Assembly: GCF_900114035.1 (NCBI RefSeq)
Contig: NZ_FORP01000001.1
Span: forward strand, 310,001 to 374,000
DNA length: 64,000 nt
From: Amycolatopsis sacchari
GTDB lineage: Bacteria; Actinomycetota; Actinomycetes; Mycobacteriales; Pseudonocardiaceae
Direction of reading: 5' to 3'
Position 1 is the first letter of the stretch, and every line of letters starts with the position of its first letter. Position numbers and translations under genes: made by a program. Of the stretch, positions 1 to 64,000 are shown piece after piece. The notes beneath the pieces are model-generated. The model saw nothing but the letters and a program-made list of their open reading frames with translations, was not told where the DNA came from and made no database searches.

Positions 1-511
1 GCCAGGCGCGGCTCGGCGCGCTGGCCGGTCGCGGGGTGGGTTTCCGGCGAGGTTCGCGTTGAGCAGGTCGCGTGGCGGCTTGGCCGCGCCGCGGCAGGCG
101 CCGCTCAGAACGGCCACCGGTCGCGCCGTGGTTTCCTGGCAGCGGGCTCTGCCTTGAGCGGGAGCGGTCCAGCGCCCCGGCCGGGCACGCCTTGGATCCT
201 CGCGACCAGCTTCGCCAGAGCGGGGCCATGTCGGGGCGTGGCCGCCTCGGGCCGGAAGCGACCTACCGAGCGACCACCGGTCGCGCCGCGGATTCCCCGG
301 CGGCGGGCTATGCCTCGCGCGGGTAGCGTGGCCGCCCGGGACCGGGCACGCCGTCAATTCCCGGCGAACAGCGTCGCCTTCAGCTGGGCGTGGCCCGTCC
401 TGTGGCGGGCGCGCGGCTCAGCACCCCGCCCGGGCACGCCCTCGATTCCCCGTGACCAGCCCCGCCTTGAGCAGGTCGCGTGGCCGCCCGGCCCCCTGCC
501 GCAGGCGCGAC
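1..511. repeat. Decayed tandem copies of the lacI 3' end
   Basis: No convincing gene lies here. The stretch is built from degenerate repeats of the 3' end of the LacI gene at 512-1594. The block at 347-392 reads on the minus strand as HAQLKATLFAGN then stop, matching the true C-terminal HIQLKAKLVARE. The block near 430-470 gives LLKAGLVTGNRGRA, and the one near 185-215 gives ALAKLVARIQ. A second part of the unit (GCCACCGGTCGCGCCG-like) recurs at 113-128 and 274-289 and in the gene itself at 522-537. The 65-130 segment resembles 474-540. Copies diverge with distance from the gene. Open frames through this region have no family features and are taken as chance. Confidence 0.7.
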
Positions 512-1594
512 TCAGCGCACAGCCACCGGCCGCGCCGTCGACTCCCTCGCCACCAGCTTGGCCTTCAGCTGGATGTGTTGCGGGGCGCGCCCGGCGCGCT
601 CGCCCTCGATGTGGTCCAGCAGCTGCCTTCCCGCGCGGGCACCGAGGTCATACGTGGGCTGCTCCACGATCGTCAGTTCCGGGCGGACCAGCGTCGTCCA
701 CGGCTCGTCGTCGAAGCCGATCAGGGACAGCTCCTCCGGCATCCGCAGGCCGCGGTCCTGCGCCGCGCGGTAGGCGCCCGACGCGAGGACGTTGTCGGTG
801 CACAGCACGGCCGTCGGCGGGTCGGCCAAATCCAACAGCGACAGCAGGGCGTCGTAGGCGGAACCGCGTTCGTACCGGGCCGGGGCGACCAGCGCCTCGT
901 CGACCTCCACGCCCGCCGCGTCCAGCGCCCGCACGTACCCCCGCAGCCGCACGGCACTCGGGAACAGGCCGCGCCGCCGCGTGCCCGCCCGCAGCCGCGC
1001 CAGCTGGTCGCCCGCCTCCGTGATCACGCCGATCCGCCGGTGCCCCAGCTCCAGCAGGTGCGCCACCGCCTCGGCGGCCGCGTGCTCGTTGTCGATCGTG
1101 ATGCTGTCCGCCTCCGGCACGCCGCTGACCTGCCGGTCGATCAGCACCACCGGCACCCCGGCCTCCATCGCGTGCTTGAGGTGCGTGCCCTCGCCGGGCT
1201 GCGCCGCCGCGACGATCATCCCGTCCACACGCTTCTCCGACATCACCGAGACCGCGCGCTGCTCGGCCGCCAGCGCCCCGCCCGTGTTGGCGAGCAGCAC
1301 CTCGAACCCGGCTGGCTGCGCGACATCCGTGATCCCGCTCAGCGCGGTCGCGAAGAACGGGTTCGCGACGTCGGCGACCACGACGCCGATCGTGTGCGTC
1401 GAGCCCGTGATCATGCTGCGGGCCAGGCCGTTGGGCCGGTACCCCAGCTCGGCCGCCGCCGCGAGCACCCGCTCCCTCGTCCGCTCGCTGACCTGCCCGT
1501 ACCCGCCCAGCGCCCGCCCGGCGGTGGCCGTCGAAACGCCCGCCGCGCGCGCCACGTCGATCAGCGACGGGCTCGCCCCGCCATGGGTCGTCAC
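512..1594 (-). CDS. LacI-family transcriptional regulator
   Basis: This is a one-component repressor of about 360 residues. An N-terminal LacI helix-turn-helix (IDVARAAGVSTATAGRAL, about residues 11-28, then RPNGLARS) is followed by a periplasmic-binding-protein-like sensor domain (IGVVVADVANPFF; GFDDEPWTTLVRPELTIVEQP near the end). I chose the GTG at 1594 because GGGGAGG lies just upstream; a TTG at 1618 is also open but has no ribosome site. It is divergent from hyuA, with two inverted-repeat operators in the shared intergenic region, so it probably represses the hyu operon and may autoregulate. The ligand cannot be told from sequence. Confidence 0.93.
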   Translation of the reverse strand: MTTHGGASPSLIDVARAAGVSTATAGRALGGYGQVSERTRERVLAAAAELGYRPNGLARSMITGSTHTIGVVVADVANPFFATALSGITDVAQPAGFEVLLANTGGALAAEQRAVSVMSEKRVDGMIVAAAQPGEGTHLKHAMEAGVPVVLIDRQVSGVPEADSITIDNEHAAAEAVAHLLELGHRRIGVITEAGDQLARLRAGTRRRGLFPSAVRLRGYVRALDAAGVEVDEALVAPARYERGSAYDALLSLLDLADPPTAVLCTDNVLASGAYRAAQDRGLRMPEELSLIGFDDEPWTTLVRPELTIVEQPTYDLGARAGRQLLDHIEGERAGRAPQHIQLKAKLVARESTARPVAVR

Positions 1595-1636
1595 TGCCGG
1601 CCTCCCCAGTTGACACAACGGTTATCTCCCGAAGTC

Positions 1637-1697
1637 TTGACCGATCGTACTACCGGCTGAGAACCTTCTCATCCAACAGCTACTGAGAAGGTTCTCA
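1637..1697 (+). promoter_or_regulatory. hyu promoter with twin LacI operators
   Basis: Two 14-bp palindromes, TGAGAACCTTCTCA at 1658-1671 and TGAGAAGGTTCTCA at 1684-1697, share the pattern TGAGAA-N2-TTCTCA and are exact reverse complements of each other. Their centres are 26 bp apart. A -35-like TTGACC at 1637-1642 lies 18 bp before GAACCT at 1661-1666, so the first operator would cover the -10 and the second the start of the transcript. The symmetry and location fit the adjacent LacI regulator. The promoter hexamers themselves are weak calls. Confidence 0.72.
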
Positions 1698-1724
1698 CTC
1701 ACGGACTGGCGGAGACCCAAGCAC

Positions 1725-3767
1725 ATGACACTTCGGATCGGCGTCGACACCGGTGGCACGTTCACCGACGTCTGCGCCCTCGACGAGCAGACCGGGCGCT
1801 TCTACGTCCGCAAGGTTTCGAGCACGCCCGACGACCCCGGCCGCGCGATCGTGACGGGCGTGTCCGAGCTGCTGGCCGAGATCGGCGGGCGCGACCTCGC
1901 GGAGGTGGGCTACTTCGCCCACGGCACGACGGTCGGCACGAACGCCCTGCTCACCGGCCGCGGTGCCCGCACCGGCCTGCTCACCACCGCGGGCTTCCGC
2001 GACCTGCTCGAACTCGGCCGCGGCCGCCGGCCGTCGCTGTACGACCTGCAGGCTGACAAGCCCGCCGCGCTCGTCCCGCGTGACCTGCGGCTGGAGGTGG
2101 ACGAGCGGGTGCGCCACGACGGCCGCGTAGAGCAGGCCGTGGACCCCGAGCAGGTCCGCGCGCTGGCGCGGCGGCTGCGCGAGCAGGACGTCGAGGCCGT
2201 CGCCGTCTGCTTCCTCTACAGCTTCGTGCACCCCGAGCACGAACGCGTCGTCGAGCGCATCCTCGCCGAGGAGCTGCCCGGCGTGCACGTGTCGGTGTCC
2301 TCGGCCGTGCTGCCCGAGTTCCGCGAGTACGAGCGACTGTCCACAGTGGTTGTGAACGCCTACATCGGACCGGTCGTGGCGCGGTACCTGGCGCGGCTGC
2401 GGACACGGCTCGGCGAACTCGGCCTGCGGGCGACGCCGCACGTCACGCAGTCCAACGGCGGCATCATCCCGTTCGAGGCGGCCGAGCGGATGCCTTCGCG
2501 CATGGTGCTTTCCGGCCCCAGCACGGGGGTCGTCGGCGCCGCGGAGATCGCCCGCGCGGCGGGTTACCCGGACATCATCACGTTCGACGTCGGCGGCACG
2601 TCCTCGGACGTCTCGCTCGTGCAGGACGGCGTGCCGAAGGTCGCCAACGGCACCGAGATCGACGGCAGGCCGGTGCGGGCGCCCATGCTCGACATCCACA
2701 CCGTGGGCGCCGGCGGCGGCTCGATCGCGTGGATCGACGCGGGTGGCGCGCTCAAGGTCGGCCCGGGCAGCGCAGGGGCTGACCCCGGTCCGGCCTGCTA
2801 CGGGCGCGGCACCGAGCCGACGGTCACCGACGCGAACGTGGTGCTGCAGGTGCTCAACCCCGAGTACCTGCTCGATGGGCAGATGAAGATCGACGCCGGT
2901 GCCGCGCGGGCGGCGGTGTCCACAGTGGCCGGTCCACTGGGCATGGACGTGCTGGACGCCGCGCAGGGCATCGTGCGCGTGATCACCGCGAACATGGCCC
3001 GCGCGATCCGCGTCATCTCCGTGCAGCGCGGCTACGACCCGCGTGACTACGTGCTCGTGCCCTTCGGCGGGGCGGGCCCGCTGCACGCTGTGCGCCTCGC
3101 GCGGGAGCTGGGCATGCGGACGGTGCTGGTGCCCGAAACGCCGGGCGCGCAGTGCGCCGCCGGGCTGCTGATGACCGACATCCGCGCGGACTTCCTGCGC
3201 ACCCACATCGTGCGGCCCGAGGAGTCCGTGGTCTCAGCGGTGTTCGCCGAACTGGAGTCGTCGGCGACGGCGTGGCTCGCGGAGGAGGGCGTACCAGCAG
3301 AGCGTCGCCGCACCGAGCGGTGGGCCGAGATGCGCTACGCGGGGCAGAACTACGAACTGCCCGTGCAGCTGCCCGAGGGCGAGATCACCACGGACACCAT
3401 CAGCCAGCTCGCCAAGCGGTTCGCGGCCGAGCACGAGCGGATGTACGGCTACTCCGCCGAGGAGGAGGTGCAGATCGTCACCTTCCGGCTGCGTGCCGTC
3501 GGCGAGGTCGCCCGCGCCGAACTGCACCGCGCCCCGCTGGGCGACGAGGACCCCTCCGCGGCCGTGTGCGCGACCCGCGAGGTGTACCTGCCCGAAAGCG
3601 GCGGGTTCACCGAATGCCCGGTGTACGACCGCAGGCGGCTGACGCCGGGTAACCGGATCGAAGGCCCCGCGATCGTCGAGCAGATGGACACCACGACGCT
3701 GCTGCTGCCTGGGGACGTGGCCGTGGTGGACGAGCTGCGCAACCTGGTCGTGACGGTGGGCGCATGA
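1725..3767 (+). CDS. hyuA: Hydantoinase/5-oxoprolinase subunit A
   Basis: ATP-dependent amidohydrolase A subunit (HyuA / N-methylhydantoinase A family, 680 residues, normal length). It shows the N-terminal nucleotide-binding signature DTGGTFTDV (about residues 8-16), GTTVGTNALL near 67, and FDVGGTSSDVSL in the central domain, as in the acetate/sugar kinase-like fold. Known members use ATP to open 5-oxoproline, hydantoin or related cyclic amides together with a B subunit. The next gene is that B subunit, overlapping by stop/start. The actual substrate cannot be deduced. GGAG at 1711-1714 supports the ATG. It is the first gene of the LacI-controlled operon. Confidence 0.95.
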   Translation: MTLRIGVDTGGTFTDVCALDEQTGRFYVRKVSSTPDDPGRAIVTGVSELLAEIGGRDLAEVGYFAHGTTVGTNALLTGRGARTGLLTTAGFRDLLELGRGRRPSLYDLQADKPAALVPRDLRLEVDERVRHDGRVEQAVDPEQVRALARRLREQDVEAVAVCFLYSFVHPEHERVVERILAEELPGVHVSVSSAVLPEFREYERLSTVVVNAYIGPVVARYLARLRTRLGELGLRATPHVTQSNGGIIPFEAAERMPSRMVLSGPSTGVVGAAEIARAAGYPDIITFDVGGTSSDVSLVQDGVPKVANGTEIDGRPVRAPMLDIHTVGAGGGSIAWIDAGGALKVGPGSAGADPGPACYGRGTEPTVTDANVVLQVLNPEYLLDGQMKIDAGAARAAVSTVAGPLGMDVLDAAQGIVRVITANMARAIRVISVQRGYDPRDYVLVPFGGAGPLHAVRLARELGMRTVLVPETPGAQCAAGLLMTDIRADFLRTHIVRPEESVVSAVFAELESSATAWLAEEGVPAERRRTERWAEMRYAGQNYELPVQLPEGEITTDTISQLAKRFAAEHERMYGYSAEEEVQIVTFRLRAVGEVARAELHRAPLGDEDPSAAVCATREVYLPESGGFTECPVYDRRRLTPGNRIEGPAIVEQMDTTTLLLPGDVAVVDELRNLVVTVGA

Positions 3768-3787
3768 CCGACACAGGAAGGAAAACC

Positions 3788-5416
3788 ATGCAGGACCCCG
3801 TGCTGGTCGAGGTGATCGGCTCCGCGCTGTCGTCCATCGTGGAGGAAATGGGCGAGACGCTCGTGCGGGCGGCCTACTCCACCAACATCAAGGAGCGGCG
3901 GGACTGCACCGCGTCGGTGTTCGACGCCCGCGGCCGGATGCTGGCCCAGGACGAGGGCGGCTCGCCGCTGCACCTCGGTTCGCTGATGGGCATCGTCGAC
4001 GAGATCACCCGGCGGTACCCGGCGGGCACGATCGAAGAGGGCGACACGTTCATCGGCAACGACCCGTTCACCGGCGGCGGCTCGCACCTGCCCGACATCG
4101 TGCTGGTGTCGCCGGTGTTCCTGGACGGCGAGATCAGCGCGTGGGTGGCGAACCTGGCGCACCACGCGGACTTCGGCGACCGCGGGCACGCGCACATCTT
4201 CCAGGAGGGCCTGCGCATCCCGCCGGTGCGGCTGATGCGCCGCGGCGAGCTGCAGAACGACCTGTTCGAGCTGATCCTGCTCAACTGCCAGGTGCCGCAC
4301 GAGCGCCGGGCGGACCTGCGGGCGCAGCTGGCGGCGAACCGGCTCGCCGTCACCCGCTTCACCGAGCTGGCCGGCCGCTACGGCCGCGAGACGCTGGTGG
4401 CGGCGGGGGAGGCGCTGCTGGACTACACCGAACGCCGGACGCGCGCGGCGATCGCCAAGGTGCCCGACGGCACGTACACCTTCACCGACAAGTTCGACTG
4501 CCCTGAGCTGGACGACGAACTGGACCTCGGCGTGACGTTGACCGTGCGCGGCGAGGAGGTGTCCTTCGACTTCACCGCCCCGGCGCAGGTCAGGGCGAGC
4601 GTGAACGTCGTGTGGACGGCGCTGCACGCGGCCGTCTACTACTCGCTGAAGACGCTGGTGGACCCGGACATCATCCCGAACGCGGGGCTGCACCGGCCGG
4701 TCACGATCAACGCCCCGCGCGGTTCGGTGCTCAACTGCGTCGAGCCCGCCGCGGTCAACGGCCGCAGCGAGACCTGCCAGCGCGTGGTGGACCTGATCCA
4801 CGGCGCGCTCGCGGCCGCCGTGCCGGAGACCGTCACCGCGGCGAGCAACGGCGCGAACACCGGTGTGCACTTCTCCGGCACGGACTCGCGCAGCGGCCGC
4901 TACTTCGTCTACCTGGAGACGATCGGCGGCGGCTGCGGGGCCCGGCTGGGCAAGGACGGCATGGACGGCGTCCAGGTGCACATGACCAACACCAGCAACC
5001 TACCGGTGGAGGCGCTGGAAACCGAGTACCCGCTGATGGTCGAGGAGTACGCGCTCGTCGACGACTCGGGCGGCGACGGGCGCACGCGTGGTGGCATGGG
5101 CATCCGGCGCACGGTCCGCGTCGAGGAGGCCGACGTGCACTTCTGGCTCGACACGTCGCGGCAGCGTTCGAAGCCGTGGGGTCTGTTCGGCGGCGGCCCG
5201 GGCGCGAGTGCGGCGGTCGAGCTTTCCGAAGGGGCGCAACCGATTTCGCACGGCTACACGCGGCTGCAGCCGGGCGACCGGGTGTCCGTCGTGACGGCGG
5301 GCGCGGGTGGCTACGGGCTGCCGGAGGAGCGTGACCCGGAGCAGGTGCGCCGGGACGTGGCCGAGGGGCGGATCTCCGCCGAGCGCGCCCGCGAGGTGTA
5401 CGGGGTGGAGCCGTGA
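3788..5416 (+). CDS. hyuB: Hydantoinase/5-oxoprolinase subunit B
   Basis: HyuB-family subunit, about 542 residues. Typical motifs are NDPFTGGGSHLPDI near residue 87 and the metal-site-like LAHHADFGD near 120. In this family A and B subunits form the ATP-dependent oxoprolinase/hydantoinase complex. I prefer the ATG at 3788, preceded by AGGAAGGA at 3775-3782. An ATG at 3764 that overlaps the hyuA stop would add eight residues. The gene is translationally tied to hyuA and ends overlapping the next GTG, so the three are one transcript. Confidence 0.95.
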   Translation: MQDPVLVEVIGSALSSIVEEMGETLVRAAYSTNIKERRDCTASVFDARGRMLAQDEGGSPLHLGSLMGIVDEITRRYPAGTIEEGDTFIGNDPFTGGGSHLPDIVLVSPVFLDGEISAWVANLAHHADFGDRGHAHIFQEGLRIPPVRLMRRGELQNDLFELILLNCQVPHERRADLRAQLAANRLAVTRFTELAGRYGRETLVAAGEALLDYTERRTRAAIAKVPDGTYTFTDKFDCPELDDELDLGVTLTVRGEEVSFDFTAPAQVRASVNVVWTALHAAVYYSLKTLVDPDIIPNAGLHRPVTINAPRGSVLNCVEPAAVNGRSETCQRVVDLIHGALAAAVPETVTAASNGANTGVHFSGTDSRSGRYFVYLETIGGGCGARLGKDGMDGVQVHMTNTSNLPVEALETEYPLMVEEYALVDDSGGDGRTRGGMGIRRTVRVEEADVHFWLDTSRQRSKPWGLFGGGPGASAAVELSEGAQPISHGYTRLQPGDRVSVVTAGAGGYGLPEERDPEQVRRDVAEGRISAERAREVYGVEP

Positions 5417-6435
5417 TCCGGACCGCCGTGCTCGGGTTCGGGGTGTCGGGGCGGATCTTCCACGCCCCGTTCCTCGAACACGACGAGCACTACTCGCTGG
5501 ACTTCATCGTCACCGGAAACCCGCAGCGCGCCGAGCAAGCCGCGGCGGAGTATCCGAAAGCGACAGTCCTTTCCGGACCAGGCGAGTTGTTCGAGCACGC
5601 CGGGGAGGTCGACCTCGTGGTGCTCGGCACCCCACCGGGCACACACGCCGAGCTGGCCTCGACGGCACTGGACCACGGACTGCACGTCGTGGTGGACAAG
5701 CCGTTCGTGCCCTCCAGCGAGCAGGGGACCGTGTTGATCGAGCGGGCCCGTCAGGCCGGCCGCGTGCTGACGGTGTTCCAGAACCGGCGCTGGGACGGCG
5801 ATTTCCTGACCCTGCGGCGGCTGGTCGACAACGGCGAGCTGGGCGAGGTGTACACGTTCGAGTCCCGGTTCGAGTGGTGGAAGCCGCAGGGGCCGCGTGA
5901 CTGGAAGGCCCGCACCCCGGTGGCCGAGGGCGGCGGCATCCTGTTCGACCTCGGCACGCACCTGATCGACCAGGCCGTCCAGCTGTTCGGGCCGGTCGAG
6001 CGGCTGTGGGCCGACCTGGCCCACCGCGGCGCGGGGGAGGCGGACGACGACAGCGTCGTCGTGCTCACCCACGCGGGCGGGACGCGCTCGCGGCTGGTCA
6101 TGTCCGGTCTCGCCGCGCTGCCCGCGCCCCGGTTCCACGTGCTCGGCTCGAAGGCCGGGTACACGAAATGGGGCCTGGACCCGCAGGAACCGGCGCTCAT
6201 CGGCGGTGCTCGGCCCGGCGATCCCGGCTTCGGGCAGGAGCCTCGCGACAACTGGGGCACGCTCGGCGTGCGCGGCGAGACGCACGTGGTCGAGCCGGAA
6301 CCGGGGGACTACGGCGCGTTCTACCGGCTGCTCGTTCCGGCCCTGCGTGGCGAAGCCGCCCCGCCGGTGGACCCGGCCGACGCGGTCGAGGTCCTGAAGC
6401 TCATCGAGCGGGCACACGAATCGTCCCCGCTGTGA
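5413..6435 (+). CDS. Gfo/Idh/MocA-family oxidoreductase
   Basis: NAD(P)-dependent dehydrogenase of 340 residues. A Rossmann start (VLGFGVSGRIFH, residues 6-17) is followed by the family's catalytic-lysine region in the variant form VVDKPF near residue 96, and a C-terminal alpha/beta domain with GGGILFDLGTHLIDQ. It resembles the YdgJ/IolW branch that oxidises or reduces polyols and keto-sugars. The GTG start overlaps the hyuB stop by four bases, so it belongs to the operon. Its role beside an oxoprolinase is unknown. Confidence 0.9.
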   Translation: MIRTAVLGFGVSGRIFHAPFLEHDEHYSLDFIVTGNPQRAEQAAAEYPKATVLSGPGELFEHAGEVDLVVLGTPPGTHAELASTALDHGLHVVVDKPFVPSSEQGTVLIERARQAGRVLTVFQNRRWDGDFLTLRRLVDNGELGEVYTFESRFEWWKPQGPRDWKARTPVAEGGGILFDLGTHLIDQAVQLFGPVERLWADLAHRGAGEADDDSVVVLTHAGGTRSRLVMSGLAALPAPRFHVLGSKAGYTKWGLDPQEPALIGGARPGDPGFGQEPRDNWGTLGVRGETHVVEPEPGDYGAFYRLLVPALRGEAAPPVDPADAVEVLKLIERAHESSPL

Positions 6436-6470
6436 CGAACCGACACGAAGAAGAAGGTGGATTCTTTCCG

Positions 6471-7592
6471 ATGACCGCAGGCAACGCACGGGCCGAGCAC
6501 GTGGTCGTGGTGGGCGGGGGCATCCTCGGCGTCTCCACGGCGACGCACCTGCAGCGCGACGGCGCGCGGGTGGTGCTGGTGACCGAGGGCGAACTGGCCG
6601 ACGGGGCCTCGGGGCGGTCGCTGGCGTGGCTGAACTCCGCGGGGTCCCGCTCGGCGGCCTACCACGCGCTGCGGGTCGCCGGTATCGACCGGTACCGCAC
6701 GTTGTTCGCCGCCGATCCCGCGCGGGAGTGGCTGCGTTTCGACGGGGCGCTGTTCTGGTCCGCCGACCCGGCGAAGGCGCGGGAGCGGCACGGGGCCGAG
6801 GTCGAGCACGGCTACGACTCGAAGCTGCTCACCCCCGCCGAGGCCGCCGAGGCGGTGCCCGGCGTGGACGCCGCCGCGATTCCAGAAGCGGCGGTGCACA
6901 ACCCCGGCGAGGGCTGGGTTTCCCTGCCGCACCTGATCGACCACCTCGTGGCCGAGTTCACCAGCCTCGGCGGCGAGGTCGTCACCGGTGCGGGCCGCGC
7001 GAGTGTCACGACGGCCGACGGCGTGGCTACCGGGGTCACCACCACCGGCGGGCAGCGGTTCGAGGCCGACGCCGTCGTCGTGGCGTGCGGCGCGGCGACC
7101 CCGGCGGTCGTCGCCGAGCTCGGAGTGTCCATTCCGGACGGTTCGCCGTTGTCGATGCTCGTGGTGACCGAACCGGTCGAGACGGAGATGCGGGCGGTGC
7201 TCAACACGCCCCGCGCCGCGCTGCGTCCCAACCCGGGCAACACTTTCGCGCTCGACCAGGACTGGTACTCCGACCGCATCACCGAGGCCGAGGACGGCAC
7301 GTGCACCATCGACGAGTCGGTGGTGAAGGAACTCGTCGCCGAGGGCTCGGCCCTGCTCGACGGCGACGTCGAGCTGACCGCGACGTCCTGGCGCCTCGGC
7401 CGCAAGCCCATCCCCGGCGACGGCGAGCCCGTGTTCGGCGAGCTGTCCGCCGTGCCGCGCTGCTTCGTCGCCTTCACCCACTCCGGCGCCACGCTCGGCC
7501 TCATCGCCGGTGAGCTGCTCGCCGGTGAGATCCGCACCGGCACCCCCCACCCCATGCTCGAACCGTTCCGCCCGGAACGCTTCCAGCGCTGA
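6471..7592 (+). CDS. FAD-dependent DAO-family oxidoreductase
   Basis: About 373 residues. The N-terminal dinucleotide-binding motif VVVGGGILGVSTATHL, followed by the strand VVLVTE, marks a D-amino-acid-oxidase/glycine-oxidase-type flavoenzyme. The C-terminal region (LGRKPIPGDGEPVFGEL, then FTHSGATLGLIAGELLAGE) closes the FAD site as in DadA/ThiO relatives. Such enzymes oxidise amines or amino acids. The ATG at 6471 starts exactly at the Rossmann domain. In the operon it could oxidise the product released by the hydantoinase or gamma-glutamyltransferase-like enzyme; that link is inference. Confidence 0.9.
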   Translation: MTAGNARAEHVVVVGGGILGVSTATHLQRDGARVVLVTEGELADGASGRSLAWLNSAGSRSAAYHALRVAGIDRYRTLFAADPAREWLRFDGALFWSADPAKARERHGAEVEHGYDSKLLTPAEAAEAVPGVDAAAIPEAAVHNPGEGWVSLPHLIDHLVAEFTSLGGEVVTGAGRASVTTADGVATGVTTTGGQRFEADAVVVACGAATPAVVAELGVSIPDGSPLSMLVVTEPVETEMRAVLNTPRAALRPNPGNTFALDQDWYSDRITEAEDGTCTIDESVVKELVAEGSALLDGDVELTATSWRLGRKPIPGDGEPVFGELSAVPRCFVAFTHSGATLGLIAGELLAGEIRTGTPHPMLEPFRPERFQR

Positions 7593-7610
7593 CTTGTGCG
7601 AGGAGATCCG

Positions 7611-8945
7611 TTGACCGACAACGACATCCGGGAGACCACGCGGGAGCCCGCCGGGGACGTCCGCTCACGGCGGAAGGTGCTCCTGTCCGCGATGCTCGGC
7701 AACGTCGTCGAGTACTACGACTTCGGCCTCTACGGCACGCTGGCGGTCATCATCTCCCGCCAGTTCTTCCCGACCGGCAACTCGGTGGCGGCGCTGCTGT
7801 CCACCTACGCCGGGCTGGTGCTGTCCTACGCGCTGCGGCCGGTCGCGGCGATGGTGCTCGGCCCGCTGGCCGACATCAAGGGCCGCCGGTGGGTGCTGCT
7901 GTTCACGATCGCGGTGATGAGCGTGGGCACGGCGGGCATCGGCCTGCTGCCCACCTACGCCGCGATCGGCATCGCCGCGCCGGTGATCCTGCTGCTGTGC
8001 CGGATGCTGCAGGGCGTCGGCGCGAGCGTGGAGTACACCACGGCCGCGAACTTCATCTTCGAGCACGAGCGCGGCAACCGGCGCAACTACCTGGCCGGGC
8101 TGTCGGTGGCGTCCACCTCGGTCGGCCCGCTGCTCGCGACGCTGGTGTCCTACCTGGTGATCTCGCTGATGCCGGCGCAGGCGTTCAACGACTGGGGCTG
8201 GCGCATCCCGTTCCTGCTGGCGATCCCGATGGCGCTGATCGGCATCTACATCCGCCGCCACGTCGAGGAGACCCCGCAGTTCCAGGAGCTGGCCGCGGCA
8301 GCCGAGCGCACCAAGGTCAAGCAGACGCCGTTCCGCACCGCGGTGCGGGACCACTGGGGCGCGATGCTGCGCGCGATCGGCCTGGGTGCCGGGCAGCGCA
8401 TCGGCTCGTTCGTGATCCAGGCCTACTTCGTCACCGCGATGGTCAAGGCCGGGTTCGCCGAGAACAACGCGCTGCTGGCCTCGCTGCTCACCTACGCGAT
8501 CGGGCCGGTCCCCGCGATCTGGGGCGGCAAGCTCGCCGACCGCTACGGCGCGCGGATCCCGCTGGTCGTCGGCTACGGGCTGTTCGTCGTGCTGACCGTG
8601 CCGACGTTCCTGGCGATCGGCTCGGGTTCGCTCGCGCTGGCGGTGGTCGCGGTCGTGGCGTTCACGTTCATCAACAACTTCGTCGGCGCCCCGCTGACGA
8701 CGGCGTACGTGATGAGCTTCCCGGCCGAGGTGCGGGCGAGCGCGTCCGCGCTGAACTACAACATCGGCACCACCGCGCTCGGCTCGACCGCGGGCCTGGT
8801 CGCGGTGTGGCTGTTCGACCTCACCGGTACCAACGCCACGTTCGGCTGGTACATGACCGGGTTCTGCGTGCTGTCGATCCTGGTGGCCCTGTTCGCGATG
8901 CCCGCCGCGGTGGACGAGCAGCGCCGCAAGGCGCGGACGGCGTGA
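7611..8945 (+). CDS. MFS transporter, metabolite:H+ symporter (MHS) family
   Basis: A twelve-helix major facilitator of about 444 residues. The start SAMLGNVVEYYDFGLYG and the loop GPLADIKGRRWVL are hallmarks of the MHS branch (ProP, KgtP, ShiA, CitA relatives), which takes up carboxylates, betaines or aromatic acids with protons. The TTG at 7611 is favoured by AGGAGAT just upstream; a GTG at 7596 is also open. It lies 18 bp after the DAO gene and overlaps the next gene by one base, so it is very likely the uptake system for the operon's substrate. Confidence 0.9.
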   Translation: MTDNDIRETTREPAGDVRSRRKVLLSAMLGNVVEYYDFGLYGTLAVIISRQFFPTGNSVAALLSTYAGLVLSYALRPVAAMVLGPLADIKGRRWVLLFTIAVMSVGTAGIGLLPTYAAIGIAAPVILLLCRMLQGVGASVEYTTAANFIFEHERGNRRNYLAGLSVASTSVGPLLATLVSYLVISLMPAQAFNDWGWRIPFLLAIPMALIGIYIRRHVEETPQFQELAAAAERTKVKQTPFRTAVRDHWGAMLRAIGLGAGQRIGSFVIQAYFVTAMVKAGFAENNALLASLLTYAIGPVPAIWGGKLADRYGARIPLVVGYGLFVVLTVPTFLAIGSGSLALAVVAVVAFTFINNFVGAPLTTAYVMSFPAEVRASASALNYNIGTTALGSTAGLVAVWLFDLTGTNATFGWYMTGFCVLSILVALFAMPAAVDEQRRKARTA

Positions 8946-10525
8946 TGGACAGGGCGACCGCCGACGATCTCGCCCGCCGGGCCTCGTACGGGCGCAAGGA
9001 GCCCGTCGAGGCCCGGCGGGGGATGGTCGTGACCTCGCACCCGCTCGCGGTGCGCGCCGGGGTGGACGTGCTGCGCGACGGCGGCACGGCGGCGGACGCG
9101 GCGCTCGCCGCGGCCGCCACCCAGCTGGTCGTCGAACCCCACATGACCGCGGTGACCGGCGGGCTGGAGATGCTGTACTGGGACGCGCGCAGTGGTAGCG
9201 CGAGCTACCTGAACGGCAACGTGGCGGCGCCGCTCGCGCCGCTACCCGGGTTCACCGGCGCCGATCTGACCACCGGCCGGGGCGTGCCCGTCCCCGGCTG
9301 GTGGCCGGCGTTCCGCGCCGCGCACGAACGCTTCGGCGTGCTGCCGAAGGCGCGGCTGCTGCGGGACGGGATCGAGCTGGCCCGCGACGGGTTCGCGGTG
9401 AACCCGTACCTGTTCGGCGAGATGTACGCGCACCGCGCCGAACTCGGCTGCCACGAGCAGGCGCGTGAGGCGTTCCTGCCCGGCGGGAGCCTCGTCGGCC
9501 CGGGGGAGACGCTGCGGCAGGAACGCGTGGCGCGCACGCTGGAACGGTTGCGGGACGAGGACTCCGGCTACTACCTCGGCGAGTTCGCGCGGGCGTTCAG
9601 CGCGGAGTGTCAGCGGGGCGGCGGGGTCATCACCCCCGACGACTTCGCGGCGTACGAGGCGCAGTGGCACACGCCGTTGCGGGGCACGTACCGCGACGTG
9701 GAGATCGTCGCGTCCGCACCGCCGGACGACGGGGGCTGCCAGCTCATCGAAGCGCTGAACATGCTGGAGCTGGTGGACCTGCCGGGCCCGGCGCAGTCCT
9801 CGGTGGAGACGCTGGACCTGCTGACGGCCGTGCACAACGAGGTGTACTACGCCCCGCCGCGCACGGCCGCCACCGACGTGAAAACGTTGCTGTCCAAGGA
9901 CTACGCGGCCCGGCGGATGGCGCGGCTCGGCGCGGCGCCGTCACCGGCGGCGGTCCCGTCGCCCGGCACGATCCACGTCACCGTGGTGGACGAGCAGCGC
10001 AACATCGCGTCGGTGACGCACTCGCACATGGCGTCCCCGTGGGTCAACGGCCTGTTCGCCGAGGGCTTCCAGCTGTCGGGCGGCGGTTCCTTCTTCCAGC
10101 GCGGCATGCCGTGGCCGGGGGAGCGGGCGACCGTGTACCTGGCCCCGAACCTCGTGCTCCGCGACGGGGTTCCGGTGCTGGCGTCGGGTTCGCCGTCGGT
10201 GTCACTTGTCGCTTGCGTGCTGCAGAACCTGGTGAACATCGTCGACTTCGGACTGTCCATTGAGGAGTCCGTGGCGGCGCCGCGGTTCGGGGTCCGGCCG
10301 CACGAGCCCGCGGCGGGCTGGCTGCCCGGGGTGACGCTGGAGCACGGGTTCGAGCCCGCCGTGGAGCGGGAGTTCCGCCGCCGCTGCGCCGAACGGGGCC
10401 TGTGGTTGCGGGACCTGGGGCCGTGGCACTCGCTGACCGGCAACTTCGAGGGTGTGACGCTCGAGGGTGGCACGCTGCGCTCGTGTGCCGATCCCCGCCG
10501 GAACGGAGCCGCGGAAGGGTACTGA
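8945..10525 (+). CDS. Gamma-glutamyltransferase-family Ntn hydrolase
   Basis: A protein of 526 residues aligned with gamma-glutamyltranspeptidase. The large-subunit start RRGMVVTSHPLA / DVLRDGGTAADAALAA is typical. The self-processing point is PGTIHVTVVD with the nucleophile-type threonine at residue 342, followed by the small-subunit GSPSVS motif. Known GGTs cut or transfer gamma-glutamyl groups. No signal peptide is visible, so a cytoplasmic role is likely. Next to an oxoprolinase-type hydrolase it suggests use of gamma-glutamyl or cyclic glutamate derivatives. It is the last gene of the hyu operon. Confidence 0.9.
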   Translation: MDRATADDLARRASYGRKEPVEARRGMVVTSHPLAVRAGVDVLRDGGTAADAALAAAATQLVVEPHMTAVTGGLEMLYWDARSGSASYLNGNVAAPLAPLPGFTGADLTTGRGVPVPGWWPAFRAAHERFGVLPKARLLRDGIELARDGFAVNPYLFGEMYAHRAELGCHEQAREAFLPGGSLVGPGETLRQERVARTLERLRDEDSGYYLGEFARAFSAECQRGGGVITPDDFAAYEAQWHTPLRGTYRDVEIVASAPPDDGGCQLIEALNMLELVDLPGPAQSSVETLDLLTAVHNEVYYAPPRTAATDVKTLLSKDYAARRMARLGAAPSPAAVPSPGTIHVTVVDEQRNIASVTHSHMASPWVNGLFAEGFQLSGGGSFFQRGMPWPGERATVYLAPNLVLRDGVPVLASGSPSVSLVACVLQNLVNIVDFGLSIEESVAAPRFGVRPHEPAAGWLPGVTLEHGFEPAVEREFRRRCAERGLWLRDLGPWHSLTGNFEGVTLEGGTLRSCADPRRNGAAEGY

Positions 10526-10571
10526 AAGCCCCGTTGACTTGTGACCCAAGTCGCATTACGGTCCGAAGATG

Positions 10572-10622
10572 TTCGCATATCTGAACTAGAGCCTGGCAGG
10601 GATCGACGTTCAGATATGTGAA
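10572..10622. promoter_or_regulatory. Paired operators upstream of kdgD
   Basis: TTCGCATATCTGAA at 10572-10585 and TTCAGATATGTGAA at 10609-10622 both fit the palindrome TTC-NN-ATAT-NN-GAA and are near-perfect reverse complements of each other. Their centres are 37 bp apart. The pattern resembles sites used by IclR- or GntR-type regulators of sugar-acid genes. No such regulator is adjacent, so it must be encoded elsewhere. The pair could also fold as a hairpin, but its place in front of a start codon favours operators. Confidence 0.6.
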
Positions 10623-10659
10623 TAGAACCGGTACCACTGCGACAGAGCGGACACTTTCG

Positions 10660-11595
10660 ATGGTGCTGTCCCGGACCGAGCTCGACGGCCTGCTCGCTTT
10701 CCCCCTCACCGCGTTCGCCGAGGACCTCTCGCTGAACGTCGACGCCTTCGCCGAGCACGTCGAAGCACGCGTCGCGGCCGGGGCGGGTGCGGTGTTCGTC
10801 GCGTGCGGTACCGGGGAGTTCAGCTCGCTTTCGCCCGACGAGCACGCCGTTCTCCTGCGCACCGCGCGGGAGGTGGTCGCCGGGCGCGTCCCCGTGTGGA
10901 CCGGGGCGGGCGGCGGTGCGGCGGCGGCACGACTGGGGGTTGCGGCGGCGGAGGAGGGCGGCGCGGACGGCGTCCTCCTCCTGCCGCCGTACCTCGTGTC
11001 CGGCCCGCCCGGCGGGCTCGTCGACCACGTGCGCTACGCCATCGGCGGCACGTCCGTCCCCGTGATCGTCTACCACCGCCCGCCCGGCGTCTTCACCGCT
11101 GCCGCGGCCCGTGCGCTGCTGGACATCCCGTCCGTGGTCGGCCTCAAGGACGGGTTCGGCGACGTCGACCTGATGACCCGCATCGTCACGACGATCCGTT
11201 CCGCCGGCACGCTGCGTGCCGAGGATTTCCTGTTCTTCAACGGTTTGCCCACCGCCGAGGTCTCCGCGCAGGCGTACGCCGCGATCGGCGTGGCCCGGTA
11301 CTCCTCGGCCGTGCACTGCTTCGCGCCCGAGATCGCGCACCGGTTCCACCGCGCGCTGGCCGACGGGGACACGGCGGTGATGCGCGCGCTGCTGGAGGGC
11401 TTCTACCTGCCGTTCGCGGCCCTGCGCGACGAGACCCCCGGCTTCGCGGTGTCGCTCGTGAAGGCCGCGGCCAGGCTGCGCGGCGACAAGGTCGGCCCCG
11501 TGCGACCGCCGCTGGGGGAGCCGTCCCCAGCCCAGCTCGACCGGCTCGCGGAGATCGTGGACGCCGGGTTCGCCGTGCTCCGATCGATGACCTAA
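10660..11595 (+). CDS. kdgD: 5-dehydro-4-deoxyglucarate dehydratase
   Basis: DHDPS-fold aldolase-family enzyme of about 311 residues, the usual KdgD length. It converts 5-dehydro-4-deoxyglucarate to 2,5-dioxopentanoate in D-glucarate/galactarate breakdown. The Schiff-base lysine is in VVGLKDGFGD (K163 from this start) and the catalytic tyrosine in VIVYHRPPG (Y138); ACGTGEFSSLSPDEH is typical for the family. An upstream GTG at 10618 is open but falls inside the operator. The downstream sugar porter, 42 bp away, is probably co-transcribed. Confidence 0.9.
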   Translation: MVLSRTELDGLLAFPLTAFAEDLSLNVDAFAEHVEARVAAGAGAVFVACGTGEFSSLSPDEHAVLLRTAREVVAGRVPVWTGAGGGAAAARLGVAAAEEGGADGVLLLPPYLVSGPPGGLVDHVRYAIGGTSVPVIVYHRPPGVFTAAAARALLDIPSVVGLKDGFGDVDLMTRIVTTIRSAGTLRAEDFLFFNGLPTAEVSAQAYAAIGVARYSSAVHCFAPEIAHRFHRALADGDTAVMRALLEGFYLPFAALRDETPGFAVSLVKAAARLRGDKVGPVRPPLGEPSPAQLDRLAEIVDAGFAVLRSMT

Positions 11596-11637
11596 CTCCA
11601 TCCCCATCGGTACAGCAGGAAAGAGGCGAGTCAGGCA

Positions 11638-13026
11638 ATGACGCGGACAGCCCCGCCCCGGCGGACCATCGGCAGGGTCACGTTGTACTTCTTCGGCGCG
11701 CTCGGGGGCATCCTCTTCGGTTACGACCTCGGGGTGATCTCCGGGGTGCTGCCGTTCATCGGCAAGCTGTGGTCGCTGTCCAGCTGGGACAAGGGCGTGA
11801 TCACGGCCAGCATCTCGTTCGGCGCGGTGGTCGGGGCGCTTTGCTCGCCCCGCGTCAACGAGTGGCTCGGCAGGCGGCGCACGATCATGGCGGCCGCGGT
11901 GGTCGTCGTGGCGGGCACCCTCGCCGCCACGTTTTCCCCGACGTTCACGCTGCTGGTGGTCTCGCGGCTGGTGATCGGCGTCGGCATCGGGTTCTCGTCG
12001 TCCACGGTGCCGACGTACCTGTCGGAGCTGGCGCCCGCGAGGGTGCGCGGCGCGATGGGCGCGCTGAACCAGATCTTCATCGTGCTGGGCATCCTGATCG
12101 CGTTCCTGGTCAGCTACGGGCTGGGCAGCTCGGGCAACTGGCGGCTGATGTTCGCGGGCGCGATCGTGCCCGCCGTGGTGCTGTTCGCCGGGCTCACCGT
12201 GCTGCCGGAAACCCCGCGGTGGCTGCTGAAGAACGGCCGCGAGGACGAGGCGCGCTCGGTGCTGGTCAGCTCGCACGGCGGGAGCGCGGACATCGATCGG
12301 GAGGTTTCCGCGATCCGTGAGGTGATCCGGCTCGACACCGAGCAGAAGGGGCGCATCCGCGACCTGTGGGCGCCATGGGTGCGGCCGATGCTCGTCGTGG
12401 CGTTGCTGCTGGCCGTGGGGCAGCAGTTCAGCGGCGTGAACGCGGTGAACGCCTACTTCCCGACGATGCTGATCAGCCTCGGGTTCGCCACGCAGGCCGC
12501 GCTGCTGTCGGGTGTGCTGCTCGGGGTGACGAAGTTCCTGTTCACCGCGTGGGTCGTGTTCGTCGTCGACCGGTGGGGCCGCAAGCCGCTGCTGCTCATC
12601 GGCAACGTGATCATGGTGCTGACCCTGCTCGGCGCGGGACTGGTGGTGCTGAACGTGCACGGCACCGGGCTCGTCGGCGTGCTGATGCTGATCATGATGG
12701 TGCTCTACCTGGTGGGCTACGAGCTGGGCTGGGGCGCGGTCGTGTGGGTCATGATGTCGGAGGTGTTCCCGCTGCGGGAGCGCGCGGCGGGCATGGGCGT
12801 GGCGAGCGTCGTGCTGTGGGCCGCGACCGGTGTCGTGAGCGCGGTGTTCCCGCTGATGTCGGACCCGAAGGCGCTGGGTATCGGCGGGTCGATGTTCGTC
12901 TTCGCGGGCGTCAACGTGGTGCTGTTCGTGCTCACGAAGTGGCTCGTGCCGGAGACCAAGGGCCGCAGCCTGGAGGAGATCGAGCTGGACCTGCGGGCCC
13001 GCACGCACCTGCGCGCGAAGGTGTGA
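11638..13026 (+). CDS. Sugar porter (MFS)
   Basis: Twelve-helix transporter of 462 residues with sugar-porter signatures: GGILFGYDLGVISG in helix 1, the NEWLGRRRT loop, LPETPRWLLKNGR before the central loop, VVDRWGRKPLL, and the terminal VPETKGRSLEEIE. These place it with AraE/XylE/GalP-type proton symporters. Being 42 bp behind kdgD it probably imports a sugar or sugar acid for that pathway. The substrate cannot be fixed from sequence. Confidence 0.93.
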   Translation: MTRTAPPRRTIGRVTLYFFGALGGILFGYDLGVISGVLPFIGKLWSLSSWDKGVITASISFGAVVGALCSPRVNEWLGRRRTIMAAAVVVVAGTLAATFSPTFTLLVVSRLVIGVGIGFSSSTVPTYLSELAPARVRGAMGALNQIFIVLGILIAFLVSYGLGSSGNWRLMFAGAIVPAVVLFAGLTVLPETPRWLLKNGREDEARSVLVSSHGGSADIDREVSAIREVIRLDTEQKGRIRDLWAPWVRPMLVVALLLAVGQQFSGVNAVNAYFPTMLISLGFATQAALLSGVLLGVTKFLFTAWVVFVVDRWGRKPLLLIGNVIMVLTLLGAGLVVLNVHGTGLVGVLMLIMMVLYLVGYELGWGAVVWVMMSEVFPLRERAAGMGVASVVLWAATGVVSAVFPLMSDPKALGIGGSMFVFAGVNVVLFVLTKWLVPETKGRSLEEIELDLRARTHLRAKV

Positions 13027-13111
13027 GACCCGCGATGTCGAAAACGCGCGGGCGGTTCCGTCTCCTCGTCGAGCGCGCCGAGAAGGGCGTGCCGGAGCGG
13101 AGGAGAAGGAC

Positions 13112-13603
13112 ATGAAGCGCGAAGACGTCACCGAGGTGCTGGCCAAGCCGATCTCGCGGGAGCTGCTGACCTCGCCGATCCTCGCGCGGCTGGCCTACAC
13201 CGGGACCGACGGCGCCCCCAGGGTGATCCCGATCGCGTACCTGTGGGACGGCGAGCGGGTGCTGATGGCGACGGTTCCGAAGGCGGCGAAGGTCCGGGCG
13301 CTGCGGCAGGACCCCCGGGTGGCGATCACCGTGGACACGCAGGACCAGTGGCCGCCCAGGGCGCTGCTGATCCGCGGCACCGCGCGGGTGGAGGAGGTCG
13401 ACGGGGTCCCGGAGGCGTACGTCGAGGCGTGCCGGAAGGGCATTCCGGCGGAGCACTTCGCGGAGTGGGAGCAGGGGGTGCGGGCGCTCTACGACCGCAT
13501 GGCCCTGATCACCGTCGAGCCGGAGTGGGCCAAGCTCCTGGACTTCGAAACCACGATCCCGCAGGCGGTCGAGGACCTGGTCCGGGAGCGCCAGGGCTCC
13601 TGA
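13112..13603 (+). CDS. Pyridoxamine-phosphate-oxidase-fold flavoprotein
   Basis: A protein of 163 residues with the split-barrel flavin-binding fold: LARLAYTGTDGAPRVIPIAYLWDG, then VPKAAKVRALRQDPRVAITVD, then LLIRGTARVEEVDG. Members bind FMN or F420 and act as small reductases or oxidases; actinomycetes have many of unknown substrate. GGAGGAGAAGGAC sits right before the ATG. It follows the sugar porter by 85 bp and converges with the AraC gene. No specific function is claimed. Confidence 0.85.
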   Translation: MKREDVTEVLAKPISRELLTSPILARLAYTGTDGAPRVIPIAYLWDGERVLMATVPKAAKVRALRQDPRVAITVDTQDQWPPRALLIRGTARVEEVDGVPEAYVEACRKGIPAEHFAEWEQGVRALYDRMALITVEPEWAKLLDFETTIPQAVEDLVRERQGS

Positions 13604-13610
13604 GCCCGCG

Positions 13611-14552
13611 CTACCGCCGTCGCGCCTGGGCGGGGGAGATGCCGTAGCGGCGGCGGTAGGCGGCGGCGAACCGGCTGGCGCTGGAGAAACCCCAGTGCGC
13701 CGCCACCTCGCTGACCGTCCGATGTGGATTCTCCGCCAGGTCCGCCGCGGCGCGCTGCAGCCGGACGCCGAGCAGGTACTCGCTCGGCGTGCAGCCCACC
13801 CACTCGCGGAAGCCCTCCTGCAGCCGCCGGACGCTGGTGCCCGCCGCGGCCGCCATGTCACCCGCCGTCCAGCCGCGCGCCGGGTCGTCGTGCAGCCGGT
13901 CCACCACGCGGGCGATCGCCTTCGGGCGCGGCAGCGGGCCCGCGCCGGCGTCCGGGCAGCCCGCCAGCAGGAAGCTCGCGGCGAGCGCCCCGGCGAGCTG
14001 GTGCCGCACGGGTTCGCAGTCCCCGAACAGCTCCGGGTCGTGCAGGTGGGCGGCGAGGCTGCCGACGAGCTGCCGCCACGCGCGGCCCCGGCCCTCGGCC
14101 AGGTCCAGCTGGTCGGGCAGCGCGCCCCGCAGTGTCACCCTGTCGCCGCCCAGCACGCGCTCCGCCTCGCACTCGAGCCACGTGCGGTCGAACTTCACGC
14201 CGAGCACCGTGCAGGTGGCGTCCCAGTGGGTGATGAGGGACGGGGTGTCGGCGCGGAACACGGTCGCCTGCCCCGGCACCGACACGAGACCGCCGTGCCG
14301 TGCCCGGCTTTCCAGGTGCCCCGTCAGCGGCATGTTGACCTCGTACGCGCCCGGGTAGTCACACGCGACGCGCACGTCGGCGCCCCAGCCGACGTGGCCG
14401 ACGAGGACCGGGCCGAGGTCGAGCGTGCGCAGCGTCAGCCGCGGGTCGCGGCCGCCGCCGAGGAGCCTGAGCTCGTGCGGGAAGTACGCCTCCGCCACCC
14501 GCCGGGACGCCTGGTCCCAGTCCCGGGGCGGTGCACTACGCCGTGCGGGCAT
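13611..14552 (-). CDS. AraC-family regulator of the guaiacol demethylase genes
   Basis: A regulator of 313 residues. The N-terminal half is a cupin-like ligand domain ([13 protein letters not shown]). The C-terminal double helix-turn-helix is clear ([18 protein letters not shown], then [20 protein letters not shown] and the closing [10 protein letters not shown]). I use the ATG at 14552; an open frame upstream has no family sequence. It diverges from gcoA with 142 bp between starts, so it is probably the activator of gcoAB, responding to guaiacol or a relative. That role is inferred from position. Confidence 0.92.
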
Positions 14553-14694
14553 GCGGCTGAGATTACCAGAGACCCAGGTCACAAACCCGTCGCGCGATCC
14601 GTGCCGTGACCGCGCGAAACGTGTCGCCGGGCCCGCCGCGTGCTTCCTAGCATCCCGTCCCGTCCCTGACGACGAGGTGGGAGGACACCGCGAA

Positions 14695-15918
14695 ATGACG
14701 ACGACCGAACGGCCCGACCTGTCGTGGCTGCACGACGTCACGATGAGCGAGCTGGAGCGCAACCCTTACCGCACCTACGAAAGGCTGCGCAGGGAGGCGC
14801 CGCTGGCCTACGTGCCCGTGCTGGGCTCCTACGTGGCGTCCACTGTGGACGTCTGCCGCGAGGTGGCGACGAGCCCGGACTTCGAGGCCGTCATCACCCC
14901 CGCGGGCGGGCGCACCTTCGGGCACCCGGCGATCATCGGCGTCAACGGCGACATCCACGCCGACCTGCGGTCCATGGTGGAGCCCGCGCTGCAGCCCGCC
15001 GAGGTGGACCGGTGGATCGACGACCTCGTGCGCCCCATCGCCCGCCGCTACCTGGAGTCCTTCGAGAACGACGGGCACGCCGAGCTGGTCTCGCAGTACT
15101 GCGAACCGGTCAGCGTGCGCTCCCTGGGCGACCTGCTGGGCCTGCAGAGCGTGGACTCGGACAAGCTGCGCGAGTGGTTCGCGAAGCTGAACCGCTCCTT
15201 CACCAACGCCGCCGTCGACGAGAACGGCGAGTTCGCCAACCCGGAGGGCTTCGCGGAGGGCGACCAGGCGAAGGCCGAGATCCGCGCGATCGTCGACCCC
15301 CTGATCGACCGGTGGATCACCGAACCCGACGACAGCGCGATCTCGCACTGGCTGCACGACGGCATGCCGCCGGGGCAGACCCGGGATCGCGAGTACATCT
15401 ACCCCACGATCTACGTCTACCTGCTCGGCGCCATGCAGGAACCCGGGCACGGCATGGCCTCCACGCTCGTCGGGTTGTTCAGCAGGCCCGAGCAGCTGGA
15501 GGAGGTCATCGACGACCCGGCGCTGATCCCCCGGGCGATCTCGGAGGGGCTGCGCTGGACCTCGCCGATCTGGTCGGCCACCGCGCGGATCTCCACGAAA
15601 CCCGTCACGATCGCGGGCGTGGACCTGCCCGCGGGCACGCCGGTGATGCTGTCCTACGGCTCGGCCAACCACGACACGGGCCAGTACGAGGCGCCCTCGG
15701 TCTACGACCTGCACCGCCCGCCGCTGCCGCACCTGGCCTTCGGCGCGGGCAACCACGCGTGCGCCGGCATCTACTTCGCCAACCACGTGATGCGCATCGC
15801 GCTGGAGGAGCTGTTCGAGGCCATCCCGAACCTGGAGCGCGACACGCGTGAGGGCGTGGAGTTCTGGGGCTGGGGCTTCCGCGGGCCGACGAGCCTGCAC
15901 GTCACCTGGGAGGTCTGA
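14695..15918 (+). CDS. gcoA: Cytochrome P450 aryl-O-demethylase GcoA
   Basis: P450 of 407 residues that demethylates guaiacol to catechol and formaldehyde. The sequence matches GcoA (CYP255A) of Amycolatopsis as I know it. Residues discussed for that enzyme fall at the same numbers: F75, F169, V241, G245, I292, A295, T296, F395 and the haem ligand C356 in [11 protein letters not shown]284 and R287 form the ExxR pair. The I helix has the unusual [13 protein letters not shown] in place of the common AGxDT. GGGAGG precedes the ATG. The partner reductase follows directly. This is a lignin-monomer catabolism gene. Confidence 0.97.
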
Positions 15919-15919
15919 G

Positions 15920-16927
15920 ATGGCCTTCTCGGTGAGCGCCGGCGAGCGCCGGGTCGAGTGCGCGCCGGAGATGACCCTGCTCCAGGCCTTCCTCCGGGCC
16001 GGGGTGTGGCTGCCCAACTCGTGCAACCAGGGCACGTGCGGCACGTGCAAGCTCCAGGTGGTGTCCGGCGAGGTCGACCACGGCGCCTCGCCCGCCGACA
16101 CCCTCACCGAGGAGGAACGGGCCGCGGGCCTGGCACTCGCCTGCCAGGCCCGGCCCCGCACCGACACCGAGGTGAGCGGCCTCGGCGACGCCGCACGCAC
16201 GACGCACGCCCTGCGGGACCTGACGGCGACGGTCCTCGCCATCGAGGATGTCGCGCGGGACACCCGCCGCATCCTGCTGGGTCTGGCCGAACCGCTGGCG
16301 TTCGAGGCGGGGCAGTACGTCGAGCTCGTCGTGCCGGGTTCCGGTGCGCGCCGGCAGTACTCGCTGGCGAACACGGCGGAGGAGGACAAGGTCCTGGAGC
16401 TGCACGTCCGCCGCGTGCCCGGCGGCGTCGCCACCGACGGCTGGCTGTTCGGCGGGCTCGCGGTGGGCGACGTCGTCGAAGCGGCGGGCCCGCTCGGGGA
16501 CTTCCACCTGCCGCCCGAGGCGGAGGACGACGGCGGGCCCATGGTGCTCATCGGCGGCGGCACGGGACTCGCGCCGCTCGTCGGCATCGCCCGCACCGCG
16601 CTCGCCCGGCACCCGGACCGCGGAGTGCTGCTGTACCACGGTGTCCGGGGCACGGCGGACCTGTACGACCTCGACCGGTTCGCGGAGATCGCGCGGGAGT
16701 ACCCCTCATTCCGGTTCGTGCCGGTGCTGTCCGACGAGCCGGATCCCGCCTACCGCAGCGGGTTCCCCACCGACGCCTTCGTCGAGGACGTCGCCAGCGG
16801 GCGCGGCTGGTCCGGCTGGCTGTGCGGGCCGCCGCCGATGGTGGAGGCGGGCGTGCGGGCGTTCAAGCGGCGGCGGATGTCGCCGCGGCACATCCACCGG
16901 GAGAAGTTCACCCCGGCCTCGGCGTGA
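15920..16927 (+). CDS. gcoB: GcoB, three-domain reductase of the GcoA P450
   Basis: Electron-transfer partner of 335 residues. A plant-type 2Fe-2S ferredoxin domain comes first (ligands C35, C40, C43 in CNQGTCGTC and C75), then an FAD domain with RRQYSLAN, then an NADH domain with GGGTGLAPL and WLCGPPPM. This order, ferredoxin ahead of the flavin and nicotinamide domains, is the distinctive layout of GcoB in the two-component class. It starts two bases after the gcoA stop, so the pair is made together. A strong terminator follows. Confidence 0.97.
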   Translation: MAFSVSAGERRVECAPEMTLLQAFLRAGVWLPNSCNQGTCGTCKLQVVSGEVDHGASPADTLTEEERAAGLALACQARPRTDTEVSGLGDAARTTHALRDLTATVLAIEDVARDTRRILLGLAEPLAFEAGQYVELVVPGSGARRQYSLANTAEEDKVLELHVRRVPGGVATDGWLFGGLAVGDVVEAAGPLGDFHLPPEAEDDGGPMVLIGGGTGLAPLVGIARTALARHPDRGVLLYHGVRGTADLYDLDRFAEIAREYPSFRFVPVLSDEPDPAYRSGFPTDAFVEDVASGRGWSGWLCGPPPMVEAGVRAFKRRRMSPRHIHREKFTPASA

Positions 16928-16945
16928 TCATCGGCACACCGCACG

Positions 16946-16979
16946 CGGCACATCCTGCCCCGACGGGCAGGATGTGCCG
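16946..16979 (+). terminator. gcoAB terminator hairpin
   Basis: A perfect 15-bp stem: CGGCACATCCTGCCC at 16946-16960 and GGGCAGGATGTGCCG at 16965-16979 around a CGAC loop. It begins 19 bases after the gcoB stop. There is no long T tract, as is usual for actinomycete terminators. Confidence 0.85.
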
Positions 16980-17041
16980 TCCTGACGTATCCGATGCGGT
17001 GCGGGCCGAACTTTCCGGCGGTAGCGCGCGTCCTACAAGAG

Positions 17042-17905
17042 GTGACGAAGAGATCGAGGCGGCGGTTCGCGTGGCACTGCGCGCTGGCCGTCGCCGTCAT
17101 GCTCGGAGCGGGGGGCGCCTACACCTACTCCTCCCGTCAGGTGACGAACGCGGCCGACCGGCCGGTGCAGCAGCACCCCACCCCGCGTGTGGAGGGCGTG
17201 GGTGCCACGTCGCCCACCACGTCGGAGGCGCCGCCGCCACCCTCCGTCGTGCTGCCGTTCAACGCCAAGCTCACCTCGCAGGACATCCCGGTCGAAGGCG
17301 GTGGCGTGCGCAGCGGCGGCTGCAGCGGCTCGCTGATCGACCCGCTGTGGGTCATCACCGCGGGGCACTGCTTCCACGACATCAAGGGCAACCGGGTCGG
17401 GGGCCCGTCGCCGTACCGGATGACCGTGACGGTCGGGAAGAACAAGGACAGCGATCCCGGCGGGCAGCAGGCGGACGTGGTGGACGTCCGGCAGTCGCCG
17501 CGCAACGACATGGCGCTGGTGAAGCTGAGCGCCCCCATCACCGGTATCCAGCCGCTGACGCTGGTCGAGGAGCGGCCCCAGGTGGGGCAGCGGCTGCGGT
17601 TCGCGGGCTGGGGCTCGCTGTCGGCCACGGTCGTCACGCCCTCGGACCACCTGAAGCAGGGCGAGTTCACGATCTCGAAGGTCAACTCGACGACGATCGA
17701 GGCGGTGCCGGTCGTGCCGCGCACGGTGGAGAACAGCCCCTGCAAGGACGACTCGGGCGCGCCGTTCTTCACCAGCACCGACGAGCAGACGGGCCGGCTG
17801 TTCGCCACGGAGATCTCCGGCCCGGAGTGCCCGCAGGCGGGCACCGAGGTCCTGTCGCGCCTGGACATCCTCGTGGACTGGATCCACCAGCAGCTGGGGC
17901 GCTGA
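17042..17905 (+). CDS. Secreted trypsin-like serine protease (S1 family)
   Basis: A chymotrypsin-fold protein of about 287 residues. The N-terminus has a basic stretch (TKRSRRR) and a hydrophobic segment, so it is exported or membrane-anchored. A proline/threonine-rich linker follows. The triad is present: His in ITAGHCF (H109), Asp in RNDMALVKL (D156) and Ser in CKDDSGAPFF (S238). The Ser loop reads DSGAP rather than the usual DSGGP. I prefer the GTG at 17042 because it gives a normal signal-peptide n-region; an in-frame ATG at 16994 is possible. It stands alone, with terminators on both sides. Confidence 0.88.
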   Translation: MTKRSRRRFAWHCALAVAVMLGAGGAYTYSSRQVTNAADRPVQQHPTPRVEGVGATSPTTSEAPPPPSVVLPFNAKLTSQDIPVEGGGVRSGGCSGSLIDPLWVITAGHCFHDIKGNRVGGPSPYRMTVTVGKNKDSDPGGQQADVVDVRQSPRNDMALVKLSAPITGIQPLTLVEERPQVGQRLRFAGWGSLSATVVTPSDHLKQGEFTISKVNSTTIEAVPVVPRTVENSPCKDDSGAPFFTSTDEQTGRLFATEISGPECPQAGTEVLSRLDILVDWIHQQLGR

Positions 17906-17947
17906 GCACCGGGCCGGCCGGAGCGCCCGGCCCGGCCGGCCCCGTGC
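17906..17947. terminator. Bidirectional terminator between convergent genes
   Basis: An inverted repeat with arms GCACCGGGCCGGCCGG (17906-17921) and CCCGGCCGGCCCCGTGC (17931-17947), one mismatch and a short loop. It lies exactly between the stops of the protease and the minus-strand OsmC gene and could stop transcription from both. Confidence 0.7.
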
Positions 17948-17950
17948 GCG

Positions 17951-18385
17951 TCAGGCGAGTGCGGCGTCCAGCTTGATCGTGGTGCCCGCGAGCGCCTTGC
18001 TGACCGGGCAGGTGCGCTCGGCGGTGGCGGCCAGCTCCGCGAAGCGGTCCGCGTCCAGACCGTCGACCGAGGCGCGCAGCGTGATCTCGATGCCGCTGAT
18101 CTCGAAGCCGCCGCCCTTGGCCGGGCCGAGCGTCACTTCGGCGCTCACGTCGATCGAGTCCGCGACCAGGTTCTCCGACGCGAGCACGCCGGAGAGGTTC
18201 ATCGCGAGGCACGACGAGTGCGCGGCGGCGATGAGTTCCTCGGGGCTGGTCTGCCCGTCGGGGTTGCCGGCGCGGGTGGGGAAGGAGACCTCGAACTGGC
18301 CTGCGTTCGAGGAATCGAGCGTCACGTGCCCCTTGCCCGACTGCAGGTCGCCCACCCAGTGGGTGGTGGCGTCACGGCTCGGCAT
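17951..18385 (-). CDS. OsmC-family peroxiredoxin
   Basis: OsmC/Ohr-type thiol peroxidase of 144 residues, which reduces organic hydroperoxides in the cytoplasm. Both redox cysteines are visible, C59 in AAHSSCLAMNL and C126 in ERTCPVSKAL. The pattern NPDGQTSPEELIAAAH belongs to the OsmC branch rather than Ohr. AGGAGGAC precedes the ATG. It is divergent from the Atu4866-like gene, with a 12-bp-arm palindrome between them. Confidence 0.92.
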   Translation of the reverse strand: MPSRDATTHWVGDLQSGKGHVTLDSSNAGQFEVSFPTRAGNPDGQTSPEELIAAAHSSCLAMNLSGVLASENLVADSIDVSAEVTLGPAKGGGFEISGIEITLRASVDGLDADRFAELAATAERTCPVSKALAGTTIKLDAALA

Positions 18386-18436
18386 GGCTGTCCTCCTGGT
18401 GGTCGTGGTGATCTCGCCGCGTGCACCCTCTCACGG

Positions 18437-18465
18437 TTCGCCTGGGTGTGGCGCACCCAGGCGAA
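18437..18465. promoter_or_regulatory. Perfect 12-bp inverted repeat in a divergent promoter region
   Basis: TTCGCCTGGGTG at 18437-18448 and CACCCAGGCGAA at 18454-18465, perfectly complementary, loop TGGCG. It is between two divergent genes, where a terminator is not expected. It is either a regulator site or a structured 5' leader. No regulator gene is next to it. Confidence 0.5.
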
Positions 18466-18509
18466 GCGCACCCTGCCACCGGGCCGCGCCGCCGCGAAGA
18501 CTCGGCTCC

Positions 18510-18761
18510 ATGGAGACGAAGGACGTGGACGTCGTCGGCATGTGGGTCACCGCCGACGGCTACATCAGGCAGGAACTGCGTGCCGACGGGCGCTACGACG
18601 AGGCACGCGGAAACCGGCGCAGCGCCTACACCGGCCGCTACACCGTCACCGGGAACCACCTCGACTACGTGGACGACACGGGCTTCACCGCCACCGGCGA
18701 CATCCGCGACGGCGTGCTCTACCACGAGCACCTGGTCCTCTACCGCGAGGAGCGCTCGTGA
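18510..18761 (+). CDS. Atu4866-like small protein
   Basis: A protein of 83 residues matching the small family named after Agrobacterium Atu4866: GMWVTADGYIRQELR, GRYDEARGNRRSAYTGRY, NHLDYVDDTGFTATGD. These are single beta-barrel-like domains of unknown biochemical role, often next to oxidoreductases. The stop overlaps the start of the SDR gene by four bases, so the two are co-translated and probably work together. Confidence 0.85.
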   Translation: METKDVDVVGMWVTADGYIRQELRADGRYDEARGNRRSAYTGRYTVTGNHLDYVDDTGFTATGDIRDGVLYHEHLVLYREERS

Positions 18762-19498
18762 CCGGCCGCCTCGACGGGAAGGTCGCGCTGGTCACCGGTG
18801 CCACCGGCGGGCTCGGGCGCGCGACGGCCGAGTTGTTCGCCCGCGAGGGCGCCCGCCTGGTCCTCACCGACGTCGACGGGGACGCGGTGCACGAGCTGGC
18901 CACGCGGCTCGGCGCGCTGCCCGCCCGTCTCGACGTGTCCTCGGCCGCGCAGTGGGGCGAGGTCGCCGGGCTGGTTCGCGACCGCTTCGGCAGGCTCGAC
19001 GTGCTGGTCAACGTCGCGGGCATCGTGGACTGGCCGGGGATCGAGGACACCACCCTTCAGGCCTGGGACCGGGTGATCGCCGTCAACCAGACCGGGACGT
19101 GGCTCGGCATGCGGGCCACGCTGCCGCTGCTGCGGGCCTCGGGTGCCGCGTCGGTGATCAACACCTCGTCCGTGCTCGGCCTCGTGGGCAGCGGGGCCGC
19201 CGCGGCGTACCAGGCCAGCAAGGGCGCGGTGCGGCTGCTCACCAAGACCGCCGCCGTCGAGTACGCCACCCGCGGCGTGCGCGTGAACTCCGTGCACCCG
19301 GGCGTGATCGCGACCCCGATGATCCAGGACCTCCTCGACGAGCAGGGGGACGGCCAGCCCGACATCGTGCGCACCCCGATGCGCCGCGCGGGACGCCCGG
19401 AGGAGGTCGCGCCGGTGATGGTGTACCTGGCCTCCGACGAGTCCTCGTTCGTCACCGGGGCCGAGTTCGTCGTGGACGGGGGCCTCACCGCGCACTGA
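18758..19498 (+). CDS. Short-chain dehydrogenase/reductase
   Basis: A classical SDR of 246 residues with the cofactor motif TGATGGLG (residues 13-20), NVAG at 85-88, the catalytic serines near 137 and the YxxxK pair Y151/K155. The D39 region after beta-2 (LTDVD) suggests NAD(H) preference. The C-terminal DGGLTAH is typical of the FabG-like 3-oxoacyl/steroid group. The GTG start overlaps the upstream Atu4866-like gene. Substrate unknown. Confidence 0.92.
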   Translation: MTGRLDGKVALVTGATGGLGRATAELFAREGARLVLTDVDGDAVHELATRLGALPARLDVSSAAQWGEVAGLVRDRFGRLDVLVNVAGIVDWPGIEDTTLQAWDRVIAVNQTGTWLGMRATLPLLRASGAASVINTSSVLGLVGSGAAAAYQASKGAVRLLTKTAAVEYATRGVRVNSVHPGVIATPMIQDLLDEQGDGQPDIVRTPMRRAGRPEEVAPVMVYLASDESSFVTGAEFVVDGGLTAH

Positions 19499-19525
19499 CC
19501 GGCCGCCGTTTGGCACGCTGCGCAC

Positions 19526-20665
19526 ATGATCGTGGTCGCGGGGGTGGCGTTGCTGGCGTGGTTGTGGCTGGCTCTGGCGCAGGGCGGGTTCTGGCGCACC
19601 GACCAGCGGCTACCACCCCGGCGCACGCCTGCGGCCTGGCCGTCGGTCGCCGTCGTCGTGCCCGCACGCGACGAGGCGGACATCCTGCCGCACACGCTGC
19701 CTGGCCTGCTCGCCCAGCGGTATCCCGGTCAGGCGCGGGTGGTCCTGGTCGACGACGGCAGTGGCGACGGCACGGCGGACGTCGCGCGGCGGCTCGCCGG
19801 GAACGGCGGGCTTCCGCTGACGGTCACGTCGCCGGGCCCGATGCCGCCCGGCTGGACGGGCAAGCTGTGGGCGGTCGCGCACGGCGTGGCGGCCGCGGGT
19901 GACGCGGACTGGCTCCTGCTCACCGACGCGGACATCGCCCACGACCCCGGGTCGCTGACGGCTCTCGTCGAGTCGGCGGGGGAGCACGACCTTGTCTCGC
20001 AGATGGCCGTCCTGCGCACGCGAACCCGGTGGGAACGCCTGATCGTGCCCGCTTTCGTGTACTTCTTCGCGATGCTCTACCCGTTCCGGCGCGTCAACCG
20101 CCCGGGCTCGCGGACCGCGGCGGCCGCGGGCGGCTGCTGCCTGGTGCGGCGCGAGGCGCTGGAGCGGGCCGGGGGAGTGGCCGCGATCCGCGGTGCCGTG
20201 ATCGACGACGTCGCGCTCGGCACCGCGATCAAGCGCAGCGGTGGCCGGATCTGGCTCGGGCTGGCCGAGCACGCCCGCAGCGTCCGGCCGTACCCGACGC
20301 TGGAATCGTTGTGGCGCATGGTTTCCCGCAGCGCCTACACGCAACTCCGGTATTCGCCGCCTTTGCTCGCCGGGACCGTGCTCGGCCTCGGGCTGGTGTT
20401 CCTCGCCCCGCCGGCGCTGACCGTGACCGGGGCGCTGCTGGGCGACCCGGTCACGAGTGGCGTCGCGGCGCTCGCGTGGCTCGTGATGGCGTTGACGTTC
20501 GTGCCGATGCTGCGCCACTACGGCCAGCCCTGGCCCGCCGCCCTGCTGCTGCCGGTCACCGCGACGCTCTACCTGCTGATGACGGTGGACTCCGCGGTGC
20601 AGCACTGGCGCGGGCGGGGTGCGGCCTGGAAGGGGCGCACCTATTTGCGGACCGGCCAGGAGTGA
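19526..20665 (+). CDS. HpnB-like family 2 glycosyltransferase
   Basis: A membrane glycosyltransferase of 379 residues. There is one N-terminal membrane segment, then a GT-A domain (VVVPARDEADILP, VVLVDDGSGDGTA, LLLTDADIAH), then at least three C-terminal membrane helices. It resembles the hopanoid-cluster protein HpnB. No other hopanoid gene is nearby, so a hopanoid role is only a family hint. Stand-alone gene; the TetR operator begins four bases before its stop. Confidence 0.85.
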   Translation: MIVVAGVALLAWLWLALAQGGFWRTDQRLPPRRTPAAWPSVAVVVPARDEADILPHTLPGLLAQRYPGQARVVLVDDGSGDGTADVARRLAGNGGLPLTVTSPGPMPPGWTGKLWAVAHGVAAAGDADWLLLTDADIAHDPGSLTALVESAGEHDLVSQMAVLRTRTRWERLIVPAFVYFFAMLYPFRRVNRPGSRTAAAAGGCCLVRREALERAGGVAAIRGAVIDDVALGTAIKRSGGRIWLGLAEHARSVRPYPTLESLWRMVSRSAYTQLRYSPPLLAGTVLGLGLVFLAPPALTVTGALLGDPVTSGVAALAWLVMALTFVPMLRHYGQPWPAALLLPVTATLYLLMTVDSAVQHWRGRGAAWKGRTYLRTGQE

Positions 20666-20681
20666 GTGTACAGTCACTCAC
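20662..20681. promoter_or_regulatory. TetR operator at the regulator's own start
   Basis: GTGAGTG at 20662-20668 and CACTCAC at 20675-20681 form a perfect 7-bp inverted repeat around TACAGT, ending at the base before the TetR start codon. A related site lies at 21310-21327 in front of the downstream oxidoreductase. Autoregulation is inferred. Confidence 0.65.
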
Positions 20682-21269
20682 ATGACGAAACGCGGTGCCA
20701 CGCTCTCCACCTCCGACGCCCGGCGTGAGGCGGTCGTCGACGCGGCCATCGCGGAGTTCGCCAAGTCCGGGTACCACAACACGCCCATCACGGCCGTCGC
20801 CGCGCGGGCGGAGATCTCCCCGGCGTACGTGTTCAAGCTGTTCCCCGGCAAGGTGGCGTTGTTCGTGGCGGCGCTGGACCGCTGCTACGAGCTGGTGGTG
20901 CAGGCGCTGGGGAAGGGCGCCGCGCGCACGGACGCCGCCGACCCGGAGCAGGTGCTGTACGAGATGGGCGGCGCGTACGCGGAGCTGATCACGGACAAGA
21001 ACCTGCTGATGTTGCAGGTGCACGCCCAGTCGGCGTGCGACGTGCCGGAGATCGCCGAGGCCGTCCGGCAGGGCCTGGCCCGCGTGACCGAGTACGTCCG
21101 GTCGCGTTCGGGGGCGAAGGACGAGTCGGTGCAGCGGTTCATCGCCTACGGGCAGCTGTGCCACCTGATCACGACACTCGAACTCGACGGCCACCGCGGC
21201 GGCTGGGCCGCGGTGCTCACCGCCGGTATCCGGCACCCGAAGGCCCATGACACCGGGCCTCGGGGCTGA
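20682..21269 (+). CDS. TetR-family transcriptional regulator
   Basis: A protein of 195 residues. The N-terminal helix-turn-helix is clear (REAVVDAAIAEFAKSGY, then ITAVAARAEISPAYVFKLF), followed by an all-helical ligand domain. It has no clear ribosome site and may be made from a leaderless transcript. Matching palindromes before its own start and before the next gene suggest that it represses itself and the quinone-oxidoreductase-like enzyme. The inducer is probably a small electrophile or quinone, judged only from the target. Confidence 0.9.
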   Translation: MTKRGATLSTSDARREAVVDAAIAEFAKSGYHNTPITAVAARAEISPAYVFKLFPGKVALFVAALDRCYELVVQALGKGAARTDAADPEQVLYEMGGAYAELITDKNLLMLQVHAQSACDVPEIAEAVRQGLARVTEYVRSRSGAKDESVQRFIAYGQLCHLITTLELDGHRGGWAAVLTAGIRHPKAHDTGPRG

Positions 21270-21276
21270 ACGACCA

Positions 21277-21299
21277 GCCCGGGTCGCCGGGCCTTTTTT
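21277..21299 (+). terminator. Intrinsic terminator after the TetR gene
   Basis: Stem GCCCGG (21277-21282) and CCGGGC (21287-21292), GTCG loop, followed by T6. This is the most classical rho-independent terminator in the window. It separates the regulator from its target gene. Confidence 0.85.
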
Positions 21300-21309
21300 C
21301 GGACCGTGC

Positions 21310-21327
21310 AGTGACTGACCAATCACT
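21310..21327. promoter_or_regulatory. TetR operator before the MDR gene
   Basis: AGTGACTGACCAATCACT has arms AGTGA and TCACT. It shares the AGTGA/TCACT half-sites with the operator at 20662-20681 and lies 19 bp upstream of the ATG at 21347, just before its AAGGAG ribosome site. Confidence 0.6.
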
Positions 21328-21346
21328 CACTACCAAGGAGCAGACC

Positions 21347-22366
21347 ATGACCACCATCACCGAAATCGTCCTGCCGGGCCGGGTCGAGCCACGGGGCCTC
21401 GTGCTCAACCGCCGCGAACTGCCGCCGGCCGGGGCGGGACAGGCGCTGGTCGCCGTCGAGGCCACCGGGGTCTCGTTCGCCGAGCAGCAGATGCGCCGCG
21501 GCAAGTACTTCGACCAGCCCCCGTTCCCGTTCGTGCCCGGCTACGACCTGGTGGGCACCGTCGTCGAGACCGGCGAAGGGGTCGACGAGGCGTTGCGGGG
21601 ACGGCGCGTCGCCGCGATGACCAAGATCGGCGGCTGGAGCAGCCACGTGGTGCTCGACGCGGCGGATCTCGTGCCGGTGCCGGACGGACTGGACCCGGCC
21701 GAGGCGGAGACGTTCGTCGTCAACGGCATCACGGCCTGGCAGATGCTGCACCGGACCGCGAAGGTCCGTGCCGGGCAGACGATCCTGGTGCACGGGGCGA
21801 ACGGCGGCGTCGGTTCGACGCTCGTGCAGCTCGCGCGCGCCGCCGGGGTGCGCGTGCTCGGCACGGCGTCGGCCCGCAACTTCGAGGCCGTCCGCGCGCT
21901 GGGCGCGCTGCCGGTCGACTACCGCGGCGACGTGCCCGGCCAGGTGCGTGCCGTGGCGCCCGGGGGAGTGGACGCCGTGTTCGACCACGTCGGCGGGCCC
22001 GGGATCGTGGACTCCTTCCGCCTGCTGGCCCCCGGCGGCACGCTCGTCGCCTACGGCACGGCGTCCACAAAGGACCATGAGGGGAACTCGCGGCTCCCGG
22101 TGCTGAAGTTGTTCGCGCGGCTGCTGTGGTGGCGGCTGCTGCCCAACCGGCGCCGCGCGCACTTCTACAACATCTGGGCGGGCAAGCGGAACCTCGCGCG
22201 CTTCCGGGCGCGGCTCGCCGAAGACCTCGGCGCCGTGTTCGCCCTCGCCGCACGCGGTGAACTGCGGGCACAGGTGGCGGCGCGCTTCCCGCTCGCGGAG
22301 GCGGGCAAGGCACTGGAGCTGGCCGAGTCGCACACCGTCACCGGCAAGGTCGTGCTGGTCCCCTGA
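21347..22366 (+). CDS. Zinc-independent MDR / quinone oxidoreductase-like protein
   Basis: A medium-chain reductase of 339 residues. A GroES-like N-domain (FPFVPGYDLVGTVVETGEGV) is followed by a Rossmann domain with ILVHGANGGVGSTLVQLA. The zinc-binding cysteine set of alcohol dehydrogenases is absent, which fits NADPH:quinone reductase or enoyl reductase relatives. It is probably under the adjacent TetR. Ends 77 bp before the next promoter. Confidence 0.9.
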   Translation: MTTITEIVLPGRVEPRGLVLNRRELPPAGAGQALVAVEATGVSFAEQQMRRGKYFDQPPFPFVPGYDLVGTVVETGEGVDEALRGRRVAAMTKIGGWSSHVVLDAADLVPVPDGLDPAEAETFVVNGITAWQMLHRTAKVRAGQTILVHGANGGVGSTLVQLARAAGVRVLGTASARNFEAVRALGALPVDYRGDVPGQVRAVAPGGVDAVFDHVGGPGIVDSFRLLAPGGTLVAYGTASTKDHEGNSRLPVLKLFARLLWWRLLPNRRRAHFYNIWAGKRNLARFRARLAEDLGAVFALAARGELRAQVAARFPLAEAGKALELAESHTVTGKVVLVP

Positions 22367-22443
22367 CGCAGGTCGGCCTGACTTTCGAGCCCAAGGCCGC
22401 CGGTCAGGGCCGATCGAGCGGCGGCGCCCGGTCTCCCCGCCGC

Positions 22444-22479
22444 TTGATCGGCCCTTCCCGCCGGGTTACTGTACAGGTA
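22444..22479 (+). promoter_or_regulatory. Leaderless promoter of the GntR operon
   Basis: TTGATC at 22444-22449, a 17-bp spacer, then TACTGT at 22467-22472, with only six bases to the ATG. Transcription should begin at the A of the start codon. The palindrome CTGTACAG at 22469-22476 overlaps the -10 and is a plausible operator for the GntR protein itself. Confidence 0.65.
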
Positions 22480-23195
22480 TGGACAGGACTGGACAGGTTC
22501 GCTTCGGGAAGCGGGACCGGCTCGTGGCCGACCTCGAGCGGCAGATCCACTCCGGCAGGCTCGCCCGTGGCGACCAGCTGCCGGGGGAGCACGAGCTGGC
22601 CGAGCGGTACCGGGTCAGCCGCGGCACCGTCCGCAGTGCGCTGTCCGAGCTGCAGCGCCGGGACCTCATCGCCACGCAGAGCGGCGTCGGCTCGTTCGTC
22701 ACGTTCGACGGGGTCCAGCTCGACCAGTCGCTCGGCTGGGCCACCGCGCTCGCGGGCTCCGGGTTCGACATCGCGACGGAACTGCTCGGCATCGAGCGGA
22801 CCACCGCCGCCGCGCTGACGGAGCGGTTCGAGATCCCCGAATTCGTTGCTGTGCGGCGACTTCGCCGGGACCGCGAGGCGGGGCCGGTCTCGTACGAGGT
22901 CGCGCTCGTGCCCGCCACGGGGGAACTCGCCGAACTGCCCGAGCGCGGCCTGCTTCGCAACTCCCTCACCGCCACGCTCGCCTCCGCCGGGCTGCACGCC
23001 GCCGGAGGCGAGCAGTGGATCGGCACGCAGGCCCTCACCGAGGACACCGCCGCCCTGCTCGAACGGCCTGTCGGCGAGCTGTTCCTGCACGCCACCCGCA
23101 CCAGCACCGATCCGTCGGGCGGGCTCGTCGAGCACGTCGTCAGCCTGCTCGACCCCGCCCGGTTCCGGTTCCACCTGACCTTCGGAGCACGATGA
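22479..23195 (+). CDS. GntR-family regulator, HutC/UTRA type
   Basis: A protein of 238 residues. The winged helix-turn-helix is at the N-terminus (GDQLPGEHELAERYRVSRGTVRSALSELQRRDLI). The UTRA effector domain follows, with FVAVRRLRRDREAGPVSYE and the ending VSLLDPARFRFHLTF. Members sense sugars, nucleosides or amino-acid derivatives. It is the first gene of a four-gene operon in which every neighbour overlaps by four bases, so it almost certainly controls that operon in response to its substrate. Confidence 0.92.
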   Translation: MDRTGQVRFGKRDRLVADLERQIHSGRLARGDQLPGEHELAERYRVSRGTVRSALSELQRRDLIATQSGVGSFVTFDGVQLDQSLGWATALAGSGFDIATELLGIERTTAAALTERFEIPEFVAVRRLRRDREAGPVSYEVALVPATGELAELPERGLLRNSLTATLASAGLHAAGGEQWIGTQALTEDTAALLERPVGELFLHATRTSTDPSGGLVEHVVSLLDPARFRFHLTFGAR

Positions 23196-24202
23196 ACACC
23201 CGCGAGCGCGCGCTCGGCGCCTTCACCGGACTGGCACTCGGCGACGCGCTGGGCATGCCCACGCAGTCGATGTCCCGCGAGCAGATCGCCGCGCACTACG
23301 GCCCGGTCCGCACGCTGCTGGACGCCGTGCCCGAGCAGCCCATCGCCCCGAGCCTGCCCGCGGGCTCGGTCACCGACGACACCGAGCAGGCCGTGCTGGT
23401 GGCGCGCCTGCTGATCGAGGGCGGGGGCCGGATCGACCCGATGGTCTTCGCGAAGGCGCTGCTGGACTGGGAGGCCGACATGGTGCGGCGCAACCTCTCC
23501 GACCTGCTGGGCCCGTCCACCAAACGCGCGCTGCAGCTGCTGGAGTCGGGCACCCCGCCTGAGGAGGCGGGCCGGTACGGCACCACGAACGGCGCCGCGA
23601 TGCGGATCACCCCGGTCGCGATCGCCACGCCACCGGGGCTGGACGTCCTGCTCGACGCCGTCGTCGCCGCCAGCGGGCTCACCCACAACACGAGCCTGGG
23701 CATCGCCGGCGCCGCGGCCGTCGCCGCCGCCGTGTCCGCCGGGATCGAGGGCGCGGACCTGCCCGCCGCGCTCGACCACGCCGAACAGGCGGCCGCCGCC
23801 GGGGCGCGGCGCGGGCACTGGAGCGCGGGCGGGGACATCGCGGCGCGCCTCCGCTGGGTCCGCGGCTGGGTGCGGGGTATGGACGTGCCCGAGCTCGCCG
23901 ACGCCGTGGCGGAGGTGGTCGGAACGTCCGTCGCCGCACAGGAATCCGTGGTCGCCGCGTTCGCGCTCGCCGAAGCGCTCGGCGACCGGCCTGTGGAAGC
24001 GCTGGCGCTCGCCGCGGAACTGGGCGGCGACACCGACACGATCGCCGCGATGTGCGGCGCCGTCCTCGGCGCGCAGCACGGGCTGTCCGGCCTGCCCGCC
24101 GACCTCGTCGCCACCGTGCGCCGGGTCAGCCACCTCGACCTCGGACCCGTCGTCGACGGGTTGCTCGACCTTCGTTCTTCGGCCCAAAGGAGCGCCCGAT
24201 GA
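23192..24202 (+). CDS. ADP-ribosylglycohydrolase-family protein
   Basis: A DraG/ARH-fold protein of 336 residues: GAFTGLALGDALGMP at the N-terminus, VTDDTEQAVL for the first metal site, and ELGGDTDTIAAMCGAVLGA for the second. Known members remove ADP-ribose from proteins or act on other N- or O-ribosyl bonds using Mg/Mn. Its position between a UTRA regulator and a nucleobase-type permease plus a ribokinase-like enzyme suggests a small ribosylated metabolite as substrate rather than a protein. That is inference. Confidence 0.9.
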   Translation: MNTRERALGAFTGLALGDALGMPTQSMSREQIAAHYGPVRTLLDAVPEQPIAPSLPAGSVTDDTEQAVLVARLLIEGGGRIDPMVFAKALLDWEADMVRRNLSDLLGPSTKRALQLLESGTPPEEAGRYGTTNGAAMRITPVAIATPPGLDVLLDAVVAASGLTHNTSLGIAGAAAVAAAVSAGIEGADLPAALDHAEQAAAAGARRGHWSAGGDIAARLRWVRGWVRGMDVPELADAVAEVVGTSVAAQESVVAAFALAEALGDRPVEALALAAELGGDTDTIAAMCGAVLGAQHGLSGLPADLVATVRRVSHLDLGPVVDGLLDLRSSAQRSAR

Positions 24203-25650
24203 CTACCGAGACCACCGACACGAGCGTCCGCGCCGAGGGCGCGCTGGAGACCCGCGGCATCGAACCGGTGCCCGAGAACGAGCGCACGGGCCACCCGATG
24301 CAGCTGTTCTGGGTGTGGTTCGCCGCCAACATCTCGATCCTCGGCCTGCCGCTGGGCGCGACGCTCGTCGCCATCCAGCACCTGGCCTTCTGGCAGGCCG
24401 CGATCGTCGCGCTGCTCGGGTCGGTCGGCTCGTTCGCCATCGTCGGCGCGGTCTCGATCGCCGGGCGCCGCGGGGGTGCGCCCGGACTGACGTTGTCCCG
24501 CGCGGTGTTCGGCGTGCGCGGCAACGCCGGGCCCACGCTCGTCTCGCTGGTTTCGCGGCTGGGCTGGGAGACGGTCAACACCACGACCGCCGCGTTCGCG
24601 CTGTTGTCGTTGTGCGCCATCCTGTTCGGCACGGGTTCGGACGCGAAGTCGGTGCCCGTGCTGACGATCGTGTGCATCGCGGTGTTCGTCGTGTGCACGG
24701 TGATCGTGTCCGGGCTGGGGCACCGCGTGCTCGTGGCCGTGCAGCGCTGGGCGACGTGGATCTTCGGCGCGCTGAACATCGTCGTCGCGGTGAGCCTGGT
24801 GTCCACTGTGGACTGGAACGCGGTCGGTTCGGCGCCGCCCGCGTCGGTCGGCGCGATGATCGCGGGGATCGGCACGATCGCGGCGGGCACCGGCATCGGC
24901 TGGGCCAACGCGTCGGCGGACATGTCCCGCTACCAGCACCCGGCGGTGCGCGCCGGGTCGCTCGTCGCCTCGGCGGCCGTCGGCGCGGGCATCCCGCTGG
25001 TGCTGCTCATCTCGCTGGGCAGCCTGCTGTCGGCGGGCGACCCGACGCTGGCGCAGGCGGGGGACCCGGTCGCCGCGATCCGCGGGATGCTGCCGGCGTG
25101 GATGGCGGTGCCGTACCTGATCGCCGCGTTCGGCGGGCTGCTGCTGTCCAACCACCTGTCGGTGTACTCGGCGGGCCTGACCACGCTGACGCTGGGGATC
25201 CGCATCAAGCGCGTCTACGCCGTGGTCGTCGACGTCGTGGTGACCACGCTCGGCGCGATCTACTTCATGCTCGTCGCCGACAACTTCTACGACCCGTTCA
25301 TCGCGTTCATCAGCCTGCTCGCGGTGCCGATCACGGCGTGGGTCGGCGTGTTCGCGACGGACATGCTGCGCCGGAAGACCTACGACCCCGCCGCGTTGAT
25401 GGACCTGCGCCGCACCAGCCGGTACTTCTACCGCGGCGGGGTCGAGCCGAGGGCGGTCGCGGCGTGGGCGCTGGCGATCGTCGTGGGCTACCAGTTCACG
25501 ACCGCGGGTTCCGGGGACGACGTGTGGTTCACCGGGGTCTTCGCCGGCAGCTGGCCGGGGCGGAACGGGCTGGGCTGGGTGATCACGTTCGTCGTGGCGG
25601 CGGGGCTGTACGCGCTGCTCGGCGGTGCCCGTCGCGTGGAGGCCCGGTGA
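24199..25650 (+). CDS. NCS1-family cytosine/purine permease-like transporter
   Basis: A membrane protein of 483 residues with about twelve helices in the LeuT fold. Family signatures include RTGHPMQLFWVWFAANISIL near the start, GAPGLTLSRAVFGVRGN, and the cytoplasmic RVYAVVVDVVVTT. NCS1 proteins import cytosine, uracil, allantoin, hydantoin, thiamine-type compounds or nucleosides. It overlaps the ARH gene and the PfkB kinase by four bases each, so it probably imports the operon's substrate. Confidence 0.9.
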   Translation: MTTETTDTSVRAEGALETRGIEPVPENERTGHPMQLFWVWFAANISILGLPLGATLVAIQHLAFWQAAIVALLGSVGSFAIVGAVSIAGRRGGAPGLTLSRAVFGVRGNAGPTLVSLVSRLGWETVNTTTAAFALLSLCAILFGTGSDAKSVPVLTIVCIAVFVVCTVIVSGLGHRVLVAVQRWATWIFGALNIVVAVSLVSTVDWNAVGSAPPASVGAMIAGIGTIAAGTGIGWANASADMSRYQHPAVRAGSLVASAAVGAGIPLVLLISLGSLLSAGDPTLAQAGDPVAAIRGMLPAWMAVPYLIAAFGGLLLSNHLSVYSAGLTTLTLGIRIKRVYAVVVDVVVTTLGAIYFMLVADNFYDPFIAFISLLAVPITAWVGVFATDMLRRKTYDPAALMDLRRTSRYFYRGGVEPRAVAAWALAIVVGYQFTTAGSGDDVWFTGVFAGSWPGRNGLGWVITFVVAAGLYALLGGARRVEAR

Positions 25651-26540
25651 CCGGCCGGCTGGTGCACACCGGCCAGGTGATCGTGGACCTGGTCATGCGG
25701 GTGCCCGCACTGCCCGCGCCCGGCGGCGACGTGCTGGCGTCGGAAACCGGGCTGCACGCGGGCGGCGGCTTCAACGTGATGTCCGCGGCCGCCCGGTCGG
25801 GGGCGCGCGTCGTCTACGCCGGGGCGCACGGCACCGGCCGCTTCGGCGACCAGGTCCGCGCGGCGCTCGCCGTCGAGGGCATCGAGGTGGCGCAACCGCC
25901 TGCGGACTCCGGGGACACGGGCGTGTGCGTGGTGCTGGTGGACGCGACCGGCGAGCGCACTTTCGTCACCGGCACGGGCGCGGAGGGCCGGTTGCTGCCG
26001 GACCAGCTCGCCGGGGTCGGGGTGACGCGCGAGGACCTGGTGTACGTCAGCGGCTACAGCCTGCTGCACGAGTCGAACCGGGCGGCGTTGCGGGCGTGGC
26101 TGCCCGGCCTGGACGGGGCTCGCGTGCTGTTCGACCCGGGACCGCTGGTCGGGGAGATCGATCCCGCGACGCTGGCGGAGGTGCTGTCCACTGTGGACAT
26201 CGTGTCGGCGAACGCGGCCGAGGCTCGTGTTCTCGGCACTCTGATCGAGCAGCTGCCGAAACCGGGTGCGGTGGCGGTCGTGCGGGACGGTGCCGACGGC
26301 TGCCGGATCATCGCTGAGGGCCGGACCGTTGCCGTGCCGGGCTTTCCGGTGGTCCCGATCGACACGAACGGCGCCGGGGACACCCACTGCGGCGTGCTCG
26401 CCGCGGCCCTGCTCGCCGGTGCCGACCTCGAAACGGCAGCGGTCCGCGCGAACGCGGCGGCGGCGCTGTCAGTGCTCCAACGGGGCCCGGCGACGGCGCC
26501 GTCCCGCGAGCGGATCGACCGCTTCCTCGCCACGCGGTGA
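25647..26540 (+). CDS. PfkB-family sugar kinase (ribokinase-like)
   Basis: A protein of 297 residues. The N-terminal GGGFNVMSAAARSGARV is the substrate-side motif, and the anion hole and catalytic Asp are in DTNGAGDTHCG near residue 244. Members phosphorylate ribose, nucleosides, fructose derivatives or pseudouridine. With the upstream glycohydrolase and permease it could phosphorylate the freed pentose. The GTG start overlaps the permease stop. Its last codons (DRFLATR) form part of the decayed repeat found just downstream. Confidence 0.9.
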   Translation: MTGRLVHTGQVIVDLVMRVPALPAPGGDVLASETGLHAGGGFNVMSAAARSGARVVYAGAHGTGRFGDQVRAALAVEGIEVAQPPADSGDTGVCVVLVDATGERTFVTGTGAEGRLLPDQLAGVGVTREDLVYVSGYSLLHESNRAALRAWLPGLDGARVLFDPGPLVGEIDPATLAEVLSTVDIVSANAAEARVLGTLIEQLPKPGAVAVVRDGADGCRIIAEGRTVAVPGFPVVPIDTNGAGDTHCGVLAAALLAGADLETAAVRANAAAALSVLQRGPATAPSRERIDRFLATR

Positions 26541-26816
26541 TCGGTCACGAGCGACGGTCGGTGTGCCAGTTGCCGCGTGTTCCCCGGGGTTGAGCCGTTC
26601 CTCGCCGCGCGGTGATCACCGCCGTGTGGCGGGGACGGGTGGCGGTCCGGTGGTCCCGCGCAATACGAGTGGGCGCGGGTTTTCTTGGCTGGGCAGCCGT
26701 TCCTCGCCACCCCACGATCACCGCCGTGTGGTGGCCAGCGGCCGCGGTTCAATGGTTCGCTCCATACGAGCGCCGCGCGTTCGACGGCTGAGCGGCGGGT
26801 TCTCGCCGCGCCGTGA
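26541..26816. repeat. Decayed tandem duplication of a convergent gene junction
   Basis: The 276 bp between the pfkB and lacI stops hold no gene. They are about 100-bp degenerate copies of the junction itself. The pfkB 3' end (CGCTTCCTCGCCACGCGGTG) recurs in altered form near 26595, 26698 and 26799. The lacI 3' end (GGGTGGCGGTCCGGTGGT) recurs near 26637 and, more decayed, near 26740. A TGATCA or CGATCA where the two stops meet is kept in each copy. The unit is therefore pfkB-end plus lacI-end, repeated and then mutated. Confidence 0.75.
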
Positions 26817-27848
26817 TCACCGCGCTATGGCGGCCACGGGTGGCGGTCCGGTGGTGCCGCGCACCACGAGCTGCGGCTGCAGCACCAGTTCCCGCGGCTG
26901 AGCATCCGGGTCCTCCAGCCGCGCCACAACCGCCTGCACCGCGAGCCGCCCCTGCCGCGGGGTGTCCTGCCTGACCGACGTCAGGTCGATGTGCGACAGG
27001 CGGGCCAGGTGGCTGTCGTCGTAGCCCACCACCGACACGTCGCGCGGCACCTCCAGCCCCGCGCGCCACACGGCGTCGAGGAACCCGAGCGCGCACCGGT
27101 CGTTCCCGGCGAACACGGCGGTCGGCAGGTGCGCGCGGTCGGCGAGCAGCGCGCGGGCGGCACGGGCACCGGAATCCTCGGTGTGGTCGCCCGGCAGGAC
27201 GCGGATCTCCGCTGCCAGCCCGTGCCTGCGCATCGCGGCGAGGTAACCGCGACGCCGCTCTGCCGCGCCCGCGCCGTTGCCGCCGTCGATGTGGGCGATC
27301 GACCGGTGGCCGAGGCCGACCAGGTGGTCCACGATCTGCCGCACCCCCTTGGTCTCCGCGACGTGCACCGCGTCCACCCGCGCGCCGGGGAACCGGCGGC
27401 CGACCACCACCGCCGGGATCCGTTCGCCCAGTTCACGCACGTAGTCCGCGTCCAGCTCACCGCCGAGCAGGATCAGGCCCTCGCAACGGTGCGACAGCAA
27501 CGCCTCCACCGCACGCCGCTCGCCGCACTCGGGCAGCGCGGCCGACAGCAGGATCTCGTAGCCACGCCGTTCCGCCTCCGGGTGGATCGCCTCGACGAGG
27601 TCGGCGTGGAACAGGTTGCGCACGGTCAGCATCACGCCCAGCACGCGGCTGCGGGAGCGCGCGAGCAGGCGTGCGGCGCTGTCGGGCCGGTACCCCAGCT
27701 CCCGCGCGGCGGCGAAGACCCGCGCCCGGGTTTCCTCGCCGGCACCGGGTTCGCCCCGGAACACCAGTGACACCAACGCCCGTGACACGCCTACACGCGC
27801 GGCGACGTCCGCCATCGTGGGGCGGCGCCGCGGAAAGTCGTCTGCCAT
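26817..27848 (-). CDS. LacI-family regulator of the sugar ABC operon
   Basis: A repressor of 343 residues: helix-turn-helix TMADVAARVGVSRALVSLVF (about 11-30), hinge RPDSAARLLARSRS, and a sugar-binding-protein-like domain ending VVGYDDSHLARLSHIDLTSVRQD. The ATG at 27848 gives a normal N-terminus. It diverges from the ABC transporter operon, and a 16-bp palindrome covers that operon's predicted start point, so repression relieved by the transported sugar is likely. Its 3' end is the source of part of the repeats at 26541-26816. Confidence 0.93.
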   Translation of the reverse strand: MADDFPRRRPTMADVAARVGVSRALVSLVFRGEPGAGEETRARVFAAARELGYRPDSAARLLARSRSRVLGVMLTVRNLFHADLVEAIHPEAERRGYEILLSAALPECGERRAVEALLSHRCEGLILLGGELDADYVRELGERIPAVVVGRRFPGARVDAVHVAETKGVRQIVDHLVGLGHRSIAHIDGGNGAGAAERRRGYLAAMRRHGLAAEIRVLPGDHTEDSGARAARALLADRAHLPTAVFAGNDRCALGFLDAVWRAGLEVPRDVSVVGYDDSHLARLSHIDLTSVRQDTPRQGRLAVQAVVARLEDPDAQPRELVLQPQLVVRGTTGPPPVAAIAR

Positions 27849-27878
27849 GGTTCCCGCCTGTCCCGGCGCAGGGAGGGC

Positions 27879-27930
27879 TTGACAAGGGGTGTGACGGGCA
27901 CCATAGTACGTCGCACTAGAGCGCGCTAGT
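27879..27930 (+). promoter_or_regulatory. Promoter and LacI operator of the ABC operon
   Basis: A near-consensus promoter: TTGACA at 27879-27884, a 17-bp spacer, CATAGT at 27902-27907. Immediately after it, at the expected +1, lies ACTAGAGCGCGCTAGT (27915-27930), a 16-bp palindrome with one mismatched pair. This is a standard repressor layout for the divergent LacI protein. Confidence 0.8.
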
Positions 27931-27977
27931 AGCGCGCGACAGGCTCCGTTCCCCTCCGTGCACGAAGAGGTGCAGGT

Positions 27978-28976
27978 ATGCAGAAGAGGAACCGCAGGCT
28001 CGCCTGGCTCGCCACGCTCGCCGCCGTCGCGCTGATGCTGGCCGGCTGCAGCAGCTCCGGTGGCAAGCAGGCCGAGCAGCAGGCGGCGGGCGCTGCGGCC
28101 GGTACCGCGAACACCGCCCGGATCAGGATCGCCATGATCACGCACGAGACGCCGGGTGACACGTTCTGGGACATCGTGCGCAAGGGGGCGGAGGCCGCGG
28201 CGGCCAAGGACAACGTCGACCTGGTCTACTCCAACGACCCGGCGGGCCCGAACCAGGCGAACCTCGTGCAGAACGCCATCGACCAGAAGGTCGACGGCAT
28301 CGCGCTCACCCTCGCCCACCCCGACGCGATGAGCGGCGCGCTCGCCAAGGCGAAGGCGGCAGGCATCCCCGTGGTGGGCTTCAACTCCGGTCTGGACCAG
28401 TGGTCGCAGCTGGGCCTCCTGGAGTACTTCGGTTCCGACGAAACCCTGGCGGGACAGGCGTTCGGCAACCGGCTCAACGACGTCGGCGCGCGGCACGCGT
28501 TGTGCGTCATCCACGAACAGGGGCAGGTCGCGCTCGAAGCGCGGTGCGCGGGTCTCAAGCAGACCTTCCGCGGGCAGACCGAACTGCTCTACGTCAACGG
28601 CCAGGACCAGACCGCGGCGCAGTCGACGATGCAGGCGAAACTCCAGCAGGACAGGGGTATCGACTACGTCGCGACGCTCGGCGCGCCGATGGCGCTGCTC
28701 GCCGTGCAGTCGGTGAGCGGGGCGGGCAGCTCCGCCAAGGTCGCCACGTTCGACACGAACAAGGCGCTCGTCCAGGCCATCAAGAGCGGTTCCGTGCAGT
28801 GGGCGGTCGACCAGCAGCCGTACCTGCAGGGCTACCTCGCCGTCGACGCGTTGTGGCTGTACAAGTACAACGGCAACGTGCTCGGCGGCGGCAAGAGCAC
28901 GCTGACCGGCCCGGCGTTCATCACCAAGGACAACATCGACGCCGTAGCCCGCTTCGCCGACAACGGAACCCGGTGA
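27978..28976 (+). CDS. Sugar ABC transporter substrate-binding lipoprotein
   Basis: A protein of 332 residues with a lipoprotein signal (basic start, hydrophobic segment, lipobox LAGC with Cys24). The mature part is a type I periplasmic binding protein ([39 protein letters not shown]) similar to FrcB-type binders. It catches a monosaccharide or polyol outside the membrane and passes it to the permease encoded next. AGAGG precedes the ATG. Confidence 0.93.
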
Positions 28977-28981
28977 GGCGC

Positions 28982-30034
28982 ATGACCCACGTCAGCACTC
29001 CCGTGCCGGCGGCGGGCACGCCGTCGGCACAGGCCCGCCCCCGGTCGTTCGGGCGGCGTGTCGTCGCGCGGCCGGAGCTGAGCTCCCTGCTCGGCGCGGT
29101 GGCGGTGTTCGTGTTGTTCTTCGTGGTGGCACCGCCCTTCCGCGAACCGGCGTCACTGTCCACTGTGCTCTATTCGAGTTCGACGATCGGGATCGTGGCC
29201 GTCGCGGTCGCGCTGCTGATGATCGGCGGCGAGTTCGACCTCTCCGCGGGGGTCGCGGTCACCACGGCCTCCCTCACCGCGTCGATGGTCGCCTACGAGC
29301 TGAGCCTCAACGTGTGGGCAGGCGTCGGCGCGTCGCTGGTGCTGGCGCTGGGGATCGGGTTCCTCAACGGCTACCTCGTGATGCGCACGAAACTGCCCAG
29401 CTTCCTCATCACGCTGTCGACGTTTCTGATGCTGCAGGGGCTGAACCTGGCCGTGACGAAACTGGTCAGCGGCACCGTCGCGACCGACTCGATAGCCGAC
29501 ATGGACGGGTTCGCCTCGGCGAAGGCCGTGTTCTCGGCGGACATCGTGATCGGCGGGGTCGCGGTCAAGGTCACGGTGTTCTGGTGGCTGGCGTTCGTCG
29601 CGCTCGCGACGTGGCTGCTGCTGCGCACGCGCGCGGGCAACTGGATCCAGGCGGTGGGCGGGCAGGCCGACTCCGCGAGGGCGGTCGGCGTGCCGGTGAA
29701 ACGGACCAAGATCGGGCTGTTCGTCACGGTCGGTTTCGGCGCCTGGTTCGTGGGCATGCACCAGCTGTTCGCGTTCGACTCGGTGCAGTCCGGCATCGGG
29801 ATCGGCAACGAGCTGCTCTACATCGCCGCCGCGGTGATCGGCGGCTGCCTGCTCACCGGGGGTTACGGTTCGGCGGTCGGCTCGGCCATCGGTGCGCTGA
29901 TCTACGGCATGACCACCCAGGGCATCGTCTACGCCGGGTGGAACCCGGACTGGCTGAAGTTCTTCGTCGGCGCGACGCTCCTGCTCGCCACGCTGCTCAA
30001 CATGTGGGTGCGGCTGCGCACCTCGCGGAGGTGA
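28982..30034 (+). CDS. Sugar ABC transporter permease (FrcC/RbsC type)
   Basis: A protein of 350 residues with about ten membrane helices and the family signature [16 protein letters not shown] for the second helix pair, plus [20 protein letters not shown] near the end. The ATG at 28982 is used; a GTG at 28973 overlapping the previous stop is possible. It forms the channel with the binding protein and the single-domain ATPase of this operon. Confidence 0.92.
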
Positions 30035-30039
30035 AACCG

Positions 30040-30822
30040 TTGGCGGGCAAGGCCTTTGTGGAGCTTCGCGACGTGGGCAAGAGCTACGGCAACATCACCG
30101 CGCTGCGCGGCGTGAGCGTGACCGTGCGGCAGGCCGAGGTGACGTGCGTGCTCGGGGACAACGGCGCGGGCAAGTCCACCCTGATCAAGATCATCTCCGG
30201 GCTGCACCGGCACGACACGGGGGAGTACCTCGTGGACGGCGCGCCGGTGAGCTTCGGTTCCCCGCGCGAGGCGCTCGACCGCGGCATCGCGACGGTGTAC
30301 CAGGACCTCGCCGTCGTGCCGTTGATGCCGGTGTGGCGGAACTTCTTCCTCGGCTCGGAGCCGACGCGCGGCTGGGGCCCCGTCCGCAGGCTCGACGTGG
30401 AGGGCATGCGCCGCACGACCGACTCGGAACTGCGGAAGCTGGGCATCGAGCTGCCCGACGTGGACCAGCCGATCGGCAGCCTGTCCGGCGGGCAGCGGCA
30501 GTGCGTGGCGATCGCGCGTGCCATCCACTTCGGGGCGCGGGTGCTGATCCTCGACGAGCCGACGGCGGCGCCGGGGGTCAAGCAGTCCGGCGTCGTGCTC
30601 AAGTACGTCGCCGCGGCGCGTGACGCCGGGCTGGGCGTCGTGTTCATCACCCACAACCCGCACCACGCCTTCCTCGTCGGCGACCACTTCGTCGTGCTGC
30701 GGCAGGGCGAGGTCGAGCTGAACGCGCCCCGCGCCGAGCTGACGCTCGACCAGCTGACGCACCACATGGCGGGCGGGTCGGAGCTGGAAACGCTGCGGCA
30801 CGAACTGGAGGCGCAGCCGTGA
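30040..30822 (+). CDS. Sugar ABC transporter ATPase (FrcA type)
   Basis: A single-domain ATPase of about 260 residues: Walker [11 protein letters not shown]-loop YQDLAVV, signature LSGGQRQ, Walker [11 protein letters not shown], switch His in FITHN. I chose the TTG at 30040 because GGAGGTG lies seven bases ahead; the GTG at 30031 overlapping the permease stop is an alternative. The segment after Walker B reads AAPGVKQSG where relatives have AALGVKQ, a Leu-to-Pro change in the D-loop that could affect dimer closure. Otherwise all motifs are intact. Confidence 0.92.
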
Positions 30823-30855
30823 ACCCGCTCGCCGTGCACTGCTGAAAGGGGCCGG

Positions 30856-32001
30856 ATGACGAGCATCGGCGTCGCCGTGATCGGGGCGGGCATGGCGGGA
30901 CGGGCGCACGCCGCCGGGTACCGGTCCGCGGGCACGGTGTTCGGCCTCGACCGGCCGGACGTCCGGCTGGTGGCGATCGCCGACGTCACCACCTCGCTCG
31001 CCGAGGACGCTCGCCGCCGGTACGGCTTCGAACGTGCCGAAGCCGACTGGCGCGCCCTGCTGGACGCCGGCGACGTGGACGCGGTGAGCGTCGTGGTGGC
31101 GAACCAGTTGCACCGCGAGATGGCGGAAGCGTTGCTGGCGGCCGGAAAGCACGTGCTGTGCGAGAAACCACTGGCGCACACCGTGGCGGACGGCGAGGCG
31201 ATGGCCGCGGCGGCCGTCCGCACCGATCGCGTCGCCGCCGTCGGCTTCACCTACCGGTGGTCGCCCGCAGTCAGCGCCATCCGCGGGGAGCTGACCGCCG
31301 GAAACCTCGGCGATGTCGTGCATTTCAACGGCCACGGCTGGTACGACTACGCCGCCGACCCGCGCACGCCGTGGACGTGGCGCTACCGCGGCGGCCCGGG
31401 CACGGGGGTGCTGGCCGACACCGGCAGCCACCTGCTCGACCTGGCCGAGTACCTGTGCGGACCGATGGTCTCGATCAGCGGTGGCGCGTTCACGACGGTC
31501 ATCGACCGGCGCCCCGTGCCCGCCGGACCGACGACCGGGCACACGCGCGGCGAGCTGACGGGGGAGTACGCGGTGGTCGAGAACGAGGACGTCGCGACGT
31601 TCACCGCCCGGTTCGCCGGTGGCGCGCTCGGCACGTTCTCGCTGTCGCGGGTGGCGCACGGGCTGCCCAACGGACTGGCGTTCGAGGTGTTCGGCACCGG
31701 CGGGTCGGCCGCGTTCGACCTGCAGCGCCCCGGGGAGTTCACGTTCTCCGATCCGGCCCCGCGCGCGGCGGTCAACGGGCACCGGCGCGTGTTCGTGGGG
31801 CCCGCGCACCTCGCGGGCGGGTTGCCGATGGACGCGCCCGGGCAGGGACACGGCGTCGCGGACCTGTTCACCTACCAGGCACGGTCCTTTGTGGACCAGA
31901 TCGCGGGCGTCAAGGAGCTGCCGCCGTGCGCGACGTTCGAAGAGGGCGTGCGGGTGCTGAAGCTCGTCGAAGCGGTGATCGCCTCGGCTCGTGCCGGCTG
32001 A
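30856..32001 (+). CDS. Gfo/Idh/MocA-family sugar dehydrogenase
   Basis: A protein of 381 residues. Rossmann start VAVIGAGMAGRAHAAGY, catalytic-lysine motif VLCEKPLAHTV near residue 106, and the C-terminal domain with GVLADTGSHLLDLAEYL. It is a typical NAD(P)-dependent polyol or sugar dehydrogenase (inositol dehydrogenase relatives). It lies 33 bp after the ABC ATPase, so it likely performs the first oxidation of the imported sugar. Confidence 0.92.
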   Translation: MTSIGVAVIGAGMAGRAHAAGYRSAGTVFGLDRPDVRLVAIADVTTSLAEDARRRYGFERAEADWRALLDAGDVDAVSVVVANQLHREMAEALLAAGKHVLCEKPLAHTVADGEAMAAAAVRTDRVAAVGFTYRWSPAVSAIRGELTAGNLGDVVHFNGHGWYDYAADPRTPWTWRYRGGPGTGVLADTGSHLLDLAEYLCGPMVSISGGAFTTVIDRRPVPAGPTTGHTRGELTGEYAVVENEDVATFTARFAGGALGTFSLSRVAHGLPNGLAFEVFGTGGSAAFDLQRPGEFTFSDPAPRAAVNGHRRVFVGPAHLAGGLPMDAPGQGHGVADLFTYQARSFVDQIAGVKELPPCATFEEGVRVLKLVEAVIASARAG

Positions 32002-32004
32002 CGA

Positions 32005-32697
32005 TCAGGACCTGCGGCGTGGCCTGCCGCGGCGTGGCACGGGTTTGCGGGCCGGCGGCTGCTTGCGCTTCTTCGGCTGCGGGGGAGTCGGCGGGCGGCC
32101 GCGGGTGCTGTTGACGGTGCGGCCGCGGACGATGCCGATGAACTGCTCCATCAGGTCGGTGGTCTCGTCCTCGAGCCAGGACAGCGCGACGCGGGACTGC
32201 GGGGTGTCCGTGACCGGCCGGTAGGTCAGGTCCCTGCGGTGGTGCAGGCGTGCGAGCGACTGGGGGACGACGAGCAGCCCCACCCCGGCGGCGACCAGTT
32301 CGATCGCGTCGGCCGTGGTGGCGGGGCGCTCCAGGGCCGGGCGGCCGGGTGGGCGCTCCCAGTCGAGGGTGTCGTCGAGCGGGTGCAGGAGGATCTCGTC
32401 GGCGAGGTCGTCCGGCGTGACCTCGTCGGCGGCCGCGACGAAGTGGTCCTTCGGCACCACGACGACGGTGGTCTCGGTGTAGAGCGGGATGGCGTGCAGG
32501 CCCGTGCGGTCGGTGGGCAGGCGCAGGAGCACGGCGTCGGCGGCGCGCTCGCGAACCAGGTCCGCCGCGTCGGCCGGTGTCACGCCGACGAGTGACAGCG
32601 GGACGGCGGGCACCCGCTCCTCCCACTTCCGCACCCACTTGCCCGGCTGCACACCGGGGACGTAGGCGAGGGTGAAGGAGGGGGCGGGGCTGGTCAC
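32005..32697 (-). CDS. LysR-type substrate-binding domain without HTH, with basic AT-hook-like tail
   Basis: A protein of 230 residues. Residues 8-190 are a LysR effector-binding domain (TLAYVPGVQPGKWVRKWEERVP, then VVVPKDHFVAAADEV, then GVGLLVVPQSLARL). No helix-turn-helix precedes it; upstream DNA holds only a promoter. The last 35 residues are a Pro/Arg/Lys tail with two RGRP cores (RGRPPTPP and RRGRPRRRS), like AT-hooks. The GTG start is seven bases from a TAACCT -10, so it is probably leaderless. It is divergent from the DUF5997 gene, a pairing I recall from other actinomycetes. Confidence 0.88.
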   Translation of the reverse strand: MTSPAPSFTLAYVPGVQPGKWVRKWEERVPAVPLSLVGVTPADAADLVRERAADAVLLRLPTDRTGLHAIPLYTETTVVVVPKDHFVAAADEVTPDDLADEILLHPLDDTLDWERPPGRPALERPATTADAIELVAAGVGLLVVPQSLARLHHRRDLTYRPVTDTPQSRVALSWLEDETTDLMEQFIGIVRGRTVNSTRGRPPTPPQPKKRKQPPARKPVPRRGRPRRRS

Positions 32698-32704
32698 GCG
32701 GGCC

Positions 32705-32749
32705 AGGTTACCGGGCGTGGTCGGCCCCGCGGCGGGCGCTCGTTACCCT
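32705..32749. promoter_or_regulatory. Back-to-back leaderless promoters
   Basis: Minus strand: TAACCT (plus 32705-32710) is seven bases before the GTG of the LysR-like gene. Plus strand: TACCCT at 32744-32749 is seven bases before the ATG of the DUF5997 gene. Neither gene has a ribosome site. The two -10 boxes are 33 bp apart, so the promoters must overlap. Confidence 0.6.
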
Positions 32750-32756
32750 GGACGGC

Positions 32757-33131
32757 ATGACCTCGCGCAAGACCACCCAGACGATGAAGCCCGCCACGGC
32801 GGCGAAGAAGCTGGGTGTGTACCTCGAAGCCACTCCCGCGGAGTTCCGGGAGGGCGTCGTCTCGCGCGACGAGCTGAACGCCCTGCAGGCCGATCCGCCG
32901 GAGTGGCTGCGGGAGCTGCGGCGCAACGGGCCGCACCCGCGCCCCGTCGTCGCGGCGAAGCTCGGGGTGTCGATCAGCGGGCTGGCACGCGGCGGGATCA
33001 CGGAGCCGCTGACGACGGAGCAGATCGACGCGCTGAAAGCGGAGCAGCCGGAGTGGCTCGTGCGGGAGCGCGCGGTTCAGGCGGAGGTCCGCCAGGAAGC
33101 GGCGCGGCTGAAGGGCCAGGACCGGGGCTGA
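32757..33131 (+). CDS. DUF5997-family protein
   Basis: A protein of 124 residues. It contains two similar halves: TAAKKLGVYLEATPAEFREG followed by DELNALQADPPEWLRELR, and VAAKLGVSISGLARGGI followed by EQIDALKAEQPEWLVRER. Each half looks like a helix-turn-helix-sized helical unit. Function is not established. Divergent placement with the headless LysR-like protein suggests a joint regulatory role. Its 3' end is the apparent source of the repeats that follow. Confidence 0.88.
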   Translation: MTSRKTTQTMKPATAAKKLGVYLEATPAEFREGVVSRDELNALQADPPEWLRELRRNGPHPRPVVAAKLGVSISGLARGGITEPLTTEQIDALKAEQPEWLVRERAVQAEVRQEAARLKGQDRG

Positions 33132-33535
33132 TCCTGCCGCTGGTGGTCGTTGGGGGTGGCTGGTTGCGGCGGTGGCCGGGCCTGGGGCGCTGCAACTGCC
33201 GCGCGATTGAAGGGGACTGACCACGCCTGACCGTGACCCCCGGTGGTGACTGGCTGCGGCGTGGCCGGGCTGGGCGCTGCGGCTGCCGCCCGGCTGCAGG
33301 GGACCGACCGCGCCTGACCATGGCCGCCGGTAGTGACTGACTGCGGCGCCCGGCCGGTGCTGTCGGGTGCGCTGTGCTGTGGCTGAACGGACGGCATCGA
33401 GACTGACGGGGCCGCGGCGGCCGGGCCGGGGGCGATGCGCGGCGCTGCCCGCCTGAAGGCACAGGACCCTCGCGCCGTCGGTAGCTGACTGCGGGGGAGG
33501 CCCGGCCGGGGCGATGCGTCGCCGCGGCCTGGCAA
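33105..33535. repeat. Decayed tandem copies of the DUF5997 gene 3' end
   Basis: Copies begin near 33105 (the real gene end), 33205, 33292 and 33451. Each starts with a CTGAAGG/CTGCAGG-like block, continues through a GACC..GCCTGA block and a CCGGTGGTGACTGGCTGCGGC-like block, and ends in GGCCGGGC..GGCGCTGC. Spacing is 85-160 bp. Similarity to the gene falls with distance. No coding or RNA signal is seen. Confidence 0.65.
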
Positions 33536-33878
33536 CCAGCAGCAGCCCCCCGGCCCCGGTGCAGGCACCTGGGCCGCCGATGCGGGCCCCGGCCACCGGT
33601 GACGGCCCTCGGGCCGCCGGTGGCAGCCGCCGGTGGCAGCCCGTGCCGCCGGGGGCGGGCTCCCGGTCCCTGGTGGCGGGCCCTCGGTCACCGGCAGCAG
33701 GCCCCGGCCCTCGGGCCGCCGGTGGCAGCGCCCGTGGCCCCGGCGGCGGGCCCTCCGGTCACTGACGGCAGCCCCCTGGCCCCCGGTCACCGGGAGCGGG
33801 CCCCGGCCGCCGCTGGCGGCCCAGGCCAAAGCCGCCCCCACCCCCAACCCCACCTGCCATGCGACCTCCCCGCGCCGC
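33536..33878. repeat. Low-complexity GC repeat region
   Basis: About 340 bp made of variants of GGGCCGCCGGTGGC and GGGCCCCGGCC. One 22-base stretch is repeated exactly at 33606-33627 and 33708-33729. All six frames give Pro/Arg/Gly/Ala-rich strings without a family. I see no gene. It separates the DUF5997 gene from the convergent DinB gene and may be a further decayed extension of the preceding repeats. Confidence 0.6.
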
Positions 33879-34403
33879 TCAGCCCATGCTCTTCGCGCCG
33901 TCCAGGGACTCCCTGATGATGTCGGCGTGGCCGGCGTGCTGGGCGGTTTCCGCGATGATGTGCAGCACCACGCGGCGGGCCGACCACCGGCCGCCGGGCT
34001 CGAACCACGGGGCCTCGGGCAGCGGGTGGTCCACGTCGAGGTTCGGCAGGCCCGCGACCAGCTCGTCGGTCTCCCGCGCCACCTCGGCGTAATCCGCCAG
34101 CACCCCGGTCAGCGTCTCGCCGGGCAGCAGCCGGAACTCGTCCGCGCGCCGGGCGTAGTCCTCCTCCGTCATCTCCGCGAAGTTCGGCATCGCCGCCGGG
34201 CCGCGCCGGATGAACTCCGCCCAGCCCTTCTCCACCGACGTCACGTGCTTGATCAGGCCACCGAGGCACAGCTCGCTCGCGGTGGTGCGCTGCCGCGCCT
34301 GGTCGTCGGTGAGGTCGCGCGTGGTGAAGCGCAGGAAGTGCCGCTGCTTCGCCAGCCCGGCCAGCAGGTCCGCCTTCTCGCCGGTGATCGTCGCCTGGGT
34401 CAT
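33879..34403 (-). CDS. DinB-family protein
   Basis: A four-helix-bundle protein of 174 residues: KADLLAGLAKQRHFLRFTTRDLTDDQARQR at the start, LGGLIKHVTSVEKGWAEF with the first His ligand, and VVLHIIAETAQHAGHADIIRESL with the other His residues. This is the DinB_2/DUF664 type, often a metal-dependent thiol (mycothiol) enzyme in actinomycetes. Start at the ATG at 34403. It is divergent from the WYL regulator and shares an 11-bp-arm palindrome with it. Confidence 0.9.
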   Translation of the reverse strand: MTQATITGEKADLLAGLAKQRHFLRFTTRDLTDDQARQRTTASELCLGGLIKHVTSVEKGWAEFIRRGPAAMPNFAEMTEEDYARRADEFRLLPGETLTGVLADYAEVARETDELVAGLPNLDVDHPLPEAPWFEPGGRWSARRVVLHIIAETAQHAGHADIIRESLDGAKSMG

Positions 34404-34451
34404 GGCCGCCGCCTTTCGTCTCGGTTTCGCCGTCGAAACCCAAGCTAACCG

Positions 34452-34480
34452 GCATTGCGGCCAGTTTCCGGCCGCAATGC
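34452..34480. promoter_or_regulatory. Shared operator between dinB-like and WYL genes
   Basis: GCATTGCGGCC (34452-34462) and GGCCGCAATGC (34470-34480) are perfect 11-bp inverted arms with a 7-bp spacer. The site sits 18 bp before the WYL start and about 50 bp before the DinB start, ideal for the WYL protein to control both. Confidence 0.72.
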
Positions 34481-34497
34481 GCGGCAGAATCGGAAAC

Positions 34498-35439
34498 ATG
34501 GCGAACACGAGCACGCGCACCCTGCGGCTGCTGTCCCTGCTGCAGAGCCACCGCTACTGGCCCGGCGCCGAACTGGCGGAGCGGCTCGGCGTTTCGCCCC
34601 GCACGCTCCGGCGGGACGTGGACCGGCTGCGCGAGCTGGGCTATCCGGTCGAGGCGCAACGCGGGGTCGACGGCGGGTACCAGCTCGCGGCCGGCGCGGC
34701 GCTGCCCCCGCTGGTGGTCGACGACGATGAGGCCGTCGCGCTCGTGGTGGGGTTGCAGACCGCGGCGCAGGGCCCCGTGGACGGGATCGCCGAGTCCTCC
34801 GTCCGCGTCCTGGCCAAGGTGGTGCAGGTGCTGCCGCGACGGCTGCGGCACCGGGTCGACGCGCTGCGGGCGATGACCGTGCCCGCGAGCTGGCGCGGCG
34901 GGGGAGTGGACCCCGGCGTGCTCACGACGGTCGCGCTGGCGTGCCGGGACGCCGAACGCGTCCGCTTCACCTACACCGCCGCGAACGGCACCCGCACCGA
35001 CCGGCACGCCGAGCCGCACCGGCTGGTGTCGCTCGGGAACCGGTGGTACCTGGTGGCCTACGACCTCGTCCGGCACGACTGGCGCAGCTTCCGCGTCGAC
35101 CGGCTCACCTCGCCCGCGGTCACCGGCGAGCGGTTCCGGCCCCGCGAGCTGCCCGCCGCGGACGCCGCCGAGTTCGTGCGCCGCAACCTCGACAACCTCT
35201 ACCGCGCCTACGACGTCGAGGTGCTCGTGCACGCCCCGGCGGCGACGGTGCGGGAACGGATCGGCCGGTGGTGCACGGTCGAGGAGGCGGGCGAGTCGTG
35301 CCGCGTGCGGATGACCGCGGAGTCGCTGGACTGGCCGACGATGGCGCTCGGCGTCGTCGGCGCCGACTTCGAGGTGGTGTCCCCGCCCGAGCTCGCCGAG
35401 CAGGTGCGGGACTGGGGCGCGCGCTTCAGCCGCGCGTAG
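34498..35439 (+). CDS. WYL-domain (YafY-type) transcriptional regulator
   Basis: A protein of 313 residues. An N-terminal DeoR-like helix-turn-helix ([32 protein letters not shown]) is followed by a WYL domain ([22 protein letters not shown]) and a C-terminal extension. Such proteins repress or activate a neighbour upon binding a small ligand or nucleic acid. The perfect palindrome upstream marks its likely site and the divergent DinB gene its likely target. Its 3' end overlaps the convergent glycerol kinase by 14 bp. Confidence 0.92.
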
Positions 35440-36940
35440 CCCGGTTGCCCCAGTCGATGCTCAGCCGCACGGCGTGCCGCCAGTTCGCGTACTCGGCCTC
35501 GCGGCGGGCGGCGGGCATCTGCGGCAGCCACTGCGCGGCGCGGTGCCAGTTGCGGCGCAGCCCGCGGAGGTCCGGCCACAACCCGACGGCCAGCCCCGCG
35601 GCGTAGGCGGCGCCGACGGACACGGTCTCGGCGAGCATCGGGCGCATCACCGGCACGTCCAGCACGTCCGCGATGAGCTGCATCAGCAGGTGGTCCGGCG
35701 TCATCCCACCGTCCACTTTGAGCGCTTTCGTGGTCAGCCCGGAGTCGGCGTTCATGGCCTCGACAACCTCACGGGTCTGCCACGCCGTCGCTTCCAGCAC
35801 CGCACGGGCGAGGTGGCCCTTCGTGACGTAAGAGGTCAGCCCGACGACGAGGCCGCGCGCCTCGCTGCGCCAGTGCGGGGCGAACAACCCCGCGAAGGCG
35901 GGCACGATGTAGCAGCCGCCGTTGTCGTCCACGGTCCTGGCGAGGGTTTCGATCTCCGGCGCCGTGCGGATGAGCCCGAGCGCGTCGCGGAACCACTGCA
36001 CGAGCGAGCCGGTGACCGCGATCGAGCCCTCCAGCGCGTAGTGGGCGGGCTCGGCGTCGAGCTGGAACGCGACCGTGGTCAGCAGCCCGTGCCGCGAGGA
36101 CACCGGTTCCGTGCCGGTGTTCATGAGCAGGAAGCTGCCCGTGCCGTAGGTGCACTTGGCCTCACCCGCGTCGAAGCACGTCTGGCCGAACAACGCCGCC
36201 TGCTGGTCGCCGAGTGCCGCCGCGATGCGCAGCCCCGGCACGACGCGGCGGGTGATGCCGTGTTCCCGCGCGGACGGCTGGATCTCCGGCAGCATCGCCC
36301 GCGGGATGCCGAAGAACGCCAGCAGGTCGTCGTCCCAGTCCAATGTGGACAGGTTCATCAGCAGGGTGCGGCTGGCGTTGGTGACGTCGGTGACGTGGCT
36401 GCCGCCGTGGGCACCGCCGGTGAGGTTCCAGATCAGCCAGCTCTCCATGGTGCCGAACAGGACGTCGCCGCGTTCGGCGCGCTCACGCAGGCCCGGGGTG
36501 TGGTCGAGCAGCCAGCGCACCTTGGGCGCGGAGAAGTACGTCGCCAGCGGCAGCCCGCTGCGTTCCCGCACCCGCTCCGCGCCGGGCAGCGCCGACAGTT
36601 CGCGGACGAGGTCCTCGGTGCGGGTGTCCTGCCACACCACCGCGCGGCCGACGGGGACACCGGTGTGGCGGTCCCACAGCACGGTGGTCTCCCGCTGGTT
36701 CGCGATGCCCAGCCCCGCCACCTGGCTCGCGTCGATCCCCGCCTCCCGCAACGCCTGCGGCACGATCCGGTCGACGTTGCGCCAGATCTCGGTGGCGTCG
36801 TGCTCGACCCAGCCCGGGCGCGGGAAGTGCTGCCGGTGCTCGCGCTGCACGACGGCGACGAGCCGCGCCCGCTGGTCGAACACCAGGCAGCGGGTGGACG
36901 TCGTGCCCTGGTCGATCGCCATCACGTGGTGCGCGGGCAT
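35426..36940 (-). CDS. glpK: Glycerol kinase, second copy
   Basis: A FGGY kinase of 504 residues. [14 protein letters not shown] holds the phosphate loop; NQRETTVLW and [10 protein letters not shown] carry the glycerol-contact Arg/Glu and Asp; [14 protein letters not shown] is the glycerol kinase hallmark. Start at 36940 with GGAGGTCC six bases away. It catalyses ATP-dependent phosphorylation of glycerol to sn-glycerol 3-phosphate. It follows the IclR gene on the same strand by 90 bp, apart from the complete glpFKD operon, and clearly differs from the other GlpK, so the two probably differ in regulation or kinetics. Confidence 0.93.
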
Positions 36941-37030
36941 CAGCGGACCTCCGGCCGTTTCATGCCCCGAGGTTAACCAAGGCCGATTCGGAGTACGCGG
37001 CACCGGCTGGCGCCACTTCTGCAACACTCC

Positions 37031-37795
37031 CTAGCGGTCGGTCTCCAGATCGCGGCTCACCGCGAGTGCCGCGTCCCGGACGCTCTGCACGAGCGCCGGG
37101 CGCGGCCTGCCGCGGGTGTCGCAGAGCCGGTCGACCGCGCCGGTGATGCCGATGGCGCCGACGACGAGCCCGCCGAACGAGCGGATCGGCGCGGCGACAC
37201 CGGCCTCGCCGGGCACGAACTCCTCCACCTCCGCCGCCCAGTCCGCCTCGCGGATCCGCGCCAGCGCGCCGCTCAGCGCCGCCCCCGTGGTGAGGGTGCG
37301 GCGGGTGTAGGGCTCGGGCGCGCCCGACAGCACGGTCTGGGCGAGGTCGGCGTCGAACGCGAGCAGCACCTTGCCGAGCGCGGTCGCGTGCAGCGGCTGG
37401 GAACTGCCGACGTCGAGCGACTGCTGCGTGTCGTCCGGCCGGAACACGTGGTGCACCACCAGCACGCTGCCGCCGTCCGGCACGCCGAGCCGCACCGCCT
37501 CCCCGCTGCGGGCGGCGAGCGCGTCGGCCCAGTTGCTCGCGCGCGAGCGGAGGTCGTTGGCGTCGAGGTAGCCGGGACCGAGGTGCGACAACGCGTCCCC
37601 GAGTGAATACTGGCCGGATACGGGATCCTGGTGGACGAAGCCCACGCCCTGCAGGGTGCGCAGCAGCCCGTGCGCGGTGCCCTTCGCCAGCCCCAGCCCG
37701 GCGGCGATGTCGGCCAGCCCGAGCCTGCCCGACCCGCGCGCGAGCAGCCGCAGGATCGCGGCGGCGCGTTCGATGGACTGGATGGGGCCCGGCAC
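37031..37795 (-). CDS. IclR-family regulator (GylR-like) of glycerol genes
   Basis: A protein of 254 residues: winged helix-turn-helix IQSIERAAAILRLLARGSGRLGLADIAAGLGLAKGTAHGLL, then the IclR effector domain with LHATALGKVLLAF and GVAAPIRSFGGLVVGAIGI. It is placed as GylR is in Streptomyces, where an IclR-type repressor controls the glycerol operon. GTG start at 37795. It is divergent from glpF, with paired sites between, and is followed by the second glpK, likely in the same transcript. Confidence 0.92.
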   Translation of the reverse strand: MPGPIQSIERAAAILRLLARGSGRLGLADIAAGLGLAKGTAHGLLRTLQGVGFVHQDPVSGQYSLGDALSHLGPGYLDANDLRSRASNWADALAARSGEAVRLGVPDGGSVLVVHHVFRPDDTQQSLDVGSSQPLHATALGKVLLAFDADLAQTVLSGAPEPYTRRTLTTGAALSGALARIREADWAAEVEEFVPGEAGVAAPIRSFGGLVVGAIGITGAVDRLCDTRGRPRPALVQSVRDAALAVSRDLETDR

Positions 37796-37818
37796 GACGC
37801 GAACCTTAACCCCTTTCC

Positions 37819-37911
37819 GTTCGACAATGCCGACCGCACCTCCCGCGCCCGAGCTGCCGTTCGGCGCGGGCCACCCCCGTGCGCGAGATCGGGCGTTCGA
37901 CGATGCCGAAC
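37819..37911. promoter_or_regulatory. IclR operators between the regulator and glpF
   Basis: GTTCGACGATGCCGAAC at 37895-37911 has perfect 5-bp arms (GTTCG/CGAAC). GTTCGACAATGCCGACC at 37819-37835 differs at two positions. Both share the core TTCGAC-R-ATGCCGA. The 76-bp spacing places one near each divergent gene. Confidence 0.7.
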
Positions 37912-37997
37912 GGCCCCCGTTGTCGCCCCCGTGATCGCTTCCTAACGTCCCCGGCACCCGCCCCGGTGGCGTGGCGGGACTGGGTTCGGAGGTGGCA

Positions 37998-38813
37998 ATG
38001 GAGCGTCTCAAGGCCGGCGGGCTCGCCGGCGAGGTGCTGGCGGAATTCGCCGGCACCCTCATCCTGATCTTGTTCGGCGTGGGCGTGGTCGCGCAGGTCG
38101 CGGCCGCCGGCATCGGTGACCACGACAGCATCGCGTGGGCCTGGGGCCTCGGCGTGGTGCTCGGCGTGTTCGTCTCCGCCCGCATCAGCGGCGGACACCT
38201 CAACCCCGCGGTGACAGTGGCGCTGGCGGTGTTCCGCGACTTCTCGTGGCGCAAGGTCGCCCCGTACGTGCTCGCCCAGACCGCGGGCGCGTTCGTCGCC
38301 GCGCTGCTCGTGCGGTGGAACTACAGCGAGGTCCTGTCGGCCGCGGACCCGGGGCACACCATCAAGACCCAGGGCGTGTTCTCGACCCTGCCGGGCAACG
38401 GCACGCTGCCCGTGAGCGACCTCGGCGCGCTGCGCGACCAGATCATCGGCACCGCGATCCTGCTGTTCCTCGTCGCCGCGATCACCGACGCGCGCAACCT
38501 CGTGCCCCCGCAGTGGGCCTCGCCGATCATCGTCGGCGCCGTCGTCGTGGGCATCGGCATGGCGTGGGGGACCGACGCCGGGTACGCGATCAACCCCGCC
38601 CGTGACTTCGGCCCGCGGCTCGCGTCCTTCCTCACCGGCTACGACGGCGCGTGGCTCGACCAGTACGGCAACCCCTACTTCTGGGTGCCGATCGTCGGCC
38701 CCCTGATCGGCGGCGTCGTCGGCGTCGGTCTCTACCGGCTGCTCGTCGGCCGGTTCCTCCCCACCGCCGGGCCGGCCGAGCCCGGGCGGATCCCCGTCGA
38801 GGCCAAGGCCTGA
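37998..38813 (+). CDS. glpF: Glycerol facilitator (aquaglyceroporin)
   Basis: A MIP-family channel of 271 residues with six membrane helices and both NPA loops ([12 protein letters not shown] and [12 protein letters not shown]). The Asp after the second NPA (NPARD) is the mark of glycerol facilitators over water channels. GGAGGTGG precedes the ATG. First gene of the glpFKD operon. Confidence 0.96.
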
Positions 38814-38830
38814 GCAGGAAGGTGACGACA

Positions 38831-40348
38831 ATGGGCGAGTTCGTCGGCGCGATCGACCAGGGCACGACCAGCACCCGGTTCATGGTCTTCGACCACGGGG
38901 GCAACGAGATCGTGCGCCACCAGCTGGAGCACGACCAGATCCTGCCGCGGCCCGGCTGGGTCGAGCACAACCCGACCGAGATCTGGGAACGCACCCGCGC
39001 GGTCATCGAAAGCGCGCTCACCAAGGGCGACCTGCGGGCGAGCGACCTCGCGGCGGTCGGCATCACCAACCAGCGCGAGACGACCGTGGTGTGGAACCGG
39101 CGCACCGGCCGGCCCTACACCAATGCGATCGTCTGGCAGGACACCCGCACCGACCGCATCGCCGCCGCGCTCGACGCGGACGGCCGCGGCGACGTCATCC
39201 GCCAGAAGGCGGGCCTGCCGCCCGCGACGTACTTCTCCGCGGGCAAGCTGCAGTGGATCCTGGAGAACGTCGACGGGGTGCGTGCCGCGGCCGAGGCGGG
39301 CGACGCGATCTTCGGCACGATGGACACCTGGCTGCTGTGGCACCTCACCGGCGGCGTCGACGGCGGGGTGCACATCACCGATCCCACCAACGCCAGCCGC
39401 ACGATGCTGATGAACCTGGAGACGTGGGACTGGGACGACGAGCTGTTGTCCTTCTTCGACATCCCGCGCCAGATGCTGCCGTTCATCCTCCCGTCCGGGA
39501 ACCCCGAACTGCACGGCGTGACCCGCGCGAACGGGCCGTTCGGCGGCGAGGTGAAGCTCGCCGGGGTGCTCGGCGACCAGCAGGCGGCGACCGTCGGCCA
39601 GCTGTGCTTCCGGCCCGGCGAGGCCAAGAACACCTACGGCACCGGCAACTTCCTGCTGCTCAACACCGGCCACGAGCTCGTGCGCTCGCAGCACGGGCTG
39701 CTCACCACGGTCGCCTACCAGTTCGGCGAGGAGAAGCCGGTCTACGCCTTGGAGGGCTCGATCGCCGTCACCGGCTCGGCCGTGCAGTGGCTGCGTGACC
39801 AGCTCGGCATCATCAGCGGTGCCGCGCAGAGCGAGGCGCTGGCGAGCCAGGTCGAGGACAACGGCGGTGTCTACTTCGTCCCGGCGTTCTCGGGCCTGTT
39901 CGCGCCGTACTGGCGTTCCGACGCCCGGGGCGCGCTGCTGGGCCTGTCCCGCTACAGCACCAACGCGCACGTGGCGCGCGCGACGCTGGAGGCGATCTGC
40001 TACCAGAGCCGCGACGTGGTGGAGGCGATGACCGCGGACTCCGGCGTCGAGCTGGAGGTGCTGCGGGTGGACGGCGGGGTGACCGCGAACCAGCTGTGCA
40101 TGCAGCTGCAGGCGGACATCCTCGGCGTGCCGGTATCGCGGCCGGTCGTCGCCGAGACCACCGCGCTCGGCGCCGCCTACGCCGCCGGCCTGTCGGTCGG
40201 GTTCTGGGGCTCCACGGACGAGCTGGAGCAGAACTGGCAGGAGGACCGCCGCTGGGAGCCCACGTGGAGCGATGAGCAGCGGGCCGAGGGCTACGCGGGC
40301 TGGAAGAAAGCGGTTTCCCGCACGGTCGGCTGGATCGACGCGGACTGA
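38831..40348 (+). CDS. glpK: Glycerol kinase
   Basis: A FGGY kinase of 505 residues with [33 protein letters not shown] and [14 protein letters not shown]. It traps imported glycerol as glycerol 3-phosphate. It lies 17 bp after glpF and 23 bp before glpD. It is the operon copy of the two kinases in this window. Confidence 0.97.
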
Positions 40349-40371
40349 CGGAAGCGAAGGAAGTAGGACAC

Positions 40372-41910
40372 GTGCACGAATCCCTTGCCGGGCAACGGGC
40401 CCGGACCACGGAGCTGCTGACCACCGGCCGGTTCGACGTGCTGGTGATCGGCGGCGGCATCGTCGGGCTCGCGACCGCGTGGGAGGCCGCCAGGGCCGGG
40501 CTGCGCGTGGCGGTGGTCGAGAAGGGCGACTTCGCGTCGGCCACCTCCAGCGCCTCGTCGAAGCTCGTGCACGGCGGTCTGCGGTACCTGGCGATGGGCA
40601 ACGTCAAGCTGGTGCGGGAGAACCACCGTGAACGCCGCGCGCTCGGCACCACGGTGGCCCCGCACCACGTGCGCCCGCTGCCGTTCCTCGTGGCACTGCG
40701 CCGCGGCGGTCCGCACGGGCCGGTGACGATCGGTGCCGGGATGCTCGCCTACACGGCGTTGTCCGGCTTCGCCGACGGCATCGGGCACATCATCTCGCCC
40801 GCTCGGGCGCAGCAGTACGTGTCGGGCCTGCGCGCGGACGCGCTGACGGCGTGCGGCATCTACCACGACCACCAGATGAACGACGCCCGGCTCGCGGTCA
40901 CCACCGCGCGGGCCGCCGCCGCGTCCGGTGCCGTGCTGCTCAACCACGCCGAGGTGCTCGGACTGCGCACCGCCGGTGGGCAGGTGTCCGGTGTGGACGT
41001 CCGGGACACCTTGTCCGGTAAGGAGTTCGGCGTCGACGCCGAGGTCGTCGTGAACGCGGCCGGGCCATGGGTCGACCACCTGCGGCGGCTGGAGGACCCG
41101 GCCGCACGGCCCAGCATGCGGCTGTCCAAGGGCACGCACCTCGTGCTGCGGCGGCACGGCACGTGGGACGCCGCGGTCACCACCCCGCTCGACGGCGGTC
41201 GCGTGTCCTTCGCCATCCCCTGGGAGGGGCGGCTGCTGCTGGGCACCACCGACGAGGAGTACCGGGGCGACCCGGGCGACGTCCGCCCCACGGACGCCGA
41301 CGTGGACCAGATCCTCGGCGAGGCCGGGTTGTCGATCGGGGAGGAGCACCTGCGCCGGTCGGACATCGTGTACTCGTTCGCGGGGCTGCGCGTGCTGCCC
41401 GGCGGCGAGGGCGACACCCAGCACGCCAAGCGCGAGACCGTGGTCAGCGTCGGGCGCGGCGGCATGATCAGCATCGCGGGCGGCAAGTGGACGACGTTCC
41501 GCGACATCGGCCGGAAGGTGCTCAAGCAGCTGCGCACGCGGCTGCCGCAAGCCACGCCCGGTCCGGTCAACGCGCCGCTGCCCGGCGCGGCGAGCCCCGA
41601 GGCGGTGGAGCACGTGCTGCTGCGTGCCGCCCCGGAGCTGCCGCAGGACGTCGCCGCCCACCTGGCGCGGCACTACGGCTCGGTCAGCCACGAGCTGCTC
41701 GCGCTCGGGCTCGAAAACCCCGCCCTGCTCGAGCGCGTGCACCCCGATGGACCCGACATCTGGGCCCAGGTGGTGTACGCGATCGAGCGGGAGTGGGCGT
41801 GCGAGCCCGACGACGTCCTGCGCCGCCGCACCACGCTGACCGTGCGCGGCCTGGACACCCCCGAGATCCGCGCGCGTGTCGCGGAGCTCCTCCAGGGCGC
41901 GCTGGTCTGA
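40372..41910 (+). CDS. glpD: Aerobic glycerol-3-phosphate dehydrogenase
   Basis: A flavoprotein of 512 residues. The FAD motif VLVIGGGIVGLATAWEAARAG is followed by SSASSKLVHGGLRYL, both typical of GlpD. The C-terminal accessory domain is present. It oxidises glycerol 3-phosphate to dihydroxyacetone phosphate at the membrane, passing electrons to quinone. GTG start. Last gene of the operon, meeting a convergent gene 15 bp later. Confidence 0.96.
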   Translation: MHESLAGQRARTTELLTTGRFDVLVIGGGIVGLATAWEAARAGLRVAVVEKGDFASATSSASSKLVHGGLRYLAMGNVKLVRENHRERRALGTTVAPHHVRPLPFLVALRRGGPHGPVTIGAGMLAYTALSGFADGIGHIISPARAQQYVSGLRADALTACGIYHDHQMNDARLAVTTARAAAASGAVLLNHAEVLGLRTAGGQVSGVDVRDTLSGKEFGVDAEVVVNAAGPWVDHLRRLEDPAARPSMRLSKGTHLVLRRHGTWDAAVTTPLDGGRVSFAIPWEGRLLLGTTDEEYRGDPGDVRPTDADVDQILGEAGLSIGEEHLRRSDIVYSFAGLRVLPGGEGDTQHAKRETVVSVGRGGMISIAGGKWTTFRDIGRKVLKQLRTRLPQATPGPVNAPLPGAASPEAVEHVLLRAAPELPQDVAAHLARHYGSVSHELLALGLENPALLERVHPDGPDIWAQVVYAIEREWACEPDDVLRRRTTLTVRGLDTPEIRARVAELLQGALV

Positions 41911-41925
41911 GGCCCGGGGAGGTGC

Positions 41926-42810
41926 TCAGGACTCGACGGCGGGCTTGAGCACCTCCTCGCACCACTGCCGGAACGTCGTCGGCGTGCCGCGGCGGTCGGC
42001 GTCCGGCTCGCCGAGGTCGAGGCCGTTGTCCTTGGCGGTCATCATGTCGATCATCGCCTGCGCCACGGCCTCGGACGTCCCGCGGCCGATCATCATCGCC
42101 TTCAGGTCCGCCGCGGGGATCCGCTGGTACCGCACGGGTTTGCCGAGCACCTCGGACATGGTGCGCGCGAGGTCGTCCTGGGACAGGTCCTCGGGACCGA
42201 GCACGGGCACGCTGTCGTACCCGCTCCACGTCGGGTCGGTCAGCAGCCCGGTGGCGACGGCGGCGATGTCGCGCGTCGCGCACGTCGGCGCCTTCGTGTC
42301 GCCCGCGATGATGTCGTAGAAGACGCCCTGGTCGCGGATCGAGGCGACCTGCCGGAGCAGGTTGTCCATGAACGTGGCGTTCGCGAGGGAGCGGTACGGC
42401 ACGCCGGTGCTCGCGAGCAGGTCGTCCATCGCGATGGACGCCGTGACGTGCCCGGCGTTGCCGACGACCGGCGTGCCGCGGCCGATGGACGAGACGCCCA
42501 CGACGCGCCCGACCCCCTGGGTCTTGATGGCTTCGTACGCGGGCCTGCTGAAGTCCACGTACGCGGCCTCGATGCTCTCCGCGCGCGGATCCGGTGGCAC
42601 CAGCCAGAAAACGGCGTCGGCACCGTCGAACGCGCGGGTGACCACGTCGAGGTCGCCGTGCGAGCCCGGCACGACCTCGACGCGTTCTCGGACGTCATCG
42701 GACAGCTTGCCCGGATCCCGCACGACGACGCGGACCCGCTCGTCCCGGTCGAGGAGGTTGCGGACGACCTGGCGGCCGATGGCGCCCGTGGGCGTGGTGA
42801 CGACGATCAT
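41926..42810 (-). CDS. NmrA-like NAD(P)-binding protein
   Basis: An atypical SDR of 294 residues: IVVTTPTGAIGRQVVRNLL (nucleotide motif TPTGAIG), VRVVVRDPGKL, FWLVPPDP, and no YxxxK catalytic pair. Members are NADP sensors or isoflavone-reductase-like enzymes. It is divergent from the LysR gene, which probably controls it. Confidence 0.88.
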   Translation of the reverse strand: MIVVTTPTGAIGRQVVRNLLDRDERVRVVVRDPGKLSDDVRERVEVVPGSHGDLDVVTRAFDGADAVFWLVPPDPRAESIEAAYVDFSRPAYEAIKTQGVGRVVGVSSIGRGTPVVGNAGHVTASIAMDDLLASTGVPYRSLANATFMDNLLRQVASIRDQGVFYDIIAGDTKAPTCATRDIAAVATGLLTDPTWSGYDSVPVLGPEDLSQDDLARTMSEVLGKPVRYQRIPAADLKAMMIGRGTSEAVAQAMIDMMTAKDNGLDLGEPDADRRGTPTTFRQWCEEVLKPAVES

Positions 42811-42908
42811 GAGGACCTCCTGGGATTTCCCTTTTGCCGCTGCCGAGTCAACTGCGGGCCGGGGCGGAGGTGAAGGACCGATCCAGTCGGCATTGATACC
42901 GTGGGAAT

Positions 42909-43796
42909 ATGAGTGATCTGGAGGTGCGGCAGCTGCGGTACTTCGTGGCGGTCGCCGAGGAGCTGCACTTCGGCCGCGCGGCGGAGCGGCTCGGGATGGC
43001 GCAGCCGCCGTTGTCCCGGGCGATCCGGGAGCTGGAGCGGCAGCTGGGCGTGCGGCTGCTCGAACGCACGACGCGCCAGGTCAGGCTGACGTCGGCGGGG
43101 GAGGTGCTGCTTCGGGACGCGCGCACCGCGATCGAGGCCGTCTCCGCCGCAGGCCGCAGGGCGCAGCACGCGGGGCGGCCGGCGCCAGGGCTGCGGCTGG
43201 CGCTGAAGGCGGACTACGACGCCGGGTTGCTGCCCCGGATCCTCAGCGCGTTCGAGCAGGAGGACGAGGCCGTGCCGGTGGAGCTGCTGCTCGGCGGTCG
43301 CGGCGAGCAGGCCCCGGCGTTGCGCGAGGGCAGGGCGGACGTCGCGCTGCTGCCGGAGCCGTTCGAGCCGCGGGGCCTGGACAGCGAGCCGCTGCTGACG
43401 GAACCGCGCCTGCTCGCGATCGCGGCGAACGACCCGCTCGCCGCCCGTTCTTCCTTGTGCCTGGCCGATTTGCGGGGGCGGACGCTGCCGGACGGCGGTG
43501 CGGCGGAGGACGGTGGCCTGGTGCTCGGCCCGGAGACGATCCGCCGGTCGACGCGGGACCTGGCGCAGATCTTCAACCTTGTCGAAGTGAGCGGCCTGGT
43601 GTGGTTCGTGCCGGATTCCCTGGCGCGGCGCCATCCGCGGCCGGGCATCGCGTACCGCACGGTGACGGACCTCCCGCCGGTGACGCTGTACCTGGCCTGG
43701 CCGCAGGATTCCCGTTCCCCGGCCGTGGCGGCGTTCGTGCGGGCGGCCACCGCGGTCGCGGCGGAGGTCGCGTCGCCGGCACCCGTGGCGGGGTGA
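42909..43796 (+). CDS. LysR-family transcriptional regulator
   Basis: A protein of 295 residues with the standard N-terminal helix-turn-helix (LEVRQLRYFVAVAEELHFGRAAERLGMAQPPLSRAIRELE) and a LysR substrate domain. It lies 98 bp from the divergent NmrA-like gene, its probable target. Its stop overlaps the start of the broken gene that follows by one base. Confidence 0.92.
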   Translation: MSDLEVRQLRYFVAVAEELHFGRAAERLGMAQPPLSRAIRELERQLGVRLLERTTRQVRLTSAGEVLLRDARTAIEAVSAAGRRAQHAGRPAPGLRLALKADYDAGLLPRILSAFEQEDEAVPVELLLGGRGEQAPALREGRADVALLPEPFEPRGLDSEPLLTEPRLLAIAANDPLAARSSLCLADLRGRTLPDGGAAEDGGLVLGPETIRRSTRDLAQIFNLVEVSGLVWFVPDSLARRHPRPGIAYRTVTDLPPVTLYLAWPQDSRSPAVAAFVRAATAVAAEVASPAPVAG

Positions 43797-44178
43797 TGGT
43801 GCCGCCGGTGCTGATCGGGTCCCCGCTGGGTGACCGGGTGGAGATCACGGTGCTGGGCCGCATGCACCCCGGAGCGACCGACTTCGACGACGGGACTTCG
43901 GCGGCGTCGCGCGCCTGGAGTCGCTGGAGGAGTGGCTCAGCCTGACCGCGACGGTGCACCGGTGCGGCCGGATCGAGGTCCGGGGCGTGGCCCGCGACCA
44001 GCCAGGCAGCGCGAACAGCTTGACGTTCCTCCTCGACGACCTGGACCAGACCGACCTGCCGCCGATCATCGACGCGCTCACCGCGATCGGGGAAGCGTTC
44101 CCCGTGCTCGGCGAGGACCGTCAGCGCGGCGTCAGCGTCACCGGCAAGCCGTCCACCGGCACGGGGAGCGACACGTAG
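43796..44178 (+). pseudogene. Broken small protein gene (internal deletion and frameshift)
   Basis: An ATG at 43796 opens a frame reading PPVLIGSPLGDRVEITVLGR then MHPGATDFDDG, which runs to a stop at 43943-43945. From about 43895 the good coding sequence moves to another frame: RLESLEEWLSLTATV, IEVRGVARDQPGSANSLTF, DLDQTDLPPIIDALTAIGEAFPVLG. Together they look like the two ends of an actinomycete small-protein family in which about 45 middle residues are normally present, so a deletion joined them out of frame. The 3' end runs into the convergent P450. The family comparison is from memory. Confidence 0.6.
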
Positions 44179-45545
44179 TCCCACCGCACGCGGTAGCGCT
44201 CCGGCACCGTCCAGCGGTGCGCGCGCAGCATCTCGTGCAGCACGGCCTTCACCTCGAACATCCCGAAGTGCAGCCCGATGCACTTGTGCGCCCCGCCGCC
44301 GAACGGCATCCACGCGAACCGGTGCGAGCGGTCCTCCCGCCTGCCCTCCGCGAAGCGCTCCGGGTCGAACGCGTGCGGGTTCGTCCAGTGCTCCGGCGAG
44401 AAGTGGTTGATGCTGGGCGACAACGTGACCAGCGTCCCGGCGGGCACGTGGTGCCCCAGCACCGCCACGTCCTTCACCGTCTTCCTCGGCAACGACGGCA
44501 CCGGCGCGGTCAGCCGCAGCGACTCCTTGATCACCAGGTCCAGCGTCTTCAGCTCGTCCAGCGCGGCCAGGTCCGGGTAGTCGTCACCGAGCGCCAGTGA
44601 CTCCGCGCGGGCCCGCTCCTGCCACTCCGGGTGCTTCGCGAGGTGGTAGGCCGCCGCCGTGCTGGTGATCGTCGTCGTGTCGTGGGCGGCCATCATCAGG
44701 AAGATCATGTGGTTCACGACGTCGGCGTCGCTGAACTGCTCGCCGTCCTCGCCGGTCGCCTGGCACAGCACGGAAAACAGGTCCGGCCCCGGCGCACGCC
44801 GCTTCGCGGGCAGGTTCTCGCCGAAGTACCGCTCCAGCGTGCGCCGTCCCGCCAGGCCCGCCGCCCACCGGCCGCCCGGCACCGGGAACCGCACGAGCGA
44901 CGTCGCCGCGCGCACCGAGTCCACGAACGCCCGGTTGAGCCGCGCGGCGTCGTTCCCGCTCGGCATGCCCATGAACACGCGTGACGCCACGTCGAGGGTG
45001 AGCCGCTTGAGCGCCCAGTACAGCCGCGGCCGCCCCGGCCGGCCCCACGCCCCGACACCTTCCCGCAGCACCGGGCCCCACTGCCGCGAGTACCCGGCGA
45101 GGCGGTCGCGCGTGAACGCCTCCTGCATGATCCGCCGGTGCAGGTGGTGCTCCTCGAAGTCCAGCAGCATCAGCCCGCGGTGGAAGAAGCGCTCGATGAG
45201 GAACTTCCAGCCCTCCTGCGAGAACGCCTTGTCCTTGTTCACCAGCGCCTGCTGCGTGGCCTCCGGGCCGCCGAGCACGACGAACCGCTGCCCGAACGAA
45301 CCCATCCACGACACCGGCCCGAACGTCTCGAACCGCCGCAACGCGAACGCCGGGCCGAACCGCATCGAGTCCAGCGCGTGCCCGATCACCGGCGGTCCCG
45401 CGTCGCCGAGGACGGGGGCCAGGCCGCTGCCGGGCGGTGGGGGCGCGAGTTCGGTGACCGGCCACCGCTTGCCCAGCAGCCGCCGGTCGACGGCCGCGGG
45501 CAGCGGCAGCGAGGTGAGGGGCGGAACGCGGTCGCGGATCGTCAC
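44121..45545 (-). CDS. Cytochrome P450
   Basis: A protein of 474 residues, longer than most bacterial P450s, like the CYP136/CYP110-type group. The I helix has MMAAHDTTT, the K helix ESLR, and the haem loop FGGGAHKCIGLHF with the axial Cys. The N-terminal PPGSGLAPVLGDAGPPVIGHALD is also typical of that group. The GTG at 45545 is preceded by AGGAGG. No ferredoxin or reductase partner is adjacent. The substrate is not known; relatives act on fatty acids, sterols or terpenes. Confidence 0.92.
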   Translation of the reverse strand: MTIRDRVPPLTSLPLPAAVDRRLLGKRWPVTELAPPPPGSGLAPVLGDAGPPVIGHALDSMRFGPAFALRRFETFGPVSWMGSFGQRFVVLGGPEATQQALVNKDKAFSQEGWKFLIERFFHRGLMLLDFEEHHLHRRIMQEAFTRDRLAGYSRQWGPVLREGVGAWGRPGRPRLYWALKRLTLDVASRVFMGMPSGNDAARLNRAFVDSVRAATSLVRFPVPGGRWAAGLAGRRTLERYFGENLPAKRRAPGPDLFSVLCQATGEDGEQFSDADVVNHMIFLMMAAHDTTTITSTAAAYHLAKHPEWQERARAESLALGDDYPDLAALDELKTLDLVIKESLRLTAPVPSLPRKTVKDVAVLGHHVPAGTLVTLSPSINHFSPEHWTNPHAFDPERFAEGRREDRSHRFAWMPFGGGAHKCIGLHFGMFEVKAVLHEMLRAHRWTVPERYRVRWDYVSLPVPVDGLPVTLTPR

Positions 45546-45614
45546 GAGACCTCCTCGGCACGTGCGCACTGCCCCCAGCGTGCCGCCCCTTCCCCCAACT
45601 GGCAAGACCCGTTG

Positions 45615-46646
45615 TCAGTCCCAGTCGAGCGAGCCGCCGGTCTGGTACTCGGTCACGCGGGTCTCGAAGAAGTTCTTCTCCTTCTTCAGGTCCATCGCCT
45701 CCGACATCCACGGGAACGGGTTCTCGCTCGCGCCGAAGATCGGCGCCAGCCCGATCTGCTGCGCCCGCCGGTCGGTGATGAAGTGCATGTACTGCTCGCA
45801 CAGCTCCGCCGACAACCCGAGCATCCCGCGCGGCATCGTGTCGCGGGCGTAGGCGACCTCCAGCTCGCACGCCTCGATCAGCATCCCGCGCACCTCGTCG
45901 GCGAACTCCGGCGTCCACAGGTGCGGGTTCTCGATCTTGATCTGGTTGATGCAGTCGATGCCGAAGTTCAGGTGGATCGACTCGTCCCGCAGGATGTACT
46001 GGTACTGCTCGGCGATGCCCACCATCTTGTTGCGCCGTCCCAGCGACAGGATCTGCGCGAACCCGGTGTAGAACCACATGCCCTCGAACACGACGTAGAA
46101 CGCCACGAGGTCGCGCAGGAAGTCCTGGTCGTCGGCGGCGTTTTCCAGGCCGCGGGTGTACTTCAGCGCCCACGCGTCCTTCGCGGTGATCGAGGGGACC
46201 TCGCGGTACATGTTGAACAGCTCGCCCTCGACGAGGCCGAGGCTCTCGCAGATGTACTGGAAGGTGTGCGTGTGCACGGCCTCCTCGAACGCCTGGCGCA
46301 GCAGGTACTGCCGGCACTCGGGGTTGGTGATCCGCTGGTACACCGCGAGCACGAGGTTGTTGGCCACCAGGGATTCCGCGGTCGCGAAGAAGCCCAGGTT
46401 GCGCTTGAGCATCACGCGTTCGTCCTCGGTCAGGCCGTCGCGGGAGCGCCAGAGCGCGATGTCGGCCTGCATCGACACCTCGGTCGGCATCCAGTGGTTG
46501 CTGCACGCCGCCAGGTACTTCTCCCAGGCCCAGCGGTACTTCAGCGGCAGCAGCTGGTTCACGTCGGCGCGGGCGTTGAGCATCGCCTTGTCGTCGATGC
46601 TGACGCGTCCCGCGTCGCAGTCGATCAGGGGGCTCACGTCGGTCAC
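45615..46646 (-). CDS. nrdB: Ribonucleotide reductase beta subunit, class Ic-like
   Basis: An R2-type protein of 343 residues that supplies the oxidising cofactor for NrdA. The metal ligands are E91 (FFATAESL), E122 and H125 ([10 protein letters not shown]), E188 ([10 protein letters not shown]), E222 and H225 ([11 protein letters not shown]). The position of the radical tyrosine is F129 and the first ligand is Glu, not Asp. Both are class Ic features, as in the Chlamydia Mn/Fe enzyme. The C-terminal Y334 ([11 protein letters not shown]) should carry the electron to NrdA. GTG start overlaps nrdA by four bases. Confidence 0.93.
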
Positions 46647-49600
46647 TGGCAGGCCTCGCAGTCGGGGTCGTCGATCCGGCAGGCGGCGGGTTCCGGTGCG
46701 GCGACCGGAACCGAGGGCACCGTCGCGGGCACGGCGTTGAGCTTGCCGTCCGTTCCGCGCAGGGTGCTCTTCTCCACGCTCGTGGCGGCGCGGGCCCGCA
46801 GGTAGTAGGTGGTCTTCAGGCCCTTGTGCCACGCGTAGCGGTACAGCTCGTCGAGCTTGCGGCCGCTCGGCGCGTCCACGTACAGGTTGAGCGACTGCGC
46901 CTGGTCGATCCACTTCTGCCGGCGGGACGCGGCGTCCACCAGCCACCGGCTGTCGATCTCGAACGCGGTGGCGTAGAGCCGCTTGAGGTCGGCGGGGATC
47001 CGGTCGATCTGGGCGAGGCTGCCGTCGAAGTACTTCAGGTCCGACACCATCGCCTCGTCCCACAGCCCGCGTTCCTTGAGGCTGCGCACCAGGTGCGGGT
47101 TGACGACGGTGAAGTCGCCGGACATGTTGGACTTGACGAACAGGTTCTGGAACAGCGGCTCGATGGACTGGCCGACGCCGCAGATGTTGGAGATCGTCGC
47201 GGTGGGCGCGATCGCCATGACGTTGGAGTTGCGCATCCCGGTGGTGCGGACGCGTTCCCGCAGGCCGTCCCAGTCCAATGTGGACGAGTGGTCGACCTCC
47301 AGCCCGTCGCCGACGCGGGCCTGCTCCAGCAGGCGCAGCGAGTCGATCGGCAGGATGCCCTGGCTCCACAGGGATCCTTCGAAGGACTCGTACCGCCCGC
47401 GCTCGGCGGCGAGGTCCGCCGAAGCGGAGATCGCGTAGTAGCTGATGTGCTCCATGCTGCGGTCGGCGAACTCGACGGCCTCGTCGGACGCGAACGGCAG
47501 GCCGAGTTCGAAGAGCGCGTCCTGGAAGCCCATCAGGCCCAGGCCGACCGGGCGGTGCCGCAGGTTGGACCGGCGCGCCTCGGGGATCGTGTAGAAGTTG
47601 ATGTCGATGACGTTGTCCAGCATCCGGACGGCGGTGCGGACGGTGCGCTCCAGTTTCGCGGTGTCCAGGCCCTCCGGCGTGACGTGCTGGAGGAGGTTCA
47701 CCGAGCCGAGGTTGCACACGGCGACCTCGTCGCTGCTGGTGTTGAGCGTGATCTCCGTGCACAGGTTCGACGAGTGCACGACGCCGGCGTGCTGCTGCGG
47801 CGAGCGCAGGTTCGACGGGTCCTTGAACGTGATCCACGGGTGCCCGGTCTCGAACAGCATGGTCAGCATGCGCCGCCACAGGTCCACGGCCCGCACGCGC
47901 TTGAACACCTTGATCTCGCCCCGGTCGGCGGCGGCCTCGTACTCGCGGTAGCGCTGGGCGAACGCGTTGCCGTAGAGGTCGTGCAGGTCGGGCGTCTCGT
48001 CGGGGGAGAACAGCGTCCACGCCCCGTCGGCCTCGACGCGGCGGAGGAACTCGTCGGGCACCCAGTTGGCGGTGTTCATGTCGTGGGTGCGGCGCCGGTC
48101 GTCGCCGGTGTTCTTGCGCAGGTCGAGGAACTCCTCGACGTCGATGTGCCAGGTCTCGAGGTAGGCGCAGGCGGCGCCTTTCCGCTTCCCGCCGTTGTGC
48201 ACCAGGCCCGCGACCGTCATGTAGGACTCGTCGCCCTCGACCTTCAGGTCGAACACGGTGGGCACCACATCGATCTCGCGCACGTCGCGTACGCGGGAAA
48301 AGACCATCCCCTGGTACTCGATCCAGTTCCGCTTCACCACCGGACGGCAGCCGAGCAACTGCGCGATCTCCGGCACCGCGGGGACCCGGATGTCGAGGGT
48401 CTTCCCATCCGACGGAATCCCCAGGCGAAGCAGTTGGTAACGCACTGCGGCCGCGAGGTGGCGCGAGGTCGTGGTGAAGTGGACCTCGACACCCCGCGAC
48501 ACGCCGCCACGGGTCTCCAGCAAACCCTGCAGCAGAGCCAGGGTCTGCGGCCTGGGCAGGTGCGCCAGCCTGCGTGCGATGCGCTTGTTGTGTTCGCCGT
48601 CGTAGAGGTCCGCGGCGGTGAACGGCAGGGATGGCTCGCGCGCTCCCGTGAGCGGTTCCGCCGCCCAGTGGATCTGTGCGTGGTCGTCGCCGCGTTCGGT
48701 CTCCCCGAAGTGGATGCCGCGCTCGGTGAGGTACTTCCGGACGAAGTCCAGATGGGTGTCCAGCTCGGGATTCCCGGAGACGCCCCACTGCTGTCCGTCC
48801 TTGGACAGGTGACCGTCGCCCAGCAGGATGCCGTACAGACGCGCGTCCTCTTCGGTGAAGCCGGGCAGGGGCACGACCTCCTTCGGCACGACCTGGGCCA
48901 CGTAGTCGCCCTTGGTCAGGTGGCTCGCGTCGACCCACTCCGGACGGACCTTGCCGTCCGCGAGCCACTTGAGGGTCCGCTGGTTCTCCTGCCCGAGCGG
49001 CACGCCCTGGATGGCGTAGAACGGGTGTCCTGACGTGACCTTCAGGGTTTCGGCGGAGTGCTTGACGTTCACCTCGACCATCGGGTCGGTCTGGTCGTAG
49101 GCGAGTACGTCGGTCACCTCGCGGTAGCTGCCGCTCGAGCCGAGCACCAGGTCACCGACGCGGACGTCCCGGATCGCCTTGACCCCGTCCGCGGTGTAGA
49201 TGCCCGTCTCCGGTGCGAAGCACTGGTTCACGGCCACCGCGGTGTCGTTCGCGATCTTGAGGAACGGGACCACGCCCTGCGACTTGCCGTTGGTGCCCTT
49301 GATGTGCGCGCCGAGGCCGCGGACCGGCGTCCAGTCGTTGCCGAGGCCGCCCGAGTACTTGGCCAGCAGTGCGTTGTTCTTGTACGACTGGAAGATCGAG
49401 TCCAGCTCGTCGTCGACCGTGGTCAGGAAGCACGACGACAGCTGCGGGCGCGTCGTGCCGGAGTTGAACAGCGTCGGCGTCGAGGCCATGAACGCGAAGC
49501 TCGACAACAGCTCGTAGAACTCGATCGCGCGCTTCTCGCGGTCGTCCTCGCGCAGCGCCAGGCCCATCGCGACCCGCATGAAGAACGCCTGCGGCAGCTC

Positions 49601-50443
49601 GAACCGCGTGCCGTCGTGGTGCAGGAAGTAGCGGTCGTAGAGGGTCTGCAGGCCGAGGAAGCCGAAGTCGAGGTCGCGCTCGGGGCGGATCGCGGCGGTG
49701 ATCTTCTTCAGGTTGAACTTCGCCAGCTCGGGGTCGGCCAGCTCCAGCTCGATCGCCCGCGCGAGGTAGTCGCGGAAGTAGCCGGGGTAGTTGAGCTCGT
49801 CGTGGCTGGCCTGGCGCGGCTCGCCGGCCAGGTAGCCCAGCGCCTCGCCGCGCAGCTTGTCCAGCAGCAGGCGGGCCGTGACGAACGAGTAGTTGGGCTC
49901 CTTCTCCACGAGTGTGCGGGCGGCCATGATCAGCGCCGTCCCCAGCTCGTCGGCCGTGATGCCCTGGTAGAGGTTCCGCTTGGTCTCGGCCAGCACCGGC
50001 TCCGCCGACACGTCGTCGATCCCCGCGACGGCCTCGCCGACGACGTGCTCGACGCGGGCCCAGTCGACGTGCGCGGAGGCGTCCGGCTCGGCGGGCTGTT
50101 CGCGGGCCTTCGCGTGCTCCTCCCGGTAGAGCACGTACGCGCGGGCGACCTTGTGGTGCCCGCCGCGCATGAGCGCGAGCTCCACCTGGTCCTGGATCTG
50201 CTCGATGTGCAGCGCGGCCTCGGGGGTGGCGTGGCGCAGCAGAGCCGTCTCGACCTGGCCGGTCAGCTCGGTCACGACGTGGTGGATGCGCGAGGACGCC
50301 GCGGCGCCGTCCCCTTCGACCGCGAGGAAGGCCTTGGTCAGGGCGACCGAGATCTTGCCCGCGTCGAAGGGGGACACACTGCCGTCGCGGCGGATGACCT
50401 GCACGGCGGTGCGCGCCGGCCGTGAGGTGGTCTCCACAGACAT
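46643..50443 (-). CDS. nrdA: Ribonucleotide reductase alpha subunit containing an intein
   Basis: A polypeptide of 1266 residues, 923 without the intein. An N-terminal ATP-cone ([20 protein letters not shown]) is followed by the barrel domain. Active-site residues are C338 (LSSCFL), N893/C895/E897 (SNLCTEI) and C910 ([10 protein letters not shown]), with the redox pair at the C-terminus (DPDCEACQ). It makes deoxynucleotides from ribonucleoside diphosphates with NrdB. The intein interrupts VAVNQ/GGKRKG, so the enzyme is inactive unless it is removed with ligation. GGAG precedes the ATG; NrdR-like boxes lie upstream. Confidence 0.95.
48194..49222 (-). mobile_element. Intein in NrdA with a Gly at the +1 position
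   Basis: 343 residues (NrdA 408-750). Block A starts with Cys1 ([10 protein letters not shown]). Block B has T63-S-G-H66 (VTSGHPFYA). Block F has [12 protein letters not shown]. Block G ends GLVHN with His342-Asn343. The next residue is Gly, not Cys/Ser/Thr. The exteins would join as VNQ-GGKRKG, the normal NrdA sequence. A LAGLIDADG endonuclease is inserted: first motif LYGILLGDG keeps D136, second motif LQGLLETRG has R238 where the catalytic acid should be, so nuclease activity is doubtful. Boundaries rest on the block pattern and are firm. Confidence 0.92.
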
Positions 50444-50561
50444 GCATCACTCCAAAAATGGGCGCGTGGGATCGGCACGCCGCCGCGGGGGACGACGTGC
50501 TGGAGGACAGGCTTCGCCCGGCAGCCAGCGTCTCCCGTCGCTGGGCGCTGCCGGTGATCGA

Positions 50562-50608
50562 AGACTACATCTAGGGGTGTCTCTCCGCGAGCACCCCAAT
50601 ATGCGGGC
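50562..50608. promoter_or_regulatory. Putative NrdR boxes
   Basis: CTACATCTAG at 50565-50574 resembles the core of actinobacterial NrdR boxes. A weaker match, CCCCAATATGCGGG, is centred at about 50600. The centres are 31 bp apart, the three-turn spacing typical of paired NrdR boxes. They are about 120-160 bp upstream of nrdA. The second box is poor, so this is tentative. Confidence 0.45.
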
Positions 50609-50646
50609 GTGTCGGCGGGTCGTGCTAGCGGGGTCCGCAGAGAAAC

Positions 50647-50664
50647 AATCAAGCGTGCTTGATT
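50647..50664. promoter_or_regulatory. Operator-like palindrome before the acyl-CoA operon
   Basis: AATCAAGC-GT-GCTTGATT, perfect 8-bp arms. It is 52 bp upstream of the first gene of the carboxylase operon and has the size of a TetR site. The operon ends in a TetR gene, the obvious candidate binder. Following T bases make a terminator for something upstream conceivable, but no plus-strand gene precedes it. Confidence 0.65.
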
Positions 50665-50715
50665 TTTCCGGCGACCGGTGCCAGGCTCCGTGGCAGGCGC
50701 GAGGAGGCGAATGCG

Positions 50716-51498
50716 GTGGTGGACCTGCGACCGATCCTGAGCGATCTGGCGGCCGAGAGCCAGGCGCTCGACGACATCGTGGCCGGGGCGGACTGGGCGA
50801 CGCCGACACCGGCCGAGGGCTGGACGATCGCCCACCAGATCGGGCACCTCGCGTGGACCGACGCGAAGGCGCTGCTCGCGGTGCGCACGCCGGACGACTT
50901 CGGCGCGGAGGTCCAGCGCGCGCTCGCCGCGGGCGACGGCTACGTCGACGCGGGGGCTGTGGAAGAGGCGGGCAAACCGCGCGACCAACTGCTCCAGGAG
51001 TGGCGGACCGGACGGGAAGCGCTTTCCGCGGCGCTGGAAACCGCTCCGGCAGGCACGAAATTCCCTTGGTACGGCCCGCCGATGAGCGCCGCTTCGATGG
51101 CGACGGCCCGCTTGATGGAGACCTGGGCGCACGCGCAGGACGTGTACGACGCGCTGGGGATCCCGCACGAGCCGACGGACCGCATCCGGCACATCGCGCG
51201 CTTCGGCGTCCGCACCAGGGACTTCGCCTTCGCGGTCCATTCGCTCGCGCCACCGCCCGTCGAGTTCCGCGTCGAGTTGCGGGCCCCGGACGGTACATTG
51301 TGGACATACGGGCCGGAGGACGCCGAACAGCGCGTCACCGGCAGCGCGCTGGACTTCTGCCTGGTGGTGACGCAGCGGCGGCATCCCGCGGACACCGATC
51401 TGGTGGCCGAGGGGGCGGACGCGGCGAAGTGGCTGGAGATCGCCCAGGCGTTCGCCGGCCCGCCCGGAAAGGGCCGCAAGCCGGGGGAGTTCGCGTGA
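50716..51498 (+). CDS. TIGR03084-type mycothiol-dependent isomerase-like protein
   Basis: A protein of 260 residues with a DinB-like N-terminal bundle (LSDLAAESQALDDIVAGADWATPTPAEGWTIAHQIGHLAWTD) and the HAQDVYDALG motif typical of the maleylpyruvate-isomerase-like group, then a sterol-carrier-like C-terminal part. Metal ligands are probably H61 and residues near WAHAQD. GAGGAGG precedes the GTG. It often accompanies AtuA-like and acyl-CoA genes in actinomycetes; its reaction there is not known. Confidence 0.85.
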   Translation: MVDLRPILSDLAAESQALDDIVAGADWATPTPAEGWTIAHQIGHLAWTDAKALLAVRTPDDFGAEVQRALAAGDGYVDAGAVEEAGKPRDQLLQEWRTGREALSAALETAPAGTKFPWYGPPMSAASMATARLMETWAHAQDVYDALGIPHEPTDRIRHIARFGVRTRDFAFAVHSLAPPPVEFRVELRAPDGTLWTYGPEDAEQRVTGSALDFCLVVTQRRHPADTDLVAEGADAAKWLEIAQAFAGPPGKGRKPGEFA

Positions 51499-53171
51499 CC
51501 CTGCGCATCGGCAACGCGTCCGGTTTCTACGGTGACCGTTTTTCGGCGGTGCGGGAGATGCTCACCGGCGGTCCGCTCGACGTCCTGACCGGCGACTACC
51601 TCGCCGAGCTGACCATGCTGATCCTCGGCCGCGACCGGCTGAAGGACGCTTCACGTGGGTACGCCAAGACGTTCCTGCGTCAGCTGGAGGAAAACCTCGG
51701 GCTGGCCCAGGAAAAGGGCGTCAAGATCGTCAGCAACGCGGGTGGCCTCAACCCCGCCGCACTCGCCGACGCCATCCGCGACCTGGCCGCGAAGCTCGGG
51801 CTGGACATCGCCGTCGCTCACGTCGAGGGCGACGAGCTGCTGCCCTCGGCCGAACGGCTGGGACTGGGAAAACCCTTGACCGCCAACGCTTACCTGGGTG
51901 CGTGGGGGATCGCGGAGTGCCTGAAGGCCGGCGCCGACGTGGTGGTGACCGGCCGCGTGACGGACGCGTCGCTCGTCGTCGGCCCGGCCGCGGCGCACTA
52001 CGGCTGGCAGCGCGACGACTACGACCGGCTCGCCGGTGCGGTCGTCGCCGGGCACGTCCTCGAATGCGGTGCGCAGGCCACGGGCGGGAACTACGCGTTC
52101 TTCACCGAGCACGACCTCGGCACGCCCGGCTTCCCGATCGCGGAGATCGAGGCCGACGGATCGAGCGTGATCACGAAGCACCCCGGCACCGGGGGAGCCG
52201 TCACGGTCGGCACGGTCACCGCGCAGCTGCTGTACGAGATCGCGGGACCGCGCTACGCGGGGCCGGATGTGACGACCCGCTTCGACACCGTTGCGCTGGA
52301 ACAAGCCGGGCCGGACCGGGTGCGGATCAGCGGCGCGAAGGGCGAACCGCCGCCGCCGACGCTGAAGGTCTGCCTCAACACCCTCGGCGGTTTCCGCAAC
52401 GAGACCACGTTCGTCCTCACCGGACTGGACATCGACGCGAAGGCCGCCCTCGTGCGGGAGCAGCTGGAGCGGTCGCTGAAGGACCACCCGCCCGCGGAGA
52501 TCCGCTGGACGCTGGCCAGGACCGACCGCGAGGACGCCGACACCGAACAGGGCGCGAGTGCGCTGCTGCGGTGCGCGGTCAAGGATCAGGATCCGAAGGT
52601 CGCCGGACGCGCCTTCAGCGGTGCCGCGATCGAACTCGCGCTCGCCAGCTATCCCGGCTTCCACGTGACCGCACCACCGTCGGACGCGTCGCCGTACGGC
52701 GTGTACACCGCGTCCTATGTGGACGCTTCGGAGGTGAACCACACCGCGGTGTTGCCCAACGGGGACCGAGTCGAAATCCCGCATTCGGAACAGACCCTGG
52801 AACTGTCTGATGTGGAGGAACCCGCGCTTCCCGAGCCGTACACGGGTCCGACCCGTCGCGCGCCGCTGGGCACCGTTGTGGGCGCGCGCAGCGGCGACAA
52901 AGGTGGCGACGCGAACCTCGGCGTGTGGGTGCGGTCCGAGGAGCAGTGGCGCTGGCTCGCGAACACCCTCACCGTCGAGGAGTTCCGGCGGCTGTTGCCC
53001 GAAACCGCGGAACTGCCGGTGAAACGGTACGCGCTGCCCAACCTGTACGCGCTCAACTTCGTCGTCACCGGGCTGCTCGGTGAGGGCGTCGCTTCCCAGG
53101 CGCGGTTCGACCCGCAGGCCAAGGCGCTCGGCGAATGGCTGCGGGCCCGGCACGCGGAGGTCCCGGCATGA
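51495..53171 (+). CDS. AtuA-like (DUF1446) acyclic terpene/acyl catabolism protein
   Basis: A protein of 558 residues. The N-terminal 450 are DUF1446 (RIGNASGFYGDRFSAVREML, VLTGDYLAELTM, ADVVVTGRVTDASLVVGPA). The C-terminal part (LGTVVGARSGDKGGDANLGVW) is the AtuA-like small domain found fused here. AtuA is needed for citronellol/geraniol breakdown in Pseudomonas, but its biochemical role is unclear. It overlaps both neighbours by four bases, tying it to the carboxylase pathway. Confidence 0.9.
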   Translation: MTLRIGNASGFYGDRFSAVREMLTGGPLDVLTGDYLAELTMLILGRDRLKDASRGYAKTFLRQLEENLGLAQEKGVKIVSNAGGLNPAALADAIRDLAAKLGLDIAVAHVEGDELLPSAERLGLGKPLTANAYLGAWGIAECLKAGADVVVTGRVTDASLVVGPAAAHYGWQRDDYDRLAGAVVAGHVLECGAQATGGNYAFFTEHDLGTPGFPIAEIEADGSSVITKHPGTGGAVTVGTVTAQLLYEIAGPRYAGPDVTTRFDTVALEQAGPDRVRISGAKGEPPPPTLKVCLNTLGGFRNETTFVLTGLDIDAKAALVREQLERSLKDHPPAEIRWTLARTDREDADTEQGASALLRCAVKDQDPKVAGRAFSGAAIELALASYPGFHVTAPPSDASPYGVYTASYVDASEVNHTAVLPNGDRVEIPHSEQTLELSDVEEPALPEPYTGPTRRAPLGTVVGARSGDKGGDANLGVWVRSEEQWRWLANTLTVEEFRRLLPETAELPVKRYALPNLYALNFVVTGLLGEGVASQARFDPQAKALGEWLRARHAEVPA

Positions 53172-54307
53172 TCGACACCCCGGAGCGCGCGGAACTGCGC
53201 AAGACCGTCCGCCGGTTCGTCGAGACCGAAGTGCTGCCGCACCTCGACGAGTGGGAGCGCGCCGGTGAGCTGCCGCGCGAGCTGCACCGCAAGGCGGGGG
53301 CGATCGGGCTACTCGGCGTGTCGTTCCCGGAAAGCGCGGGCGGTGGCGGCGGGAACTACCTCGACGCGCTCGTGGTCGCGGAGGAGATCCTGTACGCGGG
53401 CGGCTCGGGCGGGCTCGTCGCGTCGCTGCTGACGAACGGGATCGCCGTGCCGCACATCGTCGAAGCCGGCGATCCCGCCCAGATCGAGCGGTGGGTGCGG
53501 CCCACGCTCGAAGGTGAGCTGATCGGCTCCCTGGCGATCACGGAACCGGACGGTGGGTCGGACGTGGCGGGTATCCGCACGACCGCGCGCCGGGACGGGG
53601 ACCACTACGTCGTCAACGGCGCCAAGACCTACATCACCTCCGGCTGCCGCGCCGACTTCGTGACCACCGCCGTGCGCACCGGAGGCCCTGGGGCGCACGG
53701 GGTCTCGCTGCTCGTCGTGGAACGGGGTACGCCCGGGTTCACCGTGTCCCGCAAGCTGGAGAAGATGGGCTGGCACTGCTCGGACACCGCGGAACTGTCC
53801 TATGTGGACGTTCGCGTGCCCGCCGCGAACCTGGTGGGTCAGGAGAACAGTGGGTTCGTCCAGATCGCCACGCAGTTCGTCGTCGAACGCCTGTCGCTCG
53901 CCGTCCAGGCCTACGCGACCGCGCAGCGGGCGCTGGACCTGACGCTGGAGTGGTGCCGCCTGCGCGAGACGTTCGGCCGCCCGCTGATTTCCCGGCAGCT
54001 CGTCCAGCACAAGCTCACCGAGATGGCTCGCCGCACGGACCTGGCCCGCGTCTACACCCGGCACGTCGCCGAACGGCACGTGGCGGGGGAGGAGGTCATC
54101 GCGGAAGCGTGCTTCGCCAAGAACAGCGCAGTCGAGGCCGCGGAGTGGGTCGTCAACGAGGCGGTGCAGCTGCACGGCGGGCTCGGGTACATGCGCGAGT
54201 CCGAAGTGGAGCGGCACTACCGGGACGTGCGCATCCTCGGCATCGGCGGCGGGACGAACGAGATCCTGACCGGACTGGCCGCGAAACGATTGGGGTACAC
54301 CGCTTGA
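53168..54307 (+). CDS. Acyl-CoA dehydrogenase
   Basis: A protein of 379 residues with the full fold: [19 protein letters not shown] for FAD binding, [13 protein letters not shown], and the C-terminal [20 protein letters not shown], in which a Glu is the likely base. It introduces the alpha-beta double bond into an acyl-CoA, passing electrons to ETF. Next to a carboxylase pair it probably makes the enoyl-CoA that is then carboxylated, as in leucine or terpene degradation. Confidence 0.93.
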
Positions 54308-55902
54308 GCGTCATCAGGTCCGCTGTGGACACCACGAGCGAGGAGTTCGCGGCGAACAAGGAGGCGATGCTGGCCAAGCTCGCCGAGATCGAGGCCGAGC
54401 ACGCCAAGGCCATCGCCGGGGGCGGCGAGAAGTACGTGGCACGCCACCGCAAGCGCGGCAAGCTGCTCGCGCGTGAGCGGATCGAGCTGCTGCTGGACGA
54501 GGACTCGCCGTTCCTGGAGCTGTCCCCGCTCGCCGCGTGGGGCACCGACTACCACGTGGGCGGCAGCGTTGTCACGGGCATCGGCACCGTCGAGGGCGTG
54601 GAATGCCTGATCGTCGCCAACGACCCGACCGTCAAGGGCGGCGCGAGCAACCCGTCGAGCCTCAAGAAGGGCCTGCGGGCGGCCGAGATCGCCGCCGAGA
54701 ACCGGCTCCCGACGATCAACCTCGTCGAGTCCGGTGGCGCGGACCTGCCCACGCAGAAGGAGATCTTCATCCCCGGCGGGCGGACGTTCCGCAACCTGAC
54801 GAACTCCTCCGCCGAGCGCGTCCCGACGATCGCGCTGGTGTTCGGCAACTCCACCGCCGGTGGCGCGTACCTGCCCGGCATGTCGGACTACGTGGTGATG
54901 GTCAAGGAACGCGCGAAGGTGTTCCTCGGCGGCCCGCCGCTGGTGAAGATGGCGACGGGGGAGGAGTCCGACGACGAGTCGCTGGGCGGCGCCGAGATGC
55001 ACGCCCGCACCTCAGGCCTGGCCGACTACCTGGCGGTCGACGAGGAGGACGCGATCCGGCTCGGCCGCAGCATCGTCAAACGGCTCAACTGGCACAAGCA
55101 GGGCCCGGCGCCCAAGCCCGACTACGAAGAACCGCGCTACGACCCCGAAGACCTGGTGGGCATCGTGCCCGGAGACCTGAAGGTGCCCTTCGACCCGCGC
55201 GAGGTGATCGCCCGCGTCGTCGACGGCTCGGACTTCGACGAGTTCAAGCCGCTGTACGGGCCGAGCCTGGTGACCGGCTGGGCGGACGTGCACGGTTACC
55301 CGGTCGGCATCCTCGCCAACGCGCAGGGCGTGCTGTTCAGCGAGGAGTCGCAGAAGGCCACGCAGTTCATCCAGCTGGCCAACCAGACCGACACCCCGCT
55401 GATCTTCCTGCACAACACCACCGGCTACATGGTGGGCCGCGAGTACGAGCAGGGCGGCATCATCAAGCACGGCGCGATGATGATCAACGCGGTGTCGAAC
55501 TCGAAGGTGCCGCACATCTCGATCCTGATGGGCGCCTCCTACGGCGCCGGCCACTACGGCATGTGCGGCCGGGCGTACGGGCCGCGCTTCCTGTTCGCCT
55601 GGCCCAGCGCCAAATCCGCGGTGATGGGGCCGCAGCAGCTGGCGGGCGTGCTGTCGATCGTCGCCCGCGCGGCGGCGGCGAACCGCGGCCAGGCCTACGA
55701 CGAGGACGGCGACAAGGCCATGCGCGCCATGGTCGAACAGCAGATCGAGGCCGAGTCGATGCCGATGTTCCTGTCCGGCATGCTCTACGACGACGGCATC
55801 ATCGACCCCCGCGACACCCGGACGGTGCTCGGGCTGAGCCTGTCCGCCATCGCCAACGGACCGATCAAGGGCGCCGAGGGCTTCGGCGTCTTCCGGATGT
55901 GA
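54304..55902 (+). CDS. Acyl-CoA carboxylase beta subunit (carboxyltransferase)
   Basis: A protein of 532 residues of the MCC/GCC-type carboxyltransferase family: the N-lobe with [17 protein letters not shown] and [13 protein letters not shown], the C-lobe with [24 protein letters not shown] and [28 protein letters not shown]. The GY..G..YE pattern is that of 3-methylcrotonyl- and geranyl-CoA carboxylases, not propionyl-CoA. It transfers the carboxyl group from biotin to an enoyl-CoA. TTG start, overlapping the dehydrogenase by four bases. Confidence 0.94.
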
Positions 55903-55907
55903 GGCCG

Positions 55908-57785
55908 ATGCTCACCACGATTCTGGTCGCCAACCGGGGCGAGATCGCCCGCCGCGTGTTCCGCACCTGCGCGGAGCTGGGGCTCGGCAAGGCCGCGGTG
56001 TTCTCCGACGCGGACGCCGGCGCCCCGCACGTGCGGGAGGCGGACGCCGCGGTGCGCCTGCCCGGCGACGCTCCGTCGGACACCTACCTGCGGGCGGACC
56101 TGCTCGTCGAGGCCGCGAAGGCGGCGGGCGCGGACGCCGTGCACCCCGGCTACGGCTTCCTGTCGGAGAACGGGGCGTTCGCGCGGGCCGTGCTCGACGC
56201 GGGGCTCACGTGGATCGGGCCGCCACCGGCCGCCATCGAGGCCATGGGGTCCAAAGTGGAGGCCAAGCGGATCATGGCCGACGCCGGGGTGCCCGTGCTG
56301 GCGGAGCTGGACCCGGAGCGCGTCACCGAAGCCGACCTGCCCGTGCTGATCAAGGCCTCCGCCGGGGGCGGTGGCCGGGGCATGCGCGTCGTGCGGGAGC
56401 TGGACGAGCTGACCGACGCGGTCGCGAGCGCGCAGGCCGAGGCGGCGTCGGCGTTCGGCGATCCGACGGTGTTCTGCGAGCGGTACCTGGAAACCGGGCG
56501 GCACATCGAAGTCCAGGTGCTCGCGGACACGCACGGTACCGTGTGGACGGTCGGCGAGCGGGAGTGCTCGATCCAGCGGCGGCACCAGAAGGTCGTCGAG
56601 GAGTCGCCGTCCCCGCTGGTGGACGAGCCGATGCGAGCGGCCTTGTTCGAGGCCGCGCGCAAGGCCGCGCAGGCGATCGACTACGTGGGTGCCGGCACCG
56701 TCGAGTTCCTCGCGACGGAGAACGGCGAGTTCTTCTTCCTCGAGATGAACACCCGCCTGCAGGTCGAGCACCCGGTGACCGAGCTGGTGACGGGGCTGGA
56801 CCTGGTGGCGTGGCAGATCCGCGTCGCCGAGGGCGCGGCGCTGCCGCCCGAACCGCCGTCGCCGAACGGGCACGCGATCGAAGTGCGGCTCTACGCCGAG
56901 GACCCGGCCGCCGACTGGCAGCCGCAGACCGGGACCCTGCACCACTTCGCGGTGCCGGGCGACGTGCGCGTGGACAGCGGCGTCGAGGACGGCTCGGTGA
57001 TCGGCGTGCACTACGACCCGATGCTGGCGAAGGTCATCGCGTGGGCACCGACGCGCGCGGAGGCGGCCCGCAAGCTCGCGGCGGCGCTGGCCGGGGCGGA
57101 GATCCACGGCGTGCGCACCAACCGCGACCTGCTGGTGAACGTGCTGCGGCACCCGGAGTTCCTGGCGGGCAACACCGACACCGCGTTCTTCGGCAGGCAC
57201 GGGCTGGACACGCTCGCGGCCCCGCTGGGCGACGAACGCCTCGCCGCCGTCGCGGCGGCCTTCGCCGACGCGGCCGCGAACCGCACCGGAAAGCGCATTC
57301 CCGGTGGCTGGCGGAACGTGCGGTCGGCGCCCCAGCGCAAGCGCTACGCCGTGGGCGGCCGCGAGTACGAGGTCGCGTACACCGGCAACCGCGTCGAAGG
57401 CGAGGACATCACGCTCGTCCACGCGACGCCGGAGCGGGTGGTGCTGGACGTCTCGGGAGTGCGGCGGAGCTTCTCCGTGGGCCGGTACCCGGGGCTCGTG
57501 TGCGTCGGCCCGGTCTCGCTCACGCCGGTGCCGCGCTTCACCGAACCCGGTTCGGCGCTGGTGGCGGGTTCGCTCGTCGCGCCCATGCCCGGCACGGTGC
57601 TGCGGATCGCGGTCGAACCGGGGGCCGCGGTGTCGGCCGGGGACCCGTTGCTGTGGCTGGAAGCGATGAAGATGGAGCACCGGATCACCGCGCCGGCCGA
57701 CGGCGTGGTGGCGGAACTGCCCGTGTCCGTGGGACAGCAGGTCGAGGTGGGGGCCGTGCTGGCGGTAGTGAAGGAGCAGCAGTGA
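55908..57785 (+). CDS. Acyl-CoA carboxylase alpha subunit (biotin carboxylase/BCCP)
   Basis: A protein of 625 residues. Biotin carboxylase (ILVANRGEIARRVFRTC, ATP loop KASAGGGGRGMR, active site EMNTRLQVEHPVTE) is followed by a BT-like linker domain and the C-terminal biotinyl domain with the lysine in EAMKMEH. It charges biotin with bicarbonate using ATP and works with the upstream beta subunit. It begins five bases after that gene. Confidence 0.95.
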   Translation: MLTTILVANRGEIARRVFRTCAELGLGKAAVFSDADAGAPHVREADAAVRLPGDAPSDTYLRADLLVEAAKAAGADAVHPGYGFLSENGAFARAVLDAGLTWIGPPPAAIEAMGSKVEAKRIMADAGVPVLAELDPERVTEADLPVLIKASAGGGGRGMRVVRELDELTDAVASAQAEAASAFGDPTVFCERYLETGRHIEVQVLADTHGTVWTVGERECSIQRRHQKVVEESPSPLVDEPMRAALFEAARKAAQAIDYVGAGTVEFLATENGEFFFLEMNTRLQVEHPVTELVTGLDLVAWQIRVAEGAALPPEPPSPNGHAIEVRLYAEDPAADWQPQTGTLHHFAVPGDVRVDSGVEDGSVIGVHYDPMLAKVIAWAPTRAEAARKLAAALAGAEIHGVRTNRDLLVNVLRHPEFLAGNTDTAFFGRHGLDTLAAPLGDERLAAVAAAFADAAANRTGKRIPGGWRNVRSAPQRKRYAVGGREYEVAYTGNRVEGEDITLVHATPERVVLDVSGVRRSFSVGRYPGLVCVGPVSLTPVPRFTEPGSALVAGSLVAPMPGTVLRIAVEPGAAVSAGDPLLWLEAMKMEHRITAPADGVVAELPVSVGQQVEVGAVLAVVKEQQ

Positions 57786-58939
57786 GTTTCGAAGAAACCG
57801 AGGAACGGCAGGCGCTCCGCAAGGCCGTCGCCGAACTGGGCCGCAGCTACGGCCACGAGTACTACTCGAAGCTGGCCCGCAGCGGCGGGCACACCACGGA
57901 GTTGTGGAACGAGGCCGGGCGGCTGGGTTACCTCGGGGTCGCCGTGCCCGAGGAGTACGGCGGCGGAGGCGCGGGCATCGGCGACCTGGCGGCCGTGTGC
58001 GAGGAGTTCTGCGCCGCGGGCACGCCGATGCTGCTGATGGTGGTGTCCCCGGCGATCTGCGCCACGGTCATCGCCCGGTACGGCACGGACGCGCAGAAGA
58101 GCCGCTGGCTGCCGAGGTTCGCGACGGGTGAGGCGCGGATGTCCTTCGCCATCACCGAACCCGACGCCGGGTCGAACTCGCACCGCATCACCACGACCGC
58201 GCGGCGTGACGGCGGGGACTGGCTGCTGTCCGGGCGGAAGGTGTTCATCTCGGGCGTGGACGAGGCCGAGGCGGTGCTCGTGGTCGGGCGCACGGAGGAC
58301 GCGAAGACGGGCAAGCTCAAGCCCGCGTTGTTCATCGTCCCCACCGACGCGCCCGGGTTCGAGTACCGGCAGATCGAGATGGACCTCGTCTCGGCGGACA
58401 AGCAGTTCGGCCTGTTCCTCGACGACGTGCGCCTGCCGTACGACGCGCTGGTCGGGTCCGAGGACGCGGCTCTGGCGCAGCTGTTCGCGGGGTTGAATCC
58501 CGAACGCATCATGGCCGCGTCGTTCTCGACCGGGGTCGCGCGGTACGCGCTGGACAAGGGGGTCGAGTACGCGAAGCAGCGCAGCGTCTGGGGTGCGCCG
58601 ATCGGCAGCCACCAGGGGCTCGCCCACCCGCTGGCGCAAGTCAAGATCGAGCTGGAGCTGGCCCGCCTGATGACGCAGAAGGCCGCGGCCCGCTACGACG
58701 CGGGTGACGACTTCGGTGCCGGCGAGGCGGCGAACATGGCGAAGTACGCCGGGGCGGAGGTCGCGATCAAGGCGGTGGACACGGCGATCCAGACGCACGG
58801 GGGCAACGGGCTGGCGTCGGAGTACGGCCTGGGTACGCTGCTCGGGGCCGTGCGCGTGGGCCGCATCGCGCCGGTCAGCAGGGAGATGGTGCTGAACTTC
58901 GTGGCACAGCACTCCCTCGGCCTGCCGAAGTCCTATTAG
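57782..58939 (+). CDS. Acyl-CoA dehydrogenase, second copy
   Basis: A protein of 385 residues: PEEYGGGGAGIGDLAAVCEEF, SFAITEPDAGSNSHRITTTA, WLLSGRKVFISG, and the C-terminal THGGNGLASEYGLGTLLGAVR. It is only distantly like the first dehydrogenase of the operon, so it probably acts on another intermediate. The GTG overlaps the biotin carboxylase stop by four bases. Confidence 0.92.
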   Translation: MSFEETEERQALRKAVAELGRSYGHEYYSKLARSGGHTTELWNEAGRLGYLGVAVPEEYGGGGAGIGDLAAVCEEFCAAGTPMLLMVVSPAICATVIARYGTDAQKSRWLPRFATGEARMSFAITEPDAGSNSHRITTTARRDGGDWLLSGRKVFISGVDEAEAVLVVGRTEDAKTGKLKPALFIVPTDAPGFEYRQIEMDLVSADKQFGLFLDDVRLPYDALVGSEDAALAQLFAGLNPERIMAASFSTGVARYALDKGVEYAKQRSVWGAPIGSHQGLAHPLAQVKIELELARLMTQKAAARYDAGDDFGAGEAANMAKYAGAEVAIKAVDTAIQTHGGNGLASEYGLGTLLGAVRVGRIAPVSREMVLNFVAQHSLGLPKSY

Positions 58940-58943
58940 GAGG

Positions 58944-59606
58944 ATGGTTCTGAGTACACCGGCGCGTGAGCCGCAGCAGGAGCGGAGCCGCACCACCCGG
59001 CGGCGGTTGCTGGAGGCGTCCGTCGCCTGCATCGGGGAGCTCGGGTGGAGCGGCACGACCGTCGCCGTCGTGGCGCAGCGGGCGGGGGTCTCGCGAGGCG
59101 CGGCGCAGCACCACTTCCGCACCCGCGAGGACCTCGTCACCGCCGCCGTCGAGTACCTCGGCGAGGTGCAGCTCACCCAGTTGAGGGAGCGTGTCGACGA
59201 GTTGCCGCCCGGGGAGTCACGCATCGAAGCGGTCGTGGACATGCTGCTGAACCTCTACACCGGGCCGATGTTCCGCGCCGCGCTGCACCTGTGGGTCGCC
59301 GCCTCGACCGACGACGCGCTGCGGGCCGCACTGGTCCCGCTGGAGGCCAGGGTGGGCCGGGAAGCGCACCGGGTGGCGCTGGAACTGCTGGGCGTGAGCG
59401 AGGACCAGCGGGGAGTGCGCGAGATGGTCCAGGCCACCCTCGACCTCGCCCGCGGCCTGGGTCTGGCGAACCTGCTCAGCGACGACAGCCGCCGCCGCGA
59501 AAGGATCATCCATCAGTGGGCGGGGGTCCTGGATTCGACCCTCCCGGAACCGGGTAGCGCTGAACCAGGTGACGCGACACGAAAAATATCCGGGGCCGCG
59601 CGCTAA
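58944..59606 (+). CDS. TetR-family regulator of the acyl-CoA operon
   Basis: A protein of 220 residues. The helix-turn-helix reads TRRRLLEASVACIGELGWSGTTVAVVAQRAGVSRGAAQHHFRTR. The ligand domain follows. It starts four bases after the last dehydrogenase, so it is made with the operon and probably represses it through the palindrome at 50647-50664, released by an acyl-CoA. The last dozen codons (DATRKISGAAR) are less GC-rich than the rest and may be a recent extension. Confidence 0.9.
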   Translation: MVLSTPAREPQQERSRTTRRRLLEASVACIGELGWSGTTVAVVAQRAGVSRGAAQHHFRTREDLVTAAVEYLGEVQLTQLRERVDELPPGESRIEAVVDMLLNLYTGPMFRAALHLWVAASTDDALRAALVPLEARVGREAHRVALELLGVSEDQRGVREMVQATLDLARGLGLANLLSDDSRRRERIIHQWAGVLDSTLPEPGSAEPGDATRKISGAAR

Positions 59607-59669
59607 CACGAATGGAGCAGCGCGCGATAACCTGGTGTACACAGTTTCTTCCCGAGGGGGTTGATACCG

Positions 59670-59909
59670 GTGGCCGAAGACGAGTTGTCCCATCGCGCGC
59701 TGGCGATGCTGCGGGCCGTCGCGGAGGGGCGCGCGGTGATGACGAGCAGCTGCGAGCCGGACCTGTTCATCGACGGGGTCCCGTGCTGCGACCAGATGAC
59801 CGCGCACACCCTGGCGCACCGGGGTTACCTCGCGGTGGGCGCCGACGGCCGCACCGCCGAGCTGACGCCCGCCGGGCGCGCCGCGCTCTCGGTGACCGTC
59901 GCCGCCTGA
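59670..59909 (+). CDS. Small hypothetical protein, possible winged-helix remnant
   Basis: A protein of 79 residues, not recognised. It contains TSSCEPDLFIDGVPCCDQMTAHTLAHRGYLAV followed by ELTPAGRAALS, the latter typical of the wing and end of winged-helix domains. The GTG at 59670 is used because GAGGGGG lies nine bases upstream; a TTG at 59661 is also open. A GTGTACAC palindrome at 59635-59642 lies in the promoter region. It stands alone between the TetR gene and a convergent permease. Three cysteines are notable. Confidence 0.65.
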   Translation: MAEDELSHRALAMLRAVAEGRAVMTSSCEPDLFIDGVPCCDQMTAHTLAHRGYLAVGADGRTAELTPAGRAALSVTVAA

Positions 59910-59916
59910 GCCTGGT

Positions 59917-61308
59917 TCAGACCAGCTTGCGCCTGCCCAGCACGGCGTAGAGCCCGCCGGCGAGCGCGAAGCCCACGAAGAACGTGATGTCCCCGATCGC
60001 CGGCACGGCCTTCGGCACCGGCCCGGTGTAGAGCGACTGGTTCGCGAACAACGCGATCGACACGACGGCACCGACGAGGAACGCGCCGAGCCCCGCCCAG
60101 CCGCGGCGGCTGCGGTCCGCGAGCAGCCCGGCGGTCTCCCGCCCGCGCCGCAGGTACTGGTCGGCGAACACGACGCCGAGCCACGGCGCGATCCAGTACG
60201 CGATCACCAGCAGGAAGTGCTCGTACGCCGCTCCGGCGTCCGACAGCCCGGCCCAGGCGAGCGCGAACCCGACCGCGCCGAAGCCGAGCGCGACGATCGC
60301 GCGCCGCCACGCCAGCGGCAGCCGGATGCCCAGGCACAGGAACGCCAGCGCCCCCGAGTACACGTTGAGCGCGTTCGCCGCCACCGCGCCGAGCGCGATC
60401 GCCAGCAGGGTCACCGCCGAGAGCCAGCCCGGCATGTGCCCGGTGAACGCGGCGGTCGGGCTCTCGTCGCCGCCCGCGCCGCCGATCGTCGCCGACGCCG
60501 CGCCCGCGGCCATCAGCACCGTGCACGACAGGAACAGCCCGAGCGCGGCGTACCAGCCGACCGCGCGGCCACGCACCGTCGACGGCAGGTACCGCGTGTA
60601 GTCCGCCGCGTAGGGGTTCCAGCCCGCCGCGTAACCGAACGCGGCGCCCATCGTGAGCAGGAAACCGCCCGTGCCCCCGCCGCCACCGGCGGCACCCGGG
60701 TGAGCCTGGGTGAACGTGTACACGGTCGCCACGAGGAAGATCACCGCGAGCACACCGAAGATGTACTTCTCGTACGCCTGCACGAGGTTGTGCCCGAAGA
60801 ACGCGATGCCGATCTGCAGCACCACGACGATCACCAGGCACGCCAGCACGGGCAGCCCGGTGAGCGTGTTGAGCGCGAACGCGCCGCTGACGCTGTTGAC
60901 CGCGAACCAGCCGATGCCCGCCGTCACCGACATCAGCGCGGCGGGCACGAGGTTGCCCCAGTAGCCGAAACCCAGCCTGCTCAGCACCATCTGCGGCACG
61001 CCGTGCTTCGGCCCGCGCGCGGACAGCACGCCGTGGGACAGCGCGCCGAGCGCGTTGCCGAGCGCCGCCGCCAGCAGCGTCTGCCAGAAGCTCAGCCCGA
61101 ACGCCGAAACCCCGAGCACGCCGACGAAGATCGTGGCGAACTCGAGGTTCGGCGAGGACCACGTCCAGAACAGCTGCCGCGGCCTGCCGTGCCGGTCCGC
61201 CGCCGCCACCGGTTCGATGCCGCCGGGTTCCACCGCCACGACCCGGTCGCCGTACTCACCGGGCCGCACTTCCGCCGATGCTGGGGTCACTGGTCGGGTC
61301 GCTGCCAT
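59917..61308 (-). CDS. NCS1-family nucleobase permease (cytosine permease-like)
   Basis: A protein of 463 residues with about twelve membrane helices. RHGRPRQLFWTWSSPNLEFATI at the start and GAAFGYAAGWNPYAADYTRYLP are marks of the CodB-like NCS1 group. The cytosine deaminase two genes upstream in the same transcript makes cytosine or a close relative the likely cargo. Last gene of the minus-strand operon, 45 bp after the oxygenase. Confidence 0.9.
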   Translation of the reverse strand: MAATRPVTPASAEVRPGEYGDRVVAVEPGGIEPVAAADRHGRPRQLFWTWSSPNLEFATIFVGVLGVSAFGLSFWQTLLAAALGNALGALSHGVLSARGPKHGVPQMVLSRLGFGYWGNLVPAALMSVTAGIGWFAVNSVSGAFALNTLTGLPVLACLVIVVVLQIGIAFFGHNLVQAYEKYIFGVLAVIFLVATVYTFTQAHPGAAGGGGGTGGFLLTMGAAFGYAAGWNPYAADYTRYLPSTVRGRAVGWYAALGLFLSCTVLMAAGAASATIGGAGGDESPTAAFTGHMPGWLSAVTLLAIALGAVAANALNVYSGALAFLCLGIRLPLAWRRAIVALGFGAVGFALAWAGLSDAGAAYEHFLLVIAYWIAPWLGVVFADQYLRRGRETAGLLADRSRRGWAGLGAFLVGAVVSIALFANQSLYTGPVPKAVPAIGDITFFVGFALAGGLYAVLGRRKLV

Positions 61309-61353
61309 GCGAGCACCGTAGGTGCCGGATGTTTCGGCCGCGTTGCGCCGCGG

Positions 61354-62307
61354 TCAGGCAACGGTGATCACGTCCAGTTTTTCGCGCAGGTACTGCGATG
61401 CGACGACCGGCGGGTACTCGCGGCGGCCCAGCGGCGGGGCGAGCGACTCGATGAGGGCGTCGTGATCGGTCTCGTAGAAGAACATGAGCGACACCAGGTC
61501 CTCGTCCGGCGCGGTGGCGTGGGGCGGCAGGACGCGGTGCCGGGTGGAGCGCCACCGGTCGCCCGTCCAGCGGGCCATCAGGTCGCCGATGTTGACGGTG
61601 AACGCCGCCGGGTCGTGCGGCGCGTCCTCCCACTCGCCCTCGGCCGTGTACACCTGCAGCCCGCCCACACCCGCTTCCCGGTCCAGCACCGTGACCGTGC
61701 CGAAGTCGGTGTGCGGGCCGATGCGGAACTGGTCCGGCGCGGGCGCGCCGACGTGCGTCATCGGCGGGTACCAGTTGATGTTGAAGGTGTACGTGGGATG
61801 CGTGGTGTGGCGGGTGAAATGCCCGGTTTCGAGGTCCAGTGCGGCGGCGAAGATCGTGAGCAGCTCGTCCGACAACGCGCGCATGCGCGCCATGTACTCG
61901 CGGGCCGCCGCCGCCAGCCCGGGCACCTCCGCGGGCCACACGTTGGGCTGGAACCAGAACTCGTCCACCTCGGGCACGCCCACCGGGTCGTCCGCACCGA
62001 CCGAATAGGACTCCTTGAGGTCCGGCGGGGTCTCGGTGCCCTCGGCGTACCCGTTGGCCTCCACGCCCGGGGGCAGCCAGCCGCGGCCGCCGACCGTGAC
62101 CGCGTACCGCTGCTTGACCTCCTTCGGTAGCGCGAAGAAGGCGCGGGAGTACTCCCGCGTCCGTGCCCGCAGCTCGTCCGGGACGCCGTGCCCGGTGATC
62201 AGCAGGAAGCCGGAGTCCCGCAGCGCGGCGTCGACCCGGGCGGCGACACCGGCCCGGTCGTCGCCGGAGAACCAGGGGGACAGGTCGATCAGCGGAACCG
62301 AGCCCAT
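61354..62307 (-). CDS. 2-oxoglutarate/Fe(II) oxygenase, isopenicillin-N-synthase-like
   Basis: A protein of 317 residues: N-terminal DIOX_N domain (PLIDLSPWF, GFLLITGHGVPDEL) and the double-stranded helix core. Iron ligands are H199 and D201 (GPHTDFG) and H257 (STRHRVLPP). In the place of the usual R-x-S that binds 2-oxoglutarate the sequence reads DLVSLMFFYE, so the Arg appears to be Leu. It is nine bases from the deaminase and 45 from the permease, which suggests a nucleobase substrate as for thymine 7-hydroxylase. That is inference. Confidence 0.88.
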   Translation of the reverse strand: MGSVPLIDLSPWFSGDDRAGVAARVDAALRDSGFLLITGHGVPDELRARTREYSRAFFALPKEVKQRYAVTVGGRGWLPPGVEANGYAEGTETPPDLKESYSVGADDPVGVPEVDEFWFQPNVWPAEVPGLAAAAREYMARMRALSDELLTIFAAALDLETGHFTRHTTHPTYTFNINWYPPMTHVGAPAPDQFRIGPHTDFGTVTVLDREAGVGGLQVYTAEGEWEDAPHDPAAFTVNIGDLMARWTGDRWRSTRHRVLPPHATAPDEDLVSLMFFYETDHDALIESLAPPLGRREYPPVVASQYLREKLDVITVA

Positions 62308-62316
62308 GTGCCGCTC

Positions 62317-62769
62317 CTAGGAAGAGGTGCCGATGTCTTCGAACCACAGTTCGGGGCGCTGCGCGATGAACTCCGTCATGAGCGCGACGCAGTCCGCGTC
62401 GTCGAGGACCGTGACCCGCACGCCGTGCTCCGCGAGCCACTCGTGGCCGCCGGAGAAGGTCTGCGCCTCCCCGATGACCACATGGGGAATGGTGAACTGC
62501 CGGACCAGCCCGCTGCAATACCAGCACGGCGAGAGCGTGGTCACCATGATCGTGTCGCGGTAGTGCGGCCGCCGCCCCGCGTTGCGGAACGCGCTGGTCT
62601 CGGCGTGCATCGACGGGTCGTCGTCCTGCACCCGCCGGTTGTGGCCGCGGCCGAGCAGCTGACCGTCCACAGTGAACAGCGCGGCGCCGATGGGCACGCC
62701 GCCCTCGGCCTTGCCGAGGACGGCTTCCTCGCGGGCGACGGCGAGCAGGGCGGCGGGGTCAAGATCCAT
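62317..62769 (-). CDS. Cytosine deaminase, fungal FCY1-like
   Basis: A protein of 150 residues. Zinc ligands are H55 (HAE, with E57 as proton shuttle), C82 and C85 (PCWYC). The C-terminal QRPELWFEDIG matches the WFEDIG tail of yeast cytosine deaminase, whose Trp/Phe/Asp cover the pyrimidine. This is the small CDA-fold enzyme, not the large CodA amidohydrolase of enteric bacteria. It would convert cytosine to uracil and ammonia. It sits in an operon with an NCS1 permease. Confidence 0.9.
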   Translation of the reverse strand: MDLDPAALLAVAREEAVLGKAEGGVPIGAALFTVDGQLLGRGHNRRVQDDDPSMHAETSAFRNAGRRPHYRDTIMVTTLSPCWYCSGLVRQFTIPHVVIGEAQTFSGGHEWLAEHGVRVTVLDDADCVALMTEFIAQRPELWFEDIGTSS

Positions 62770-62778
62770 CCACTCACC

Positions 62779-63864
62779 CTAGAGCAACAACGCGCGGATG
62801 TCGGCCACCAGCAGGTCCGGCTGCTCCATCGCGGCGAAGTGCCCGCCGCGGTCGTGCTCGGTCCAGCGCACGATGTTGTTGTCCCGCTCGGCGATGCGGC
62901 GGATGGGCAGCGTGATGTCCTTGGGGAACACCGAAACCGCGGTGGGCGTGGGGGAGGGCTCCAGCGGCGTGCGCCAGAGCGCGCCGGACTCCTGGTAGAG
63001 CCGGGCCGAGGAGCCCGCGGTGCCGGTGAGCCAGTACAGCATGACGTTCGTCAGCAGCTGGTCGCGGTCGACGGCGTCCTCGGGCGAGTCGGCCGAGTCG
63101 GTCCAGTCCCGGAACTTCTCGGTGATCCAGGCCAGCTGGCCGACGGGGGAGTCGTGCAGGGCGTAGGCCAGCGTCTGCGGGCGCTGGGACTGCAGGACCG
63201 AGTACCCCGACAGCTCGCGCTGGTAGCGCAGGCGCGTCTCGAACCGGCGCCGCTCGTCCTCGGTCAGCTCCGCCGGGTCGAGCTGACCGCCGGGCAGCAT
63301 CGTCAGGTGCACGGCCGTGACGTGCTCGGCGTCGAGCCTGCCCAGCTCCCGCGTGATGAGCGCACCCCAGTCACCGCCGTGCGCGGCGTAGCGCTCGTAA
63401 CCCAGGCGCCGCATCAGCTCCGCCCAGGCGCGCGCGATGCGGTGGACGCCCCAGCCGGGCTCGGTGGTGGGACCGGAGAAGCCGTAGCCCGGCAGCGACG
63501 GCACCACGACGTGGAAGTCCGCCGACAGCGGGCCGAGCACCTTCAGGAACTCCACGACCGAGCCGGGCCAGCCGTGGGTGAGCAGCAGCGGCAGCGCGTC
63601 CGTGCGGCCGGAGCGCACGTGCAGGAAGTGCACGCGCTGCCCGTCGATCTCGGTCGTGAACTGCGGGAACTCGTTGAGCTCGCGCTCGTGCCGCCGCCAG
63701 TCGTAGCCGTGCCGCCAGTGGTGCGCCAGCTCCTTCAGGTAGCCCAGCGGCACCCCGGAGCCCCACCCGGAGCCGGGCAGCTCGGCGGGCCAGCGGGTCA
63801 GGTCGAGGCGGGTGTGCAGGTCGTCCAGCTGCTCCTGCGGGACGTCGATGCGGAAGGGGTCCAT
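62779..63864 (-). CDS. Epoxide hydrolase-family alpha/beta hydrolase
   Basis: A protein of 361 residues. The N-terminal EHN cap ([23 protein letters not shown]) is followed by the hydrolase core with [15 protein letters not shown] (oxyanion HGWPGS), nucleophile Asp in HGGDWGALI, and the final His in [15 protein letters not shown]. Microsomal-type epoxide hydrolases look like this. It is the first gene of the minus-strand operon with deaminase, oxygenase and permease; how an epoxide hydrolase fits there is unclear. Confidence 0.9.
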
Positions 63865-63966
63865 GGGCCTACCGTAGATCCCCGCGCCAGAGGTTACCGA
63901 CCGCTTAGTATGTGCTGTACCGTGTCCGTCGTGGCAGTGGTGCTCCCCGGCTCAGGCAGTGGCGGC

Positions 63967-64000
63967 TCAGACCGTCGCGCCGAGCATGCGCAGCACCAGG
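63967..64000 (-). CDS. 3' end of a gene running off the window
   Basis: On the minus strand the last bases read LVLRMLGATV then stop TGA (plus TCA at 63967-63969). The frame stays open to the window edge. The tail resembles the end of many regulators and enzymes, but ten residues cannot identify it. Confidence 0.35.
   Translation of the reverse strand, partial: LVLRMLGATV

Follow-up and report, generated by a model that had tools for sequence, protein, structure and literature searches.

To our knowledge, inteins of all three classes use a Cys, Ser or Thr residue at the +1 position, and type A BIL domains are devoid of a homing endonuclease. Type A BILs, which carry a C-terminal His-Asn without a +1 nucleophile, can splice, with cleavage being the dominant outcome, and the route proposed for them in the available text of PMC4031507 runs from an N-terminal thioester through Asn cyclisation to the attack of the released amine on that thioester. 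The predominance of cleavage in type A BILs is also stated in the excerpted text of PMC7664689, and BILs are described as occupying variable regions of nonconserved proteins (PMC7765530, PMC5874633; both as excerpted).

The window analysed here, a stretch of 64,000 nucleotides from Amycolatopsis sacchari, contains an nrdA gene interrupted by an intein that is followed by Gly. It resembles the RIR1/NrdA LAGLIDADG inteins, including the Azotobacter nrdA intein, in Cys1, the TxxH motif, His-Asn, an embedded endonuclease and a conserved site, and differs from them in having no Cys, Ser or Thr at +1. The InBase entry reportedly labels the Azotobacter nrdA intein a BIL, and a literature search for this BIL entry found nothing. 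That intein is placed at amino acids 442-800 in the available text of PMC4465626, where its +1 residue goes unmentioned; the placement agrees with the junction between residues 442 and 443 of 5im3_A, and, compared by position only, the intein may be the same element at the same site. With type A BILs the window intein shares the C-terminal His-Asn, a non-nucleophilic +1 residue and the proposed ligation by a freed amine (PMC4031507, available text); however, type A BILs mostly cleave and lie in variable regions, whereas the NrdA intein harbours a homing endonuclease and interrupts a housekeeping enzyme at a conserved site. The inteins with non-canonical routes described in the same portion of PMC4031507 lack Cys1 and use the +1 residue, in contrast to the Cys1, block F Asp and Gly+1 found here. 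The split NrdA of phage Aeh1 likewise owes its structure to a mobile element in nrdA and its function persists, but it is encoded by two genes as a result of the insertion of a free-standing endonuclease gene (PMC2988022, as excerpted), whereas the present insert is in-frame. Among the papers listed by the literature searches, none names a Gly+1 NrdA intein in its title or the opening of its abstract.

Structure and classification of the insert

The insert at 48194-49222 is an intein in NrdA that possesses Cys1 and His-Asn and has Gly at +1 (Table 1). Its excision from the window sequence restores VNQ-GGKRKG, and when aligned to PDB chain 5im3_A, which we take to be Pseudomonas NrdA, the two NrdA flanks abut exactly, the N-terminal part extending to residue 442 and the C-terminal part starting from 443. 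In R1 chains such as 1rlr_A, presumably E. coli NrdA, the start of the latter corresponds to position 295. We take this site to be the specificity loop 2 of that enzyme, where Gln294 and Arg298 are assumed to contact the substrate. The initial annotation had located the element, its Cys1, TxxH, block F Asp and His-Asn, the restored junction and Gly+1 correctly in every respect.

Table 1. Features of the interrupted nrdA gene and of nrdB (positions in the window)
Feature	Position	Strand	Basis or remark
nrdA, class I ribonucleotide reductase large subunit	46643..50443	-	1266 aa including the intein; NF005544, 1599.7 bits (cut-off 965)
N-extein, 407 aa, C-terminal end AVAVNQ	49223..50443	-	residues 11-407 align to 5im3_A 29-442
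Intein, 343 aa (343 codons), Cys1 to Asn343	48194..49222	-	residues and alignment of the copies
Cys1, N-terminal nucleophile	49220..49222	-	Cys in 25/25 copies
Block B TSGH, T63-x-x-H66	49025..49036	-	Thr and His in 25/25 copies
LAGLIDADG-like motif 1, LYGILLGDG, Asp kept	48812..48838	-	Asp in 22/25 copies
LAGLIDADG-like motif 2, LLETRGG, Arg replaces Asp	48503..48523	-	Asp in 20/25 copies; Arg in the window copy only
Deletion point within the endonuclease part, where most relatives have ~25 more residues	48403..48404	-	alignment A1
Block F Asp325 (F:4 by our own reading of the motif)	48248..48250	-	Asp in 25/25 copies
Block G His342-Asn343	48194..48199	-	25/25 copies
Gly+1 Gly+2, start of C-extein; Gly+1 codon GGC at 48191-48193	48188..48193	-	25/25 copies
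Cys+9 of C-extein, possible remote nucleophile	48167..48169	-	Cys in 25/25 copies and in uninterrupted alleles
C-extein, 516 aa; SNLCTE, VAVC, YYLRA and C-terminal CEAC all present	46646..48193	-	
nrdB, small subunit, directly downstream, start codon uncertain	45615..46583	-	NF005550, 624.5 bits (cut-off 309)

Profile searches with the window intein, its last Asn omitted, gave a match to LAGLIDADG_3 over the cut-off, and four Hint/intein profiles matched the intein at E-values of 3.5e-6 to 9.7e-5, all below their curated cut-offs. Among 13 aligned intein members, E-values of 0.01 or lower were obtained with LAGLIDADG_3 in all 13 and with Intein_splicing and Hint_2 in 11 each, while of two relatives compared with the NCBIfam model intein_Nterm, one gave a match below the cut-off and the other none. 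Profile searches against solved structures yielded weak matches divided between inteins and a BIL, to the BIL 2lwy (E 0.0036) and gp41-1 (0.0037) with profile A1, and to PI-PkoII (0.00024), gp41-1 (0.0023) and the BIL (0.043) with profile A4. An AlphaFold model made with five sequences had a mean pLDDT of 53.7, too low for locating the Gly amine relative to Cys1.

The element has the general characters of an intein: it is inserted in frame, the host protein is restored once it is taken out, and it contains the Hint blocks A, B, F and G. Of the N-terminal Cys or Ser typical of class 1, Cys is present in 25/25 copies, and the Cys, Ser or Thr of that class at +1 is replaced by Gly in 25/25. Class 3 inteins lack Cys1 and carry a Cys at F:4 with a WCT motif, whereas all 25 copies possess both Cys1 and the block F Asp; judged by its residues, the NrdA intein is neither class 2 nor class 3. 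Like type A BILs, every copy combines a non-nucleophilic +1 residue with a C-terminal His-Asn, but the element lies at a conserved NrdA site rather than in a variable region of a non-conserved protein, and LAGLIDADG_3, detected at E-values up to 0.01 in 13/13 members, departs from the missing homing endonuclease of those domains.

The endonuclease region of the window intein has two gaps relative to most relatives, one of about 10 residues, common to genome G101, and the other of about 25. An active LAGLIDADG enzyme carries an acidic residue in both motifs, and the window copy has Arg in motif 2. Asp is found in both LAGLIDADG columns in 20 of the 25 copies, G788b and G789 being among them with an altered motif 2.

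Occurrence and conservation of the Gly+1 element

The searches identified 25 close copies distributed over 24 genomes, of which the window's family accounts for 8 and Chromohalobacter's order for 16. All 25 share the insertion site, Cys1, the block B Thr and His, the block F Asp, His-Asn, Gly+1, Gly+2 and Cys+9, have an intein length divisible by 3 and maintain the precursor as one unbroken, stop-free reading frame. The pattern used for cutting out the copies required CF...HN followed by GGKR; all 25 input loci fit it and no strong match was lost, and no copy with a nucleophilic +1 residue was seen among the 25, which constitute all the strong matches of the searches. The occurrence of Gly+1 in 25/25 copies answers the question of its conservation among related NrdA inteins raised by the initial annotation, rules out a sequencing or frame error at +1 as well as an isolated decay, and lends no support to a correction of this codon to Cys, Ser or Thr.

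Two other origins of the insert were considered and rejected. A self-splicing RNA intron is contradicted by the lack of any Rfam match at the gathering score in 46600-50500 and by the single open frame of the insert in 25/25 copies. As regards a phage origin, query P0002 retrieved from the phage collection only 14 Erwinia phage records, which were 32-34% identical to it across roughly one third of its length, and a scan of viral contigs with profile A1 matched 91 stretches, none of which was confirmed.

The empty site was surveyed in 24 loci, 15 of which are uninterrupted nrdA genes from three genera, the window's included. All 15 read VNQ-GG, so that Gly+1 is apparently a host constraint, and it looks as though the insertion site itself fixes Gly at +1. 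The remaining 9 loci lack the VNQ-GG motif and are other ribonucleotide reductase (RNR) genes, since they carry SNPCSE in place of the SNLCxE of NrdA. The uninterrupted alleles also bear upon a possible role of Cys+9, which might accept the acyl group and pass it to the Gly+1 amine by a long-range S-to-N shift. The presence of this Cys in all 25 copies is in keeping with such a relay, but it needs no intein-related reason because the 15 uninterrupted alleles carry it too, and the transfer would require a large ring. The relay is considered highly improbable, and a lesser rival than the reassembly of cleaved fragments discussed below.

The element is patchily distributed. Within the window's genus it occurs in 2 of 19 genomes, the window's own being counted, and strong matches were obtained in 8 of 390 genomes of the family; 48 further family genomes matched weakly (E 9e-8 or worse), and two such loci that were inspected, L013 and L023, are other intein-bearing genes. 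L023 comprises an ORF with two intein-like inserts, each ending in His-Asn followed by Ser. Chromohalobacter's order has the element in 3 of 390 sampled genomes, with ten more weak matches; two of its genera carry it in 10/16 and 5/9 genomes, and their family in 15/206. Four loci were recovered when named genomes were scanned. They come from Kibdelosporangium aridum (Pseudonocardiaceae), Chromohalobacter sp. 296-RDG (Gammaproteobacteria) and two records bearing the titles Rhodococcus rhodnii and Actinosynnema sp.; all but the Chromohalobacter locus are exactly those of the family genomes G212, G217 and G218, so that they add no copies and point to Pseudonocardiaceae as the window's family. The records of Rhodococcus rhodnii NRRL B-16535 (G217) and Actinosynnema sp. 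ALI-1.44 (G218) fall into one genus with Kibdelosporangium aridum (G212), and the Rhodococcus title may be wrong. Genome G788 contains two different intein-bearing nrdA genes (L056 and L061), one of them very close to that of G789; the assembly may be mixed, or the second copy genuine.

Patchy presence (2/19 genomes in the window's genus, 10/16 and 5/9 in the two other genera) together with an endonuclease is the pattern of a mobile element. This speaks against a regulated switch that inactivates NrdA by cleavage, a very remote alternative in our estimate, which would accord with the removal of the usual acceptor by Gly+1. Transfer between phyla is not proven. The Chromohalobacter intein is 65.8% identical to the actinobacterial and 63.1% to the other gammaproteobacterial inteins, as against 70.0% and 76.5% for its C-extein, and when the parts are compared separately only the endonuclease part favours the actinobacteria (70.6% and 63.3%, compared with 59.8% and 62.8% for the Hint part); the unrooted trees are without conflict.

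Ribonucleotide reductase repertoire and selective constraint in the carriers

An nrdJ gene, for which a search had been proposed in the initial annotation, is indeed present in the window genome as an NrdJ-type gene (G000:C20:88813-90639; 618.1 bits, cut-off 399.95), so the essentiality of NrdA cannot be argued in this organism. The repertoire of the other carriers was examined with PF02867. Fifteen carriers have the interrupted nrdA as the only class I/II large subunit found; 14 of these show nothing but the two halves of that gene and G788 two interrupted copies, with the halves located on two contigs in G797 and the C-terminal half being short in G781. The search is able to reveal a second RNR, as a second PF02867 gene was detected in each of the other nine carrier genomes. 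Neither a class III RNR (PF13597) nor an RTPR over the cut-off (TIGR02505) was found in the 17 genomes searched; weak TIGR02505 matches in 15 of the 17 coincide with these nrdA genes, and in the case of G000 with NrdJ as well.

Absence of an RNR from a draft genome can mislead, since among 10 non-carriers of the same genera three (G784, G787, G799) had no PF02867 match at all, the other seven having one uninterrupted gene. Three of the 15 sole-RNR carriers, G773, G794 and G800, are assembled on contigs of 4,330,499, 5,069,597 and 4,309,190 bases, about whole genome sizes. A bacterium with a genome of 4.31-5.07 Mb almost surely needs an RNR of its own. Because the interrupted gene encodes the only RNR detected on these genome-length contigs, the interrupted NrdA should yield an active enzyme and very probably works in the sole-RNR carriers.

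Selection was assessed by dN/dS (Nei-Gojobori) in 15 pairs, separately for the N-extein, Hint, endonuclease and C-extein parts, the N-extein values including an open leader before the start codon that inflates them in some pairs (0.58 for G000-G101). The clade of G780, G781 and G792, which has lost one or both of the LAGLIDADG Asp residues (3 of the 15 pairs), shows values of 0.27-0.33 for the endonuclease, 0.12-0.14 for Hint and 0.04-0.07 for the exteins; the exteins and Hint stay constrained in this clade while the endonuclease drifts. The endonuclease also exceeds Hint in G773-G780 (0.49 vs 0.17) and G788b-G789 (0.29 vs 0.15), and Hint is the faster part in G795-G797 (0.27 vs 0.16). For the window copy and G003 the values are 0.21 (N-extein), 0.12 (Hint), 0.11 (endonuclease) and 0.16 (C-extein), which points to a recent decay of the endonuclease in the window copy, as it is not faster despite the Asp to Arg change and the deletion.

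The C-extein of the window compared with the uninterrupted allele of G005 has a dN/dS of 0.19 (dN 0.054, dS 0.284). Median C-extein values are 0.179 for carriers (28 pairs) and 0.156 for free alleles (28 pairs) in the actinobacteria, and 0.174 (78 pairs) and 0.108 (18 pairs) in the gammaproteobacteria, where the carriers comprise 13 copies without G390, G781, G782 and G797 and 3 of the 21 free pairs were dropped as lying outside the dS range. All these values are far below 1, with carriers somewhat above the free alleles, and the NrdA exteins are under purifying selection.

These data bear on the view that the window organism has a dead NrdA or can do without it, with NrdJ supplying the deoxynucleotides and the intein being a relic. 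The presence of NrdJ, a second PF02867 gene in 9/9 genomes and the decayed endonuclease part of the window copy accord with it; a backup enzyme might also suit the cobalamin riboswitch (RF00174) found just upstream of the intein-bearing nrdA in three of eight sources, all relatives (L035 3881-4075, L036 3883-4076, L037 3889-4075), while no RF00174 match at the gathering score was obtained in the window. The frame, the catalytic motifs and nrdB are, however, intact, the C-extein remains constrained against both G003 and G005, and the splicing residues are retained despite the decay of the endonuclease; moreover, such a view does not fit the sole-RNR carriers. It is regarded as quite improbable. 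The suggestions of the initial annotation that the intein is splicing-incompetent and that NrdAB is dead are both unlikely for the family, given the interruption of the sole RNR in 15 carriers and the purifying selection on the exteins, and what survives of the second is a possible rescue by NrdJ in the window organism alone.

Probable splicing route and its implications

The comparisons lead us to favour, with some confidence, a working and probably mobile NrdA intein that ligates its exteins without a side-chain nucleophile at +1, probably with the Gly-Gly amine, once released, as the nucleophile that attacks the Cys1 thioester. An N-S acyl shift at Gln(-1)-Cys1 would generate the thioester, cyclisation of Asn343 assisted by His342 would free the C-extein with an N-terminal Gly-Gly, and the alpha-amine of Gly+1, which is unhindered and would be kept in place by the Hint fold, would attack the thioester to form a direct Gln-Gly bond with no branched ester. 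Ligation by the Gly-Gly amine would amount to a sortase-like finish. Judged from sequence, the anatomy of the intein has all that the amine route needs, in addition to an unhindered Gly-Gly amine, and it is from such features that we infer the ligation and its route. Since the window organism possesses NrdJ and a decayed endonuclease part, it is the conservation of the element that would argue for splicing there. Efficient ligation by the amine route is an assumption, because type A BILs give mostly cleavage products (PMC4031507, PMC7664689; available text). The initial annotation had attributed any splicing to an unknown route, which is too strong in view of the splicing of type A BILs without a +1 nucleophile described in the accessible part of PMC4031507.

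The main rival is an intein that only cleaves, with NrdA active as two non-covalently assembled fragments. Cys1 and His-Asn would be retained in this case as well, and the split NrdA of phage Aeh1 is reported to be fully functional (PMC2988022, as excerpted). Free ends at position 295, within the presumed specificity loop 2, should nevertheless harm substrate selection, and the maintenance of a single unbroken precursor frame rather than two genes in 25/25 copies fits ligation without proving it; fragment reassembly is considered unlikely.

The best reading of the sequences is that the lack of the usual acceptor does not keep the NrdA intein from splicing, or at least from functioning. We are evenly divided on the broader proposal that these elements form a distinct class of mobile inteins which splice efficiently without a side-chain acceptor, the Gly-Gly alpha-amine performing the ligation in an enzyme essential for DNA synthesis and the chemistry having been selected by the glycine constraint of the host. 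A Gly+1 intein, seemingly retained by selection in what is apparently the sole RNR of several bacteria, makes acceptor-free splicing testable where efficiency should be required, and a domain that splices in this way would serve protein ligation free of a Cys, Ser or Thr scar.
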